Assembly (NCBI RefSeq): GCF_001295845.1
Contig: NZ_LJIC01000059.1
Location: forward strand, 1-64,000
From: Rhodopseudomonas sp. AAP120
GTDB lineage: Bacteria; Pseudomonadota; Alphaproteobacteria; Rhizobiales; Xanthobacteraceae
Length of the DNA stretch: 64,000 bases
Reading direction: 5' to 3'
Shown: piece by piece, positions 1 to 64,000 of the stretch
Layout of the letters: each line of letters begins with the position of its first letter
Position numbering within the stretch: the first letter of the stretch is position 1
The notes under the pieces: model-generated
What the model was told of the DNA's origin: nothing
Databases searched by the model: none
What the model saw: the letters and a program-made list of their open reading frames with translations, nothing else
Translations under genes and position numbers: made by a program

Positions 1-2535
1 CCTGCGGCTGCGGCGATGGTGGCGGCAGCGGCCGCGCCCGTTGCCGCCGACAAGCCGAGTGCCGAGCCGCCCGCGGCGGCGCCCAATCCGGCGCTGTCCG
101 GCGCGGCCCGCCCGGTCGAAGGGCGTCGTACCTCCGACGGGCTGCAGCTCGATTTCGCTTTTGCGGCGCCGACGCCGGCCGCACTGTTCAGGCGCGGCGA
201 GGTGCTGTGGCTGGTGCTCGACAACACCGTGCCGTTCGATCTCGCCGCCATCCGCCGCGAAGGTGGCGGCATTGTCAGCGACGCCAGCCGCGTGCCGTTG
301 CCGAACGGGCAGGCGATCCGCATCCGGCTCGACCGCCCGCAACTCGCCACGCTGAGCGACGAAGACGGCACCGGCAAATCATGGTCGATCACGCTGGCCG
401 ATTCCGGCCGCTCCGCGTCGCGGCCGCTGACCGCGGTGCGCAACATCGCCGATCCCAACCGCGCGACCGTCAGCATCGCGTTGAGCGGCCTCGGCCAGAT
501 GCATCGCCTGATCGACCCGGAAGCCGGTGACGCGCTGACGGTGGTGACCGCGCTGCCGCCGCCGCGCGGCTTCATCAAGCGGCAGACCTTCGTCGAATTC
601 AATCTGCTGGAATCGCTGCACGGCGTGGTGATCGAACTGAAGTCCGACGACGTGACGGTCGAGACCGCAGTCGACGCGGTGGTGCTGACCCGGCCGGGCG
701 GGCTGACGCTGTCGTCCGCCGAGCCGGCGGGGCAGGCGGGCACGCCGGCCGAGCGGCCGTTCTTCGACGTCACGCGATGGTCGAAGGATCAGGACGGGCG
801 CTACCTGTCTGCGCTCGACGCACGGATCAACGCGCTCTCGACCGCGACCGGCGACGATGTTCTGCCGGCCCGGCTCGATCTGGCGCGGTTCTATATGGCC
901 CGCGGCATGTATCAGGAGGCCAAGGGCGCGCTCGACCTGGCGTTGCTCGGAATGAAGTCGGGGCAGGAAGACGCCGCGACGATGATCGGTCACGCCGCCG
1001 CCACCGCGCTGATGGAGCGGCCCGAACAGACGTTGAAGGACATCGCCAATCCGGCGATCGCGTCGACCTACGACGCGCAGATGTGGAAGGGCGTCGCGCT
1101 GGCGCGACAGGGCAAATGGGCCGAGGCGCGCGAGAAACTGAAGTCGGTGCAGTTCGCCATCACGGCGCTGCCGCTCGACATCCAGCGCGAGGTTCTCGAG
1201 ACCGCGATGCGCGCCTCGCTCGAAGTGCGCGATTACTCCGGCGCCGCCAAGATCAGCAGTGACTTCGATCTGGTCGGCGTGCCGCCGGCGATGGCGCCAC
1301 AGGTGACGATGATGCGCGGCTGGCTCGACGAGGCGCTCGGCCGCGATCAGGACGCGCTGCGGCGTTACAAGGAGGCGATGGCTTCGCCGGACCGGCAGGC
1401 CGCCAGCGAAGCCAAGTTCCGCGATATCGTGTTGCGCAGCAAGCGTAACGAGCTGACGCCGGAAGAAGCCCTGCCGGAGCTCGAGCGGCTGTCGATGACG
1501 TGGCGCGGCGACGATCTCGAAGTCCGCACCCAGCAATTGCTGTCGAAGCTCTACGCCAACGCCGGCCGCTATCGTGAATCGCTTGCGGCCGCCCGTACCG
1601 CGACGCAGCTTGCGCCGAACTCCGAATATGCCCGCCAGGCCCAGGATGACAGCCGTGCGCTGTTCGCCCAGATGTATATCGGCAACAAGGGCGACGACAT
1701 CCCGCCGATCGAGGCGCTGGCGACGTTCTACGAATTTCGCGAGCTGACGCCGATCGGCCGCCGTGGCGACGAGATGATCCGCCGGCTCGCCGATCGCCTC
1801 GTCGCGGTGGACCTGCTCGATCAGGCCAGCGAGCTGTTACAGTATCAGGTCGACAAGCGGCTCGAAGGCGCGGCCCGGGCGCAGGTCGCGGCGCGGCTGG
1901 CGATGGTCTATCTGATGAACCGCAAGCCGGACCGCGCGATCGCGGCGCTGCATTCGTCGCGCATCGCCGATCTCGCCGGCGAGCTGCGTCAGCAGCGGTT
2001 GCTGATCGAGGCGCGGGCGCAAAGCGATATCGGCCGCCACGATCTCGCGCTCGACATCATCACCAATATCGGCGGCCGCGAGGCGATCCGGCTGCGCTCC
2101 GACATCTATTGGGCTGCGCGACGCTGGCGCGAATCGTCGGAGCAGATTGAGCTCTATCTCGGCGATCGCTGGAAGGATTTCACGCCGCTGTCCGCCGACG
2201 AGAAGAGCGACGTGATCCGCGCCGTGGTCGGCTACGCGCTGGCCGAGGATGCGCTCGGGCTCGGCCGCTTCCGCGAGAAGTTCGCGCCGCTGATGACCGA
2301 CGCGGCGGATCAGGCCGCCTTCGACATCGCCAGCAAGCCGACCTCCGGCGACAGCGCCGCCTTCGCGGCGATCGCCAAGATGGCGGCGAGCGTCGACACG
2401 CTGGAAGGCTTCCTGCGCGAGATGAAGCAGCGCTTCCCCGACGCCAGCGCTAGGGCCACGCCGCCCGGGGCCGACATGACATCGACCGGCTCGATCCCCG
2501 CCGAGAAGGTACGCGTCATCAAGATGGCGCGATAA
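1..2535 (+). CDS. TPR-repeat protein, 5' end probably outside the window
   Basis: The frame is open from the first base, with an ATG at position 16, so the true start may lie upstream; 839 residues follow that ATG. The N-terminal third is rich in Ala and Pro and then beta-type. From about residue 260 to 700 the protein is a long run of helical pairs of TPR type (for example RLDLARFYMARGMYQEA). No catalytic motif was seen. It ends 217 bp before the convergent fliP, so it borders the flagellar cluster and may be a scaffold linked to motility, but that is inference from position. The family is clear only as a TPR-repeat protein. Confidence 0.75.
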   Translation, partial: PAAAAMVAAAAAPVAADKPSAEPPAAAPNPALSGAARPVEGRRTSDGLQLDFAFAAPTPAALFRRGEVLWLVLDNTVPFDLAAIRREGGGIVSDASRVPLPNGQAIRIRLDRPQLATLSDEDGTGKSWSITLADSGRSASRPLTAVRNIADPNRATVSIALSGLGQMHRLIDPEAGDALTVVTALPPPRGFIKRQTFVEFNLLESLHGVVIELKSDDVTVETAVDAVVLTRPGGLTLSSAEPAGQAGTPAERPFFDVTRWSKDQDGRYLSALDARINALSTATGDDVLPARLDLARFYMARGMYQEAKGALDLALLGMKSGQEDAATMIGHAAATALMERPEQTLKDIANPAIASTYDAQMWKGVALARQGKWAEAREKLKSVQFAITALPLDIQREVLETAMRASLEVRDYSGAAKISSDFDLVGVPPAMAPQVTMMRGWLDEALGRDQDALRRYKEAMASPDRQAASEAKFRDIVLRSKRNELTPEEALPELERLSMTWRGDDLEVRTQQLLSKLYANAGRYRESLAAARTATQLAPNSEYARQAQDDSRALFAQMYIGNKGDDIPPIEALATFYEFRELTPIGRRGDEMIRRLADRLVAVDLLDQASELLQYQVDKRLEGAARAQVAARLAMVYLMNRKPDRAIAALHSSRIADLAGELRQQRLLIEARAQSDIGRHDLALDIITNIGGREAIRLRSDIYWAARRWRESSEQIELYLGDRWKDFTPLSADEKSDVIRAVVGYALAEDALGLGRFREKFAPLMTDAADQAAFDIASKPTSGDSAAFAAIAKMAASVDTLEGFLREMKQRFPDASARATPPGADMTSTGSIPAEKVRVIKMAR

Positions 2536-2584
2536 ATCTCGCCACGCCGGCCGCGGCGACTTCCGTGTCTGCAGTGCCTTCGTT

Positions 2585-2692
2585 CGTCATTCCGGGGCGC
2601 TAGCAAAGCGAGCGAACCCGGAGTCGCGAAGTTGCTGGCGGGGCCGAGATTCCGGGTTCGCTCCGCTTTGCTACGCGCCTCGGGATGACTCG
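2585..2692. repeat. Palindromic intergenic repeat, CATTCCGGGG type
   Basis: The block starts with CGTCATTCCGGGG, contains a small stem around GCTAGCAAAGCGAGCG, and ends with the inverse (ATTCCGGGTTCGC ... GGGATGACTCG). Related copies lie at 20238, 47649 and 49931. It separates the convergent TPR gene and fliP and may act as a two-way terminator. Confidence 0.7.
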
Positions 2693-2752
2693 CGGAGAGC
2701 GCAGAGCAAAAACGAGCGGCGCCAGCGATCCGATCTACCTGCCGCCGCCGAG

Positions 2753-3520
2753 CTACCCGCCGCCGCCGTAACTCTGCACCAGGCTTCCCGCAACCATCGA
2801 CCAGCCGTCGACCAGCACGAAGAAGATCAGCTTGAACGGCAGTGACACCGTGACCGGCGGCAGCATCATCATGCCCATCGACATCAGTACCGAGGCGACG
2901 ACGAGGTCGATGATCAGGAACGGCAGGAACAGCAGGAAGCCGATCTCGAAGGCGCGCTTCAATTCCGAGATCATGAAGGCCGGCATCAGGATGCGCAGCG
3001 ACAGATCCTCCGGCGTCGCCGGCGGCTGTTCGCCGGAAAGGTCGAGGAACAGCTTGAGATCCTTTTCGCGCACGTTCTTCTGCATGAAGATGCGCAGCGG
3101 CCCGGAGGCACGGACCAGCGCGTCCTCGACGCTCATCTCGTTGGCGATCAACGGCTTGATGCCGTCGTCGTAGGATTTCTGCAGCGTCGGTCCCATCACG
3201 AAGGCGGTCAGAAACAGCGCCAGCGCGATGATCACCGCGTTGGGCGGCGCGGTCGCAGTGCCGAGCGCGGTGCGCAGCAGCGACAGCACCACGACGATAC
3301 GCGTGAACGACGTCATCATGATCAGGATCGACGGCGCGATCGACAGCACCGTCAGCAGCGCGATCAGCTGGATGGCGCGTTCGGTGACGCCTGTGCCGCC
3401 GCCGGCGCCGAGATTGATGCTGACGTCCTGCGCGTGCGCCGGCATCGCCAGCGCAACAACGCTGGGGATCAGGACGGTGAGAAACTGAAAAACTCTACGC
3501 GGATGGTTCGGCCGGCTCAC
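2753..3520 (-). CDS. fliP: Flagellar export apparatus protein FliP
   Basis: FliP is a core membrane protein of the flagellar type III export gate. The 255-residue length is normal. The N-terminus is a cleavable signal peptide ending near PAHAQ, followed by the family motif MTSFTRIVVVLSLLR and several hydrophobic helices near the C-terminus (GFLLFLPFLIIDLVVASVLM). The start is a GTG whose last bases overlap the fliO stop in a GTGA arrangement, so the two genes are translationally coupled in the order fliO-fliP. Confidence 0.95.
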   Translation of the reverse strand: MSRPNHPRRVFQFLTVLIPSVVALAMPAHAQDVSINLGAGGGTGVTERAIQLIALLTVLSIAPSILIMMTSFTRIVVVLSLLRTALGTATAPPNAVIIALALFLTAFVMGPTLQKSYDDGIKPLIANEMSVEDALVRASGPLRIFMQKNVREKDLKLFLDLSGEQPPATPEDLSLRILMPAFMISELKRAFEIGFLLFLPFLIIDLVVASVLMSMGMMMLPPVTVSLPFKLIFFVLVDGWSMVAGSLVQSYGGGG

Positions 3521-4527
3521 GAAGGCGTCTTCGGACGGCCCAGCAGCGACGCCATCTCGTCTTCGAGGCTTTCGAAACCGGACTTGGTCGCAGGAGCGGA
3601 CGCAGCCGGAGGCTCAGGGCGCGGCTCGGGCGCCCGCGGCGCCGGACGGGCCGGCTCGGGAGCGGCGGCTTCGGGTTTGGCGTCCGGCGGGCGGCGCAGC
3701 GCGGCTTCGAGCCGGTTGGCCATCTCGGCGAGGTTCTGGTCGGCGGCCGACAGTGCAGCAGCGGACGAAGGCCCGGCTGCGGCCGGAGGAGCAGCGGGAG
3801 CAGGTGTGCTGGGCAGCGGCGGCGCGGCCGGCGGAGCAATCGGCGGGATGGGCCGCTCGGAGCGGACCGGCGCCTTGGGAAGTTCGGGCCGCGGCGCCCG
3901 CGGCATCACGGGATCCTGACGCGGGCGCGGGGAGGGCTCAATCCGCGGCTCGGGCCGGGCCTCGGCGCGGGGCTCGGGGCGCGGCTCCGGCCGGCCGATC
4001 GGCGGCAGCTCCGGGCGGACGATCGGCTCGGGGACAAGGCCGGCGAACGGATCGCTGGGCGGGAATTCGCTGGTCCGGCGCGGCGGCATGGGGGCCGGAC
4101 CTGGGCGCCGGGGCTCGTCGGCAAAGGATGGCCGAGCCGGGCGCGGCGGCAAGTCGGGCAGCACCGGCTCCGGCGCTTCCTGCGCACCGTCCGCCTCCCA
4201 ATCCGCCGGCCCGAGCCGGGGCTCGACGCTCGGCCCCGGGCGCGACGCTTCGCGGGCCGGGTTGGCGCGGACGATACTGGTCTCGATCACGATGTCGCTG
4301 GGGCCGCCGATCATCAGCAGATGCTCGACATTGTCGCGGCGGACCAGCACCAGCCGGCGCCGGCCGTCGACCGCGGCGGCATCGATCACGGCGAGGCGGG
4401 GCATCCGGCCGCTCTTGGTATGCGTGCCGAGGCGGTTGCCGGCGAAGCGGCGGACCAGCCAGGCGGCGGCGCCGATCATCGCCAGAACCGCCAGAAACGC
4501 AAAAAAGAACATCAATGGCTGCTGCAT
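3517..4527 (-). CDS. fliO: Flagellar biosynthesis protein FliO with long Pro-rich tail
   Basis: The N-terminus has one membrane helix (about residues 5-26) followed by a short basic, beta-type domain with the FliO-like stretch RLAVIDAAAVDGRRRLVLV. FliO stabilises FliP during assembly of the export gate, and it overlaps fliP by four bases here. Of its 336 residues, roughly 130 to 336 are low-complexity Pro/Ala/Arg/Glu, far longer than the roughly 100-140 residues of enterobacterial FliO. Long tails also occur in related alphaproteobacteria. The start is the ATG at 4527; an in-frame ATG four codons on is possible. Confidence 0.85.
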   Translation of the reverse strand: MQQPLMFFFAFLAVLAMIGAAAWLVRRFAGNRLGTHTKSGRMPRLAVIDAAAVDGRRRLVLVRRDNVEHLLMIGGPSDIVIETSIVRANPAREASRPGPSVEPRLGPADWEADGAQEAPEPVLPDLPPRPARPSFADEPRRPGPAPMPPRRTSEFPPSDPFAGLVPEPIVRPELPPIGRPEPRPEPRAEARPEPRIEPSPRPRQDPVMPRAPRPELPKAPVRSERPIPPIAPPAAPPLPSTPAPAAPPAAAGPSSAAALSAADQNLAEMANRLEAALRRPPDAKPEAAAPEPARPAPRAPEPRPEPPAASAPATKSGFESLEDEMASLLGRPKTPS

Positions 4528-4614
4528 GCTCGATCCCCGGAGAAGCGCGTCGGTCTTGCCTCGATCGGTAGCGGCCCGGAACGGGTCGAGGCCCGGCGAC
4601 GCGCGGCGCGCTCC

Positions 4615-4629
4615 TTAACCCCTTCTTAA
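4615..4629. promoter_or_regulatory. CtrA-type box TTAA-N7-TTAA
   Basis: TTAA at 4615-4618 and TTAA at 4626-4629 are separated by exactly seven bases, matching the CtrA half-site spacing. It lies about 85 bp upstream of the fliO start, in the divergent fliO-flgB intergenic region. Confidence 0.6.
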
Positions 4630-4773
4630 TAACCGCCGGCCGGAACTGCCATCCGATTTTTCTCATACGCCACGAATCATGGGGACCAAACCGTGCGATC
4701 GGCCGCATCCCGGCTCCTGCGCGGCCAGCGGCAACGCTTTCGTAACGAAGCGGCAAGCCTTTCGTAACCAATC

Positions 4774-4789
4774 TTAACCGGCCGTTAAC
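4774..4789 (+). promoter_or_regulatory. CtrA box, full consensus TTAA-N7-TTAAC
   Basis: The site matches the CtrA consensus TTAA, seven bases, TTAAC without mismatch. It lies 71 bp upstream of the flgB start. CckA, the kinase at the head of the CtrA phosphorelay, is encoded about 6.5 kb further on, so CtrA control of this flagellar operon is plausible. Confidence 0.7.
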
Positions 4790-4859
4790 CATCCACTCGG
4801 CAAATTCTGCCTACTCCCGGCGGACGCGCGACGCATCCGCGACCGGGATGGAGGCGGCG

Positions 4860-5270
4860 ATGGCGATCAACGATCTTCCGATGCTGGCGGCGCTGCGCAC
4901 CAAGATGCAATGGCATCAGGAGCGGCAGAAGGTGTTGGCCGAGAACGTCTCGAATTCGGACACCCCGAATTTCCGGCCGCGCGACCTGGTCGAGCCGAAA
5001 TTCGATTCGGCCGGCCAGCTGACTGGCCCGACCGCGGGCGGGTCGCTGCCGATGATGATGACCAGTGCCTCGCATCTCAAGCCACCCGGCGGCACCACCA
5101 CCTTCTCGGAGGATCGCCGGGTCGGATTCCAGACGCGGCCGGCCGGCAATGCGGTCAATCTCGAAGACCAGATGATGAAGGTCTCGGCCAACCAGATGGA
5201 CTATGCGGCCGCGACCTCGCTCTACAGCCGCAGTCTCGGTCTGCTGAAGACCGCGATCGGCAAGCGCTGA
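4860..5270 (+). CDS. flgB: Flagellar basal-body rod protein FlgB
   Basis: FlgB is a proximal rod subunit exported by the flagellar apparatus. This copy has 136 residues, the normal length, with the rod-protein motif LAENVSNSDTPNFRPRDL near the N-terminus and a C-terminal helix for coiled-coil assembly. The start is the ATG at 4860, because a GGAGG sits five bases upstream; an ATG at 4848 is in frame but contains that Shine-Dalgarno sequence. It leads the rightward operon flgB-flgC-fliE-fliQ-fliR-flhB, with a CtrA box upstream. Confidence 0.95.
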   Translation: MAINDLPMLAALRTKMQWHQERQKVLAENVSNSDTPNFRPRDLVEPKFDSAGQLTGPTAGGSLPMMMTSASHLKPPGGTTTFSEDRRVGFQTRPAGNAVNLEDQMMKVSANQMDYAAATSLYSRSLGLLKTAIGKR

Positions 5271-5292
5271 CACCAACCGGGGAGCCTGAGCC

Positions 5293-5718
5293 ATGGCAGA
5301 CGACGCTGGCGATTTCGCAAGGTCGATGGGCATCGCGACCTCCGGGCTGCGTGCGCAGGCCGGGCGGATGCGGGTGATCTCGGAAAACATCGCCAACGCC
5401 GATTCGACCGCGCAGACGCCGGGCGGCGATCCGTATCGCCGCAAAGTGCCGACCTTCACCTCGACGCTCGATCGCGCGCTCGACGCGCGCACCGTCGCGC
5501 TCGGCCGGGTCAAGCCCGACACATCGGCGTTCCAGCTCAAATACGAGCCGACCAATCCGGCCGCGGATGCGACCGGCAACGTCAAATACCCCAACGTCAA
5601 TTCGGTGATCGAAATGACCGACATGCGCGCCGCGCAGCGGTCCTACGAAGCCAACCTCAACGTCATCAGCGCCACGCGCCGGATGATTCAGCGCACCCTC
5701 GACATCCTCAAGGCCTGA
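5293..5718 (+). CDS. flgC: Flagellar basal-body rod protein FlgC
   Basis: FlgC is a proximal rod subunit. Its 141 residues are normal. The N-terminal rod motif reads VISENIANADSTAQTPGG, and the C-terminal helix ends in the family pattern YEANLNVISATRRMIQRTL. GGGGAG precedes the ATG at a good distance. The gene follows flgB by 22 bp and precedes fliE by 34 bp. Confidence 0.96.
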   Translation: MADDAGDFARSMGIATSGLRAQAGRMRVISENIANADSTAQTPGGDPYRRKVPTFTSTLDRALDARTVALGRVKPDTSAFQLKYEPTNPAADATGNVKYPNVNSVIEMTDMRAAQRSYEANLNVISATRRMIQRTLDILKA

Positions 5719-5752
5719 CCGGACCTGAGCCAGCCTCTCCAGGAGACCACCG

Positions 5753-6058
5753 ATGGCATCCCCGATTTCCGCAGCGAACGCCTATGCGAGCCTCGCCCGC
5801 CTCGCCAATCCGGCCGGCGCCGGCAAGCCGACCGACAGCGGCCCGTCGTTCGGCGCGCTGGTCAAGGACGCGATGAACAGCGTGCTCGATGCCGGCCGCA
5901 AGTCGGACGCGCAGACGGTGGCGATGGCCAACGGCAAGTCGAACATCATGGACGTGGTGACCGCGGTGGCCGAGACCGACGTCGCGGTGTCGACGCTGGT
6001 CTCGGTCCGCGACCGCGTCATCCAGTCCTACGAAGACATCCTGAAGATGCCGATCTGA
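5753..6058 (+). CDS. fliE: Flagellar hook-basal body protein FliE
   Basis: FliE joins the MS ring to the proximal rod. The 101-residue protein has the conserved central stretch SFGALVKDAMN and the C-terminal pattern VVTAVAETDVAVSTLVSVRD typical of FliE. AGGAG precedes the ATG. The gene closes the rod block; a palindromic repeat then separates it from fliQ. Confidence 0.95.
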   Translation: MASPISAANAYASLARLANPAGAGKPTDSGPSFGALVKDAMNSVLDAGRKSDAQTVAMANGKSNIMDVVTAVAETDVAVSTLVSVRDRVIQSYEDILKMPI

Positions 6059-6091
6059 GTCTCCAGGGGCGGCTCGAAGATTAGAAAACGC

Positions 6092-6174
6092 TCGTCATTG
6101 CGAGCGAAGCGAAGCAATCCAGGCGCAGTGCGCGGCGCTGGATTGCTTCGTCGCTCCGCTCCTCGCAATGACGA
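6092..6174. repeat. Palindromic intergenic repeat, TCATTGCGAGCGAAGCGAAG type
   Basis: The two arms read CGTCATTGCGAGCGAAGCGA and GTCGCTCCGCTCCTCGCAAT..., with the inverted AGCAATCCAG and CTGGATTGCT inside. Close copies occur at 24910-24990 and 42014-42098. This copy lies inside the flagellar operon, between fliE and fliQ. Confidence 0.85.
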
Positions 6175-6197
6175 GGTGGCTACATGAAGGAAATCCC

Positions 6198-6461
6198 ATG
6201 ACCGGTCCCGAAACCCTCGACGTCGCCCGCGATGCGATCTGGACGATCGTCATCGTCTCGGGGCCGCTGATGGTGGTCGGCCTCGTGGTCGGCGTTGCGG
6301 TGTCGCTGGTGCAGGCGCTGACGCAGATCCAGGAGCAGACGCTGGTGTTCGTGCCGAAGATCATCGCGATCTTCATCACCTTGGTGCTGACGCTGCCGTT
6401 CATGGCCGACCAGATGCACGTCGAGATGCTGCGGATCTCGTCGCGAATCACCGGCGGTTGA
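6198..6461 (+). CDS. fliQ: Flagellar export apparatus protein FliQ
   Basis: FliQ is a small two-helix membrane subunit of the type III export gate. With the ATG at 6198 it has 87 residues, the usual length, and shows the family pattern VVGVAVSLVQALTQIQEQTL and FVPKIIAIFITLVLTLPFM. GAAGGA lies seven bases upstream of this ATG; an ATG 30 bp earlier is in frame but would lie inside the preceding repeat. fliR follows. Confidence 0.95.
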   Translation: MTGPETLDVARDAIWTIVIVSGPLMVVGLVVGVAVSLVQALTQIQEQTLVFVPKIIAIFITLVLTLPFMADQMHVEMLRISSRITGG

Positions 6462-6573
6462 CGCATGATCCGGACCCGCGCCTCCGGCCGGTGCACCGCG
6501 TTCGCGGCGAGGTTCGTCGCGCCCGACGCGGGTGTCGCCCCGGAGGCGGATCGTCCCGACGCAGAACCCGGCC

Positions 6574-7341
6574 ATGCGCATCGACGTCTCGTTCCTGCCC
6601 GCGCTCGGCGCCGCCTTCATGCTGGTGTTTGCCCGCGTCGGCGCGATGGTGATGCTGTTTCCGACGCTAGGCGAGACCAACATTCCCACCCGCGTCAAGC
6701 TGTCGATCGCGCTCGGCCTGACGCTGATCATCCTGCCGCTGCATCGCAACGCGTATCAGGTGGATATGTCGTCGCTGACACCGCTGCTGGTGCTGATGAT
6801 CCAGGAGATCATCATCGGCATCGTGCTCGGCGCCACCGCGCGGGTGACGCTGGCGGCGCTGCAGGTGGCCGGCTCGGTGATCGCGCAGCAACTCGGTCTC
6901 GGCTTCGTCACCGCGATCGATCCGACGCAGGGCCAGCAAGGCCTGCTGATCGGCAATTTCCTCACCATTCTCGGCGTGACGATGCTGTTCGCCACCGACT
7001 CGCACCATCTGGTGATCGAGGCGCTCAGCGACAGCTACCGGATCTTCGCGCCCGGCGAATTGCTCAACAGCGGCGACGTCGCGGCGCTGGCGACGCGCGC
7101 ATTTGCCGCGTCGTTCAAGATCGGCGTGCAGCTCGCGGCGCCGTTCCTGGTGTTTGGGCTGGTGTTCAACATCGGGCTCGGCATCCTCGCCCGGCTGATG
7201 CCGCAGATGCAGGTTTATTTCGTCGGCGTGCCGCTCTCGATCATGATCGGCTTCGTCATTCTCGCAGCGGTGCTCACCACCATGATGGGCACCTTCATCG
7301 GCTATTTCGGCGGCGTCATGCAGGACATGACGCTGCGCTGA
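6574..7341 (+). CDS. fliR: Flagellar export apparatus protein FliR
   Basis: FliR is a multi-helix inner-membrane subunit of the flagellar export gate. From the ATG at 6574 it has 255 residues. Typical patterns are FARVGAMVMLFPTLGE near the N-terminus, LGLGFVTAIDPTQGQQ in the middle, and NIGLGILARLMPQMQVYFVG near the end. An in-frame GTG at 6532 would add 14 residues that look non-coding. The gap to fliQ is 112 bp; flhB follows after 26 bp. Confidence 0.95.
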   Translation: MRIDVSFLPALGAAFMLVFARVGAMVMLFPTLGETNIPTRVKLSIALGLTLIILPLHRNAYQVDMSSLTPLLVLMIQEIIIGIVLGATARVTLAALQVAGSVIAQQLGLGFVTAIDPTQGQQGLLIGNFLTILGVTMLFATDSHHLVIEALSDSYRIFAPGELLNSGDVAALATRAFAASFKIGVQLAAPFLVFGLVFNIGLGILARLMPQMQVYFVGVPLSIMIGFVILAAVLTTMMGTFIGYFGGVMQDMTLR

Positions 7342-7367
7342 GCCTTACCCTCGGGGAAGGCTGAGCG

Positions 7368-8444
7368 ATGGCCGACGATAACGACGAAGAGAAACAACAA
7401 GAACCAACACAGAAGCGTCTCGACGACGCTCTCCAACGCGGCGATGTCGCCAAGAGCCAGGAGGTCAACACCTGGTTCGTGATCGCCGGCGGCACGCTGC
7501 TGCTGTCCAGCTTCTCGGGTTCGATCGGCGCCGGCGTCACCGGGCCGATGAAGACCGTGATCGAGAAATCGTGGATGCTCAAGGTCGACGGCGCCGGCCT
7601 GCTGGCGCTGACCAAGAGCCTGATGTACATGATGATCTCGGTGCTCGGCGTGCCGCTGTTTCTGCTGGCGCTGGTGGCGATCGGCAGCAATCTGATCCAG
7701 CATCGGCTGGTGTTCTCGACCGAAGGTCTGAAACCGAAGTTCAGCAAGCTGTCGCCGCTCGAGGGGGCCAAGCGGCTGTTCGGCAAGCAGGCGCTCGCCA
7801 ACTTCCTCAAGGGGCTGTTCAAGGTGATCACGCTCGGCGTGATCATGGTGGCGGTGCTGTATCCGGAGCGCGATCGTCTCGACGCGCTGCTGCAGATGGA
7901 CCCCGCGGCGCTGCTCGGCGTCACCGTGTCGCTGACGCTGAAATTGATGGGCGCCGTCGCCGCGGCGCTCGCCTTCGTCGCGGCCGGCGATTATTTCTTC
8001 CAGTATCGCACCTGGCACGAGCGGCAGAAGATGTCGCTGCAGGAGGTCAAGGAAGAGTTCAAGCAGTCGGAAGGCGACCCGCACATCAAGGGCCGCATCC
8101 GCCAGATCCGCTATCAGCGGATGAAGAAGCGGATGATGGCGGCGGTGCCGGGCGCCTCGGTGGTGATCACCAACCCGACCCACTTCTCGGTCGCGCTGAA
8201 ATACGAGCGCGGCATGCAGGCGCCGATCTGCGTCGCCAAGGGCGTCGACGCGGTCGCGTTCAAGATCAGGGAAGTGGCCAAGGCGAACAACGTCCCGATC
8301 GTCGAGAACGTGCCGCTGGCGCGCGCGCTCTACGCCAGCGTCGAGGTCGACGCCGAAATTCCCGTCGAGCACTACAAGGCGGTCGCCGAAGTGATCGGCT
8401 ATGTGATGAACCTGAAGCGCAATCTGTTCGGGCGACGGACCTGA
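7368..8444 (+). CDS. flhB: Flagellar export switch protein FlhB
   Basis: FlhB controls export specificity through self-cleavage of its cytoplasmic domain. This 358-residue copy has a charged N-terminus (EEKQQEPTQKRLDDALQRGD), four membrane helices, and the autocleavage motif NPTH at residues 269-272, intact. A GGGGAAGG element precedes the ATG. It is the last gene of the flagellar operon and is followed by a hairpin at 8453-8481. Confidence 0.97.
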   Translation: MADDNDEEKQQEPTQKRLDDALQRGDVAKSQEVNTWFVIAGGTLLLSSFSGSIGAGVTGPMKTVIEKSWMLKVDGAGLLALTKSLMYMMISVLGVPLFLLALVAIGSNLIQHRLVFSTEGLKPKFSKLSPLEGAKRLFGKQALANFLKGLFKVITLGVIMVAVLYPERDRLDALLQMDPAALLGVTVSLTLKLMGAVAAALAFVAAGDYFFQYRTWHERQKMSLQEVKEEFKQSEGDPHIKGRIRQIRYQRMKKRMMAAVPGASVVITNPTHFSVALKYERGMQAPICVAKGVDAVAFKIREVAKANNVPIVENVPLARALYASVEVDAEIPVEHYKAVAEVIGYVMNLKRNLFGRRT

Positions 8445-8452
8445 GCCGGCCG

Positions 8453-8481
8453 GCTATCCGGAGGCGAGCTTTCCGGATAGC
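8453..8481. terminator. Hairpin after flhB
   Basis: GCTATCCGG and CCGGATAGC form a perfect nine-base stem with an 11-base loop, nine bases after the flhB stop. There is no real T run, so termination is likely but not certain. It could serve both flhB and the convergent flavoenzyme gene. Confidence 0.55.
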
Positions 8482-8495
8482 TGTTATGTCCGGCT

Positions 8496-9743
8496 CTAGT
8501 GAGCGCCGTAGGCCGCGAAGTGGGGGGCGTAGGACCCGTCCTTGATCAGGCGGTGCAGGTGGCGGCGCCGCGCCCCCATATTGCCGCCGTCGTACAGCGG
8601 GAAGCACATCGCGTCGTTCATCAATTCCGCCAGCGGATGCATGTCCGTGTAGCTGTCGACGCCAACCACCCGCATCGCATCGTAGACGACGCTGACGCAG
8701 GTTTCCGAGCAGAATACTTTGGTCATCACCGCGAGTTCCTGCTCCTGTCCGTGCGAGCGATCGAACTGCTGGCAGGCCTTCCAGGTGAGATAGCGACAGG
8801 CTTCGATCTTCATCTTCATGTCGGCCAGCATGTATCCGACGGTCGGATAGTCGATGATCGGGCACGGCCCGGAGCGGGCGTCCGCCTTGGCGAAAGCGAG
8901 CGTATGGTCGAAGGCGGCTCGCATCACGCCGACGCAGGCCGCGCCGATCAGCGCGGCCGTCCAGGCGAAGTTGGTGGAGACGATCTTGATGCCGTCGCCC
9001 GGCTTGCCGATGATATTGCTCGCCGGCACGCGAACATTCTCGAACTTCATCCGCGGTGAAACCGTGGCGCGATGTCCTGCGGTGTCCAGCAGACCGACGA
9101 CCGAGACGCCGGCCGTGGTCCCGGGCACCATGATGACGGCGAGAGACTCCTGGGCGTTCTGCTGCGGATCGGTGCGGCACACCACGGCGTAGAGGTGGCA
9201 GTTCTTGCCGTCCCAGCCGGTTCCGTTGGTGGTGTAGTGCTTCTCGCCGTTGATGACCCATTCGTCGCCTTCGCGGATGGCGAAGGTCTTGACGCCGAAG
9301 CGCGGGTCGGCCGCATCGTAGTTGGCGCCTCCCGTCACCTCGGTGAATGCCAGCGCGGCCAGCCGCGTGCCGTCTTCGATAAAGTCCGGCAAGAACCGCT
9401 TTTTCTGCTCGTCGTTTCCGAAGAAGATGATCGGCTTCACGCCGAGGCCGATCCCCAACATCGCGCTGGGAACGTTGACGTCCACGGCGCAGAGCTCTTC
9501 GGCCGTCAGCGCGAAGTCGAGCGTCGGAACGTCGGTGCCGCCGACGTCCTTGGGAAACAGTCCTTTGACGAAGCCGGCCTCGGCCACCTTCTCGTGGAAC
9601 GGCCGCAGCGAGTAGAACCGCTCATCCGGCTTTTGATAGTTGCGGATGGTGGGTCTCACGTCCTTCAGCACGGTGTTGGCGAAGGCCCGCGCGCCCTCCC
9701 GCAGTGCGATCTGCTGCTCACTCAGTCCGAATTCAATGCTCAT
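8496..9743 (-). CDS. Acyl-CoA-dehydrogenase-fold flavoenzyme, probable nitroalkane oxidase
   Basis: The 415-residue protein has the three-part acyl-CoA dehydrogenase fold. The catalytic position, Glu in MCAD, is Asp385 here, inside MCFPLYDGGNMGARRR. This matches the Fusarium oxysporum nitroalkane oxidase as I remember it (Asp402 in MCYPLFDGGNIGLRRR), including the Arg seven residues later (Arg392 here, Arg409 there). Other shared stretches are AFANTVL near the N-terminus and a VCR after a GWD in the beta domain. Nitroalkane oxidase turns nitroalkanes into aldehydes or ketones plus nitrite, with H2O2. The alternative is a general ACAD. The start is the ATG at 9743, whose protein begins with the ACAD-like MSIEFGLSEQQ; 87 in-frame codons upstream look non-coding. 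It is divergent from an AraC gene. Confidence 0.7.
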   Translation of the reverse strand: MSIEFGLSEQQIALREGARAFANTVLKDVRPTIRNYQKPDERFYSLRPFHEKVAEAGFVKGLFPKDVGGTDVPTLDFALTAEELCAVDVNVPSAMLGIGLGVKPIIFFGNDEQKKRFLPDFIEDGTRLAALAFTEVTGGANYDAADPRFGVKTFAIREGDEWVINGEKHYTTNGTGWDGKNCHLYAVVCRTDPQQNAQESLAVIMVPGTTAGVSVVGLLDTAGHRATVSPRMKFENVRVPASNIIGKPGDGIKIVSTNFAWTAALIGAACVGVMRAAFDHTLAFAKADARSGPCPIIDYPTVGYMLADMKMKIEACRYLTWKACQQFDRSHGQEQELAVMTKVFCSETCVSVVYDAMRVVGVDSYTDMHPLAELMNDAMCFPLYDGGNMGARRRHLHRLIKDGSYAPHFAAYGAH

Positions 9744-9988
9744 ATGACGCTCCGCAAGGTGATTAGCACCTCGCCAGCGAACATCCCGATGACCAGAGTG
9801 TCTTGGACGGCAGAGACAATTCGCTTGTCGGCCAGTGACAGACAACGTGTTTGTTGCGGTGCAATGGACGGTCCGCTGCTTCGTCTGCCTGCTCGCGTGG
9901 CAGATACTTCTCATTTTTTGCGCTTGATCGGGAAAATCGACGGACCTAGCCTTTTGTCGCGGACTTCGACGCAGAGGCGGAGTAGTGC

Positions 9989-10941
9989 ATGCCTTTTTGG
10001 ACAACCGCGGAGCTTCCTGCAGATCAGCAGTTCGGCTTCTGGCGCGAAGTGCTCTGCGAGGCCTATGTCGCGCTCAACCCAGTGCGGCCGCGCCGGGGTG
10101 GATTCTCCGGCAGCGTCTCCGCCACGATGGTCGCGGACATCAATGTCACGCGCCTGCTGACCGAGCAGCATATCGTTGATCGCGGACCGGCCGAGATCAG
10201 AAGGACGCCGCTCGAATACTACTTCGTCAACATGCAGGTCCAGGGTGAAGCCTTGGCCCGGCAGCGGGGCGCGAAGTCATCGTGCGGCCGCACGAATTCT
10301 ACATCGTGGATTCGACCGAGCCCTACCATCTCGATCTTCGCGCGGCGCCCGAAATCTTCTCGTACCGGATACCCAAGCGCATCCTCGATCCGCTGTTGAA
10401 GAGTCCCGTCGATGCGACGGCGATCCGCGTCTCGCGCGAGACCCCGATGGGAGCCGTGGCAGTCGATTTTCTGCAGTCGGTGACGCAGCAGGCTTCGACG
10501 CTTCCTGTGTCCGGACACGAGGCCATGGCACGGATGATGGCCGAGCTGGTCGCTTTGTCGCTGGGCCGAAGCGCTACGGCTGAAGAGAGTGCAGGGGCGA
10601 CGACACAGCGGGCGGTGTTTCTCTCGGTGCGCAGGTACATCGACGACAATCTGCACGATCCGGCTCTGTCGATCGCCAGCGTCTGCCGCCGGTTCAGGAT
10701 CTCGCCGCGTAATCTGCATCGCGCATTCGAGGCGTCGGAGATGACGTTCGGTGAATTGGTTCGGGCCAAGCGTCTCGACCGCTCGGCGCGGGAGCTGTCA
10801 CAGTTCCCGGAGCGTGCGGTGTCCAGCGTCGCCTTCAGCTGCGGCTTCAATGACGTCTCGTACTTCAATCGCTCGTTCCGGAAGCGGTTCGAAACGTCGC
10901 CGACCGAGTACCGCCGCCACAGCCGTCGCGCTCCTGATTAA
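9989..10941 (+). pseudogene. AraC-family regulator broken by a one-base frameshift
   Basis: An N-terminal cupin-like sensor half (from MPFWTTAELPADQQFGFWRE) runs in one frame, and the rest (RPHEFYIVDS onward, with two HTH motifs ending in a SVAFSCGFNDVSYFNRSFRK signature) runs in another. The frames would join as RGREVIVRPHEFY if one more G stood in the G4 run at 10266-10269. The intact protein would have about 317 residues and belongs to the AraC-binding-like type that senses small molecules. It is divergent from the flavoenzyme gene with 245 bp between, so it was probably its regulator. Either this is a true loss or a sequencing error. A separate 219-residue C-terminal product from the GTG at 10282 is possible but unlikely. 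Confidence 0.8.
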
Positions 10942-11233
10942 GGGCGGCGTGGCGACATGAGATGGAGGTGAGTCGGCGCCTGCGCTGTCGCCGAGCAGCC
11001 CGCCGCCAAGGTCGGTCCCTCAGCTCGCCGGAGCGATCTGCACCGCCGCCGTGCTCGACACGACGGGCCGTTGCGCCTGGACCAATCCCGAGGGCGTTTT
11101 GCGCCGTTTTGCCGGCCTTGAAGCCGACTCGGACGTGTTTATCGACGGGATTCCCTTGCGCTTTCGCCTCCGATTCAGGCAGGTGAAAGCTGGCCGCCGC
11201 TGCGCCGGCAGCCAAGGGATCGGTTCGGTGACA

Positions 11234-13777
11234 ATGACCATCAACGACCAGCAGCCTTCCTCCGCCGCGGAGCCGGCGCGCCGTAGCGGCAGCATCGCGC
11301 TGGTGCTGCTGGTGGCCGGCGCCATCATCGCCGCCGCGGTCGCTTTCATGACGCTCGGCCGCGCCGAGGCGCAGCCCTACATCCTCGGCCTGCTGGCGCT
11401 GCTGGCGATGGTCGGCCTGTTCATGCTGTTCGCCTTCGCGGCCGGCATTGCCGGCTTCGCCGATCACGCCGCCGCCGACCCGGTGCTGCGGGCGATTTCC
11501 GAGAGCGCGTTCGACGGCATCGCCGTGACCGACCCGCGCGGCCACGTCGTCTATGCCAATCCGGCGTATCTGGCGCTCACCGGTGCGACCTCGATGCAGG
11601 ACGTCCGCCCGGTCGAGCGGGTGTTCATCGGCAATCCGGATGTCTCCGAGGCGGTATTCCGGCTGCTGAAGGCGTCGCGTGAGGGCAAGCGGCTGCAGGA
11701 GGAGGTTCGGGTCGCGGGGGCCGACGGCGCGGCAGGGCGCTGGATGCGGCTGCGCGTCCGCCCGCTGGGGACCGGCAAGCGCGAGGCGAAGCAGACGGTG
11801 TGGTCGATCGCCGACATCACGCGCGATCGCGAGCATCAGGAGGACGTGTTCCAGGAACTGCAGCACGCCATCGAATACCTCGACCACGCGCCCTGCGGCT
11901 TCTTCTCGGTCGATGCCGGCGGCAACCTCGTCTACGTCAACGCCACGCTGGCGAACTGGCTCGACCACGATCTCGCCGAGATCGGCTCGGGCGGCCTCAA
12001 GCTCGGCGACATCGTGTCGGGCGACGGCTCGGCGCTGCTCACCTCGATCGTGCCAGAACCCGGCGAAGTGAAGACCGAAGTCTTCGACATCGATCTAAAG
12101 ATGCGTAGCGGCAAGACCATGCCGGTGCGGCTGTATCACAAGCTCGCCTTCGGCGCCGATGGCGTGCCGGGTGCGTCGCGCACGCTGGTGATCAGCCGCG
12201 CACGCGACGAGCGGCTGGATCCGCAGCGCGCCGCCGAGATCCGCTTCATGCGGTTCTTCGACCATACGCCGATGGCGATCGCGACGGTCGACAAGTCGGG
12301 CGCGGTGGTGCGCGCCAATGCCCGCTTCGCCAAGTTGGCGCAGAGCCTCGATCCGTCCGGCGGCGCCGCTAAATCGATCCTCGCGGCGGTCTCGACCCGC
12401 GACCGCGCCACGCTGGGCGCGGCGATCGAACAGGCTGCGCAGGGCCAGGCCGATATCGCGCCGGTCGAAGTGATGCTCCACGGCGCCAAGGAGCGCTGGG
12501 GCCAGTTCTTCGTCACCGCGGTCGCCGATGACGGCGACGCCGAAGCGGCGATCGTGTATCTGCTCGAAACCACCGAGCGGCGAGCGCTGGAGAACCAGGT
12601 CAACCAGGCGCAGAAGATGGATACCATCGGCCAACTCGCCGGCGGCATCGCGCACGATTTCAACAACGTGCTGTCCGCCATCATGATGGCCAACGATTTC
12701 CTGCTGAATGCCCACAAGCCGACCGACCCGTCGTTCCAGGACATCATGCAGATCAAGCAGAACGCCACCCGCGCCGCGACGCTGGTGCGGCAGCTGCTGG
12801 CGTTCTCGCGCAAACAAACCTTGCGCCCGCAGGTGCTCGATCTCGGCGAGGCGCTGACCGATATCGACCGATTGCTGAAGCGGCTGATCGGCGAGCGGAT
12901 CACGCTGGAAATGCAGCACGGCCGCGACCTGTGGCGCACCAAGGCGGACGTCTCGCAGTTCGAGCAGGTGATCGTCAATCTCGCGGTCAACGCCCGCGAC
13001 GCGATGCCGGACGGCGGCAAGCTGACGATCCGAACCTCGAACGTCGCTGCCGCCGACGTGGCGCAGCTCGCCCACAAGGGCATGCCGGCGGCCGACTACG
13101 TCCGGATCGAAGTCAGCGACACCGGCACGGGGATTCCGGCCGACATCGTCGACAAGATCTTCGAGCCGTTCTTCTCGACCAAGGAGGTCGGCAAGGGGAC
13201 TGGCCTCGGCCTGTCGACCGTCTACGGCATCATCAAGCAGACCGGCGGCTTCGTCTATGTCGACAGCGAGGTCGGCAAGGGCACCACCTTCCACATCTTC
13301 CTGCCGCGCCATGAAGCCGTGGCGGAGCCGCAGGTGGCCGCGAGCGGCAGCGTCGCCGAGGTGGCAGCGGCGGCTGCAGCCGCCAAGCCGCGCGGCGACA
13401 TGACCGGGCAGGGCACTATCCTGCTGGTCGAGGACGAGGAGGGGCTGCGCTCGCTCAATGCCCGCGGCCTGCGGTCGCGCGGCTACGAGGTGATCGAAGC
13501 CTCCAACGGCATCGAGGCGCTGGAGGAATTCGACGCCGTCAATGGCGCGGTCGACCTCGTGGTGTCCGACGTGGTGATGCCCGAGATGGACGGCCCGACG
13601 CTGCTGAAGGCGATGCGCGGACGCAACGCGGATCTGAAGATCATCTTCGTGTCCGGCTACGCCGAAGACGCGTTCGAAAAGAGCCTTCCCGAGAACGAGC
13701 AGTTCGCCTTCCTGGCCAAGCCATTCGCGCTGAGCGCACTGGTGGCGAAGGTGAAGGAAACGATGGCGCCGAACTAG
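11234..13777 (+). CDS. cckA: Hybrid sensor histidine kinase CckA
   Basis: CckA heads the phosphorelay to CtrA that controls the alphaproteobacterial cell cycle and motility genes. From the ATG at 11234 it has 847 residues: two membrane helices within about residues 20-75, two or three PAS domains to about 450, HisKA with His474 in [14 protein letters not shown], a HATPase domain with the DTGTGIP and [11 protein letters not shown] boxes, and a C-terminal receiver with phospho-acceptor Asp779 in [10 protein letters not shown]. The layout and the H-box context fit CckA, and its place after flhB matches, as I recall, the flhB-cckA order of Caulobacter. Upstream in-frame codons from 11051 were left out because they lack family-like sequence. 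Confidence 0.88.
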
Positions 13778-14198
13778 ACGGTGGCCGCGCGGTTCATTCG
13801 CGCGCACAAGCGCGGCCCGGCCCAGGCCAGAAAGCTCAGCCCTTCAGCGGCAGCGGGGTCGACGGCGTATCCATGAGACTCACGGGCAACTGACCTGAGG
13901 AGCGGTGCCGTCGTTGCGATCGGGTTGGTTCGCGAGTTGATGCATCGGTTCGCAAGCCGCTCCATTGCGGCTTGGTACTACGCCAGGCCGCATTCTCCGA
14001 CTGCGGAGCGCGCCGTCGTTTGTGGTTGTTCGACTTCCTCGGAACGAATCGCAGCGCCGGTTCGACGGCTGGCCCCGCTCTCCCGCGACCGAGGGCCGCA
14101 GGGTTGCGACGGGGGCTGCGGCGTTGCGCATCCTTCACTTTTTCCCGCCGCTGCCCATTTTGGGGGAGCTTCCCCCTGACGGGGATAAAGGGAAACCA
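13778..14198. other. Gene-free stretch between cckA and the Tim44-like gene
   Basis: No reading frame here looks like a protein, and no strong hairpin with a T run was found after cckA. The last 50 bases, with a GGGAAA before the ATG at 14199, are the leader of the next gene. Confidence 0.5.
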
Positions 14199-15188
14199 AT
14201 GAACTTTTTGCATCGCACGCGTGGCGCCGTTGCCGCTCTGGCCGTGACCCTGTCGCTGGCCATGCCGCTGGCGCTCGCGCTGTCGTCGGCCGCGGAAGCG
14301 CGCATTGGCGGCGGCGGTAATTCCGGCTCGCGCGGCTCGCGCAGCTTCATGGCGCCGAAGTCGACGCCGACGGCGCCCGGCACCGCGCAGCCGTTCAACC
14401 GCACCATGAGCCAGCCGGGCAGCCCCGGCATGACCGCGCCGGCCGCCGGTGCCGCCGCCAAGGGTGGCTTCTTCAACCGGCCCGGCATGGGCATGCTCGG
14501 CGGTCTTGCCGCCGGCTTCCTCGGCGCCGGTCTGCTGGGCATGCTGTTCGGCGGCGGCTTCATGTCCGGCCTCGGCGGCTTCGCTTCGATCATCGGCCTG
14601 ATCCTGCAGATCGCGCTGGTGGTGATCGTGGCGCGGCTGGCCTGGTCGTGGTGGCAGCGCCGCAACAATCCGCAGCCCGCGCAGGCCTATGCGTCGAACG
14701 CCGGTCCGACCGTCGGCCCGGGTCCGGAGCCGAGCTATCGCACCGGCTTCGGCTTCGGCGGCGGCAGCGCGCCGAACCAGCCGCCGCTCGAGATCAAGCC
14801 CGAGGACTACGAGGCGTTCGAGCGTCTGCTGAGCGACATTCAGGCGGCCTGGTCGAACGAAGACGTCGAGCGTCTCAACAAGCTGACGACGCCGGAAATG
14901 GCTTCGTACTTCGCCAAGGATCTGGAGGAGAACAAGGCCAACAACGACATCAACAAGGTGTCGGACGTCAAGCTGCTGCAGGGCGATCTCGCCGAGGCGT
15001 GGCGCGAAGGCGAGACCGATTACGCCACCGTGGCGATGCGGTTCTCGCTGGTCGACAAGACGCTGGAGCGTGGCACGAACCGGCTGGTCGCCGGCAGCGA
15101 AACGCCGATCGAGGTCACCGAAGTCTGGACCTTTGCGCGACGGTCCGGCTCCGACTGGGAGCTGTCGGCGATCCAGCAGACCAACTGA
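14199..15188 (+). CDS. Tim44-like domain membrane protein
   Basis: The 329-residue protein has a signal peptide or membrane anchor (to about residue 32), a Gly/Ser/Thr/Pro-rich linker, a Gly-rich membrane stretch GGLAAGFLGAGLLGMLFGGG with a following hydrophobic helix, and a C-terminal Tim44-like domain (about 195-329) with LKLLQGDLAEAWREGETDYA and a conserved VTEVWTFAR strand. Such proteins are common in this bacterial group, and their role is unclear; the domain is the one found in mitochondrial import and ribosomal L45. The start at 14199 gives a clean signal sequence. An intrinsic terminator follows. Confidence 0.85.
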   Translation: MNFLHRTRGAVAALAVTLSLAMPLALALSSAAEARIGGGGNSGSRGSRSFMAPKSTPTAPGTAQPFNRTMSQPGSPGMTAPAAGAAAKGGFFNRPGMGMLGGLAAGFLGAGLLGMLFGGGFMSGLGGFASIIGLILQIALVVIVARLAWSWWQRRNNPQPAQAYASNAGPTVGPGPEPSYRTGFGFGGGSAPNQPPLEIKPEDYEAFERLLSDIQAAWSNEDVERLNKLTTPEMASYFAKDLEENKANNDINKVSDVKLLQGDLAEAWREGETDYATVAMRFSLVDKTLERGTNRLVAGSETPIEVTEVWTFARRSGSDWELSAIQQTN

Positions 15189-15212
15189 GTTCGTTTCCAT
15201 CACGATGATCGG

Positions 15213-15243
15213 GCGCCGCGGATTTCCGCGGCGCTTTTCGTTT
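15213..15243 (+). terminator. Intrinsic terminator after the Tim44-like gene
   Basis: GCGCCGCGG and CCGCGGCGC form a perfect nine-base stem with loop ATTT, followed by TTTTCGTTT, 24 bp after the stop. Confidence 0.85.
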
Positions 15244-15366
15244 GGGCAGCGTGTTCCTGTGCTTGAACCGGAGCCGCACTGGCGCATTGGTCCGCTGGAG
15301 CAGATGATTGACGGCGACTGGCCGGCGCCGCAACGCTGTCGCCGTCTGCCGGAGCGAGGATCGCCG

Positions 15367-16077
15367 ATGCGCTACGAGTTGTATTACTGGCCGACCATTC
15401 AGGGCCGCGGTGAGTTCGTCCGTCTGGCGTTGGAGGAAGCCGGCGCGACCTATGTCGATGTCGCCCGGCAGAGCAAGTCCGGCGTTTCCACGATGATGAA
15501 GATGATGCAGGCCAAGACCGGCACGCCGTCTTTCGCGCCGCCTTTCCTCAAGGCCGGCTCGCTGGTGATCGGACAAACCGCTAACATCCTGCTGTTCCTC
15601 GGCAGCCGCCACGGCCTCGCGCCGAAGACCGAGGCCGGTCGGCTGTGGGTCCACGAGCTGCAGCTCACCATTGCGGATCTCGTCCAGGAAGTGCACGACA
15701 CGCACCATCCGATCGGCACCTCGCTCTACTACGAAGACCAGAAGAGCGCGGCGAAGCAGCGCGCCGCGGAATTTCGCAAGGAGCGCATCTCGAAATATTG
15801 CGGCTATTTCGAGCGGCTGATCGCCGGCAGCGGCGGCCCGTTCGTCACCGGCCGTAAGCTGACTTACGTGGACCTGTCGCTGTTCCAGATCGTTGAGGGC
15901 CTGCGCTACGCGTTTCCGAACCACATGAAGAAATTCCAGCGCAAGATTCCGGAGCTGATCGCGCTGCACGACCGCGTCGCAGCGCGCCCCAACGTCGCCG
16001 CCTATCTCGCTGGCGATCGCCGCATCCCGTTCAACGAAGACGGCATCTTCCGGCACTACAAGGCATTGGATAAGTAA
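15367..16077 (+). CDS. Glutathione S-transferase family protein
   Basis: The 236-residue protein has a thioredoxin-fold N-terminal domain (MRYELYYWPTIQGRGEFVRL, with the GST Tyr and the GRGE turn) including a variant of the glutathione-binding segment, GSLVIGQTANILLFL, and an all-helical C-terminal domain with the capping motif LTYVDLSLFQIVEGL. GSTs conjugate or reduce substrates with glutathione; the substrate here cannot be told. The chosen ATG at 15367 begins exactly at the first GST strand; a longer frame upstream overlaps the previous gene and its terminator. Confidence 0.85.
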   Translation: MRYELYYWPTIQGRGEFVRLALEEAGATYVDVARQSKSGVSTMMKMMQAKTGTPSFAPPFLKAGSLVIGQTANILLFLGSRHGLAPKTEAGRLWVHELQLTIADLVQEVHDTHHPIGTSLYYEDQKSAAKQRAAEFRKERISKYCGYFERLIAGSGGPFVTGRKLTYVDLSLFQIVEGLRYAFPNHMKKFQRKIPELIALHDRVAARPNVAAYLAGDRRIPFNEDGIFRHYKALDK

Positions 16078-16140
16078 TCCACCGCATCGTTCCGCGGCCG
16101 CCATCAGACAGGCGAGAGCGCGCAGACCCGCTCTCTACGT

Positions 16141-16293
16141 GTCCCGGACAAGGAGCGACGCACCGCGGCGCTCCGCCGATCCGGGACCCCGGTGATATTG
16201 CGGCACTGCGGCGCTTGTAAGCGCGACAAACCGGCGCCCCGGATCTACGGCGCCTCACGCCGAGGGCGGCGTGAGGCGCCTTGTCCGGGGCAC
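16141..16293. repeat. Two palindromic repeat units of GTCCCGGA / GCCCCGGA type
   Basis: The first unit (16141-16188) runs from GTCCCGGAC to CCGGGAC. The second (16237-16293) starts GCCCCGGA, ends TCCGGGGC, and holds a perfect 13-base stem (GGCGCCTCACGCC at 16249-16261, inverse at 16268-16280). No gene was found between 16078 and 16369. Confidence 0.6.
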
Positions 16294-16369
16294 GATGACG
16301 CTGGCGATGGACGACAAGGTGCGCTCGCGCTCCGCAATGACGACCGCGCGGAGGGAACTCACATCGTCG

Positions 16370-16729
16370 CTACCTGCTCCTGCCATCCACCGGAGTCATC
16401 TTCAGGGCGGCGAGGTCGATGCCGTCGATGCAGGCGACGTTGAGGGCGATGACTTCGCTGCCGTCGGGCTTGCTACCGCGCGCGAATACTTCGACGCCGC
16501 ACTCGGCGCAGAGCTGATGGCTGATCGCTCGCTGGTTGAACAGATACTCCTTCAGGCTGTCCTGCCCGGCGCGGAGCTGAAAACTGTGCGGCGGGAGGAA
16601 GGTGAAATGCAGGCCCCGCTTGGTGCAGATCGAGCAGTTGCAGGCCGTGACCATCGCCAGGTCGGTGGTGCATTCGAACCGCACCAGGCCGCAATGGCAG
16701 CCGCCGGTGCAGACTTTCAGTCCGCTCAT
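16370..16729 (-). CDS. GFA/CENP-V family zinc protein
   Basis: The 119-residue protein carries the GFA cysteine pattern: GGCHCG near residue 11, CNCSIC in the middle and CAECG about 40 residues later, which bind zinc. The family includes the glutathione-dependent formaldehyde-activating enzyme, but most members have no proven reaction, so only the fold is certain. The start is the ATG at 16729; upstream in-frame codons do not resemble the family. Confidence 0.85.
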   Translation of the reverse strand: MSGLKVCTGGCHCGLVRFECTTDLAMVTACNCSICTKRGLHFTFLPPHSFQLRAGQDSLKEYLFNQRAISHQLCAECGVEVFARGSKPDGSEVIALNVACIDGIDLAALKMTPVDGRSR

Positions 16730-16827
16730 GGTGTCGTCCCGCCTGTCGATTGTTTGCGTGGACCGTTCTACCAGAACGACGGCCGCTGGTGATAGCGGAC
16801 GAATCGGGGGAACCAAGTTGCGGATAT

Positions 16828-16852
16828 GAAAAGCCCCGCGCAAGGCGGGGCT
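16828..16852 (-). terminator. Intrinsic terminator, leftward
   Basis: Read leftward, AGCCCCGC and GCGGGGCT form an eight-base stem followed by TTTTC. It ends the transcript of the small Pro-rich gene. Confidence 0.8.
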
Positions 16853-16880
16853 GGTCATCGGCATTCGGAGGCGACCAGGC

Positions 16881-17051
16881 TCAGGCGAGCTGATCGACCC
16901 GTGTGCCTTGGCCGGGCGGCAGCGCCGCCTTGACCGGCTGCGTCGTCGTCGAATCGTCCTTGTCCTTCGGCGGGGGCGGCGGAGGCGGTGGGCTGGCCTC
17001 GACGGTCGGCTTCGAGACGGGCGTCGACGACACGCTCGAAATGCTACTCAT
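16881..17051 (-). CDS. Small Ser/Pro-rich protein with eight-proline run
   Basis: The 56-residue protein starts MSSISSVSSTPVSK and holds eight prolines in a row followed by KDKDDSTTT. No domain is recognised. The gene is credible because GAGGA precedes the paired ATGs at 17054 and 17051 and an intrinsic terminator follows. It may be a surface or disordered peptide; its function is unknown. Confidence 0.6.
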   Translation of the reverse strand: MSSISSVSSTPVSKPTVEASPPPPPPPPKDKDDSTTTQPVKAALPPGQGTRVDQLA

Positions 17052-17271
17052 CATCGATCCTCGTAGGTTTGCGAGTGTCACCGACAACTCCCGGCGAGAT
17101 CGTGCGCCAGTTACAAATGGCTTCGATCGTGCCCGTCATCGGATGACGGCAGCATCGCGCCAGCCGGTGAACTTTGCGCGCAGCGGCGAGGTCGGATTTG
17201 CTTCAAATGCCGCGCTTGGGAGGCGGCGTTCGGCTCCTCCGCGGGCGGCGCGCAGACCGCGCCGCGCGTGC

Positions 17272-17778
17272 CTATTCGCTCTTGTCGCGCGACACCGCGA
17301 TCGACGACTCGGTCTTGCCGCGGATGCAGCGCATGTCCAGCCGACGGTAGCGCGATTTGACGTCGTTGCCGCGCAGCAGGCCGACGCGGCCGAAGCAGCG
17401 TTTCACGCCGCGCAGCGTATCGGCCTTGGGGATCGTGAACACGATCGCCGACGCGCTCGCGATCAGCTCCTGAAATTCCGCCGATGGCTTGCGCGTCGAG
17501 GCGATGCCGAACACCTCGTTCTTCACCGTCCGACTTGGGCAGCCCAGCCGGAGCGATTTTGCCGCCGGATGCGACAGGTAGATCACGTTCGCCACGGTCT
17601 TGCCGATGCCGATCCCGTCGATCTGTGACTTGAGCTGTTGCGCGAGGTCGTCGCAGCGATCGGCGCGGGCGGGGGAGGCGGCGAGAAGAACCCCGAGAGC
17701 AACAGCCCCGGCAAAGCTACCCGTCTGGACAAGGCGGCCGCACGTTCGGCGCAACGAAGGATCCGACAGGGCAAGCAT
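17272..17778 (-). CDS. Exported hypothetical protein
   Basis: The 168-residue product has a signal peptide ending near SPARA and a mature part that begins DRCDDLAQQLKSQIDG, with further cysteines at GCPS, RCFG and RCIR that could form disulfides in the periplasm. I do not recognise the family. GGAGGA precedes the ATG at 17778. It lies in a group of leftward genes for small exported proteins. Confidence 0.7.
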   Translation of the reverse strand: MLALSDPSLRRTCGRLVQTGSFAGAVALGVLLAASPARADRCDDLAQQLKSQIDGIGIGKTVANVIYLSHPAAKSLRLGCPSRTVKNEVFGIASTRKPSAEFQELIASASAIVFTIPKADTLRGVKRCFGRVGLLRGNDVKSRYRRLDMRCIRGKTESSIAVSRDKSE

Positions 17779-17990
17779 CGATGTTCCTCCGCACGGGCCG
17801 CGACCAGAGGACCTCATAGTGAAGCGCGCCTCGAATGCAAGCGGCGGTTTTCCGCCAGAAGGCACGCCGACCTCTGTCCTGATCGCCGTCTCGTTCGGGG
17901 GTCGATGGCCCGCACTGCCGCGGCAGGGCAGCAACGGTAGCCGCCCGCGCCCAGCCTGAACAAACGCCGCCCAGGCTGGGCCTGCGGTCG

Positions 17991-18311
17991 TTACTGCGGG
18001 ACTAGGCGGCAGCGGCCGTTATGGGCCTTGGACACCATCGCGGCTTGGCGGAGGCAGTCGTTGGCGTACGTCTTGCCGTCGCAGCCGCACACTGGACGCA
18101 GAATACGCGGGCATACCTGGGGCACTCTCGCGCAGTGCCCCGTCGCCCCGATGAGACCGCAGGTTCCGACGTGGTGGTCGCAGAAGTGGCCAGGACCACA
18201 GAAGCCGCCCAGGAAGGGGCCGCAAAGCTGCGGAGCTGCCGCCTGGGCCGCGGCGGACGGCAGCGCCAGGATTGCAAGGGCAGCGAGTACGAAAAGCGAT
18301 TTCGACTTCAT
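17991..18311 (-). CDS. Exported Kazal-type protease inhibitor-like protein
   Basis: The 106-residue protein has a signal peptide (to about AAAQAA), a Cys-rich Gly segment ([17 protein letters not shown]), and a C-terminal Kazal-like domain with [20 protein letters not shown] and a final NGRC. Kazal domains block serine proteases from the outside of the cell or in the periplasm. The first half gives six more cysteines of unclear fold. GGAGG precedes the ATG at a good distance. The target protease is not known. Confidence 0.85.
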
Positions 18312-18526
18312 CTGTGCCTCCTAGATGGACCGGCACGCACCGGGCTGGCTACGCACCGGTAGAAAAACACAACCATAGGTTACATCAATACGGGAACTTT
18401 TGCAATGTATGGCCGCAACGCGGAAGCATGTCTTTGCCAAATCCATCGCCGGTCCCGCACTTCCCATCGCGCAAAAACCGCTTAGAACGTTTCCATCGCT
18501 GCGCCGTCCGCAACACGAGAGCTCTC

Positions 18527-20182
18527 ATGAACGCACCCACCCCCGTCCCGTCCGCCGCCACCCCCGTTCCGCCCTATAAGCACACGCCGCTGTTTCCGCT
18601 GGGGACGGACACCACGCCGTATCGCAAGATCAGCAGCGACGGCGTGCGGGTGGAGAAGGTGCTCGGCCGGGACATGCTGGTGGTCGAGCGCGAGGCGCTG
18701 CGGGCGCTGTCCGAGGCCGCGTTCGGCGACATCAATCATTATCTGCGTCCGGGCCATCTCGCGCAGCTGCGCAAGATCCTCGACGACAACGAGGCCAGCC
18801 CGAACGATAAGTTCGTGGCGCTCGATTTCCTGAAGAACGCCAACATCGCCGCCGGCGGGGTGTTGCCGATGTGCCAGGACACCGGCACGGCGATCATCAT
18901 GGGCAAGAAGGGCTGCAACGTCATCACCGCGGGTGACGACGAGGCGGCGTTGAGCGAAGGCGCGCGCGACGCTTATCTGCGCCGCAACCTGCGCTATTCG
19001 CAGGTCGCGCCGCTGACCATGTATGAAGAGAAGAACACCGCCAACAACATGCCGGCGCAGTGCGAGATCTACGCCGAGGGCGATGACGCCTACAAGTTCC
19101 TGTTCATGGCCAAGGGCGGCGGCTCGGCCAACAAGAGCTTCCTGTTCCAGGCGACGCCGTCGGTGCTCACCAAGGATCGGCTGCTCGCCTTCTTGAAGGA
19201 AAAGGTGCTGACACTCGGCACCGCGGCGTGCCCGCCCTATCACCTTGCCATCGTGATCGGCGGCACCTCGGCCGAGCTGTGCATGAAGACGGTGAAGCTC
19301 GCCTCCGCGCGCTATCTCGACGCGCTGCCAACGCAGGGCTCGGCGGATGGCAATGCCTTCCGCGACCTGGAGATGGAGCAGGAAATCCACAAGATGACGC
19401 AAAGCCTGGGAGTGGGTGCGCAGTTCGGCGGCAAGTATTTCTGCCACGACGTCCGCGTCATCCGTCTGCCGCGCCACGGCGCGTCGCTGCCGATCGGACT
19501 CGGCGTGTCGTGCTCGGCCGACCGCCAGGTGCTCGGCAAGATCACCAAGGACGGCGTGTATCTCGAGGAACTCGAGCACAATCCGGCGCAGTATCTGCCG
19601 GAGGTCGAGCAGACGCTCGGTGGCGAGGTGGTGAAGATCGACCTCAACCAGCCGATGAAGGATGTCCTCGCGAAGCTGACGCAATATCCGACCAAGACCC
19701 GGCTGTCGCTGACCGGCACCATGATCGTGGCGCGCGACGCTGCTCATGCCAAGCTGCGCGAGCGCCTCGACAAGGGCGAGCCGCTGCCGGACTACTTCAA
19801 GAACCATCCGGTGTACTACGCCGGCCCGGCCAAGACCCCGGACGGATACGCCTCGGGTGCGTTCGGCCCGACGACCGCTGGGCGCATGGACTCGTTCGTC
19901 GATCAGTTCCAGGCGGCCGGCGGCTCGATGGTGATGGTCGCCAAGGGCAACCGCGCGCCGGCGGTGCGCGAAGCCTGCAAGAAATACGGCGGCTTCTATC
20001 TCGGCTCGATCGGCGGCGCGGCGGCGAACCTTGCCGAGCACTGCATCAAGAAGGTCGAAGTGCTGGAGTATCCCGAGCTCGGCATGGAGGCGATCTGGAA
20101 GATCGACGTGGTTGACTTCCCGGCCTTCATCATCGTCGACGACAAGGGCAACGACTTCTTCAAGGAGTTGAATTTGGGCTGA
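18527..20182 (+). CDS. fumA: Fumarate hydratase, class I (iron-sulfur)
   Basis: Class I fumarase converts fumarate and malate in the TCA cycle using an oxygen-sensitive [4Fe-4S] cluster. The 551-residue length fits the single-chain two-domain form. Family stretches include [10 protein letters not shown], with a cluster Cys, a middle [16 protein letters not shown] and a C-terminal domain with [16 protein letters not shown] and [18 protein letters not shown]. The ATG at 18527 begins the Pro/Thr-rich leader before the conserved [10 protein letters not shown]; in-frame upstream codons overlap the promoter of the divergent Kazal gene. Confidence 0.95.
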
Positions 20183-20237
20183 GGGTTCTCGACGCGAGCC
20201 GGTGGCGCGCACCGTTTCTGCGCGCCGGCCCGCACTC

Positions 20238-20413
20238 CGTCATTCCGGGGCGCTCACGAAGTGAGCGAACCCGGAACCCCGAGATTGGGGCGGACGGGTG
20301 GACAGCCTCATGGTGAGGAGGCGCGTAGCGCCGTCTCGAACCATGAGCCGCAGGCACTTGTGGCTCTCATCCTTCGAGACGCCCGGCTTCGCCGTGCTCC
20401 TCAGGTTGAGGAC
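20238..20413. repeat. Two palindromic intergenic repeat units
   Basis: The first unit (20238-20286) is of the CGTCATTCCGGGGCGCTCAC type seen at 2585. The second (about 20305-20413) reads CCTCATGGTGAGGAGGCGCG ... CATCCTTCGAGACGC ... GCTCCTCAGGTTGAGGA and is a different family. They fill the 280 bp between fumA and the convergent DUF3616 gene. Confidence 0.7.
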
Positions 20414-20462
20414 TCAGTACCTTTGGGCTGCTCGAATTGTTTCAATCAGACGATGAACCGCT

Positions 20463-21509
20463 CTAGCGCTTCAACACGTATTCCAGCGGGGAGCCGTTCT
20501 CCGGCCCGTCGAACATCACCAGCACCCGCAACGGACCGCTGTCGTCGTCCTGCAGCACCAGTAAGGTCTCGGCCTTCGCACCTTTGCCCGCGCTCGAGAT
20601 GTCCAACTCGGCAAGCTTCTGTAGTTCGCCGTCATCGCCCCACAAGGAAATCGCGGGCTTGACCGCCTGGTCGTTGACGGGGCCGGACAGCACCAGCAGT
20701 CCGTTACGCACCTTGGCGAGATCGCGGATGCCGGTGTGCTTGCCGAGCTTGAGATGGTGCGACCTGGCGTGCAGCGGCTTGTCGTCGGTGAAGATCGCAT
20801 CGCGGTCTACCGAGATGACGAAGGCGCGTTTGTCCAGGGACGGACCGCGCAGGCCGAAATAGATCCGGCCGTTGCGTACCGCCAGGCCTTCGATGTTGAT
20901 GCCGCCTTCCTCGAGCGGCTTGTCGTATTTGCCGGCCGTCGGCGGCAGGGTCTTCAACACGCCGCGCAGCCGGCTCGTCGTTTCGAGACCTTTGACGTCT
21001 TCCTCGGAGACGAAGTCCGGCTGACGCGTGTGCTCGTCGACGGGATAGCGGAACAGCGTGTAACTCGCCGGGTTCTCGGCCTCCGGGTGATGACGCGGCC
21101 GGCCGTGCGAGCCGGTGACGTAGAAGTAGCCGTCATCGTACGCCGCGGCTTCGGCGTCCGGATCGCCGTCGATGTCTTCCGGCATCAGCCGGACCACGCG
21201 GGCAGGCCGCAGCGTGGTGCCGTCGATGGTGAAGGTCTGGGCGTATTTCTTGTCGTCATTGACGATCACGCAGGAGCTCAGCGGCGGCGAGGTCGGGGCG
21301 CATGCGGCGCCGCTGAGATTGATCCTGGCTTTTTTGGTCTTGGCGAAGTCCTCGCTGACGGTCCATTTCGGCTCCGGCTGCAACAAGTCGCGGGCCGCGG
21401 CCGGCTGGAAGGGACCGAGGAAAGCAATTCCGGCCAGGCCAAGCGTGGCCGAAGCGATCAGAGCGAGACGGGATCGGTCAAACATTCTGGGCGAAATAAG
21501 CGTGCTCAT
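20463..21509 (-). CDS. Exported DUF3616 protein
   Basis: The 348-residue protein has a signal peptide (to about PAAAR) and then a beta-propeller-like series that fits DUF3616, with INIEGLAVRNGRIYFGLRGP as the most telling segment and earlier DIDGDPDAEAAAYDDGYFYV. These proteins are periplasmic and of unknown activity. GGAGAGG stands five bases before the ATG at 21509; a GTG one codon earlier is also possible. It is convergent with fumA. Confidence 0.75.
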   Translation of the reverse strand: MSTLISPRMFDRSRLALIASATLGLAGIAFLGPFQPAAARDLLQPEPKWTVSEDFAKTKKARINLSGAACAPTSPPLSSCVIVNDDKKYAQTFTIDGTTLRPARVVRLMPEDIDGDPDAEAAAYDDGYFYVTGSHGRPRHHPEAENPASYTLFRYPVDEHTRQPDFVSEEDVKGLETTSRLRGVLKTLPPTAGKYDKPLEEGGINIEGLAVRNGRIYFGLRGPSLDKRAFVISVDRDAIFTDDKPLHARSHHLKLGKHTGIRDLAKVRNGLLVLSGPVNDQAVKPAISLWGDDGELQKLAELDISSAGKGAKAETLLVLQDDDSGPLRVLVMFDGPENGSPLEYVLKR

Positions 21510-21676
21510 CACTGCCTCTCCGGAAGCTGAGCCGTCAAATCAGTCGATCAAATCGTCGGTTCGAAGTGATCGGCGCCTTGCTGCCGATCGCCGTCGCGGA
21601 ATGAAGCAGGACGCGTAGTCAAATATGCGGAGCGAGCGTCAGTCTGTGAGTTGCGTCCGGCCTCTGTCAATAAAAA

Positions 21677-21707
21677 CCACGCGACCGCGTCTGGCGCGCT
21701 CGCGTGG
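21677..21707. terminator. Possible hairpin, no clear T run
   Basis: CCACGCGA and TCGCGTGG pair across a GC-rich loop between a leftward gene ending at 21749 and the DUF3616 promoter. Read leftward it is followed by TTTTTAT, which fits a terminator for the small protein gene at 21749-22045. Confidence 0.6.
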
Positions 21708-21748
21708 CGATAACGTTGCGCCTGCATCCGCGGGCGCCAAAGCCTTGA

Positions 21749-22045
21749 TTAGGCCCGCTTTCCCGTGAACGGGAAGGAGCCCATCGGGCCGATGCCCATT
21801 TCGCCCGAGATGTCGTCGCCGCTCACCTTGCCGGTGTAGGTCAGCGTCAGCGGCATCGGGTTAGTGATGTCGAGCTTCCAAGTCACATCGTCGCCGTTCA
21901 CGGTGCCGTCGAAGATCTCGCCCGAATCACCATCGGCGGATTGCGTGCCGGTCAGCGTGGCGCCGTCGGCTTTCAGCGTCAGGTCGGCCTGCCGCTCACC
22001 CATCGGCGTGCTCATGGTGATCTTCCAGTTTCCGTCGACTGCCAT
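21749..22045 (-). CDS. Small conserved hypothetical protein
   Basis: The 98-residue protein is Gly/Asp/Thr-rich and looks all beta: MAVDGNWKITMSTPMGERQA, then GDDVTWKLDITNPMPLTLTY. It resembles the small lipocalin-like proteins common in this group, but I cannot name a family. GGGAGA precedes the ATG at 22045. No signal peptide was seen, so it is probably cytoplasmic. Confidence 0.7.
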   Translation of the reverse strand: MAVDGNWKITMSTPMGERQADLTLKADGATLTGTQSADGDSGEIFDGTVNGDDVTWKLDITNPMPLTLTYTGKVSGDDISGEMGIGPMGSFPFTGKRA

Positions 22046-22348
22046 CTGTTTCTCCCTTGAGCCGGCCATGGGACACGGCCGGCGAACCTGCTTTAAAGCG
22101 TTTTCGCGCGAAGTGGAATTCGGCCCCGCCGAAGATAACGCGCGCCTTCAGAAAAATACCAACCCGCTTTCAGGATAATTCAGAACCGCGATCCCGCCAG
22201 TAGGGCAGGATGGCGCAGCATGATCCGCCGCCGCTCTGAACCCTCCGCGCTTCTACGGATACAGATACCAGTGGTGCAGGGTCGATCAGGTGATAGGATG
22301 TTGCTCGGAGGACGCCCCGAGGTTCACCGCAAATGGTGGAGACTCGAC

Positions 22349-23056
22349 ATGCGGATGTCATTCTGGCGAGCCCTGATCGGGGCTGCCGTGCTGGCCCTGG
22401 TTGCGCTACCGGGCGCGGCGCTCGCTCAATACGAAGTGCTCACCGAGCAGACCACGACTGTCCTGACGGCGACGGCGGACCCGGCCGTTCCGGGGCGCGT
22501 GAGTTTGCGCGCGGAGATCGGCACGGCTTTCGGCAGCGGTGTGCCTGAAGGCCGCATCACCTTCCTCGACATGGGCACGCTGCGGGTGCTGGGCTGGAGC
22601 AGCGTCGCGCAGCCGCAGATCACCATCGAGGGGCTGGCTCCGGGGAGGCACGTCCTCCGAGCGGATTACAGCGGCAGCGCCGTGCATCTGCCGCTGATCG
22701 TGTTGCCGAGCCATTCGGTCGAAGTTCCGATCGACATCCTGATGCAACCGCAACTGGTCTTGTCCTCGTCGAACGACCTGATTGCGCCGGGCGATGTCGT
22801 GACGCTCGCGGTGACAGTGAACGGCCCCGCCGGGGTGCCGACCGGGAGCGTGACGTTTCGCGATGGCGACGAGGTGATCGCCGCGCATGTGCGGCTCGAT
22901 CACGCCGGCGCCGCGGCCTTCACAACCTCGGCGCTGCCGCCTGGCTACCGCAGCATCGTCGCCGCCTATGAGGGGGACGGGCGCTATGCGGCGGCGGCGA
23001 CGCGGATCGAGCAGCGGGTGACGTCGCCCGTCGCATTCATCACGCCCCAGCTATGA
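22349..23056 (+). CDS. Exported protein with Ig-like repeats
   Basis: The 235-residue protein has a signal peptide ending at ALAQ and two bacterial Ig-like repeats of type 3 (Big_5/PF16640-like). The second is the clearer one: VNGPAGVPTGSVTFRDGD followed by YRSIVAAYEGDGRYAAA. Such repeats normally occur in long surface adhesins, so a short two-repeat protein may be a fragment or a small secreted form. The start chosen is the ATG at 22349, the first residue of the signal peptide. Confidence 0.75.
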   Translation: MRMSFWRALIGAAVLALVALPGAALAQYEVLTEQTTTVLTATADPAVPGRVSLRAEIGTAFGSGVPEGRITFLDMGTLRVLGWSSVAQPQITIEGLAPGRHVLRADYSGSAVHLPLIVLPSHSVEVPIDILMQPQLVLSSSNDLIAPGDVVTLAVTVNGPAGVPTGSVTFRDGDEVIAAHVRLDHAGAAAFTTSALPPGYRSIVAAYEGDGRYAAAATRIEQRVTSPVAFITPQL

Positions 23057-23068
23057 GCGAAGCTTGGC

Positions 23069-23641
23069 CTATTCGGCCATCGAGACGGCCGCAGCCGCCT
23101 CGCCGCGGCGCCGGCTGCGGATCGCCAGCCGAAACACGAGATACTGCGTGGCGACCGCCGCCACTTTGACGGCGGGGGCAATGACCATCACGTAGAAGGT
23201 CCAGGTCTTGATATCGCCGGTCATCGCCGCGGCGATCACGCCGGCACCGAGCGCAATCATCAAGATGGCCCAGAAATATCCCGACACTCGTACGTAGTCC
23301 GGGATCGTCGTCGCCACCACGGGTGGCACGTAGCGCAGCATCCAATCCCGCCGCAGCATGATGGCGCCGACCGCGATGTGGCCGATGCTGGGCTTGATCA
23401 GAACGAACCGCGGGTCGTTGGTCAGCAGCGTCGCGCCGCCGAGCACGATCACCATCGCCAGGCTGGCATAAGCCATGACATCGAGCCGAAAGCCCTTGAT
23501 GCGCGCGTAGGCGAACTGGCCGACGGCGCCGATCACCGCCACCACGGTGGCGAGGGCGACGTTGCCGGTCGAAAAATACAGCACCACGAAGATGATGGTG
23601 GAGAAGAAGTCGTTGCCGAGCTTGGAGAACACGGCCTTCAT
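23069..23641 (-). CDS. YciB/IspA-family inner membrane protein
   Basis: The 190-residue protein has five hydrophobic segments and family-type sequence (KLGNDFFSTIIFVVLYF near the start, then DPRFVLIKPSIGHIAVGAIM). YciB is linked to cell envelope synthesis and septation in Escherichia coli; the homology here is moderate. The ATG at 23641 has GAGAGGA upstream. It is convergent with the Ig-repeat gene at a distance of 12 bp. Confidence 0.8.
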   Translation of the reverse strand: MKAVFSKLGNDFFSTIIFVVLYFSTGNVALATVVAVIGAVGQFAYARIKGFRLDVMAYASLAMVIVLGGATLLTNDPRFVLIKPSIGHIAVGAIMLRRDWMLRYVPPVVATTIPDYVRVSGYFWAILMIALGAGVIAAAMTGDIKTWTFYVMVIAPAVKVAAVATQYLVFRLAIRSRRRGEAAAAVSMAE

Positions 23642-24094
23642 CGGATTTCCTCTCGGCCCTAGCCGCGCCACCGGCTGCGTTATGCCCGTGACCACGGCGA
23701 AATACTGCGCGCTGCGCTGGGTGAAGTAAACCGCGCGCGAGCGCGGGGAAGGTGCGCAACGCCTTCCGTCCGGCGGAAGTTCCATGGGCATTGCGGCGCT
23801 GCCGGGGCGGCCGGTGGCTGCCGGGGTGAGGCTAGAGCGATTCTCGGACCGGCGCCGCGCAAAATCGTTTCCATCTGTTTCGTCTGTCCCGCCGGGCGGC
23901 GCGCGGAACGGCTTTGGCGAGCTTCGCGGGGGGAGAAGCCCGCCGACATTCCCGGCACCGGCTTCGGCCAGAATTCTCCCGCTGACGGCGCCAAGCTGGG
24001 GAAGGCTGGTCCTTGGGGCAGGAAACCTCTGCCCATCGGGGCAGAAACGATCTAGAAGGCCCGCTTACATCCCTTTTTGCCAGTGCCGAACACC
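23642..24094. other. Gene-free stretch upstream of the SET-domain gene
   Basis: Reading frames in this 453 bp look non-coding by composition. No repeat or strong hairpin was recognised. It holds the promoters of the divergent YciB-like and SET genes. Confidence 0.45.
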
Positions 24095-24781
24095 ATGCCG
24101 AATCTGTCGAATAAGCCCTATCGCATCGGCCGCTCCAAGACGGGCCTCGGCCTGTTCGCCACCCAGCCGATCAAGAAGGGCAGCAAGATCATCCGCTATT
24201 TCGGGCCGATGCTCGACTGCAACAAGAAGAAGGACGACGCAGTCGAGAACAAGTATCTGTTCCAGATCAGCAAGCGCTGGACCGTGGACGGCTCGGTGCG
24301 CAAGAACGTCGCGCGCTACATCAACCACTCCTGCAAGCCGAACGCGGAGTCGGACGTCAGCGTCAAGAAGCGCAAGATCATCATCCGGGCGATCAAGAAC
24401 ATCGAGCCGGGCGAGGAGATCAACTACGACTACGGCACCGAGTACTTCAAAGAATATCTGAAGCCGATCGGCTGCAAATGCGACGCCTGCGAGAAGAAGC
24501 GCCAGAAGAAGGCCGCGGAGGCCCGCGCTGACAAGGCCAAGCAGAAGGCTGGCGGGAAGGCCGACAAGGCAAAGACCAAGGACAAAGCCAAGTCCAACGT
24601 TAAGGCCGCTCCGAAGGCCGCCAAGACGAAGGCAAGCAAGGTGAGCGCTGCCAAGGCCGCGACAAAGTCCAAGACTGCCAAGTCGGCAAAGGCCGGGGGC
24701 AAAGTCTCGAAGGCGAAGACAAAAGCGGCCAAGGCGAAATCCAAGACCGGCAAGACCAAGACCGGCAAGAACGCCGCGTAG
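24095..24781 (+). CDS. SET-domain lysine methyltransferase with H1-like Lys/Ala tail
   Basis: Residues 8-120 of the 228 form a SET domain with the cofactor motif NHSCKPN at 78-84 and the catalytic YDYGTEYF at 111-118; a post-SET cysteine cluster CKCDAC follows at 127-132. SET proteins transfer methyl groups from S-adenosylmethionine to lysine side chains. From about 134 to the end the protein is almost only Lys, Ala, Ser and Thr (KAKTKAAKAKSKTGKTK), like the C-terminal tail of eukaryotic linker histone or the bacterial HctB/AlgP proteins, which bind DNA. The target is unknown; ribosomal or chromatin-like proteins, or its own tail, are candidates. The ATG at 24095 was chosen; TTG and GTG lie just before it. 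Confidence 0.88.
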   Translation: MPNLSNKPYRIGRSKTGLGLFATQPIKKGSKIIRYFGPMLDCNKKKDDAVENKYLFQISKRWTVDGSVRKNVARYINHSCKPNAESDVSVKKRKIIIRAIKNIEPGEEINYDYGTEYFKEYLKPIGCKCDACEKKRQKKAAEARADKAKQKAGGKADKAKTKDKAKSNVKAAPKAAKTKASKVSAAKAATKSKTAKSAKAGGKVSKAKTKAAKAKSKTGKTKTGKNAA

Positions 24782-24824
24782 TTCGGCCGGTCCACGCTCG
24801 AGACCTCTCAGCCAAAAAATCCTC

Positions 24825-24857
24825 CGTCATGCCCGGGATCGTCCTGGGCATCCACGC
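24825..24857. repeat. Short palindromic repeat, CGTCATGCCCGGG type
   Basis: CATGCCCGGGATCGTCCTGG and a following GGCATCCACGCC form the GCCCGGG-type unit common in this group. It lies just after the SET gene. Confidence 0.55.
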
Positions 24858-24909
24858 CTTACGCAGTTGCGACGTCAAAAAAATCGGATGGCCGGGTCAA
24901 GTCTCTCCC

Positions 24910-24990
24910 CGTCATTGCGAGGAGCGAAGCGACGAAGCAATCCAGCGTGGTAATTGACGCATGGATTGCTTCGCTTCGCTCGCAATGACG
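24910..24990. repeat. Palindromic intergenic repeat, TCATTGCGAGG type
   Basis: The arms CGTCATTGCGAGGAGCGAAG and the inverse ending CGCTCGCAATGACG are the same family as 6092 and 42014. Confidence 0.85.
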
Positions 24991-25014
24991 GAGCCGTTTG
25001 GCTCGCAATGATGG

Positions 25015-25413
25015 TTACGCCATCACCGCCGCCTCGCTCCGCCGCAGCCCGACGTACTGTAACTCCGCGAACACGCCGACCGTAATCGCCTGGATGGCCA
25101 CGAACGCGATCCCGAGCGCATTCGGAGCGACCGCGCCGCTGAGCAGCAGGGCAACACTGGCGAGCGTCCACAGAGCGTTGCCGATGATCACCAGCAGCAC
25201 CAGCGAGCGCTGCAGCGCGCCGCGGCTGCCGAGCCAGCCGACGAAGGCCGCGTAGGCGATCAGGAACAGGCCGGTTTCCAGCAGCAGCGCCTGCGGCAGC
25301 GCCAGCAGTGGCGCCAGCGCGCTCGCGCCGGTGACGAGCAGCAGCGCCATGGCGCCGCTGACCAGCGCGTCGGCCTGGAGCGCACGGCGGAGCAGCAAGG
25401 ACGGATGGATCAT
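25015..25413 (-). CDS. Small four-helix membrane protein
   Basis: The 132-residue product has four strong hydrophobic helices (around 18-40, 45-62, 70-90 and 100-120) and no polar domain. No family is recognised with certainty; it resembles uncharacterised small integral membrane proteins. It is divergent from the XRE regulator gene with 114 bp between, so that regulator may control it. Confidence 0.75.
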   Translation of the reverse strand: MIHPSLLLRRALQADALVSGAMALLLVTGASALAPLLALPQALLLETGLFLIAYAAFVGWLGSRGALQRSLVLLVIIGNALWTLASVALLLSGAVAPNALGIAFVAIQAITVGVFAELQYVGLRRSEAAVMA

Positions 25414-25527
25414 GGTGGTCTCCTTCGGTTCGATGGGCGATGACCGGACGGTGCACGGGCCCGCTGCCGAAATCGATTACCTCGCAGGTCATGGAAGCGG
25501 TTCAGGCTGCGTGCTAGCTTTTCGGCC

Positions 25528-26349
25528 ATGAACACGACGATTTCCTCGGCTCAGGCTTCGGCCGGCGCGCAGCCGGTCCGCATCGGTGATTACTTGCGGC
25601 AATGGCGGCAGCGCCGCCGGCTCAGCCAACTCGATCTCGCGCTCGACGCGGAGATTTCCGCACGGCACCTGTCCTTCCTCGAGACCGGCCGCGCAGCGCC
25701 GTCACGCGACATGGTGATGCGGCTCGCCGAGCGGCTCGACGTGCCGCTGCGCGAACGCAACGTGCTGCTGGTCGCCGCGGGCTTCGCACCGGCGTTTCCG
25801 CAGCGGACGCTGGACGATCCGGCGCTCGCCGCCGCGCGCGTCGCGGTCGATCAGGTTCTGAAAGCGCACGAGCCCAATCCGGCGCTGGCGGTCGACCGGC
25901 ACTGGAACGTGGTTGCCGCCAACCGCATGGTGACGCCGATGCTCGACGGCGTCGCGCCGTGGCTGCTGGCGCCGCCGCTCAACGTGCTGCGGCTGTCGTT
26001 CCACCCGGACGGCCTTGCGGCGCGCACCGCCAATCTCGGCGAATGGTGTGCGCATCTGCTGGAGCGGCTGCACCGGCAATGCGAGGCGACGGCCGATCCC
26101 AAGCTGCTCGAACTGTATCAGGAGCTGAAAACCTATCCGGTGCCGGCGCGCACGGCGCCGATCGCGCCCGACGCGGTGGCGGTGCCGTTCCGGCTGCGGC
26201 TGGGCGACGACACGCTCAGCTTCATCTCGACCACCATGGTGTTCGGCACGCCGGTCGACGTCACGCTGTCCGAGATCGCGATCGAGACGTTTTTCCCCGC
26301 GGACGATGCCACCACGGCCAGGCTGCGCCGCATCGCTGCAGCCCTGTAG
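25528..26349 (+). CDS. XRE-family regulator with MmyB-like C-terminal domain
   Basis: The 273-residue protein has an N-terminal HTH_3 (LRQWRQRRRLSQLDLALDAE then ISARHLSFLETGRAAPSRDM) and a C-terminal MmyB-like ligand-binding domain starting with LAVDRHWNVVAANR, the usual PAS-like hallmark. Such regulators often act on a neighbouring divergent gene and respond to a small molecule; the target is probably the membrane protein gene upstream. Start is the ATG at 25528. Confidence 0.9.
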   Translation: MNTTISSAQASAGAQPVRIGDYLRQWRQRRRLSQLDLALDAEISARHLSFLETGRAAPSRDMVMRLAERLDVPLRERNVLLVAAGFAPAFPQRTLDDPALAAARVAVDQVLKAHEPNPALAVDRHWNVVAANRMVTPMLDGVAPWLLAPPLNVLRLSFHPDGLAARTANLGEWCAHLLERLHRQCEATADPKLLELYQELKTYPVPARTAPIAPDAVAVPFRLRLGDDTLSFISTTMVFGTPVDVTLSEIAIETFFPADDATTARLRRIAAAL

Positions 26350-26421
26350 TGCCTTGCGGCTGCTTGCCGCACGCCCATCTGTATGGGAGGCTCGGGCAGG
26401 GAACAACACAAGGAGGCGCCG

Positions 26422-27087
26422 ATGAGCGCGCTGAAGCCGCTGAAGATCGATGTCGTCTCCGACGTGGTTTGCCCGTGGTGCTATATCGGCAAGAAGCGGA
26501 TCGAGCAGGCACTGGCGCTCGCGCCCGACGTGCCGGTCGACCTCACCTTCCGGCCGTTCTTCCTGAACCCGTCGGTGCCGCGCGAAGGCATCGAGCGCGA
26601 TGAGTATCTGACACAGAAATTCGGCTCGCCGGAGCGCTATAAAGAGCTCGCCAGCCGTGTCGTCGATGCCGCCGCGCAGGAGGGGCTGGAGTATCATCCA
26701 GATCTCGTGAAGCGGCAGCCCAACACGATCGACTGCCACCGCCTGATCCACTGGGCCGACGCCATTGGCCAAGGCCCGGCGATGAAGCAGCGGCTGATGG
26801 AATTGTACTTCCGCGACGGGGGTGATCTCACCGATATCAATGTACTGGTAAAGGCCGCGGCCGAGATCGGACTCGATGCCGATGACGTGCGCGCCAAGCT
26901 GGCCACCGATGTCGATGTCGACCTGATCGCCGGTCAGGCCAACGAGGCGGCCGAAAAGGGCATCTCCGGCGTACCGACCTTCGTGTTCGCGCAGAAATAC
27001 GCGGTGTCGGGCGCGCAGGATCCGGCGCAGCTCGCCAAGGCGATCCGTCACATTTCGGCAGAGATCAACGCGCAGGCGGCGGAATAA
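26422..27087 (+). CDS. DsbA-family oxidoreductase, FrnE-like
   Basis: The 221-residue protein has a thioredoxin fold with a CPWC active site at residues 17-20 and the FrnE-like sequence RPFFLNPSVPREG, QPNTIDCHRLIHWAD and the cis-Pro segment GVPTFVFAQKYAVSGAQ. FrnE proteins are cytoplasmic disulfide isomerase-like enzymes with a role in oxidative stress in some bacteria. AGGAGG precedes the ATG at 26422. The gene ends one base before the stop of the convergent acetyltransferase gene. Confidence 0.92.
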   Translation: MSALKPLKIDVVSDVVCPWCYIGKKRIEQALALAPDVPVDLTFRPFFLNPSVPREGIERDEYLTQKFGSPERYKELASRVVDAAAQEGLEYHPDLVKRQPNTIDCHRLIHWADAIGQGPAMKQRLMELYFRDGGDLTDINVLVKAAAEIGLDADDVRAKLATDVDVDLIAGQANEAAEKGISGVPTFVFAQKYAVSGAQDPAQLAKAIRHISAEINAQAAE

Positions 27088-28257
27088 TCAACGCTTCAAC
27101 AGCTGCTTCGCCCGCTGGCGCAGCGCTTCGCGGCCGCGCAGCGCCAGCGTGATCGGCCCGAACAGCGGATCGCGCGGACGGAGTGGGATCAGCACGTCGC
27201 CGACCGCAAATCGGCCGCGCCAGATCGGGTCGATCATCGGGTGATCGGGCGCGGCGGTGGAGTCGACCAGCTTGATCGCCGGGTCGGCGCACAGATGCCG
27301 CGTCAGCTCCAGCGTCAGCAGCACGCCGGGCGATAAGCGCGCGTGTTGTTCGGCGATGCCGAGTTTGAAGAAGTAAGCGCGGTCGCCATGCCGCAGCACG
27401 ATGCCGGCGGCGATCGCCTCGTCGCCCGCTCGGAGCTGTACGATCTCGCAGGCGCCGCGTGCGGCGAGGGCGACGGCCGCCTCGCGCAGCCGCGCCGCCA
27501 GCTCCGGCCGGTGCAGCAGCGCGGTGCCGCGGCGGCCCTTCCAGCCGCTGGCCTCCAGCGCCAGAAACACATCGTAGGCCCGGGCGACATCCTCCGGCGT
27601 CTGCGCCAGGCTGAAGCGCACCTCGCCATGATCGCCGAGCCGGCGCATCAGCCGGCGATACTCCTTGAGCCGCTTGCCGCCGAGCGCATCGCGCAGCAGC
27701 TCCTCGCTGTCGCGGGTCGCGTCGAGGCACGCGCGCGACCAGCCGCGTAGCAGCACCGGCTTCAGCCCTTCGGCCTGCGCAGCGCGGGACAGCATCTGCA
27801 TCGCCTCGCCGTCGCGCGCGACGTCGCGCAGCAGCAGCGCCCGGGCGCCGGTTGCGCGCGCCTGCGCCAGCAATGACGTGGCGGCTTGCAGCCCATCCTC
27901 GCGGTCGAGCAGCGGCGTATCCAGCGAACGGAACGGATCGGCGGAGACCAGCACCGGCAGCGGCAGCCGGAAGGCATGCCAGCAGGACAGCACCGGCAGC
28001 AGGCCGGTGAGCTGGCCACTCGAATCGTATGCCATCAGCGCGTGCGTGACGCTGCGGCCGCGGTCGTCGCCATTCGCCGCCAGCGTCCATTCCGGCAGGT
28101 AGTAGCCGTTGGGCTCCACCACACGGCCGGCAAGGTCGCGCCAGGCCTGCGCATCGAGTGCGGTGATCGACGGCAGGAGATGGGGCACCGCGTTGTGCGA
28201 CGCGCTGCGTGGTACCGGCGTTCCCTGTGAAATATCCACCACGTCGGCTTCCTGCAT
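27088..28257 (-). CDS. GNAT-type acetyltransferase, CelD/BcsL-like
   Basis: The 389-residue protein contains the double-GNAT fold used in CelD-type proteins: ALGGKRLKEYRRLMRRLGDH in the middle, the helix DVFLALEASGWKGRRGTAL, then IVLRHGDRAYFFKLGIAEQH. Members take part in polysaccharide or cellulose synthesis or transfer amino-acyl groups; no polysaccharide genes lie nearby, so the role is open. The start at 28257 is the first ATG before the family sequence, but no good Shine-Dalgarno precedes it, so the start is uncertain. Confidence 0.7.
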   Translation of the reverse strand: MQEADVVDISQGTPVPRSASHNAVPHLLPSITALDAQAWRDLAGRVVEPNGYYLPEWTLAANGDDRGRSVTHALMAYDSSGQLTGLLPVLSCWHAFRLPLPVLVSADPFRSLDTPLLDREDGLQAATSLLAQARATGARALLLRDVARDGEAMQMLSRAAQAEGLKPVLLRGWSRACLDATRDSEELLRDALGGKRLKEYRRLMRRLGDHGEVRFSLAQTPEDVARAYDVFLALEASGWKGRRGTALLHRPELAARLREAAVALAARGACEIVQLRAGDEAIAAGIVLRHGDRAYFFKLGIAEQHARLSPGVLLTLELTRHLCADPAIKLVDSTAAPDHPMIDPIWRGRFAVGDVLIPLRPRDPLFGPITLALRGREALRQRAKQLLKR

Positions 28258-28488
28258 GTTCTGACGGCTTTGGCGGAGCCGCCGTGTCGCGCGGAAGGTA
28301 CCGGACACAGTGTTCGATCGCGTAAGCGGCGGTTCTGATTTGCCCGATAATGTTAACCCAGTCTTACCCGCGCTGGTTGTTGGCGGCGCCGCGCACTGCT
28401 TGGGGCGTGGCGTCCAATTGCCACGGGCGTGAACCGCTTGGATGACCCGGCAGACCAAGCAGCGGGACGTCGAGCGGAAGGAGAGCCG

Positions 28489-29964
28489 ATGGTGAGGGCG
28501 ATGCTGTGGAACGCGGCTTTGGCTGCGGCGCTGATGCTGGGCGCGGAGGCCGCATGGGCCGAGAGCCGCGTTGCGCTGGTGGTCGGGCAATCGGCCTATC
28601 GGGCGGTGCCGGCGCTGCCCAATCCCGCCAACGATGCGAAAGCGGTCGAGAAGCTGCTCGGTGAAGCGGGCTTCGAGGTGACCGCCGCCAACGACCTGAC
28701 CCAGACCGAGCTGCGCCAGTTGGTCGGCGACTTCGCCGCCAAGATCGCCGCCAAGGGGCCGGACACCGTGGCGCTGGTGTTTTACGCCGGCCACGGCATC
28801 CAGGTCGACGGCGAGAACTATCTGATCCCGGTCGATATCGACCCCAAGCGCGAAACCGATATTCCGCTGCAGGCGGTGCGACTAGACGACGTGCTCAACA
28901 CGCTGACCTCGGTGCCTACCCGAAGCCGCATCATCATGCTGGATGCCTGCCGCAACAATCCGTTCCCCGAGATCCGCAAGACCACCGGCCAGGGGCTGGC
29001 ACTGGTCGATACCAAGACCGGCTCGCCCGGCACTTTCGTATCGTTCTCGACGTCGCCCGGTGCCGAAGCCGAGGACGGCGGTGGTGCCAACAGCCCCTAC
29101 ACGACGGCGCTGCTGAAAGCCGGGCGGGAAAGCGGGCTGCAGATCGAGGACACCTTCAAGCGCGTGCGGCTGGCGGTCAACAAGGCCACCGAGGGCCGGC
29201 AGACGCCGTGGGACTCCTCGTCACTGGTCGACGATTTTCGCTTCTTCGGAGCGATAGAGGCTGCCGCGCAGCCCGCTGCGCAGCCCGAGAAGAAGCGCAC
29301 GGTCGAGGAATGGCGCAGCCTGCTGAAAGGCAAGAAGGTCGAGGAAGCCAACGAACTGATCGTCGCGGACGGCTCGGTCGACGCCTATGAGGCGTTCGTC
29401 TCGCTGTTCGCCGAACCGCCGCTCGGCACCCAGGCGAAGCGCTGGCTGGATCGGCACAAGCGGATGCTGGCGTGGAACAAGGCCGTGCTGGCCAATACGG
29501 CGTCCGCCTACAAGGCGTTTCTCGATCAGTATCCCGACAGCGATCTGACCGTCACCGCCAGAAAGCTGGAGCTGCGGCTGCGCAACAAGCCGGAGGTCGC
29601 GGTCGCCGTTCCCGTGGCGACGTCGCTTAGTCCGACGCCCGTCGCGGCGCTGACGCCGGCCTCCGGCGCGACCTGTCCCTGCGGCACGCCGCCGGCGATC
29701 GAGAAGAAAGCCGAGAAAAAATCCGAGAAGCCGAAGCGTGCCGAGCGCGAGGAGACGCCGAAGCGGGCGGCATCCAAACCGTCGCGCGGGCGGGTGTACT
29801 ACGAGGACGATGTCGACGACGTGGTGGTCGTGCGGCGTCCGCCCGATTACTACGATGCGCCGCGCGGCCCGACGATCTCGATCGGCGGCGGCTATCGCGG
29901 CGGCGGCATCGGGCCGCGCGGGCCGATCGGAGGAAATATCGGCGGGCGGGGCAGCCGTTACTAA
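28489..29964 (+). CDS. Exported caspase-like (peptidase C14) protein
   Basis: The 491-residue protein has a signal peptide (to about WAES) and a caspase p20-like domain (about 25-255) with the catalytic pair His102 in YAGHG and Cys154 in DACRNNPF, and the opening motif RVALVVGQSAYRAVPALPN. This type belongs to bacterial metacaspase-related proteins, of which many are secreted. The following region (about 270-430) is charged and helical, the end is Lys-rich and then Gly-rich (GGGYRGGGIGPRGPIGGNIG). The ATG at 28489 has a GGAAGGAGAG upstream. Substrate unknown. Confidence 0.85.
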   Translation: MVRAMLWNAALAAALMLGAEAAWAESRVALVVGQSAYRAVPALPNPANDAKAVEKLLGEAGFEVTAANDLTQTELRQLVGDFAAKIAAKGPDTVALVFYAGHGIQVDGENYLIPVDIDPKRETDIPLQAVRLDDVLNTLTSVPTRSRIIMLDACRNNPFPEIRKTTGQGLALVDTKTGSPGTFVSFSTSPGAEAEDGGGANSPYTTALLKAGRESGLQIEDTFKRVRLAVNKATEGRQTPWDSSSLVDDFRFFGAIEAAAQPAAQPEKKRTVEEWRSLLKGKKVEEANELIVADGSVDAYEAFVSLFAEPPLGTQAKRWLDRHKRMLAWNKAVLANTASAYKAFLDQYPDSDLTVTARKLELRLRNKPEVAVAVPVATSLSPTPVAALTPASGATCPCGTPPAIEKKAEKKSEKPKRAEREETPKRAASKPSRGRVYYEDDVDDVVVVRRPPDYYDAPRGPTISIGGGYRGGGIGPRGPIGGNIGGRGSRY

Positions 29965-29996
29965 TCGGGCGTCCGCTGAGACGACCAGCCGATCGA

Positions 29997-30236
29997 TTAC
30001 TCGAAGGCGACACCGACGCGCTGGGCGCTACTCCAGATCGGCCGGCAGCGATGCATCACCCGGTCGCTCTCGATCACGAGCATGAAGTGCTCGGGCAAGC
30101 GCACCGGCCCCTCGACGTCGATCCGCGCGCCGCCGTCTGACAGGTTGCGCACCGTGCAGTCGAAGCCGCCGCCGTTGAAGGCAATCGTGCCGCGTTTGTA
30201 GACCCGCTGGCGGGGCGATCCTCGTCGCTCGATCAT
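29997..30236 (-). CDS. PilZ-domain protein
   Basis: The 79-residue protein is a stand-alone PilZ domain with the two cyclic-di-GMP binding elements: an arginine-rich stretch ERRGSPRQRVYKRG at the start and NLSDGGARI about 30 residues later. PilZ proteins bind cyclic-di-GMP and often affect motility or polysaccharide. The start at 30236 matches the usual N-terminus; an extra 14 residues could precede. The partner is unknown. Confidence 0.88.
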   Translation of the reverse strand: MIERRGSPRQRVYKRGTIAFNGGGFDCTVRNLSDGGARIDVEGPVRLPEHFMLVIESDRVMHRCRPIWSSAQRVGVAFE

Positions 30237-30518
30237 CGTTGTCTTCCATGGCCCCTGTGAGCCAGACCAGTTTCCCACAGGGAACTTAGGAAAAGTTTGA
30301 TGCGATTGCGGGCGAAAAGCGGCGCCTATTCAGCTGATGTTTACCAACTCCGCAATCGTCGTTGCGATCGATTTTCAATCGCAGCAGCCTGTCCGCATCG
30401 TGAAATTGAGTTCCATTCGGAGATCAAAGGGTGAGGCGGAATGCGCGCTTATTGCGGTGCAAACCCGGACGTCGGCGTCGTCACGGCGGCAGAGACGACT
30501 CTCGCGAAGTAGTCGGCG

Positions 30519-30983
30519 TCACAGCATCGCGAACGCGCTCGCGACCATTGCCACCGGCTTGCGGTCGGTGGCGCTGAGCAGCGTCACGCGGCCGAAACTC
30601 ATGGTGCGGCCGAGCCGGACCACGCGGGCCTCGGCGAGCACGTCGCTGGACGCCACGGCTTTGAGGAAATGGGTGGTTTGATCGACCGTAGTCATCGGCC
30701 GGAAGCCGCGGTTGGCCGCAAGGATCGCGAACACCATCGCGGTGTCGGCGAGGGCCATCAACGCCTGGCCGCAGACGATGCCGCCGCTGCGGCACAGTTT
30801 CTCGGAAAACCCCATCCGCAGCGTCGCGCCTGGCTGCCAATCCGCCGCAGCGCCGGGCGGCGGGTCGGTTTCGATCGCCTCGACCGACAGCCCGAGATCG
30901 AGCACCCACGGCGCAAACACTTCGCCGAGCGTGCGCCGCGCCTGGTCGAGGTCGAATTCAACCGCCTGCGAGTTTTCCGCCAT
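30519..30983 (-). CDS. Hotdog-fold thioesterase, PaaI-like
   Basis: The 154-residue protein has the hotdog pattern GQALMALADTAMVFAILAAN, a following TVDQTTHFLKAV strand and a C-terminal RTMSFGRVTLLS strand. Such proteins hydrolyse acyl-CoA thioesters; the acyl group is not clear. It is in no evident operon. GGGAGA precedes the ATG at 30983. Confidence 0.85.
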   Translation of the reverse strand: MAENSQAVEFDLDQARRTLGEVFAPWVLDLGLSVEAIETDPPPGAAADWQPGATLRMGFSEKLCRSGGIVCGQALMALADTAMVFAILAANRGFRPMTTVDQTTHFLKAVASSDVLAEARVVRLGRTMSFGRVTLLSATDRKPVAMVASAFAML

Positions 30984-31132
30984 GTCGTCTCTCCCTGTTC
31001 GCGTTTCCGGACGTTGCCGGCCGTGTCGATCGCACGGATCGCGTGTGATTTGCCGCATCGGAGCCGATTCTGTGCGGCTTGAAAACGCCACGGTCGATCC
31101 CTTAAGGTTCGGCCGGTTTGGTAGGGTGGCGT

Positions 31133-31264
31133 ATGGGCAAGCGTTCGATACTCGTGTTCGGTGTCGTCGCCGCGGCGATTCTTCTCAATGGTTGTACCCG
31201 CTGCGGTCCGATCTGGGAGGATTGGATGCAGTCGCCAAAGTCTTGCAGGTCCGATCGCCTGTGA
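31133..31264 (+). CDS. Small lipoprotein
   Basis: The frame gives only 43 residues: MGKRSILVFGVVAAAILLNG, then C21, which fits a lipobox (LLNGC), then a Cys/Trp-rich stretch CGPIWEDW and a basic C-terminus. It recalls a short lipoprotein family found in Bradyrhizobium and relatives, from memory. The length is small enough to be missed by many annotators. It opens a small exported pair with the gene at 31301. Confidence 0.7.
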   Translation: MGKRSILVFGVVAAAILLNGCTRCGPIWEDWMQSPKSCRSDRL

Positions 31265-31300
31265 CGGCGGCGTCAGCCTGCCGTAACAAGGGGAAGTGAC

Positions 31301-31582
31301 ATGAAGGTACTGCTTGGCGCAGCGGTGTTGGTTTGTTTGATGGGGCCGGTGGCGGCGATTGCCCAAGAGGCGCCGCACGTCAATCTTGTTCCCGAAATCC
31401 AGCACAAATCGCCTGAGGAAAAGGCCCAGGATGCGATCCGCGAAAAAGCTTATCGCGACTCGCTACGCAAGATTCCGGACGCGAAGGCCCCGAACGATCC
31501 TTGGGGCGATGTGCGTAGCAGTGAAACGACTCCGAAGACTGCGACTACGAAGTCGAAGAAGTCCGGACAGGCCACGAACTAA
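31301..31582 (+). CDS. Small exported protein
   Basis: The 93-residue product has a signal peptide ending near AIAQ and a polar mature part with VNLVPEI and AYRDSLRKIPDAKAPNDPWG, a pattern that I recall as conserved in Bradyrhizobium-type genomes. No catalytic motif is seen. GGGGAAG precedes the ATG. It follows the 43-residue lipoprotein gene after 36 bp and could share its transcript. Confidence 0.75.
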   Translation: MKVLLGAAVLVCLMGPVAAIAQEAPHVNLVPEIQHKSPEEKAQDAIREKAYRDSLRKIPDAKAPNDPWGDVRSSETTPKTATTKSKKSGQATN

Positions 31583-31741
31583 TTTCAGCGGGTAACTGCG
31601 GCCAGCTTCGAATAGCGTGGTCAAAACGGCACAGATTTTTCTTGGAAATTGATGTTGATGGACCGTCGCGGCGAATGTTTCGCCGCGCGACTATCGACGC
31701 CTTGTGGGCGGAGGTCGTGTTTCGCGATTGCAGGATAACAC

Positions 31742-32428
31742 GTGAATTCTCTCGATGTGGCGTTCGATCCAACGGCGTTTCTGAGCAGCGCGGGACCGGG
31801 CCGAACAATCCAGCAATTCCGCAAGCACCAGAGCATCTTTGCGCAAGGCGACAAAGCCGACAGCGTGCTTTACTTGCAGCAAGGTCGCATCAAGCTCGTG
31901 GTGATGTCGGAGCAGGGCAAGGAAGGCGTCGTCGCGATCCTCGACGCCGGACAGTTCTTCGGCGAGAGCGCGCTGATCGGACGGCGACGGTTATCGACCG
32001 CCGTCGCGCTCGAGGACTGCATCGTCACCACGCTGACCGGTCCGATGCTGATTACCACCATGCAGCGCGAACCCGGCATGTGCGAGTTCTTCATGACGCA
32101 CCTGCTCAAGCGCAACTGCCGGGTGGAAGAGGATCTGATCGATCAGCTGTTCAATTCCAGCGAGAAGCGCTTGGCGCGGCTGTTACTTCTGCTCGCTGAT
32201 TTCGGCGAAGGTGATACCGCGAAGTCGCTGCCGGTCGATATCAGTCAGGAGACGCTGGCCGAGATGATCGGGACGACGCGGTCGCGCGTCAGTCACTTCA
32301 TGAACAAATTCCGCAAGCTCGGCTTCATCAACTACAACGGCCACATCGAAGTCTATCCGTCGCTGCGTAGTACCGTTTTGCCGGACAAGGCGCGGGTGCC
32401 GGAGGGCGACGTCCGCCGCTCCGACTAG
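31742..32428 (+). CDS. Crp/Fnr-family regulator
   Basis: The 228-residue protein has a cyclic-nucleotide-binding fold (about 25-140, with LDAGQFFGESALIGRRRLST) and a winged HTH (about 160-215, with QETLAEMIGTTRSRVSHFMN). The N-terminus lacks the FNR cysteine cluster, and the recognition helix TTRSRVSH differs from the E..SR of FNR/FixK, so it is neither. It is conserved widely in this family of bacteria; the effector is unknown. It starts with a GTG at 31742. Confidence 0.9.
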   Translation: MNSLDVAFDPTAFLSSAGPGRTIQQFRKHQSIFAQGDKADSVLYLQQGRIKLVVMSEQGKEGVVAILDAGQFFGESALIGRRRLSTAVALEDCIVTTLTGPMLITTMQREPGMCEFFMTHLLKRNCRVEEDLIDQLFNSSEKRLARLLLLLADFGEGDTAKSLPVDISQETLAEMIGTTRSRVSHFMNKFRKLGFINYNGHIEVYPSLRSTVLPDKARVPEGDVRRSD

Positions 32429-32610
32429 CGCCGTCGCATTGTCGCCGGCCGGGGCTGTGATCCGGAATTAGCGCCGGTGGCGCGGAGCATGGCCGCGCTC
32501 AAACCGAACAGGCGTGCCAAGAGGCTCGAACGAGATCGCACGAGCGGAGAGGTCAGCGCCTGCCGGCCGCGTCCGCAATTTCCCCGGGCGCGAGGACAGC
32601 ACGGCGAGCC

Positions 32611-32784
32611 TCAGCTCTTGTCGCCCAGCAGCTTGCCGTCGACGCGATTGACGAAGTGGACTTGGGTGCAAGCCGGACAGCGGATCAGTTCGAACGTGGT
32701 CGCTGTCGGAGGGGTGATTTCCTCAGCAACCCAGGCCTGAACCTTCATGGCAGTTCGCGGGCATTTGTAAATCACATGAGGCAT
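32611..32784 (-). CDS. Small CPxC zinc-ribbon-like protein
   Basis: The 57-residue protein starts MPHVIYKCPRTAMKVQAWVA and has a second metal-ligand pair CPACTQVHFVNRVDGK about 25 residues on, which with the first Cys suggests a partial zinc ribbon. It is below the usual length cut. The start at 32784 was chosen because it includes the first Cys; an inner ATG at 32748 would lose it. A perfect FNR/FixK box lies about 60 bp upstream, suggesting induction when oxygen is low. Confidence 0.75.
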   Translation of the reverse strand: MPHVIYKCPRTAMKVQAWVAEEITPPTATTFELIRCPACTQVHFVNRVDGKLLGDKS

Positions 32785-32842
32785 CAGGGCCGGAGCTCTC
32801 CGGGAATTTTCTGGACCATTGCCGGCCCGACCCCTTCGCCTT

Positions 32843-32856
32843 TTGATCTAGATCAA
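32843..32856. promoter_or_regulatory. Perfect FNR/FixK box TTGAT-CTAG-ATCAA
   Basis: TTGATCTAGATCAA is a full palindrome and matches the FNR/FixK consensus TTGAT-N4-ATCAA exactly. Its centre lies 66 bp upstream of the ATG at 32784 (leftward gene), a distance consistent with class II activation. No credible rightward gene lies near it. Confidence 0.75.
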
Positions 32857-32984
32857 CAGTAGTAATATTCTACCCAAGAACTCTCGCGAATTCCATGGTC
32901 TTCTTAATCTGGTACATACGCACGGTAGCTGAATGCAGTGCGATGCCGCCTGCACGTTGCGGCGGCATCGCCAGATCGAGGGCC

Positions 32985-33344
32985 CTATTGCCGGGCGCAG
33001 CTGACGACGATGCTGCTGGAGGTCGGACCGCAACGAGCCGTCAGCACTCCGCGCTCGACCGTGATGGTGTCGCTGAAGCGGGCCGAGGAACTGCCGACGC
33101 ACAGCGCCGACACCAGCGTTTCTCCGCTGTCGCAACTGGTCGGGCAGCCGTTGGAGACGCAACTCGTCGACGTCACGGTGCGGATGCTGGAGGCCGAGAC
33201 GCCGTCCTTGCCGGGCGGGCCGGGAGGTCCGGCCGGGCCTTCGGGACCCTGCTCGCCGCGCGGGCCCGGGGACCCCTGACCCAGGTCGCATCCCCCCATC
33301 GCGACGGCCGCGGCCATCAGCACGATCAAAGTCCCGAGACGCAT
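32985..33344 (-). CDS. Collagen-like lipoprotein
   Basis: The 119-residue protein has a lipobox (VAMGGC, Cys19) and then seven perfect Gly-X-Y triplets (SPGPRGEQGPEGPAGPPG onward), as in collagen, followed by a Cys-rich domain (CVSNGCPTSCDSGE and a final CARQ). Such short collagen repeats can form trimeric stalks that hold a domain off the outer membrane. AGGGGAG precedes the ATG at 33344. The Cys-rich head is unassigned. Confidence 0.85.
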   Translation of the reverse strand: MRLGTLIVLMAAAVAMGGCDLGQGSPGPRGEQGPEGPAGPPGPPGKDGVSASSIRTVTSTSCVSNGCPTSCDSGETLVSALCVGSSSARFSDTITVERGVLTARCGPTSSSIVVSCARQ

Positions 33345-33847
33345 ATGTCCACTCCCCTCTGACGATTGGCCCGCGCCCCCGCGAGAGCGGGGCGCACAAC
33401 ATCCGCTGTCCGACGGCGCCCGCACAGGTCGCCTCGGGCGAAGCAACGCTCCGGCGCTCGGGATCGTAGGTCGCAACCGGGACGCAAACGTTGCGATGGC
33501 GCAAGAGTATGGGCGAGGCGGGAAGCACGACCTTGGGACCACGCCCTCGTCATCTCGGTGGCGCTACCTTCAGCGCGCCTGTCGCCCGGAATCAAAGAGC
33601 CCCGAACGAGGCCATGTTCGGGGCTCCCGTCAGCGTCGGAACTCCCCACCTCTAGAAAGCTCGGCATTGACGGCGCGTAAGCTATCGAGCGAGCTCGGGG
33701 CCGCATTGCGTAGAATCAAATACCGCCATGTCTGCAGAGGGATACGAGCAATAGTGGTACCCGGCGCAAGGGCCGGCCGACTCCAGCGTTGCGAGCTGCG
33801 CGTCAGCGTTGCGACTACGCCTCGACGCGCAACGTGCTCGCCGCCGG
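33345..33847. other. Gene-free stretch with a hairpin
   Basis: No convincing reading frame was found in this 503 bp. It contains the hairpin at 33597-33626. Confidence 0.45.
33597..33626 (-). terminator. Strong hairpin, probable leftward terminator
   Basis: GAGCCCCGAAC and GTTCGGGGCTC form an 11-base perfect stem around an eight-base loop. Read leftward it is followed by TTTG, so it may end the transcript of the small gene at 33848-33991. Confidence 0.65.
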
Positions 33848-33991
33848 CTAAGCCCCGCTGCGGTTGGTACGGTCGCGCTCACTCAGGTTGGCGATCAACT
33901 GCATCAGCACCCGCCGCCGCTCCTCGTCGTGGGTTTCCGACAGCAGCCGGCGATACAGTTTGAGATTTTCCTCGCGAACAAACTTGTCCAA
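33848..33991 (-). CDS. Small charged helical protein
   Basis: With a TTG start at 33991 the product has 47 residues (MDKFVREENLKLYRRLLSET then ERRRVLMQLIANL), a pattern I recall as a conserved small family in Bradyrhizobium-type genomes. GGGGA lies five bases before the TTG. A longer frame from an ATG at 34132 is possible but its extra residues look random. Function unknown. Confidence 0.6.
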   Translation of the reverse strand: MDKFVREENLKLYRRLLSETHDEERRRVLMQLIANLSERDRTNRSGA

Positions 33992-34192
33992 TGATGTCCC
34001 CGTTCGTTTCAGGCACTGACTCACGCCGCCGCCGGCATGAAACGACTGCGATGAAACCGAATGGTGGAAAAATACAGCGTCTGAGAATGGCTGTCGATCC
34101 GAGAGCCTCATAACGAAGTGCACGTGAATCAACGGACGTTGTAAGGAGAAGCCTTACATATTGAGGTTCACCGAGTGGATCGGTCGCCGTTC

Positions 34193-34591
34193 TCAAGCGC
34201 CGGGCGTTGCGCCTGGGGCGGCATTGTTCAGCAGCTGCGCGATCGCCGCCACCACCTGCGAAGGCGCGAACGGCTTGGTGATCAGCAGGCTGTTGGGGAC
34301 GCCGCGAGACGCCCATTCGGCAGCGCTGTCGCCCGTCATGTAGACCACCGGAAAGCTCGGATCGGTCTCGCGGGCGATCCGGCCGACGTCCCATCCGTCC
34401 ATGCGGTCGCGGCCGAGATTGATGTCGGTCAGCACAGCGCGGAATCGCTGCGGCTCCGCGAGCAGCTTCTGGGCTTGCTCGCCCGAAGAGGCCACTTCGA
34501 CTTCGAAACCACCTTCTTCGAGGGCTTCTTGTACGACGCTCTGGATCATAGGTTCGTCTTCGACGACCAGGATCACGATCGAATTTTCCAA
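34193..34591 (-). CDS. Single-domain response regulator
   Basis: The 132-residue protein is one receiver domain: acidic EDE at residues 11-13, phospho-acceptor Asp56 in LTDINLG, the Thr of YMTGD and the Lys of LLITKPF. It has no output domain, so it may act as a phosphate sink or bind a partner like CheY. No kinase gene is adjacent. The start is a TTG at 34591 with GGGG upstream. Confidence 0.88.
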   Translation of the reverse strand: MENSIVILVVEDEPMIQSVVQEALEEGGFEVEVASSGEQAQKLLAEPQRFRAVLTDINLGRDRMDGWDVGRIARETDPSFPVVYMTGDSAAEWASRGVPNSLLITKPFAPSQVVAAIAQLLNNAAPGATPGA

Positions 34592-34762
34592 GACGAACCC
34601 CTGCCACAGGCGTCTACCAAAACAACAAGTCGCATGGGCTGTGAAAGTTCCATTTTGCGGCTGCGCAAGGGGCGTCCGCGCCGGTTGTGATTCCTAAGGC
34701 GGGGATGGTCCGCTCGCGCCGACGCGCTAAGCAGGGCCCGAGAAAAGCGCGGAGTTGTCGCT

Positions 34763-34945
34763 ATGACGTGGTACGTGGACGCCATCCTGGTCGGGATCAT
34801 TCTGCCTTGGATCATCGTGACCTATCGGCTGATCGCGGCCTTTCGCGCCGGTGTCGCAGAAGGGCTGATCGCCTGGGCGAAATGGGCGGTGCCGTGTATT
34901 CCGGCGATGCTGCTGGTGATGTGGGGCATCCAAAGTCTGCGCTAG
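34763..34945 (+). CDS. Small two-helix membrane protein
   Basis: The 60-residue product has two hydrophobic helices (DAILVGIILPWIIVTY and WAVPCIPAMLLVMWGI) joined by a basic loop. No family is known to me. CGGAG lies upstream of the ATG. Its stop is 26 bp before the end of the leftward zinc-ribbon gene. Confidence 0.6.
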   Translation: MTWYVDAILVGIILPWIIVTYRLIAAFRAGVAEGLIAWAKWAVPCIPAMLLVMWGIQSLR

Positions 34946-34970
34946 CGAGCTCGCAGCGCCGCCCGCGAGC

Positions 34971-35216
34971 TCAGCTCGTCGCGTCGCCCCGATGAATCGA
35001 CAGCATCATGCCGTTCTTGATCCGCCGGGCTTCGGTGAAAGCCCGCTGCACGCCGGGGTCGGCGGAGTCGGTCGAGAAGGTGATCAGCTTGTTGCAGTTC
35101 GGGCACTGCACCTGGACGCCTTCGCGGACGTTCCTGATCTTCTCGCGGAACGGCACGCGGCACTTGGTACACAGCACCCGGATCTTGTCCGGCGGCTTGG
35201 TCGGAGCGAGCTGCAT
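34971..35216 (-). CDS. Zinc-ribbon protein
   Basis: The 81-residue protein has two CxxC pairs (LCTKC near residue 17 and CPNCNK near 38), which fits a zinc ribbon of the MJ0042/zinc-finger type, with a short helical tail. The start could be the ATG at 35222 or 35216; GGGA fits the second. Role unknown. Confidence 0.72.
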   Translation of the reverse strand: MQLAPTKPPDKIRVLCTKCRVPFREKIRNVREGVQVQCPNCNKLITFSTDSADPGVQRAFTEARRIKNGMMLSIHRGDATS

Positions 35217-35271
35217 GGTCATCCCGTAGTTCTGCGCGGCGACGGTTGACAAACGGTGAACAGCTCCGCGC

Positions 35272-35520
35272 TCAAGGCTCGGGGTGAGGGGTTGCCGCCG
35301 AACCGCCGATGTCGGGGAGCGGAGCGCTGCCGAGCCGGGAGGGGGCCTCCGAGATCCGCCAATGCGTCGGCCGCCGCGGCACGAACTCGTGGGTCTCGCA
35401 ATGCACCCATCCGCCGATCACCCGGCGACACGGTTCCATCCGCCATTCCACGCGGCCGTCGACGATCACGGCCAACTCCAGCCGCACATCGAAATTCTCT
35501 GTGCCGATCGGATGCCACAT
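35272..35520 (-). CDS. Small conserved protein, WHPI...PTHW type
   Basis: The 82-residue product starts MWHPIGTENFDVRLELAVIV and contains PCRRVIGGWVHCETHE and RPTHWRI. I recall a family of small proteins with this WHPI / PCRR / RPTHWR layout in Rhizobiales, with no known function. The last 30 residues are a longer tail than usual. The start at 35520 begins the family sequence. Confidence 0.7.
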   Translation of the reverse strand: MWHPIGTENFDVRLELAVIVDGRVEWRMEPCRRVIGGWVHCETHEFVPRRPTHWRISEAPSRLGSAPLPDIGGSAATPHPEP

Positions 35521-35666
35521 TCGACTAAAGGTGCACTGTCCCAGACTCCCGGCATTGTCCCCGATCAATTACGAGCCGATTCGCCCCGGGTTTCACGCAT
35601 TAATCGCGGCTTGCCGTGGGCAGGGCAGACATCGCGAGGTCGGCCACAAAGGATGTCGCCCGGTGC

Positions 35667-35704
35667 TGTCCTAGTTAGGACACGCGCAAAGGGAACTTAG
35701 GACA
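35667..35704. repeat. Left copy of bipartite direct repeat, with inverted TGTCCTA
   Basis: The 29-bp element at 35676-35704 is TAGGACACGC, ten variable bases, then CTTAGGACA. An overlapping inverted pair TGTCCTA-GT-TAGGACA lies at 35667-35682. The right copy is at 37476-37504, in the same orientation and exactly 1,800 bp away. Together they bound the AT-richer P63C block. Confidence 0.75.
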
Positions 35705-36020
35705 ATTAAGTAGGAGGAACCCACCCCGGCGGGGGGGCATAGCTCTGCGGTCTAGTCGCAAGTGTCTTGCCGCTCGCATCCATGATGGTGGCGGGCATCA
35801 GATGCCGAGCAAGCCGACCTGCGGTAATGTTTGTCCCGGATTACAGACGTTTAAGAGCTCTCGTGCGTGTCCTCGGCGGCCTGAAGGCGTTCCTGCGAAG
35901 ATTTGTTTAGCTGGAAGCCGGAAGCGAACCCGGCGGACGGCCGGAACGTGATCGCTGTCGGCGCTGATGCTGATCGCGCGATCGAAAAGGTTGTCGATCG
36001 CATCCTGCTTCCGCACACAA
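35705..36020. other. Non-coding or decayed sequence inside the left half of the P63C block
   Basis: No reading frame is convincing, and no tRNA or known RNA was seen in this stretch. It may hold the decayed remains of another gene. Confidence 0.4.
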
Positions 36021-36056
36021 AAACGCCCCGCCAGCCGAAAGGCCGGAGGGGCGTTG
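36021..36056. terminator. Hairpin, likely terminator
   Basis: AACGCCCC and GGGGCGTT, with an inner GGCC stem, form a hairpin. T-rich DNA follows on the right (GTTGTTGTTT) and, read leftward, GCGTTTTTGTG follows. It insulates the P63C gene from upstream transcription. Confidence 0.6.
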
Positions 36057-36078
36057 TTGTTTCTGTGTGTCGATGACC

Positions 36079-36146
36079 ATGCTTGCAGAATTAAGATTAA
36101 TGCTTGCACATTTTTGTGCAAGCATTAATCTTAATTCTGCAAGCAT
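36079..36146. promoter_or_regulatory. Perfect 32-bp inverted repeat with TTTT loop before the P63C gene
   Basis: The left arm (36079-36110) and right arm (36115-36146) are perfect inverse complements with a four-base TTTT between. Each arm holds two direct copies of ATGCTTGCA, so the palindrome carries four. A promoter fits inside: TTGCAC at 36104-36109, 16 bases, TAATCT at 36126-36131, and its mirror on the other strand. The AGGAG ribosome site starts at 36147, the base after the right arm. Confidence 0.85.
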
Positions 36147-36158
36147 AGGAGCCCCCCC

Positions 36159-37208
36159 GTGGCAAAGAAATCTGCTGATAAAGTCAAGGCCGCTCTCGCG
36201 CGAGCACAGATTTTGCCGCCAGAACGACGTGCCGAGATTGCGCGGCAAGCGGCAAAAGCTCGCTGGGGAGAGGGGAAGCAACCTCTGCTCGCAAAATATG
36301 GGGCGGCAGACCGCCCCCTAAAAATAGGCAGCATTGAAATCCCTTGTTACGTGCTGGCTGACGGTACGCGCGTCTTGGCACTCCGGGGGCTGTATGCCGG
36401 CATTGGCCTCTCACCCGGTGGTGGTAGGAGCGGCGAGCGCAAAATCGTTGATTTGATGGTCAGTTTAGCAATAAAGGGTATAGATATCAGGGGCTTAATC
36501 GCGCGCGTGGATTCGCCAATTCGGTTTACTCCGCCGCATGGTGGCCCGCCTGCTGATGGCTTCGAAGCAACGATCTTGCCCGATATCTGCGCGGTGCTGA
36601 TAGATGCCCATCAGAAAGGAAAGCTCGGCAAGTATCGAGAGCATCTTGCTACGCGCGCGGCGATCCTCCAGCACGGTTTTGCGACTGTTGGAATCATCGC
36701 GCTCGTCGATGAAGCAACAGGCTATCAAGATTTTCGTCAGCGAGATGCGCTCGCAAAGATTCTGGAAAAGTTTGTTGCAAAGGAGTTGAGACCGTGGGTC
36801 AAGACATTCCCGGCGGAGTTCTACAAACAGATATATCGGCTCAATGGTTGGTCCTACACCGAGAATGCCGGTCGGCCGGGCGTGATAGGGCATTGGACAA
36901 ATAACATCATTTACAAAAGGCTCGCACCCGGGGTCTGGGAAGAATTGAAACGCCTCACCCCCAAGACCCCAAGCGGCTCATACAAAAACAAGCTATTCCA
37001 GCGCTTAACCGAGGATGTTGGGCATCCGAAACTTCGTGAACACATGAGCGCGGTTTTGATGCTGATGAAATACTCTCCGCATTGGAAAGTGTTCATGGAT
37101 CGGCTTGATCGAGAGTTTCCGCAGTGGGGTAAGAATTTCTTGCTGCCGTTCCCGGAGGATTACGCGCCTCCTGGTCTTCCGCCGCCGCCCAACTTCGTGG
37201 ACAATTGA
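36159..37208 (+). CDS. P63C-domain protein, phage-like accessory gene
   Basis: The 349-residue protein has an N-terminal basic part ([13 protein letters not shown]), then a region with [20 protein letters not shown], and a C-terminal P63C domain (about 165-325) with [40 protein letters not shown] and [18 protein letters not shown]63C is known from phages and scattered bacterial islands; its activity is unknown to me. The start is a GTG at 36159, with AGGAG seven bases upstream, right after a 68-bp hairpin. Codon use is AT-richer than the flanking genes, which suggests transfer. Confidence 0.8.
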
Positions 37209-37211
37209 AAA

Positions 37212-37243
37212 GAAAGAGGCCGCCAACTAAGGCGGCCTCTTTC
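37212..37243. terminator. Bidirectional terminator between convergent genes
   Basis: GAAAGAGGCCGCC and GGCGGCCTCTTTC form a perfect 13-base stem with loop AACTAA. The symmetric A/T ends fit a terminator that works in both directions for the P63C gene and the small convergent frame. Confidence 0.9.
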
Positions 37244-37246
37244 AGA

Positions 37247-37381
37247 TCACGGTTTGCGCTTGCGTAGAATTTTATCCAGGGTGCGCTCCAGATCGATCCT
37301 GCGAATACGCGCGGCTTCGGCCTGTGACGGTAAGCCAAAAGTGTTCGCCATTCGCAGCCAGAATTCCTCGTCGGTCTCCAT
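37247..37381 (-). CDS. Small reading frame, 44 residues, convergent with the P63C gene
   Basis: The product [20 protein letters not shown] continues with [20 protein letters not shown] and a KRKP end, an acidic start and basic end with a long helix. GGAG sits six bases before the ATG at 37381, and the shared 13-base terminator follows its stop. I do not recognise it. It could be a small partner of the P63C protein. Confidence 0.5.
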
Positions 37382-37475
37382 TCTGCGCTCCTATCATCCG
37401 GACTTAGGGACGAAGCTTCTAATACCCGATTCTTGCTTACACTCGGTGAGCCAATTTTGGAGGGACCCCAGTAAA

Positions 37476-37504
37476 TAGGACACGCCACAATCCATCTTAG
37501 GACA
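37476..37504. repeat. Right copy of bipartite direct repeat
   Basis: The element reads TAGGACACGC, ten bases that differ from the left copy, then CTTAGGACA. It stands 39 bp before the SOS box of recA. Confidence 0.75.
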
Positions 37505-37542
37505 CTCTGGGTCAAATACGGACAGTGCCTGTCGCCCAAAAA

Positions 37543-37578
37543 GAACATATTGCGAACAGAGAACAAATAGCGTACATT
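37543..37578 (+). promoter_or_regulatory. recA promoter with LexA (SOS) box
   Basis: GAAC at 37543-37546, seven bases, GAAC at 37554-37557 is the alphaproteobacterial LexA box (GTTC-N7-GTTC on the other strand). The -35 element TTGCGA (37550-37555) overlaps it, and after 17 bases comes TACATT (37573-37578). LexA bound here would block recA transcription. Confidence 0.85.
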
Positions 37579-37644
37579 GCATCTATCGATCATCGGACCT
37601 CGCGGTTTGTCCCCCCGGCGAATCCCGTTCATAAGGAGCATCAC

Positions 37645-38739
<1,095 letters not shown>

Positions 38740-38769
38740 AACGAGGCTGCGCCCCGACACGTGGCCATG

Positions 38770-38791
38770 ATCGCCCGCGCAAGCGGGCGAT
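38770..38791 (+). terminator. Hairpin after recA
   Basis: ATCGCCCGC and GCGGGCGAT form a nine-base stem with loop GCAA, then GTCGTTTCC. It lies 30 bp after the recA stop and may be a terminator or part of the repeats that follow. Confidence 0.55.
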
Positions 38792-38842
38792 GTCGTTTCC
38801 AGCGTGCGAGTTGGTGTGCATGCCGTGCCTTAACCGACGGCC

Positions 38843-38979
38843 GTCATCGCCCGCGAAAGCGGGCGACCCAGTATTCCAGCGCGCTCACTGCTTTATCACG
38901 CGACGCAGACGCGCGTTGACGTTACGCGTCACGTTAAGCGCTCTGCGATACTGGATCACCAGCATGCGCGGGTGATGAC
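38843..38979. repeat. Palindromic repeat of GTCATCGCCCGC type
   Basis: The unit runs from GTCATCGCCCGCGAAAGCGG and CCCAGTATTCCAGCG to the inverse TACTGGATCACC ... GCGCGGGTGATGAC. It fills most of the gap between recA and the convergent gcvP. Confidence 0.7.
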
Positions 38980-39085
38980 CACCTTGGTTGCGTCCCGCCA
39001 AAGCTACTCCGCTGGCGGCTGTTTGATGATCTCATGGCCTTTCCGCACGCGGCCACTGCGCCGTTCGACGGCCGCTTGTCCCCGT

Positions 39086-41980
<2,895 letters not shown>

Positions 41981-42013
41981 GCGAGGCTCCTGATCCAAAA
42001 AAGATGCTCACGC

Positions 42014-42098
42014 CGTCATTGCGAGGAGCGAAGCGACGAAGCAATCCAGAGGCGCAATGCTCGGGTCGCTGGATTGCTTCGCTTCGCTCGCAATGACG
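42014..42098. repeat. Palindromic intergenic repeat, TCATTGCGAGG type
   Basis: CGTCATTGCGAGGAGCGAAG and the inverse ending CGCTCGCAATGACG match the copies at 6092 and 24910. It lies inside the gcv operon, between gcvH and gcvP. Confidence 0.85.
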
Positions 42099-42117
42099 AG
42101 GAATAGTCAGCAACAAC

Positions 42118-42483
42118 TCAGGCCGTGTGGGCCTTGTAGGCGGCGGCGTCCATCAGGCCGTCGAGTTCGCTCTTGTCGGCGATCTTCAGCTTGAAGAACC
42201 ACGCGGCGCCGTCGGCGTCCGAATTCACCAATGCCGGCTCGGTGCCGAGCGTCTCGTTGACCTCGAGCACTTCGCCGGAGATCGGCGCGTAGACGTCCGA
42301 GGCCGCCTTGACCGACTCGACCACCGCGGCGGCCTCCGCTTTCTTGACGCTGCGGCCGACCTTCGGCAGTTCGACGAACACCACGTCGCCGAGCTGTTCC
42401 TGCGCGTAGTTGGTGATGCCGATGGTAGCGACGTCGCCTTCGATCTTCAGCCATTCGTGATCGGAGGTGTAGAGCGTGGTCAT
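42118..42483 (-). CDS. gcvH: Glycine cleavage system H protein
   Basis: GcvH carries a lipoyl group that shuttles intermediates between the P, T and L proteins. The 121-residue protein has the lipoyl lysine at residue 59 within [17 protein letters not shown]. The start is the ATG at 42483, 10 bp after the end of gcvT. Confidence 0.97.
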
Positions 42484-42492
42484 GCGGGGTCC

Positions 42493-43641
42493 TCAGCGCT
42501 TGTAGGTGTTCGGAACGAACGGCATGGCGGCGACGCGCAGCGGCAGGCGCTGGCCGCGCACCTCGGCGAAAACCTGGGTGTCGAGGCCGGCGTGCGGTCG
42601 CGTCAGGTAGCCCATCGCCACCGGGGCGTTCAGGCTCGGGCCGAAGCCGCCGGAGGTGACGCTGCCGATCGGTTCGGCCGAGTCGGCGCTGGCGAACAGC
42701 GGCGCACCTTCGCGCACCGGGGCGCGGCCCTCGGGCCGCAGGCCGACGCGGGTGCGCGACGTGCCGCCGTCGAGCTGCTGCAGGATCACCGAATCACCGA
42801 AGAAGCCGCCCGGGCGGGCGCCGCCGCTGCGCCGGCTTTTCTGGATCGACCAGATCAGCGCGCCTTCGACCGGCGTCGTCGCAGTGTCGATGTCGTGGCC
42901 GTAGAGGCAGAGCCCGGCTTCGAGCCGCAGGCTGTCGCGGGCGCCGAGCCCGATCGGCAGCACGTCCGGATCGGCCAGCAGCTGCTCGGCGAACCCTTCG
43001 GCGCCGTCCGCCGGCACCGAGATCTCAAACCCGTCCTCGCCGGTGTAGCCGGAGCGCGACACGATGCAAGGCAGGCCGGCCACAGTCAGCTCCGCCACAT
43101 CCATAAACTTCAGCTTGGCGACATCTGCACAGAATTTCGCCAGCACGCTCTCGGCCTTCGGGCCCTGCAGCGCCAGCAGCGCGCGCTCGGGGAGGGCGGT
43201 GATGTCGCAAACGTCCGACAGATGCGCCCGCAGATGCGCCTCGTCCTCGGTCTTGCAAGCGGCGTTGACCACCAGGAACAGCCGGTCGCCCAGATTGGTG
43301 ACCATCAGATCGTCGAGGATGCCGCCGGATTCATTGGTGAACTGCGCGTAGCGCTGGCGGCCGGGGGCGAGCGCCGCAATGTCCTGCGGCACCAGTCTTT
43401 CCAGCGCGTGCGCGGCGTCTTGGAGCTGGCCGGACTTCGCCCGCAGCTCGATCTGCCCCATATGCGAGACGTCGAACAGGCCGGCGGCGGCGCGGGTGTG
43501 GAGATGTTCTTTGAGGACGCCGGGCGCGTATTGCACCGGCATGTCGTAGCCGGCGAACGGCACCATCTTTCCGCCGCGCGCCAGATGCAGCGCGTGCAGC
43601 GGGGTTCGTTTCAAGGCAGCCGTATCTTCACGGGCCAGCAT
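42493..43641 (-). CDS. gcvT: Aminomethyltransferase, glycine cleavage T protein
   Basis: GcvT transfers the methylene group from the H protein to tetrahydrofolate and releases ammonia. The 382-residue protein has the folate-binding pattern FAGYDMPVQY and LFDVSHMGQI near the N-terminus, GYTGEDGFEI in the middle and LRLEAGLCLYGHDID before the C-terminal domain. It is the first gene of the operon, and a tandem glycine riboswitch precedes it. Confidence 0.96.
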   Translation of the reverse strand: MLAREDTAALKRTPLHALHLARGGKMVPFAGYDMPVQYAPGVLKEHLHTRAAAGLFDVSHMGQIELRAKSGQLQDAAHALERLVPQDIAALAPGRQRYAQFTNESGGILDDLMVTNLGDRLFLVVNAACKTEDEAHLRAHLSDVCDITALPERALLALQGPKAESVLAKFCADVAKLKFMDVAELTVAGLPCIVSRSGYTGEDGFEISVPADGAEGFAEQLLADPDVLPIGLGARDSLRLEAGLCLYGHDIDTATTPVEGALIWSIQKSRRSGGARPGGFFGDSVILQQLDGGTSRTRVGLRPEGRAPVREGAPLFASADSAEPIGSVTSGGFGPSLNAPVAMGYLTRPHAGLDTQVFAEVRGQRLPLRVAAMPFVPNTYKR

Positions 43642-43694
43642 TTCCAGGCTCCCACGGTTCCCGAGACCGATTTCTCGTCACCATTCGAGCCCCA

Positions 43695-43876
43695 TCTGTC
43701 GCTGTGCCTGAGAGCATTATCCCGTCGGCGGACCCGCCCCGGGGTGTACCCGGCAAGGTCTCTTTCCAGATGTCATCAAGTCGCGCGGTCCGTTTGCCTG
43801 AGAGTTTCCGGGGCGGTTGCTCCTTCGGCGCCGGCCCTCCCTTCACTGAAGGATTGGGCCGATCTCTCCCGACGCG
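43695..43876 (-). promoter_or_regulatory. Tandem glycine riboswitch (gcvT element)
   Basis: Read leftward, the region holds two glycine aptamers. The first begins GTCGGGAGAGATC, passes CCGGCGCCGAAGGAGCAACC and closes with CTCTCAGGCAAA; the second includes AAGAGACC and closes with GCTCTCAGGCAC (around 43703-43714). This is the standard gcvT riboswitch, which turns on the glycine cleavage operon when glycine is plentiful. It ends about 60 bp before the gcvT start. Confidence 0.92.
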
Positions 43877-44132
43877 ACTTAGTCTCAACAGGTAGGACAC
43901 AAACACGGCCGCAGCAAGGCTGTCAACGCAGTGCAGCGAGCTATCAACGGCTGTTCGCAACCGCCCCAGGTGGCACCGAGGTCAGTCCGCAGGTCAGTCC
44001 CCGGGGCGGGTGGCAAACAATTGAATCAGTGCCCACTTTCTGGACAGAGGGCGGCCCCGCGTCTAAAAGGCTGAACTCCGGAACGGTGGGTCCGGCGGGC
44101 ATTTCGCGGGTATTCCGGGTGATTGGACGAAC

Positions 44133-46802
<2,670 letters not shown>

Positions 46803-46803
46803 C

Positions 46804-47634
46804 ATGAACGACACAGTGGCGTGGCGGGTCGAACAGGCCTGCCTCGATGCCTGGCCGGCGCTGCGGAGCGCGATGCGCGGCGACTGGCTGCTGCGATTCG
46901 GAGAGGGCGTCTCCCGCCGCGCCAACTCGGTCAACCCGCTGCACGACCGCGCCACGTCGATTGCCGAGCACCTTGATAGTTTCGCGGCGCTGTATCGACA
47001 CCACGGCCAGCCGCTGATCGTGCGCGTGCCGACGCTGCTCGCCGGCGCCGCGCAGATCGAGCGCGAACTCGATCAGCACGGTTTCGGCCGCGAAGGCGAG
47101 ACCTGCACGCTGCTGCGGGATTTCGGCGGCGAGCGGTTCGTCGAGCATGCGTCCGCGGCGGCTGCGCGCGCCGTCGATGCGTCTGATCGAGGTAAGCCTG
47201 CAGCTGATCCATCCGTTGCCGCGCCCGACATCACCATCGTCCCGCGCGCCGATGCTGACTGGCTCGCCGCGATCGCGCGGCTGCAGGCACAGACGCCGTC
47301 GCATGCGGCGGTGTATGCCCGGGTGGTCGCCGCGATTGCCTTGCCGACCGGCTTCGCCGCGCTTCGCAAAGACGGCCGCATCGTCGCCACCGCCTATGGC
47401 GTGCTGCACGGCGACCTGCTGGTGATCGAGTCGGTCGTGGTCGACGAAGCGTTGCGCGGGCAAGGTCTCGGCCGCCGCCTGATGCATGCACTGTTCGCTT
47501 GGGCCGTTAGCCACGGCGCCAAAGCCTCCTGCCTGCAAGTCGTCGCCGACAACACCGCCGGCCGCGCCCTCTACGCCAGCCTCGGCTTCGACCAGGAACT
47601 CTACCGCTACCACTACCGCCGCGCTTCCAACTAA
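46804..47634 (+). CDS. GNAT acetyltransferase
   Basis: The 276-residue protein has a GNAT core in its C-terminal half, with VVVDEALRGQGLGRRLMHAL as the acetyl-CoA loop and NTAGRALYASLGFDQELYRY as the final strands. The N-terminal half has weaker GNAT-like structure (RRANSVNPL). The ATG at 46804 lies one base after the alaS stop, so it is co-transcribed and likely coupled. The substrate is unknown. Confidence 0.87.
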   Translation: MNDTVAWRVEQACLDAWPALRSAMRGDWLLRFGEGVSRRANSVNPLHDRATSIAEHLDSFAALYRHHGQPLIVRVPTLLAGAAQIERELDQHGFGREGETCTLLRDFGGERFVEHASAAAARAVDASDRGKPAADPSVAAPDITIVPRADADWLAAIARLQAQTPSHAAVYARVVAAIALPTGFAALRKDGRIVATAYGVLHGDLLVIESVVVDEALRGQGLGRRLMHALFAWAVSHGAKASCLQVVADNTAGRALYASLGFDQELYRYHYRRASN

Positions 47635-47648
47635 CAACCTCTCCCCGG

Positions 47649-47763
47649 GTCATTCCGGGGCACGCAGCGAAGCTGCGTGAACCCGGAATCTCGAGGTTGT
47701 GACGAAGACCTGCTCAACACCTGCGAGATTCCGGATCGCCGCTGCGCGGCGTCCGGAATGACG
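47649..47763. repeat. Palindromic intergenic repeat, CATTCCGGGG type
   Basis: GTCATTCCGGGGCACGCAGC and the inverse ending GCGTCCGGAATGAC bracket an inner AGCGAAGCTGCGT stem. It separates the convergent GNAT and AI-2E genes and is the same family as 2585. Confidence 0.75.
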
Positions 47764-47808
47764 GTGCTTGGGGCGAGCGAGCTGACGACGCGGACGGGCT
47801 GCGCCGCC

Positions 47809-49770
47809 TCACACCGCCACGCTGGACAGCGGCTGCTCAACTGTCTGCGGCGGCGGGGCGGCGGTGGCTTCGTCGAGGCAGTAGGCGACGGCATCGCGTA
47901 GGCTGGTGACGATCGTGTCTGCCTGAACGGAGCCCTGGCCGTCGGGGGTCGTCGCGCCCGTCGCCGATAGCAGCGCCACCATGATCTTCGCCCGCGGCGC
48001 CTTGCGGCGCAGGCGGCGTACCGCGTAGCGGATATGCGTGCTGTTCGGGACTTCCAGATACGTCAGGCACACCAGCGCGACGTCCGAGGTGTCGAGGCCG
48101 AAGATGTTCTTGGTCGCCAGCGCGCCGGGCGGCTCGGCCCGGGCGCCGAGGCCGTGCACGCGGCACAGATGCGACAGCATCAACGCCGCGGCTTCGTCGA
48201 GCTCGCTGCGGCCGCCGATACACAGCACCGGCGCTGCGCTCTGCCAGTGCGGCTCCAACTCGGCCGGAGTCAGCGTCGGCAGCCCATCATGAGCATGCGC
48301 CGTGGGCGTTTCGTCCACAGCCGCGGCTGCTTCGGCGTCTTCGGTAGTCTCTTCGCCGTCCGCCTCCTGCTCGACCTCGTCGGTGAGATCCTCTGTGAAC
48401 TCCAGCACCGTGTCCTTGATCCGCGCCAGCCGCACCGCGTCGAGCGCACCGCGTTCGAGATCCGCCTGAGCCAGCTGCAGGCCCTTCATCGCGACGTCGT
48501 CGTAGTAGGACGACAGCGAGCGCTCCTTCAGAAATTGCTCGGCCTTCTCGGCGGCCTCGGTCGGGTCGCCGGCCAGCATCCGCTGATAGAAGATCTCCGG
48601 CGGCGACAGCGCCGGCCGGTCGCCGAACATCACGTCGAGAAACGCCAGCCGCTCGACGTGGCGGCCGAGCACGACCAGGCACACCGTCAGCGGCGTCGCC
48701 AGCACCAGGCCGATCGGTCCCCACAGCGCGGTCCAGAACGTCGCCGAAATCACCACCGCCACCGGCGACAGGCCGGTGGTGCGGCCGTACACCCAGGGTT
48801 CGACCACATGGGCGATCGCCGGCTCGATGACGAAGAACAACACGGCCGTCCAGATCAGCATCGACCAGCCCGGATCCACCGCCACCGCCAGCGTCAGCGG
48901 AAACGCCGCCGCGATGATCGAGCCGATATACGGCACGAAGCGCAGCACCGCGGCGAGGATGCCCCACAGCGCGGGGCTCGGCACGCCGATGATCCACAGG
49001 CCGGCGCCGATCAGCACACCAAAGAAGGAATTGAGCAGCAACTGATTGAGGAACAGCCGGCTCAGCCGGCCCGCCGCATCGTCCAGCGCCGCGGTGGTGC
49101 GCTGCAGATCGTGTGTGCCGGCGAGGCGGATCAGCCGATTCCGCAGATCTTCCTTCTGCAGCAGAATGAAGATCACGAAGATCACGATGATGCCGGTCAT
49201 CGCCAGCGGCGAGATCAGCGGCGCGATCAGCGAGCGCAGATTGGCCAGCGTCCCCGGATCGGGCTGCAACACCTCGACCGGGACGGGCGCAACCGGACGG
49301 CCGGATGAGGTCGTCGGCGATGCATTGTTCAGCGACGGCGCCGCGTTGTTCGGCCTGTTCAGTTCCTTGCTGAGATCCTGCAGCATGCCCTCGGCGCGCT
49401 CCAGCGTCGAGGAGCCGCCGGTGACGCCGCGCAGCGAGGTGATCTTGCCCTGGATCGTGGACTGATACTGCGGCAGGTCGCTGGCGAGCCGCGACAGCTG
49501 CGTGGCGATCAGGCTGCCCAGCGCGAAGATCACCGCAAACGCGAGCAGCACCGAGACGATCGCCGCCACGGCCCGCGGCACCCGGATCGCCTGCAGCAGA
49601 TTGACCGGCCGCGCCAGCACGAAGCTGAGCAGGATCGCCAGCGCCACCGGCACGAATACCTCGCGCCCGACATACAGCGCCGAAATGATGATCACCGCCA
49701 GGATCGTGACGGCGCAGGCGCCGACCAGGCCGGCGACGTCTTCCAGGCTTTGAGCTTTCCCCAGCTTCAT
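47809..49770 (-). CDS. AI-2E family membrane protein with C-terminal cytoplasmic domain
   Basis: The first 420 or so residues of the 653 are an AI-2E family (PF01594) transporter: a helix pair at 17-66, an amphipathic region, helices near FVPYIGSIIAAAFPL and a conserved EPWVYGRTTGLSP before PLTVCLVVLGRHV. These proteins can export small molecules or ions; naming by AI-2 is historical. After an acidic linker (about 495-540) comes a separate alpha/beta domain starting VLCIGGRSELDEAAALML, which I cannot assign, although its layout recalls cobalamin-binding or receiver folds. The start at 49770 matches the membrane part. Confidence 0.82.
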   Translation of the reverse strand: MKLGKAQSLEDVAGLVGACAVTILAVIIISALYVGREVFVPVALAILLSFVLARPVNLLQAIRVPRAVAAIVSVLLAFAVIFALGSLIATQLSRLASDLPQYQSTIQGKITSLRGVTGGSSTLERAEGMLQDLSKELNRPNNAAPSLNNASPTTSSGRPVAPVPVEVLQPDPGTLANLRSLIAPLISPLAMTGIIVIFVIFILLQKEDLRNRLIRLAGTHDLQRTTAALDDAAGRLSRLFLNQLLLNSFFGVLIGAGLWIIGVPSPALWGILAAVLRFVPYIGSIIAAAFPLTLAVAVDPGWSMLIWTAVLFFVIEPAIAHVVEPWVYGRTTGLSPVAVVISATFWTALWGPIGLVLATPLTVCLVVLGRHVERLAFLDVMFGDRPALSPPEIFYQRMLAGDPTEAAEKAEQFLKERSLSSYYDDVAMKGLQLAQADLERGALDAVRLARIKDTVLEFTEDLTDEVEQEADGEETTEDAEAAAAVDETPTAHAHDGLPTLTPAELEPHWQSAAPVLCIGGRSELDEAAALMLSHLCRVHGLGARAEPPGALATKNIFGLDTSDVALVCLTYLEVPNSTHIRYAVRRLRRKAPRAKIMVALLSATGATTPDGQGSVQADTIVTSLRDAVAYCLDEATAAPPPQTVEQPLSSVAV

Positions 49771-49930
49771 CCGTTCGACGCCTTCGATGACGTTGATGAT
49801 CGGACGATGCGCCGACCCCGCAGCCAGCCGCCTCGAACCAGACAGCAGGCCGCACCGATCGATAAGTAAGCTCGTGAAACTCAGTTCCGTGCCTCGCCCG
49901 CGCCCGGGCGATGCCGCTGCCTCTCCGCGA

Positions 49931-50070
49931 GTCATTCCGGGCGCGCAGCGCAATTGCGTGAACCGGAATACCGGAATTGTTACGAGGACCGTGCCGCCGA
50001 TAGCGAAATTGCCGGGGCCGATAGCACGCCTCCGGTCATTCCGGTGCGCTCGCGCGGCCCGCGAAGCCGC
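49931..50070. repeat. Decayed palindromic repeat, CATTCCGGGC type
   Basis: GTCATTCCGGGCGCGCAGCG and a following CGTGAACCGGAAT are an imperfect copy of the family at 2585 and 47649; a second half-unit (GGTCATTCCGGTGCGCTCGC) follows from 50034. The rest of 49771-50261 has no gene, only the two palindromes listed next. Confidence 0.6.
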
Positions 50071-50142
50071 ACTCCGTTCGCCGCTAAATCAATGACTTCC
50101 GCACCGATTCAAACGCCGTCGATGGCTTGCTCGTTCGGGTTG

Positions 50143-50157
50143 TTAGATCCGATCTAA
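50143..50157. promoter_or_regulatory. Irr/ICE-like palindrome TTAGATC-C-GATCTAA
   Basis: TTAGATCCGATCTAA is a perfect palindrome. It keeps the TTAGA-N5-TCTAA core of the iron control element bound by Irr in Bradyrhizobium-type bacteria (TTTAGAA-N3-TTCTAAA). It lies about 105 bp before the receptor gene. Confidence 0.55.
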
Positions 50158-50229
50158 GTCTGAAGGTAGAGGTATTCCATTCCCACTCGGGTTCCGGGCA
50201 TACGGAACTCTGGATATACCCCGTTGAGT

Positions 50230-50247
50230 AGGTCGACACGTCGACCT
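50230..50247. promoter_or_regulatory. Perfect 8+8 inverted repeat before the receptor start
   Basis: AGGTCGACACGTCGACCT is a perfect palindrome with a two-base centre, 14 bases before the ATG at 50262. It could be an operator or an RNA stem that hides the ribosome site. I do not recognise the binding protein. Confidence 0.5.
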
Positions 50248-50261
50248 GGTGGGGGCGGCCT

Positions 50262-52571
50262 ATGACAACAACACGCCATGCGATGACGCGTGCTGCGATT
50301 TCCTGTGCCGCAGGCACGATGATTGTCGTCCTGATGGACGTCTCTCCCGCCTTGCCACAAGGCACCGCAACGCCGCTTCCATCCGTCACCGTTGACGCGC
50401 CGCAGCAGGCACGTCGAGCGACGTCCGCCTCGCGCGGTCGTAGCAGTTCGTCGACGTTGCGGCGCATCGTGCGCGCACGCCAGCCGTCCAACCAGCTGCC
50501 GCAAGCTACGCGCGCGGCGACTGCTGCGCGCGAGACTGCCTGGGGACATGTCGACGGCATTGTCGCGACCCGCAGCGGCACCGGCACCAAGACCGATACG
50601 CCGTTGATCGAGACGCCGCAGTCGATATCCGTCGTGACGCAGGATCAGATCCAGGCGCAGGCGTTCCAGAGCGCGGGGCAGGCGGTCCGGTATCTGCCGG
50701 GAGTGCGCAGCGAAGTCACCGGCGCCGATGCTCGCTTCGATGCGGTATATATTAGAGGCTTCCTCGGTGATCAGTATCTCGACGGCTTGCGGCTGCTGAA
50801 TTTCGGGATCTACAACTACACCATCGTCGAGCCGTTCAATCTGGAGCGGATCGAAGTGTTGCGCGGTCCAGCCTCGATTCTGTACGGGCAGGCGTCACCC
50901 GGCGGCATCGTCAATATGGTCAGCAAACGACCGAGCTTCGAGCCCTATCACGAGATGTTCGTGTCGACCGGCACGCGCGGCCGGATTCAGAGTGGCGTCG
51001 ATCTCAGCGGCCCGCTGGACAGTAACAAGGAGCTTGCCTATCGGCTGACCGCGTCCGGCTTCGATGTCGGCAGCCAGGTCGACTACCAGGGCTATCAGCG
51101 CGTCTCGATCGCACCGTCCTTGACCTGGCGGCCGACCAACGACACCACGCTCACCGTCCTCGGCACCTATCAGCGCGATCCGAAGGCCGGCTTCTACAAC
51201 CAGATTTCGCCCTACGGCATCGGCACGATCTTCCCCTATAAGGGGCAGACGATCCCGACCAGCTTCTTCTCCGGTGAACCCGGTTTCGATCACACCTCGC
51301 GCAGCTACGGTTCGATCGGCTATTTGCTGGAGCACAATGTCGGAGCGGGACTGACGCTGCGCCAGAACCTGCGCTACATGGACAGCGACACCGACGTTGC
51401 GGTGACATCGCCGAATTTTTCGACCGATCCGACCAAGCTGACGCGCGGTGCCTATACCACGCAGGAGTACATCAAGTCGTTCTCCGTCGATACGCAGGCC
51501 GAGGGCAGATTCCGGATCGGATCTTTCGAGCACACCACGCTGTTCGGCATCGATTATCGCAACGCCTCCGATAAGGCTTACAACGGCACCGGAACGGCGA
51601 CGACGATCAATGCCTTCGCGCCCGTCTACGGCACCATTCCGGTCGTCAACCCGGTCTCCGCGAACGGCCAGAACGTCCAACAGCTCGGCGTCTACGCGCA
51701 GGATCAGATCAAGTTCGACAACTGGGTTGCACTGCTCGGCATTCGCCGCGATCAGGCGGACTCGCAGACAAAGAATCTGTTCACCGGCATCCAGACCAGC
51801 GATAAGTCCGACGCCGCCATCACTAAGCGCGGCGCGTTGCTTTACAAATTCGACAACGGCGTATCGCCCTATGTGCAATATACCGAGTCGTTCCAACCCA
51901 CGGTCGGAACCGACTTCTTCGGCAATTCCTTCGTCCCCACCCGGGGGCAGCAATACGAAGGCGGCATCAAATATCAGCCGAATCCGAAGGCGCTCTACAC
52001 GCTGGCCTATTTCGATCTGACCCAGCAGAATGTGCTGACGTCTGATCCTGACCCGACGCATGTCGGCAAGAACGTGCAGACCGGCGAGATCCGCTCGCGC
52101 GGCGTCGAGGTCGAGGCCAAGGCCGAAGTGAACGCCAACCTCACCGCGCTGGCGTCCTACACCTATCTGGATCTCACCGTCACCAAGTCCAACAATGCGG
52201 CGCAGCTCGGCAAGCGTCCGATTGGCATGCCCACCCATTCCGCGAGCGCCTGGGCGGACTATACCTTCCACAGCGGCCCGCTGGACGGCTTCGGCGTCGC
52301 GGGCGGCGTGCGCTACATCGGAGAGAGCGCCGGCACCATCTCGAACTATCTGCCGAACTCCACGACGCCGTTCAACGTGCCGGCGGTGACGCTGGTCGAC
52401 GCGGCGATCCACTACGACCTGAGCGCGCTCGGCAAGCAGTTCACCGGGATGAAGCTGTCGGTCAACGCCACCAATCTGTTCGACAAAGTCTATGTCGGCA
52501 TCTGCCAGGATTTCGGCTGCTATTACGGCCTGCGTCGCGAAGTGATCGCGACCCTGCGCTATCGGTGGTGA
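50262..52571 (+). CDS. TonB-dependent siderophore receptor
   Basis: The 769-residue outer-membrane protein has a signal-like N-terminus, a Ser/Arg-rich linker, a plug domain from about residue 118 (TPLIETPQSISVVTQDQ, with the RIEVLRGPASILYGQASPGG motif) and a 22-strand barrel ending in the aromatic RYRW. It should bring a ferric siderophore across the outer membrane using TonB energy; the ligand is unknown. The ATG at 50262 lies just after an 18-bp palindrome. A PepSY-TM gene follows after seven bases, so they form an operon. Confidence 0.93.
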   Translation: MTTTRHAMTRAAISCAAGTMIVVLMDVSPALPQGTATPLPSVTVDAPQQARRATSASRGRSSSSTLRRIVRARQPSNQLPQATRAATAARETAWGHVDGIVATRSGTGTKTDTPLIETPQSISVVTQDQIQAQAFQSAGQAVRYLPGVRSEVTGADARFDAVYIRGFLGDQYLDGLRLLNFGIYNYTIVEPFNLERIEVLRGPASILYGQASPGGIVNMVSKRPSFEPYHEMFVSTGTRGRIQSGVDLSGPLDSNKELAYRLTASGFDVGSQVDYQGYQRVSIAPSLTWRPTNDTTLTVLGTYQRDPKAGFYNQISPYGIGTIFPYKGQTIPTSFFSGEPGFDHTSRSYGSIGYLLEHNVGAGLTLRQNLRYMDSDTDVAVTSPNFSTDPTKLTRGAYTTQEYIKSFSVDTQAEGRFRIGSFEHTTLFGIDYRNASDKAYNGTGTATTINAFAPVYGTIPVVNPVSANGQNVQQLGVYAQDQIKFDNWVALLGIRRDQADSQTKNLFTGIQTSDKSDAAITKRGALLYKFDNGVSPYVQYTESFQPTVGTDFFGNSFVPTRGQQYEGGIKYQPNPKALYTLAYFDLTQQNVLTSDPDPTHVGKNVQTGEIRSRGVEVEAKAEVNANLTALASYTYLDLTVTKSNNAAQLGKRPIGMPTHSASAWADYTFHSGPLDGFGVAGGVRYIGESAGTISNYLPNSTTPFNVPAVTLVDAAIHYDLSALGKQFTGMKLSVNATNLFDKVYVGICQDFGCYYGLRREVIATLRYRW

Positions 52572-52578
52572 ACCAGGC

Positions 52579-53790
52579 GTGAGGACCGGAGCGGTGAGGC
52601 GGGCTACCCTGCTGAAATGGCTGTGGATACACAAATGGAGCAGCCTGATCTGCACCGTGTTTCTGCTGCTGATCTGCGTCACCGGGCTGCCGCTGGTCTT
52701 TGAAGACGAAATCGCCGATCTGTTCGACGACGCGCTCCCTTACGCTGCCATGCCGTCGGACGCGGCCCGCGTCGATCTCGATCGGCTGATCGCGAAAAGC
52801 CGGGCCGCCTATCCGGACCAGACTGTGATGTTCGCGGTCGTCGGCGACGACGAGCCGAAAGTCGTGGTGTCGCTGGCGCCGTCGTGGGCGGCGTTTCAGG
52901 CCGACCGGCGGTCCATGCGTCAGATCCGGTTCGACGCGCGCACGGGAGACGTGCTCAAGAACGGGGCGCCCCTCGATGGGCGAGCAGCGTCGGTCATGAA
53001 CGTGGTGCGGCAGCTCCACGTGGATCTGTTCGCGGGACTGCCGGGAGAACTGTTTCTGGGCGCGATGGGGCTGCTGTTCGTCGTCGCGATCGTCTCAGGC
53101 GCGGTGGTCTACGGCCCCTTCATGCGGCGACTGGAGTTCGCCACGATCCGGTCGGGGCGCTCGCGTCGGCTGAAATGGCTCGATCTGCACAATCTGCTCG
53201 GTGTCGTTCCGCTGGTGTGGCTGCTGGTGGTCGGTGTCACCGGCGTGATCAACGAACTGTCGAAGCCGATGTTCTCGTTGTGGCAAATGACGGAGGTGCG
53301 GGCCATGCTTGCTTCGTTCGCGGGATCGCCGATCCCGGCACAGCCGTCATCGCCCCGCGCCGCGCTCGAGGTCGCAGAAGCCGCAACGCCGGGGATGACT
53401 CCGGTCAGTGTCACATTTCCAGGATCGCCGTTCGGTTCGCCCTATCACTACATCGTCTGGACCAAGGGGCACGACCCGCTGACCTCACGGTTGTTCAAGC
53501 CGGTGCTGGTCGATGCGCGTAACGGCAAGCTGGCGGCGGTCGTGCAGATGCCGTGGTATCTGACCGCGCTACAGGTCTCGCGCCCATTGCATTTTGGTGA
53601 TTACGGCGGGATGCCGCTGAAGATCATCTGGGCGCTGCTCGATTGCGTCACCATCGTGATACTCGGCAGCGGCTTGTATCTCTGGTGGGCGCGTCGCGGC
53701 GACTTCGCCGGCGCGGCCGGGATTGGTCCCGCCGCCGGCACAGCGGCCGCCGGCAGAGCGAATGTGCTGTCGCCGGGGCCCACCGAATGA
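52579..53790 (+). CDS. PepSY-associated membrane protein, possible ferric reductase
   Basis: The 403-residue protein has four membrane helices (near 20-40, 150-170, 205-225 and 350-370) and periplasmic PepSY-like parts (FDARTGDVLKN and LPWYLTALQVSRPLHFGDYG-like sequence). This PepSY_TM type is often found next to TonB receptors and can reduce ferric siderophores at the inner membrane. Conserved histidines in RQLHVDLFAG and RPLHFGDYGG may hold haem. It starts with GTG and overlaps the next gene by four bases. Confidence 0.87.
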   Translation: MRTGAVRRATLLKWLWIHKWSSLICTVFLLLICVTGLPLVFEDEIADLFDDALPYAAMPSDAARVDLDRLIAKSRAAYPDQTVMFAVVGDDEPKVVVSLAPSWAAFQADRRSMRQIRFDARTGDVLKNGAPLDGRAASVMNVVRQLHVDLFAGLPGELFLGAMGLLFVVAIVSGAVVYGPFMRRLEFATIRSGRSRRLKWLDLHNLLGVVPLVWLLVVGVTGVINELSKPMFSLWQMTEVRAMLASFAGSPIPAQPSSPRAALEVAEAATPGMTPVSVTFPGSPFGSPYHYIVWTKGHDPLTSRLFKPVLVDARNGKLAAVVQMPWYLTALQVSRPLHFGDYGGMPLKIIWALLDCVTIVILGSGLYLWWARRGDFAGAAGIGPAAGTAAAGRANVLSPGPTE

Positions 53791-53978
53791 GAGCGCAAAC
53801 GCTGTTACGGATTTGGCGCTGGCCGCTCGCGCTCGCGGCTCTGATCGCGGCGGGGCTCGCGGCTGCGTTTCTCGGCAACGATGCGATCTGGCGGTCGTTG
53901 TCCTGGGCGGCGCTTGCCGTCCCGCTGATCACTATCGTGATCGCGCTGTCGCGTGGCGGCTTCGGCCGCGCCCGTTAA
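53787..53978 (+). CDS. Small two-helix membrane protein in the receptor operon
   Basis: The ATG at 53787 overlaps the PepSY-TM stop (ATGA), and the product has 63 residues with two membrane helices (PLALAALIAAGLAAAFLG and AALAVPLITIVIALS). No domain is recognised. The coupling means it is likely made together with the reductase-like protein. Its stop overlaps by four bases the end of the convergent antiporter gene. Confidence 0.75.
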   Translation: MRAQTLLRIWRWPLALAALIAAGLAAAFLGNDAIWRSLSWAALAVPLITIVIALSRGGFGRAR

Positions 53979-55753
53979 TCCACTGCCGCCACACCCTCAC
54001 GCACCTGCTTCTTCCGGGTATCGCGTTCGTCGTGGATGATGGCGATCACCTTGCCGACCGGGGTGCCGAGGGTCTGCAGCACCGTGGAGGCGATTTCGAA
54101 GCTGGCTTCGAGGACTTCGCGGACGACGTCGGTAGCCCCGAGCTTGAACAGCCGGCGGGCGTGGTCGGCGTCACGGGCGCGGACGATCACCGGCAGATCC
54201 GGGCGCTCGGCGCGGGCGGCGGCGACGACGTGCTCGGCCGCGACCGCGTCGTGCATCGTCACCACCAGCGCCGGCGCTTCGGCGAGACCGCATTTGCGCA
54301 GGAAGGCGCGCTGCGTGGCGTCGCCATAGACCAGATTTTGGCCGGCGCGCCGCGCTCGCGCCACCGCCTCGGGATCGATCTCGATGCCGATGAACGGCTT
54401 GTCCTGCTTCTTCAGGATGTCGCCGAGAATGCGGCCGACGCGGCCGTAGCCGACGATGATGATGCGGCCCTCTTCGGCCGGGCCGGGGTCGGCATGGCCG
54501 TCGGCCAGGGCGGTGGCATTGCGCACCCGCGAGCTGGCTTTGCGGGACAGCCGCGCCAGATATGGCGTCAGCATCATCGTGCCGGACGATACCAGCAGCA
54601 TGAACTGCTCGACCTCGTGAGTGACGAGCCCGCTCGAACTGGCGAGGCCGAGCACCAGGAAGGCGAATTCGCCGCCGCCGGCGAGCAGCAGGCTGGCCTC
54701 CGCCACCACCGGCCGGGACAGGCCGAAGGCGCGCGTCAGGCCGGCGATCAGCACGGCTTTCAGCGCCACCATGCCGAACACCGAAGCTGCCACCATGGCC
54801 GGATAGCGCGCGACTTCGGCGACATCGATCCGCATCCCGACCGAGATGAAGAACAGGCCGAGCAGCATGCCCTTGAACGGCTCGATATCGACCTCGACCT
54901 GGCGGCGGAATTCGGTTTCGGCCAGCACCAGGCCGGCGAGGAACGCGCCGAGCGCCATCGACAGGCCGGCGACGTGAGTAAGCAGCGAGGTGCCGACGAC
55001 GACGAACAGGATGGTGGCCATGAACAGTTCGCGGTTGCGGGTATGCGCCACCAGCCGGAACAGCCGGCGCAGCACGAGCCGGCCGAAGCCGACGATCAGC
55101 AGGATCGCCGCGACCGCCTGGATCAGCGCCATCGCCAGGCCGAACCACACCGAGGTCGTCGCGCCGGCCGCCTGCGCGGCGTCGCCGTGCGTCTGGCCCA
55201 GCACCACGATCAGAAACAGGATCGGCACCACGGCGAGATCCTGCGCCAGCAGCACCGCGAAGATGGCGCGGCCGGTCTGCGTCGCCAGCCGCTTCTGCTC
55301 GGCGAGCAGCTGCAGCACGATCGCGGTCGACGACAGCGCCAGGCAGGCGCCGATCACCAGGCTGGCCTCGACCGTGTTGCCGAACCCGATGGCGATGCCG
55401 GCGATCGCCGCAGTGGTCAGCACCACCTGCAGCATGCCGAGCCCGAACACCAGCCGGCGCATCGTCCACAGCCGGTCGAACGACAATTCGAGCCCGATGG
55501 TGAACAGCAGGAAGGCGACGCCGAGTTCGGCGAGCCGGTCGACCGCATCCTGCGACGTAATCGTGATCGCCTGCAGCCAGGGTACGCCGTCGCCGATGCG
55601 GCCGAGGCTGTAGGGGCCGAGCACGAGGCCGGCGACCAGGAAGCCGAGCACCGGGCTGATGCGCAGCCGCGCCATCAGCGGAATCACCACGCCGGCGGTC
55701 CCGAGAAACACCAGGGCTTCACGGTAGACGCCGATATCGCTTGCAGTTGTCAT
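53975..55753 (-). CDS. Kef-type CPA2 cation:proton antiporter with TrkA-N domain
   Basis: The 592-residue protein has 12 or so membrane helices (residues 5-385) with the family stretch VLGFLVAGLVLGPYSLGRIG and LGAFLAGLVLAETEFRRQVE, and a C-terminal Rossmann TrkA-N domain (about 415-530) opening with IIIVGYGRVGRILGD. KefB/YbaL-type proteins move K+ or Na+ against H+, gated by nucleotide or glutathione binding. The ATG at 55753 starts at the first helix. Confidence 0.93.
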   Translation of the reverse strand: MTTASDIGVYREALVFLGTAGVVIPLMARLRISPVLGFLVAGLVLGPYSLGRIGDGVPWLQAITITSQDAVDRLAELGVAFLLFTIGLELSFDRLWTMRRLVFGLGMLQVVLTTAAIAGIAIGFGNTVEASLVIGACLALSSTAIVLQLLAEQKRLATQTGRAIFAVLLAQDLAVVPILFLIVVLGQTHGDAAQAAGATTSVWFGLAMALIQAVAAILLIVGFGRLVLRRLFRLVAHTRNRELFMATILFVVVGTSLLTHVAGLSMALGAFLAGLVLAETEFRRQVEVDIEPFKGMLLGLFFISVGMRIDVAEVARYPAMVAASVFGMVALKAVLIAGLTRAFGLSRPVVAEASLLLAGGGEFAFLVLGLASSSGLVTHEVEQFMLLVSSGTMMLTPYLARLSRKASSRVRNATALADGHADPGPAEEGRIIIVGYGRVGRILGDILKKQDKPFIGIEIDPEAVARARRAGQNLVYGDATQRAFLRKCGLAEAPALVVTMHDAVAAEHVVAAARAERPDLPVIVRARDADHARRLFKLGATDVVREVLEASFEIASTVLQTLGTPVGKVIAIIHDERDTRKKQVREGVAAVD

Positions 55754-55946
55754 TTTGATTCCAGATCACGCGTCCGGCAGCCCCGCGCGGGTCTCGATCA
55801 AACTCCGGCCCGGCTGCGTCAAAACACCGCAATGCCCCGTCCCGCGTCGGCGGCCGGATCTTGCTCGGCGCGGAGCCCGCACGCGACGCGGCGATGAGTC
55901 GAAGCGCGGGTGGCACCTCGCGTCGTCATGTCGAAGATCGGTCGAT

Positions 55947-56072
55947 ATGGAACATAGCACGCCGCTGATTTCGACCATCGTCGAAGGCCTGGTGCTGGCG
56001 TTTATTTTCGACGGTGTGGCACAGCGGCTCCGCGTTCGATGCCGCGTGCGAGGGAGCGGCATCCCGAGTTGA
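55947..56072 (+). pseudogene. N-terminal fragment of a second Kef/YbaL-type antiporter
   Basis: The 41 residues MEHSTPLISTIVEGLVLAFI then FDGVAQRLR fit the start of a Kef/YbaL antiporter, in which the motif SPLVGYLLAG should follow after RLR. Instead the frame runs into unrelated Arg-rich codons and stops. This looks like a decayed gene start; it points away from the antiporter gene next to it. Confidence 0.6.
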
Positions 56073-56107
56073 AGCAAGGCGCTACGCGGGGCGATACGCG
56101 CGCGTCA

Positions 56108-56638
56108 TCACCGTGACAGCAGCTTCAACGTGCCGTTACGATAGATCGGCCCCTGTGCCTTGCCGCCGGTGACCACGTTGGTCTGATATTGCTGGCTGAC
56201 GCCGTCGAGGGCCGTCGACAGTTCGGCACGAAAGGTCGCGAAGCCGGCCGAATCGATCTGCTTCGGCACTTCACCTTTCGCGAACAGCCGCTGCTTGGCC
56301 TCGTCGGGAGCCTGCGCGCGGACCCCGCCGCTCACCGTGAGGTCGACGATCAAGCGGTCGCCCCGCCACCGGGCGGAGCCGCTGGCTCCAAGTTCGGCGT
56401 CGTCGAGCAGCAGCGATCCGGCGACCAGATAGTCGCCGCTCGGCACCGCGGTGAAGCCGAGGCGCAAGGTGCCGGTCTCGCCGTCCTCCGACTGCCACGC
56501 CCAGCGATGCTCGCCGCGATAGGTGACGGCGGTCTGCGTCAGCTCGGGCCGCAGCTCTTGCGCCGAAGCGGGGCAGGGCGTCGTTGCCGCCCAAACCGCA
56601 ACGATCGCGGCGCGGGCCACATAGGTCATGAAGCGCAT
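56108..56638 (-). CDS. Exported hypothetical protein in the receptor group
   Basis: The 176-residue protein has a signal peptide (to about PASAQ) and an all-beta mature part (EHRWAWQSEDGETGTLRLGF and LTVSGGVRAQAPDEAKQRLF). The pattern suggests a small periplasmic or secreted binding protein, but no family is recognised. GGAG precedes the ATG at 56638. It follows the leftward receptor gene after 20 bp, so it may be part of the siderophore uptake operon. Confidence 0.7.
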   Translation of the reverse strand: MRFMTYVARAAIVAVWAATTPCPASAQELRPELTQTAVTYRGEHRWAWQSEDGETGTLRLGFTAVPSGDYLVAGSLLLDDAELGASGSARWRGDRLIVDLTVSGGVRAQAPDEAKQRLFAKGEVPKQIDSAGFATFRAELSTALDGVSQQYQTNVVTGGKAQGPIYRNGTLKLLSR

Positions 56639-56658
56639 CGTGTCGTCTCCTGAAAGGC

Positions 56659-58968
56659 TCACCAGCGGTAGCGAAGGCTGGCGATGACCGAGCGGTCGAA
56701 GCCGGCGTTGCAACTCGTGGCCGAGCAGCTCACGTAGTACTGCTTGTTGGTGAGGTTGGTGGCGTTGACGGCGAGCCGCATTCCCTTGAGGTCGCGGTGA
56801 AGCTGGCCGAGATCGTAGTGAAGCCGGGCATCGAACAGCACGTAGGACGGCACGCCGATGGTATTGGCAGAATCCGCGAAGCTCTCGCCCACGTAGCGCG
56901 TGCCGAGGCCGGCGCCGAAGCCGGCCAGCGGGCCGCTCTGGAACGTGTAGTCGCCCCACAGCGACGCGGTGTCGGCCGGCAGCCCGGTCGGACGATTGCC
57001 GAGCTCGGCGGCACTGTTGCTCTTGGTTACGGTCAGTTCAGCGTGGGTGTAGGAGGCCACCAGATTGAGGCCGGCGATCGGGTTGGCCACGCCCTGAAGC
57101 TCGAAGCCGCGCGAGCGCACCTCGCCGATCTGAAGACGGTTGAGCGAATTGTTCGCATCGATCGTCTGCACGTTCTCTTGATAGAGATCGAACACCGACA
57201 TGGTGACGAAGCTGGTCGCTCCGGACGGCTGGAACTTGACGCCGATTTCCGCCTGTCGCCCGGTCGTCGGCTTGTAGGGCTGGCCGTAGAAATCGGTCCC
57301 GAGCACCGGGCTGAACGAGGTCGAGTAGCCGATATAGGGCGCGAGGCCGATGTCGCTGAGATAGACGAGCCCGGCCCGATAGGTGGATGCCTTGTCGTCC
57401 TGCGTGGCGGTCGAGCCCTTCAGCCGATTGTCCGTGGCGGTGTTCGACCGGTCCTGCCGCCCGCCGAAGCTCAGCACCCAATGGCGATCGAATTTGATCT
57501 GCTGCTGGCCGTAGATTCCGACCTGGTCGGAGGTCTGCCAGGTCGAGGCCATCGGCGTGGTCGCCGCGCCGATCGGCTGATTGTAGACCGGGTTGAAGAT
57601 ATCGATCGACGGAGCGCGGCCGCTGTTGAGGTAGTAATCCTCGGTCGAACGACGGTAGTCGACGCCGGCCAGCGACACGAACTGCGCCGAGCCCATCCAC
57701 CAGTCGGCTTGAATCTGATTGTCGGACGCGTAGGTGTCGCCGACGATGCGGAATTGATACAGCGCGCGATTGAGCGTCCGCTGGTCGGCCGCGAGACTCA
57801 TGCCCGACGCGGTGTTGGTCAAAAGGTCGACATGGCCGTAGCGGAAATTGGACCGCATCGTGAAGGTGTCGTCGAGACGATGTTCGAACAGATATCCGGC
57901 TGAATACTGCGTGCGATCGTTGTCGAGGCCGGGCTGGTCGAGGAACTGGTTACGCGGCAGCTGCCCGTTCCTGTTGGGAAGCAGCGTGCCCTGGATCGGG
58001 ATGTAGGGGCGCGGCGGCCCGAATTTTTCGTGGCTGTAGTCGGTCAGGATCGTCAGCGTCGTGTCGATGTTCGGCCGCCAGGTGAGCGCCGGTGCGATGA
58101 ACACCTTGTCGTCCGGGACCGCCTTGAACTGGGTGTTGCTGTCGCGCGCTAGTCCGGTCAGCCGGTAGAGAAACTGGCCGTCCTTGTCGATCGGCCCGCT
58201 GAGATCGAACTGCCCCTGCAGCCGGTCGAAGCTGCCGCCTTGCAGCATCACTTCGTGGAAAGGCTTGTCGAGCGGACGCTTGGTGATGAGATTGACTAGG
58301 CCGCCTGGCGAGTTCTGGCCGTACAGCACCGAGCTCGGCCCGCGCAGAACCTCGACGCGTTCGAGACCGTAAGGTTCGGTCTTCGGCCATGCCTGGGCGG
58401 TGGTGCCGCGCAGGCCGTCGCGCAGGATTCCGCTGCTGCTGGCATCGAAGCCGCGAATGCTGAACGTGTCGAAACGCTGCGAGATCGCTGGTGTGGTCGC
58501 CACGACACCCGCGGAGTAGCGCAAGGCGTCGGTCACCGACTGAACGTTCTGCGCGTCCATCTGCTGACGATTGATCACCGAGATCGACTGCGGCGTTTCG
58601 ATCAGCGGTGTGTTGGTCTTGGTCCCCGTCGTGCTGGCCCGGGCGACGAAGCCGGACGCATCCGCGCCACGTGCGGAGGTCGCCCGCGAGGTCGGGCGGG
58701 GGAGCGCTGCGGGAGCGGCGGTCACGGTCGGCCGGGTGGCCCTCCGCTTCGGCCTGCTCTGCTTCGGGGCGCTGACGACCACGGCAGGCAGCGCGTTCAC
58801 GGCCGGGGAGGCGGGCGCAACTGCCGCCGCCTGGGCCCGTGCATCGTCGGTCGCCGCGCCGATCAGCAGCAATGCACTCATCGGCAGCGACGCGGCGTAT
58901 CTGCGGTTGCGCCGCGCCGCTCGCTGGCGTGAAGCAATTAGTTCGGCAGGACGCGGCTGTGTGGTCAT
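56659..58968 (-). CDS. TonB-dependent siderophore receptor
   Basis: The 769-residue protein has a signal-like N-terminus, an Ala/Pro/Thr-rich linker, the plug domain (TPLIETPQSISVINRQQMDA and RVEVLRGPSSVLYGQNSPGG) and a barrel ending in IASLRYRW. It is a paralogue of the receptor at 50262, with similar length and the same plug motif. GGAGGA precedes the ATG. A PchR-like AraC gene lies upstream on the same strand, so it probably takes up a siderophore sensed by that regulator. Confidence 0.93.
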   Translation of the reverse strand: MTTQPRPAELIASRQRAARRNRRYAASLPMSALLLIGAATDDARAQAAAVAPASPAVNALPAVVVSAPKQSRPKRRATRPTVTAAPAALPRPTSRATSARGADASGFVARASTTGTKTNTPLIETPQSISVINRQQMDAQNVQSVTDALRYSAGVVATTPAISQRFDTFSIRGFDASSSGILRDGLRGTTAQAWPKTEPYGLERVEVLRGPSSVLYGQNSPGGLVNLITKRPLDKPFHEVMLQGGSFDRLQGQFDLSGPIDKDGQFLYRLTGLARDSNTQFKAVPDDKVFIAPALTWRPNIDTTLTILTDYSHEKFGPPRPYIPIQGTLLPNRNGQLPRNQFLDQPGLDNDRTQYSAGYLFEHRLDDTFTMRSNFRYGHVDLLTNTASGMSLAADQRTLNRALYQFRIVGDTYASDNQIQADWWMGSAQFVSLAGVDYRRSTEDYYLNSGRAPSIDIFNPVYNQPIGAATTPMASTWQTSDQVGIYGQQQIKFDRHWVLSFGGRQDRSNTATDNRLKGSTATQDDKASTYRAGLVYLSDIGLAPYIGYSTSFSPVLGTDFYGQPYKPTTGRQAEIGVKFQPSGATSFVTMSVFDLYQENVQTIDANNSLNRLQIGEVRSRGFELQGVANPIAGLNLVASYTHAELTVTKSNSAAELGNRPTGLPADTASLWGDYTFQSGPLAGFGAGLGTRYVGESFADSANTIGVPSYVLFDARLHYDLGQLHRDLKGMRLAVNATNLTNKQYYVSCSATSCNAGFDRSVIASLRYRW

Positions 58969-59108
58969 CGTGATATTCCTCCAGGACGCGGCACAGAAGC
59001 GTCACTGCGAGGAATGCGACAAGCCGTCGGACTTTTGATTTCCGGACGAATTCTTACGATTACAAACGTTCTACGTCGTCGGCGGGGTGAGGCGGTCGCG
59101 GAGTGGAA

Positions 59109-59942
59109 TTACAGCAGATCGCGCGGAGAAATTCCGAAGCGCTTTCGGAACACCGCCGAGAAGTAAGCGGGTGTGTAGCCGACGCGATGCGCGGCCTCCG
59201 ATACGTTGGTGGCGCCGCTCGACAGCAGCCGATACGCTTCGTTCAAACGTGCGTCCTGCAGGAAGTCGTTCACGGTGGTGCCGAATGCCGCCTGGAATCC
59301 ATCCGTCAGCTTGCGGGTGTTCAGTCCCACCGCCGCCGCCAGGGCCGGCAAATTCGGCGGAGCCCCGAGCCGTTCCAGGAGGATGGCGCGGGCTTTCTTC
59401 AAGCGCTCGACATCGCCGAGCGAGGGCCGCAGTGTCTCGATCGCCGAGTTGGCGTCGACCGCGTCGTAGGCCAAAGCGAGGATCTCGATCGCCTTTGCGG
59501 ACAGGAACAGATCCCGCGCCGCGCCCACGAAGGGGCACACCTCGAGCTGTGAGCACAGCGCCTGCAGCGCACGCGGCGCCTCGATGTGGTGAAGGCTCGG
59601 GCGATCGGTGCAGAACAGCGGCGTCAGCGGATCGCGTTCGGCCTCGCCGCCCGGTGAAAAGGCGGCCTTGACCATCACGTAGTGCAACGGCTCGTCGGCC
59701 GTCACCATCTGGCGACCGGAGGCATCGGCCGGCGAACGGATCACGCACACCGTGGGACCGGCGATGCTGAACTCACTGACGCAGCCATCGATCCGCGCCC
59801 GCATCGCGCCGCGTAGGATGACCACCACCTTGGTGCCGTGATGCAGCTGTTCGTCGACCCAATCGCCATCGGGCTGCTGCAGAACGCCGCTGGCCAGATC
59901 GAGCTGCGAGATCGCGCCCGTCCACCTGTGCTCCAATGTCAT
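59109..59942 (-). CDS. AraC-family regulator, PchR-like
   Basis: The 277-residue protein ends with two HTH motifs (about 180-277; GLNTRKLTDGFQAAFGTTVN and RVGYTPAYFSAVFRKRFGIS). The N-terminal sensor half (residues 1-160) resembles the PchR/YbtA group, which activates siderophore receptor genes in the presence of the ferric siderophore. It lies directly upstream of the receptor gene, same direction, 140 bp apart. The start at 59942 has no strong ribosome site; the frame is open a little further upstream. Confidence 0.87.
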   Translation of the reverse strand: MTLEHRWTGAISQLDLASGVLQQPDGDWVDEQLHHGTKVVVILRGAMRARIDGCVSEFSIAGPTVCVIRSPADASGRQMVTADEPLHYVMVKAAFSPGGEAERDPLTPLFCTDRPSLHHIEAPRALQALCSQLEVCPFVGAARDLFLSAKAIEILALAYDAVDANSAIETLRPSLGDVERLKKARAILLERLGAPPNLPALAAAVGLNTRKLTDGFQAAFGTTVNDFLQDARLNEAYRLLSSGATNVSEAAHRVGYTPAYFSAVFRKRFGISPRDLL

Positions 59943-60186
59943 GCTTCCGCCGTCGAACACCGCTGGTGACAAGGAGCAACACTATGTCACCGAAGCCTGG
60001 CAACGGCACCGGGGCGACGCGAGGCGAAGTCGAGAAAAGCTCGAAGGTGGCCGAGGCGAAATGGCGCTGGTGGCATTTGCCGTTCACGCCGACGCGCGCG
60101 TCACGGCCGATCATCGCTTCGGCAGCCTTGCGAACGCGGGATGCGACCGGCGCCGCGAGCCTCCGCAGCTGTTCAGCCGGATCGGC

Positions 60187-60519
60187 TTACGCCGGCAGCG
60201 AGCGCGGCGCGAACAGGATCACGCTCATGCCGACCAGGCAGATCGCGGCGCCGATCATGTCCCAACTGTCCGGCCGATGCCCCTCCATCGCCCAGCCCCA
60301 CAGCAGCGCGCTGGCGATGTAGATGCCGCCATAGGCCGCGTAGGCGCGCCCGGCCAGCGGACTGTCGACCAGCGTCAGCAGATAGGCGAACAGAGCCAGC
60401 GCCATCATGCCCGGGATCAGCCACAACGCCGACTTGTCCAGCCGCAGCCACGCCCAGAACGCAAAACACCCGGCGATCTCCATCACCGCGGCGGCACAAA
60501 AGGTGAGGAGGGAGGTCAT
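60187..60519 (-). CDS. YnfA-family (UPF0060) membrane protein
   Basis: The 110-residue protein has four membrane helices and the family pattern [17 protein letters not shown] and [17 protein letters not shown]. YnfA resembles small multidrug transporters, but its activity in this group is not established. The start is the ATG at 60519. Confidence 0.9.
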
Positions 60520-60597
60520 GGGGAGCCTTCGAACGATGGGGCGAAGTGTTGCGCAGCATAAGGCGCGAAGCGCCGAGAGAGCAGCCAAGCCGGCAAA

Positions 60598-60627
60598 GAA
60601 AAAGGCGCGGAGGGCATCCGCGCCTTT
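60598..60627 (-). terminator. Intrinsic terminator after icd
   Basis: Read leftward, AAAGGCGCGGA and TCCGCGCCTTT form an 11-base stem followed by TTCTTT, 24 bp after the icd stop. Confidence 0.88.
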
Positions 60628-60650
60628 CCGATTCTACGATGTCGGCCCTA

Positions 60651-61877
60651 TCAGGCGGCCTTGGTCTCGCTCATCGCCTTGTTGAGGTTCTGCGCGACCT
60701 TGTCGAGGAAGCCTTCGGTCGACAGCCAGCGCTGGTCGGCGCCGACCAGGAGCGCAAGGTCCTTGGTCATCGCACCGGCTTCGACGGTCTCGACGCAGAC
60801 CTTCTCGAGCAGGTCGGCGAAGCGGGCCAGCTCTTCGTTGCTGTCGAGCTTGGCGCGATGCGCGAGGCCGCGGGTCCAGGCGAAGATCGAGGCGATCGAA
60901 TTGGTCGAGGTCGCCTTGCCCTTCTGGTGCTCGCGATAGTGGCGGGTGACAGTGCCGTGGGCGGCTTCGGCTTCCACCGTCTTGCCGTCCGGCGTCATCA
61001 GCACCGAGGTCATCAGGCCGAGCGAGCCGTAGCCCTGCGCCACGGTGTCGGACTGCACGTCGCCGTCGTAGTTCTTACAGGCCCAGACATAGCCGCCCGA
61101 CCACTTCAGCGCGGAGGCGACCATGTCGTCGATCAGGCGGTGCTCGTAGGTCAGGCCCTTGGCGTCGTATTCGGTCTTGAACTCGGCGTCGAAGATCTCC
61201 TGGAAGATGTCCTTGAAGCGACCATCATAGACTTTCATGATGGTGTTCTTGGTCGACAGGTAGACCGGGTAGTTCCGCATCAGGCCGTAGTTCAGCGACG
61301 CGCGGGCGAAGTCCTTGATCGACTCGTCGAGGTTGTACATCGACATCGCGACGCCGGCGCCGGGTGCCTTGAACACTTCGCGCTCGATCACCTGGCCGTC
61401 CTCGCCGACGAACTTCATCGTCAGCGTGCCCGGGCCGGGGAACTTGATGTCGGTCGCGCGATACTGGTCGCCGTAAGCGTGGCGGCCGATCACGATCGGC
61501 TTGGTCCAGCCCGGCACCAGCCGCGGCACGTTCTTGCAGATGATCGGTTCGCGGAAGATCACGCCGCCGAGGATGTTGCGGATCGTGCCGTTCGGCGACT
61601 TCCACATGTTCTTGAGGCCGAACTCCTTCACCCGCGCTTCGTCCGGGGTGATGGTGGCGCACTTCACGCCGACGCCGACCTGCTTGATGGCGTTCGCCGC
61701 ATCGATGGTGACCTGGTCGTCGGTCGCGTCGCGGTGCTCCATTCCAAGGTCGAAATACATCAGTTCCACGTCGAGGAACGGCGTGATCAGCTTGTCCTTG
61801 ATCATCTGCCAAATGATGCGGGTCATCTCGTCGCCGTCGAGTTCGACGACGGGATTTTTCACCTTGATTTTCGCCAT
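60651..61877 (-). CDS. icd: Isocitrate dehydrogenase, NADP-dependent
   Basis: The enzyme oxidises isocitrate to 2-oxoglutarate in the TCA cycle. The 408-residue protein is the eukaryote-like, dimeric subfamily II type, starting [20 protein letters not shown] and with KYFDG-like segments such as [18 protein letters not shown] and the C-terminal [13 protein letters not shown]. The start is the ATG at 61877. It is divergent from the TrmJ-like gene with about 400 bp between. Confidence 0.96.
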
Positions 61878-62280
61878 GCGGGATCGGGCCTTCTTTGCGA
61901 CAGCTGGGGCGGGATTGGGCTTGAGCCGCGCCCGCTATAGCACTGCGCGGCGCGCGCTGGAAAGCCGAATGGGCGGGCAATTGCGCACGATTCGCAACGT
62001 TCCGGCGCATGGCGGGGACGCGCGCGCGCCGACTGTCCGCCGGGCCACATTGCGGCCCTTGCTCATGCGACGGATGAGCCGGAACCTCATGTTCTTAACG
62101 AATCGTCAAAACTCTTGGTAAACGTATTATTTCGCTTGAGAAAACGCGCCAGCCTTGGCACCAGCAGGGGCGCGAAACGGCGCCTGCGCGGTCGCCTTGT
62201 TCAAGCTCCGCTATAATCTCAACGCAGCTCTGGCCGCCGACCTCGTGCGACACCGGGGCGCTATTCCGAAAGCTCGTCCG
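61878..62280. other. Gene-free stretch between icd and the TrmJ-like gene
   Basis: No convincing reading frame was found. In-frame codons upstream of 62281 look non-coding. An AT-rich patch near 62090-62130 (TCTTAACGAATCGTCAAAAC) could hold promoters; no strong palindrome was found. Confidence 0.45.
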
Positions 62281-63477
62281 ATGGCCGGTTCAGGCACCGA
62301 CAAATCCAAGCCCGCAACGGACCTCGCCGGACCTGTTGTCATTCTGGTTGAACCGCAGCTCGGCGAGAACATCGGGATGTGCGCGCGGGCGATGGGTAAT
62401 TTCGGCCTGAAGCGTTTACGTCTGGTAAAGCCGCGCGACGGCTGGCCCAACATCGCAGCGACGCGCGCCTCGGCCGGCGCCGACCACATCCTGAATGCGG
62501 TGGAACTGTTCGACAGCGTCGAGGCCGCGGTGGCCGATTGCGCGCTGCTGTTCGCCACCACCGCACGCGCCCATGACCAGGCCAAGCCGGTGCGCGCGCC
62601 CGAGGCGGCCGCGCAGGAGATCGTCGCCGCGACCGCGTCCGGCGTCACCGCCGGCATCCTGTTCGGCCGCGAGCGTCACGGCCTCGAGAACCACGAGGTC
62701 GCGCTCGCCAACCGCATCGTCACTTTCCCGGTCAACCCGGCCTTCGCCTCGCTGAACCTGGCGCAGGCGGTGCTGCTGATGGGCTATGAATGGTTCAAGC
62801 ACGCCACCGGCGGCGCATTGCCGTTCGACATGCCCGAGCGCTCCGAGCCGGCGTCGCAGCACCAGATGCAGGCGTTCTTCGACAATCTGGTCGCCGAGCT
62901 CGACCGCGTCGAGTTCCTCCGCCCGCCGGAGAAGCGCGACACCATGCTGGTCAATCTGCGCAACATCTTCACCCGCATGGATCCGACCAAGCAGGACATC
63001 CACACACTGCACGGCGCCATCATGGCGATCGCCGAGGGCCGCAAGGGCCCAGCCAAGGGCGGCGTGCTCGACGGCGAGCAGGCCACACGGTTGCGCGCGC
63101 TCTTGGCCGAGCGCGCGGCCGGCGCCGCTGATCCCGACGGCGGCTCGCTGCGCGGCCTGGCGCGGCTGCTCCGCCGCAACCCGACCGACGCCGAGCGCCT
63201 CTTATGGGAGAAGCTGCGCAGCGACCGCCGCTTCGCCGGCAACTTCAAGCGCCAGACCCCGGTCGGCCGCCACATCCCGGATTTCGTCTCCTTCACCCGC
63301 CGCCTGGTGATCGAGCTGATCCACCCGGACGAAGGCGACGCCGTCGCGGCGGACAGGGCCGCGCGCAAAACCTGGCTGGAAGAGCGCGACTACCGCGTGG
63401 TGTGGGTGACGGCCGACGAGGTGAATGCAGACATCGGCGCGGTGCTGGGGCGGATCGAGGCGGTGCTGGCGGGGTAG
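62281..63477 (+). CDS. TrmJ-type RNA methyltransferase fused to a DUF559 nuclease-like domain
   Basis: Residues about 15-170 of the 398 form a SPOUT fold of TrmJ type: PVVILVEPQLGENIGMCARA, GRERHGLENHEVALANR and the trefoil knot ASLNLAQAVLLMGYEW. TrmJ makes 2'-O-methylation at position 32 of tRNAs. Residues about 290-395 fit DUF559, a PD-(D/E)xK-like nuclease fold: RNPTDAERLLWEKLRSDRRF, VGRHIPDFVSFTRRLVIEL. The usual ELDGxQH motif is replaced by ELIHPDEG, so cutting activity is doubtful. The start at 62281 excludes upstream codons that look random. Confidence 0.88.
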   Translation: MAGSGTDKSKPATDLAGPVVILVEPQLGENIGMCARAMGNFGLKRLRLVKPRDGWPNIAATRASAGADHILNAVELFDSVEAAVADCALLFATTARAHDQAKPVRAPEAAAQEIVAATASGVTAGILFGRERHGLENHEVALANRIVTFPVNPAFASLNLAQAVLLMGYEWFKHATGGALPFDMPERSEPASQHQMQAFFDNLVAELDRVEFLRPPEKRDTMLVNLRNIFTRMDPTKQDIHTLHGAIMAIAEGRKGPAKGGVLDGEQATRLRALLAERAAGAADPDGGSLRGLARLLRRNPTDAERLLWEKLRSDRRFAGNFKRQTPVGRHIPDFVSFTRRLVIELIHPDEGDAVAADRAARKTWLEERDYRVVWVTADEVNADIGAVLGRIEAVLAG

Positions 63478-63569
63478 GGCGGCCGCGCGCGGCGCCGATT
63501 GACTTGGCCGGCGCTGCGCGATGGACTGCGACCTAGCGGCGAAACGGCCGCAGCTGACGGAGGAGATTT

Positions 63570-63971
63570 ATGCGACATTCCACTCCACGCCGCATCGCCA
63601 GCGGCTTCGCCGCGCTCGCGGCCGTGCTCGTCGCCGGATCGATCGGAAGTGCCCGCGCCGACGAAGTCGCCGGCACCTGGCTGCGCGACACCGGCGCGTC
63701 GAAGGTGAAGTTCGCGCCCTGCGGTGGCGCGCTGTGCGGCACGCTGGTGTGGATCAAGCCGGGCGTCGAGACGCCGGCGAAGGTCGGCCAGAAGGTGTTC
63801 TTCGACATGAAGCCGACCGGCGCCAACGCCTGGAGCGGCAGCGCCTTCAATCCGGAAGACGGCAAGACCTACAGCGGCAAGATGAGCCTCGCCGGCGGCA
63901 CCCTGACCACCCAGGGCTGCGCGATGGGTGGCATGATCTGCAAATCGTCGACCTGGACTCGGAGCAACTGA
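63570..63971 (+). CDS. Exported DUF2147 protein
   Basis: The 133-residue protein has a signal peptide ending near SARA and then the DUF2147 pattern: EVAGTWLRDTGASKVKFAPC, a GALCGTLVW strand, then YSGKMSLAGGTLTTQGCAMG. It is probably periplasmic; function not known. GGAGGAG precedes the ATG. It is the last complete gene of the window. Confidence 0.87.
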   Translation: MRHSTPRRIASGFAALAAVLVAGSIGSARADEVAGTWLRDTGASKVKFAPCGGALCGTLVWIKPGVETPAKVGQKVFFDMKPTGANAWSGSAFNPEDGKTYSGKMSLAGGTLTTQGCAMGGMICKSSTWTRSN

Positions 63972-64000
63972 GCGGCGCTTGGAGCGACCGATATGAAAAG

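Follow-up and report, generated by a model that had tools for sequence, protein, structure and literature searches.

What is the AT-richer, 1,800-bp block that lies between two direct repeats upstream of recA in Rhodopseudomonas sp. AAP120, and how did it come to be there? A sequence-only reading of the window, the whole 64,000-nucleotide stretch analysed here, had proposed a small mobile cassette with an unknown mover. We examined the borders of the block, searched other genomes for the same ends and compared the insertion places of its relatives.

Borders of the block

The two repeats have the form TAGGACACGC-N10-CTTAGGACA, both on the plus strand (35676-35704 and 37476-37504), and their starts are exactly 1,800 bp apart as had been noticed; no such pair was expected by chance (100 shuffles, up to 3 mismatches allowed). 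Within the 6.16-Mb genome the looser core TAGGACA-N13-CTTAGGACA occurred only at these two places (reversed control, 0). As a genome repeat family TAGGACACGC was rejected, with 11 genome matches against 21 for the reversed pattern. The lower GC content also held, at 54.8% for the block versus 65.5% for the window.

The direct repeats had been taken as the limits of the block, and this proved incorrect. GGTGCTGTCCTAG precedes the left copy and ...AAATACGGACAGTGCC comes after the right copy, a further repeat stands outside each (TGTCCTA at 35667 and CGGACA with its end at 37524), and the true borders are located about 14-25 bp further out, at 35662 and 37529, where the near-inverted termini GGTGCTGTCC and GGACAGTGCC are directly flanked by an exact 8-bp target duplication. 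The view that the repeats are no plain target duplication is thus right for the repeats themselves, but a plain 8-bp duplication stands further out. The right end lies 13 bp from an SOS-type box upstream of recA, which the sequence-only reading had not mentioned; the start of recA was taken at 37645. The features of the block are as follows.

35654-35661, no strand: left copy of the 8-bp target duplication TGTCGCCC, by direct reading equal to 37530-37537
35662-37529, plus strand: transposon of 1,868 bp, non-autonomous, without transposase gene, from the termini, the 8-bp duplication and no own-genome transposase match at E 1e-20
35662-35671, plus strand: left terminus GGTGCTGTCC, from sequence reading
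35667-35704, plus strand: left subterminal repeats, consisting of palindrome TGTCCTAGTTAGGACA (35667-35682) and TTAGGACA (35697-35704) and covering the left direct repeat (35676-35704)
36007-36082, no strand: segment like the transposase-adjoining DNA of loci L163 and L173 (88% and 87% identity), with a terminator-like hairpin at 36021-36060
36079-36146, plus strand: hairpin in which GCTTGC and GCAAGC occur twice each, the upstream element of P63C genes, from comparison of such genes
36159-37208, plus strand: intact P63C-domain gene, 349 aa, GTG start (PF10546, E 1.9e-31; phrog_2384, E 1.1e-98)
37207-37244, no strand: terminator-like hairpin after P63C, with similar 28-42-bp stretches in the cargo regions of many relatives
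37476-37504, plus strand: right subterminal repeats, identical with the right direct repeat, from repeat search
37520-37529, plus strand: right terminus GGACAGTGCC, from sequence reading
37530-37537, no strand: right copy of the target duplication TGTCGCCC, from sequence reading
37543-37557, plus strand: recA SOS-type box GAACATATTGCGAAC (GAACN7GAAC), target landmark, from sequence match, 13 bp from the transposon end

Comparison with a strain lacking the block was possible only roughly, the relative G013 having about 100 bp between the same neighbours and intergenic DNA whose divergence rules it out as an exact empty site. On the minus strand, an open frame of 44 codons running from ATG to a stop (37247-37381) occupies the stretch from the P63C-trailing hairpin to the right end. 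Elsewhere in the window, at 41946-42116, ORF translations contain HCEERSDEAIQ/HCERSEAIQ and resemble a short palindromic repeat of alphaproteobacteria.

An IS1-type transposase in relatives with the same ends

Inside the window copy there is no transposase ORF, and tblastn on 35662-36160 gave chance-level matches only. Two loci with the same ends and exact duplications, L116 (3,612 bp) and L126 (3,529 bp), encode a protein of 341 and 340 aa, respectively. The L126 protein scored 29.5 bits against PF03400 (DDE_Tnp_IS1; cut-off 24.1), the L116 protein is 98% identical to it, and an IS1-type DDE transposase was also found in L038, which belongs to clade B (see below). Relatives of the L126 transposase were present in 83 of 391 genomes (E 1e-20); the own genome of the window had none at this threshold. 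The AlphaFold model of the L126 transposase (mean pLDDT 73.4, residues 160-212 largely unreliable) revealed a helical N-terminus and an RNase-H-like core, and its best PDB matches were DDE transposases and integrases. No LexA-like domain was seen in this model, in which residues 160-212 are mostly of low confidence.

Termini starting with GGT and target duplications of about 8-10 bp are characteristic of the IS1 family, in which single-ORF relatives and subgroups exist. The window copy has inverted termini starting with GGT and an 8-bp target duplication. Its mover, previously called unknown, can thus be named in kind as an IS1-family transposase encoded in same-ended relatives, and since the window copy itself has no transposase gene, it can only be a non-autonomous derivative. 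Tn7- or Tn5053-like ends with TniQ were rejected: TniQ was detected at 11 places in 9 of 26 genomes searched, and at none of these places did the contig carry a listed right end up to 1 Mb away.

Distance and polarity of the relatives to GAACN7GAAC boxes

Forty-three transposase loci were analysed, comprising 40 fetched regions together with L038, L116 and L126; the second 20 regions were hand-chosen and included five beside P63C genes, and cargo frequencies are accordingly not a fair sample. The box played no part in the choice of termini, which relied on inverted match and duplication, and at 29 of the 43 loci the best pair had an exact 8-bp duplication. The other 14 (L163, L164, L166, L167, L168, L172, L173, L175-L178, L181, L183 and L198), several on short contigs, were dropped; L167, L176 and L178 were resolved later starting from the box and were excluded from independent counts.

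The 29 resolved elements included 21 that lie 13-15 bp from a strict GAACN7GAAC, as against 150 of 469,614 random points of the same DNA. Three were imperfect cases, with imperfect boxes at 13 and 15 bp in L165 and L192 and a position in the recA box region in L189, and five had no box (L184, L185, L187, which carries P63C, L190 and L191). Clades were labelled from terminus sequence and not from a tree. In clade A (GGTACTGTCC- or GGTACTGGCC-like termini), all nine strict cases found without the box were at 13 bp, with L176 in addition from the box-first search, and in 10 of 10 strict cases, L176 among them, the transposase gene points away from the box. In clade B (GGTAGTG..TCA-like termini), six of the 12 strict cases were at 14 bp and six at 15 bp, and the transposase reads toward the box in all 12.

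The targets were recA or, in nine clade-B loci (L186, L188, L192-L197 and L200), a box that precedes the gene for a membrane-type peptide of 32-33 aa, with dnaE next in line. The latter box is strict in eight loci and imperfect in L192. The peptide, for which Pfam and NCBIfam gave no match, is presumed here to be SidA-like, after Caulobacter SidA. Two of the nine dnaE ORFs were checked against families: that of L192 was above the NF004226 cut-off and of replicative type, and the L195 stretch, a cut fragment, was below it. imuA was rejected as the second target, the gene being a replicative-type dnaE.

An earlier paper gives the SOS box of Caulobacter as GTTCN7GTTC (PMC9578287), and going by this and by position GAACN7GAAC would be a LexA-type SOS box. 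Since the recA and peptide/dnaE promoters share little but the box, the landmark would be the box or its binder. Comparison of the loci thus indicates that many relatives sit in one orientation and at one distance from probable SOS sites of recA and another gene.

The same ends in other genomes

The right-end pattern CTGTCCGTATTTN{6,13}TGTCCTA occurred 26 times in 25 of the 391 family genomes (reversed-pattern control, 0), with recA within the fetched 3 kb at 12 of the 26 loci; a few of the 26 were cut by contig ends. A strict GAACN7GAAC was found 13 bp from the right end in 13 of 26 loci, the window included, and at 14 bp in one (L098). Among the 12 right ends without a strict box at 13-14 bp, L088 has one with an imperfect second half, and L092, L097 and L103 have a second element type (GGTACYGGCC, GGTACTGGCC-like ends) 8-9 bp away; a few box-less right ends thus abut another element, and the remainder tell against fixed targeting.

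A wider scan of 84,980 species genomes with the pattern TTAGGACACN{7,12}AAATACGGACAG yielded 39 ends, spread over 38 stretches with the labels Bradyrhizobium, Nitrobacter, Afipia, Pseudolabrys, Beijerinckiaceae, Hyphomicrobiales or, in one case, Proteobacteria MAG; this set overlaps with the 391 family genomes, and related species may share one insertion. GAAC was present at 12-14 bp in 18 of the 38 distinct flanks, where about 1.2% is expected per flank (3 of 256); nine flanks have the full box, and 20 have no GAAC at 12-14 bp. The right ends of L216, L221, L222 and L229 lie beside mutually similar GGAAC...GTGAC-like sequences that are not full boxes, and their neighbouring ORFs differ.

Five of the 25 longer stretches L108-L132 (L116, L117, L120, L124 and L126) have a left end of the TGTCC type and an 8-bp duplication that is exact, and partial duplications matched at 7 of 8 positions in L111 and L113 and at 6 of 8 in L110 and L122; in the remaining 16, searched with narrow patterns and including cut stretches, the left end was absent or did not match. 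The wide scan gave a left end in 4 of 39 (L209, L213, L223 and L227), all with exact duplications, L213 and L227 being taken as the contigs of L117 and L126. The shortest wide-scan copy, in L223, measures 510 bp and has both ends and an exact 8-bp duplication; it is MITE-like. Positions 35662-35704 of the window are 84-91% identical to the left ends of L209, L116, L113 and L163. The idea that the fixed outer parts and variable middle of the repeats mark transposase-type sites is right: the repeats behave in this way and are met again at the termini of related elements elsewhere, and this recurrence, together with the termini and the duplication, bears out the mobile cassette.

In L126 and L117, an older right end is followed by an 8-bp sequence and then by the next copy. 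Copies in a few loci are therefore stacked, the newer copy being nearer the box.

Might the position reflect survival and not targeting, with wide insertion and retention of those copies near SOS boxes, where the place is harmless or SOS-linked expression of the cargo is useful? Of the 26 right ends, 12 have no strict box at 13-14 bp and the insertion place leaves the promoter whole, in agreement with this explanation, but selection on the neighbourhood would fix neither the distance, which is 13 bp in all 9 strict clade-A cases from the box-independent search, nor the orientation (22 of 22), and we consider it improbable. It is very hard to credit that the TAGGACA repeats are an activator- or repressor-binding array of the recA promoter inherited by vertical descent: their 22-bp spacing at a fixed box distance resembles one, but among the other 15 genus genomes TAGGACA stands just upstream of the box only in G001, as a worn end, and in G002, as one decayed copy, and the same end was found away from recA, in several loci paired with a left end and flanked by an 8-bp duplication. 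A cassette of a site-specific recombinase (tyrosine or serine, integron-like or Tn7-like) with the direct repeats as att sites, as the 1,800-bp arrangement and the stacked copies at a single site might suggest, is scarcely tenable given the inverted termini with their 8-bp duplication, the DDE transposase inside same-ended relatives and the lack of TniQ near any right end in the 26 genomes searched. The repeats were likewise rejected as excision sites, having inverted termini and a duplication outside them instead, and nothing in the present sequence data points to excision as a circle by recombination between them.

Origin of the window copy

The segment at 36007-36082 corresponds to DNA beside the transposase in L163, a left end being present on that contig too, and in L173 to the DNA that separates the transposase from P63C. 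A complete relative, with transposase, P63C and an exact duplication, stands at recA in L176. Owing to its likeness to these three loci, the window copy is best interpreted as an element of this sort that has lost its transposase part, and it looks like an internally deleted derivative of a transposase-bearing element. Within the genus, G001 has a P63C fragment beside its worn right end at recA, and G009 has a clade-B element at recA with Abi_2 and an HTH/M78 gene, flanked by the duplication CACCAAGA. In G004 (L040 591-2615), a 674-aa ORF resembling by eye an autotransporter or lipase is located between the neighbour gene and recA.

Cargo genes and the P63C hairpin

The cargo set comprised 101 non-transposase ORFs of at least 80 aa from the 29 elements, with HTH_3 in 7, P63C in 4, Peptidase_M78 in 4, SocA_Panacea in 2 and single cases of Abi_2, Fic, a HigB-like toxin, PBECR2 and PBECR3; most other ORFs had no family. 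An unnamed gene of 248-336 aa is common to L116, L126, L169 and L174. The gene of the block that had been described as phage-like was identified as P63C (108.9 bits against PF10546, cut-off 26.1). At 11 of 32 P63C places in the family a transposase of the present kind lies within 4 kb (0.013 expected), and at 15 of 32 there is either a transposase or a right end of the TGTCC type. P63C genes are thus tied to the present elements.

The hairpin noticed in the block is a 31-pair inverted repeat. GCTTGC or GCAAGC was present at -150 to +30 in 17 of 27 P63C genes (22 from family genomes, window included, and 5 from phages; short or unclear frames were dropped), and both were present in 12 of 27, with 0.17 hexamers expected per gene. 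Besides the window, the element was located in L052, L059, L062, L063, L066, L241, L242 and L244; it is present in phages of Salmonella, Gordonia and Pseudomonas and absent in Burkholderia phage DC1. The hairpin was rejected as a mobility structure because it goes with P63C genes, and it belongs to the P63C gene and not to the transposon ends. Across Alphaproteobacteria and phages, the GCTTGC/GCAAGC element looks as if it were the P63C protein's own site.

In phage ST104, the P63C gene follows cI, which is the place of the rex genes in lambda, and our guess is a superinfection or anti-phage role of P63C. Assignment to BstA was not supported, since a PADLOC scan of the window P63C protein, with a library that may lack a BstA model, gave no family up to E 1. 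BstA is a phage-borne gene with the aba DNA element overlapping its start (PMC8585504); the likeness to the window P63C is one of analogy only, the two elements differing in sequence.

Proposed mechanism and known systems

The block is very probably a non-autonomous transposon of the IS1 family, from a group in Hyphomicrobiales that inserts at a fixed distance and in a fixed orientation from LexA-type boxes. An ordinary DDE transposase would insert the element and make the 8-bp duplication, presumably binding the terminal GGTRCTGTCC and the TAGGACA repeats spaced by 22 bp. As the compared loci show, insertion is steered upstream of GAACN7GAAC, to about 13 bp in clade A and 14-15 bp in clade B, and at that distance the SOS promoter downstream of the box stays whole. 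The window copy keeps both ends and an intact P63C gene preceded by a control element that belongs to it; it would have lost the transposase segment and was probably moved in trans. New copies would land between the older copy and the box, which would give the stacks with 8-bp spacers of a few loci.

We infer that the box itself is recognised. Its reader could be the transposase itself, for which we put the chances slightly below even. More tentatively, LexA might act as a tether, with the IS1-type transposase or an accessory protein docking on box-bound LexA. An accessory protein reading the box directly, for example the product of the unnamed gene shared by L116, L126, L169 and L174, is a slightly less likely candidate than LexA.

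The transposons described here thus appear to use an ordinary IS1-type enzyme and to be unusual in homing on LexA-type boxes. They resemble the IS1 family in the PF03400 match of the L126 transposase, the GGT termini and the 8-bp duplication, whereas the fixed distance and polarity to GAACN7GAAC, the passenger genes and the repeated subterminal sites are peculiar to them, and the window copy differs further in having no transposase. Tn7-type transposons are site-specific at glmS and other places, with a 5-bp duplication and targeting of the TniQ type. Both kinds insert into a conserved place in the chromosome at a fixed distance and in a fixed orientation, leave the target gene unharmed and carry variable cargo; in contrast, the present elements have an 8-bp duplication, a single IS1-type transposase and no TniQ found near. 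Integron-like elements of rulB enter repeatedly at one exact position with a XerD-type integrase and a 3-bp repeat (PMC4542609). They too are mobile DNA entering a gene of the SOS network, but their target lies inside a coding gene and is not a LexA-type box. A literature search that covered few subscription papers, and is weak as evidence of novelty, found no report of SOS-box-targeted transposons or of IS1-type elements with this cargo.

In eukaryotes there are elements that tether themselves to transcription factors, and a transposon family reading a transcriptional control site would be their bacterial counterpart. If LexA were the tether, the DNA-damage regulator would guide a bacterial transposon to SOS promoters, and stacked copies would bring cargo of the antitoxin-like, Abi and P63C kinds to the neighbourhood of recA. 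As box, distance and enzyme are all short and defined, the question of targeting is directly addressable in a laboratory strain. For the annotation of Hyphomicrobiales genomes, the finding offers the rule of seeking 8-bp duplications beside GAACN7GAAC boxes. Such targeting would link the response to DNA damage with the movement of defence-like genes.
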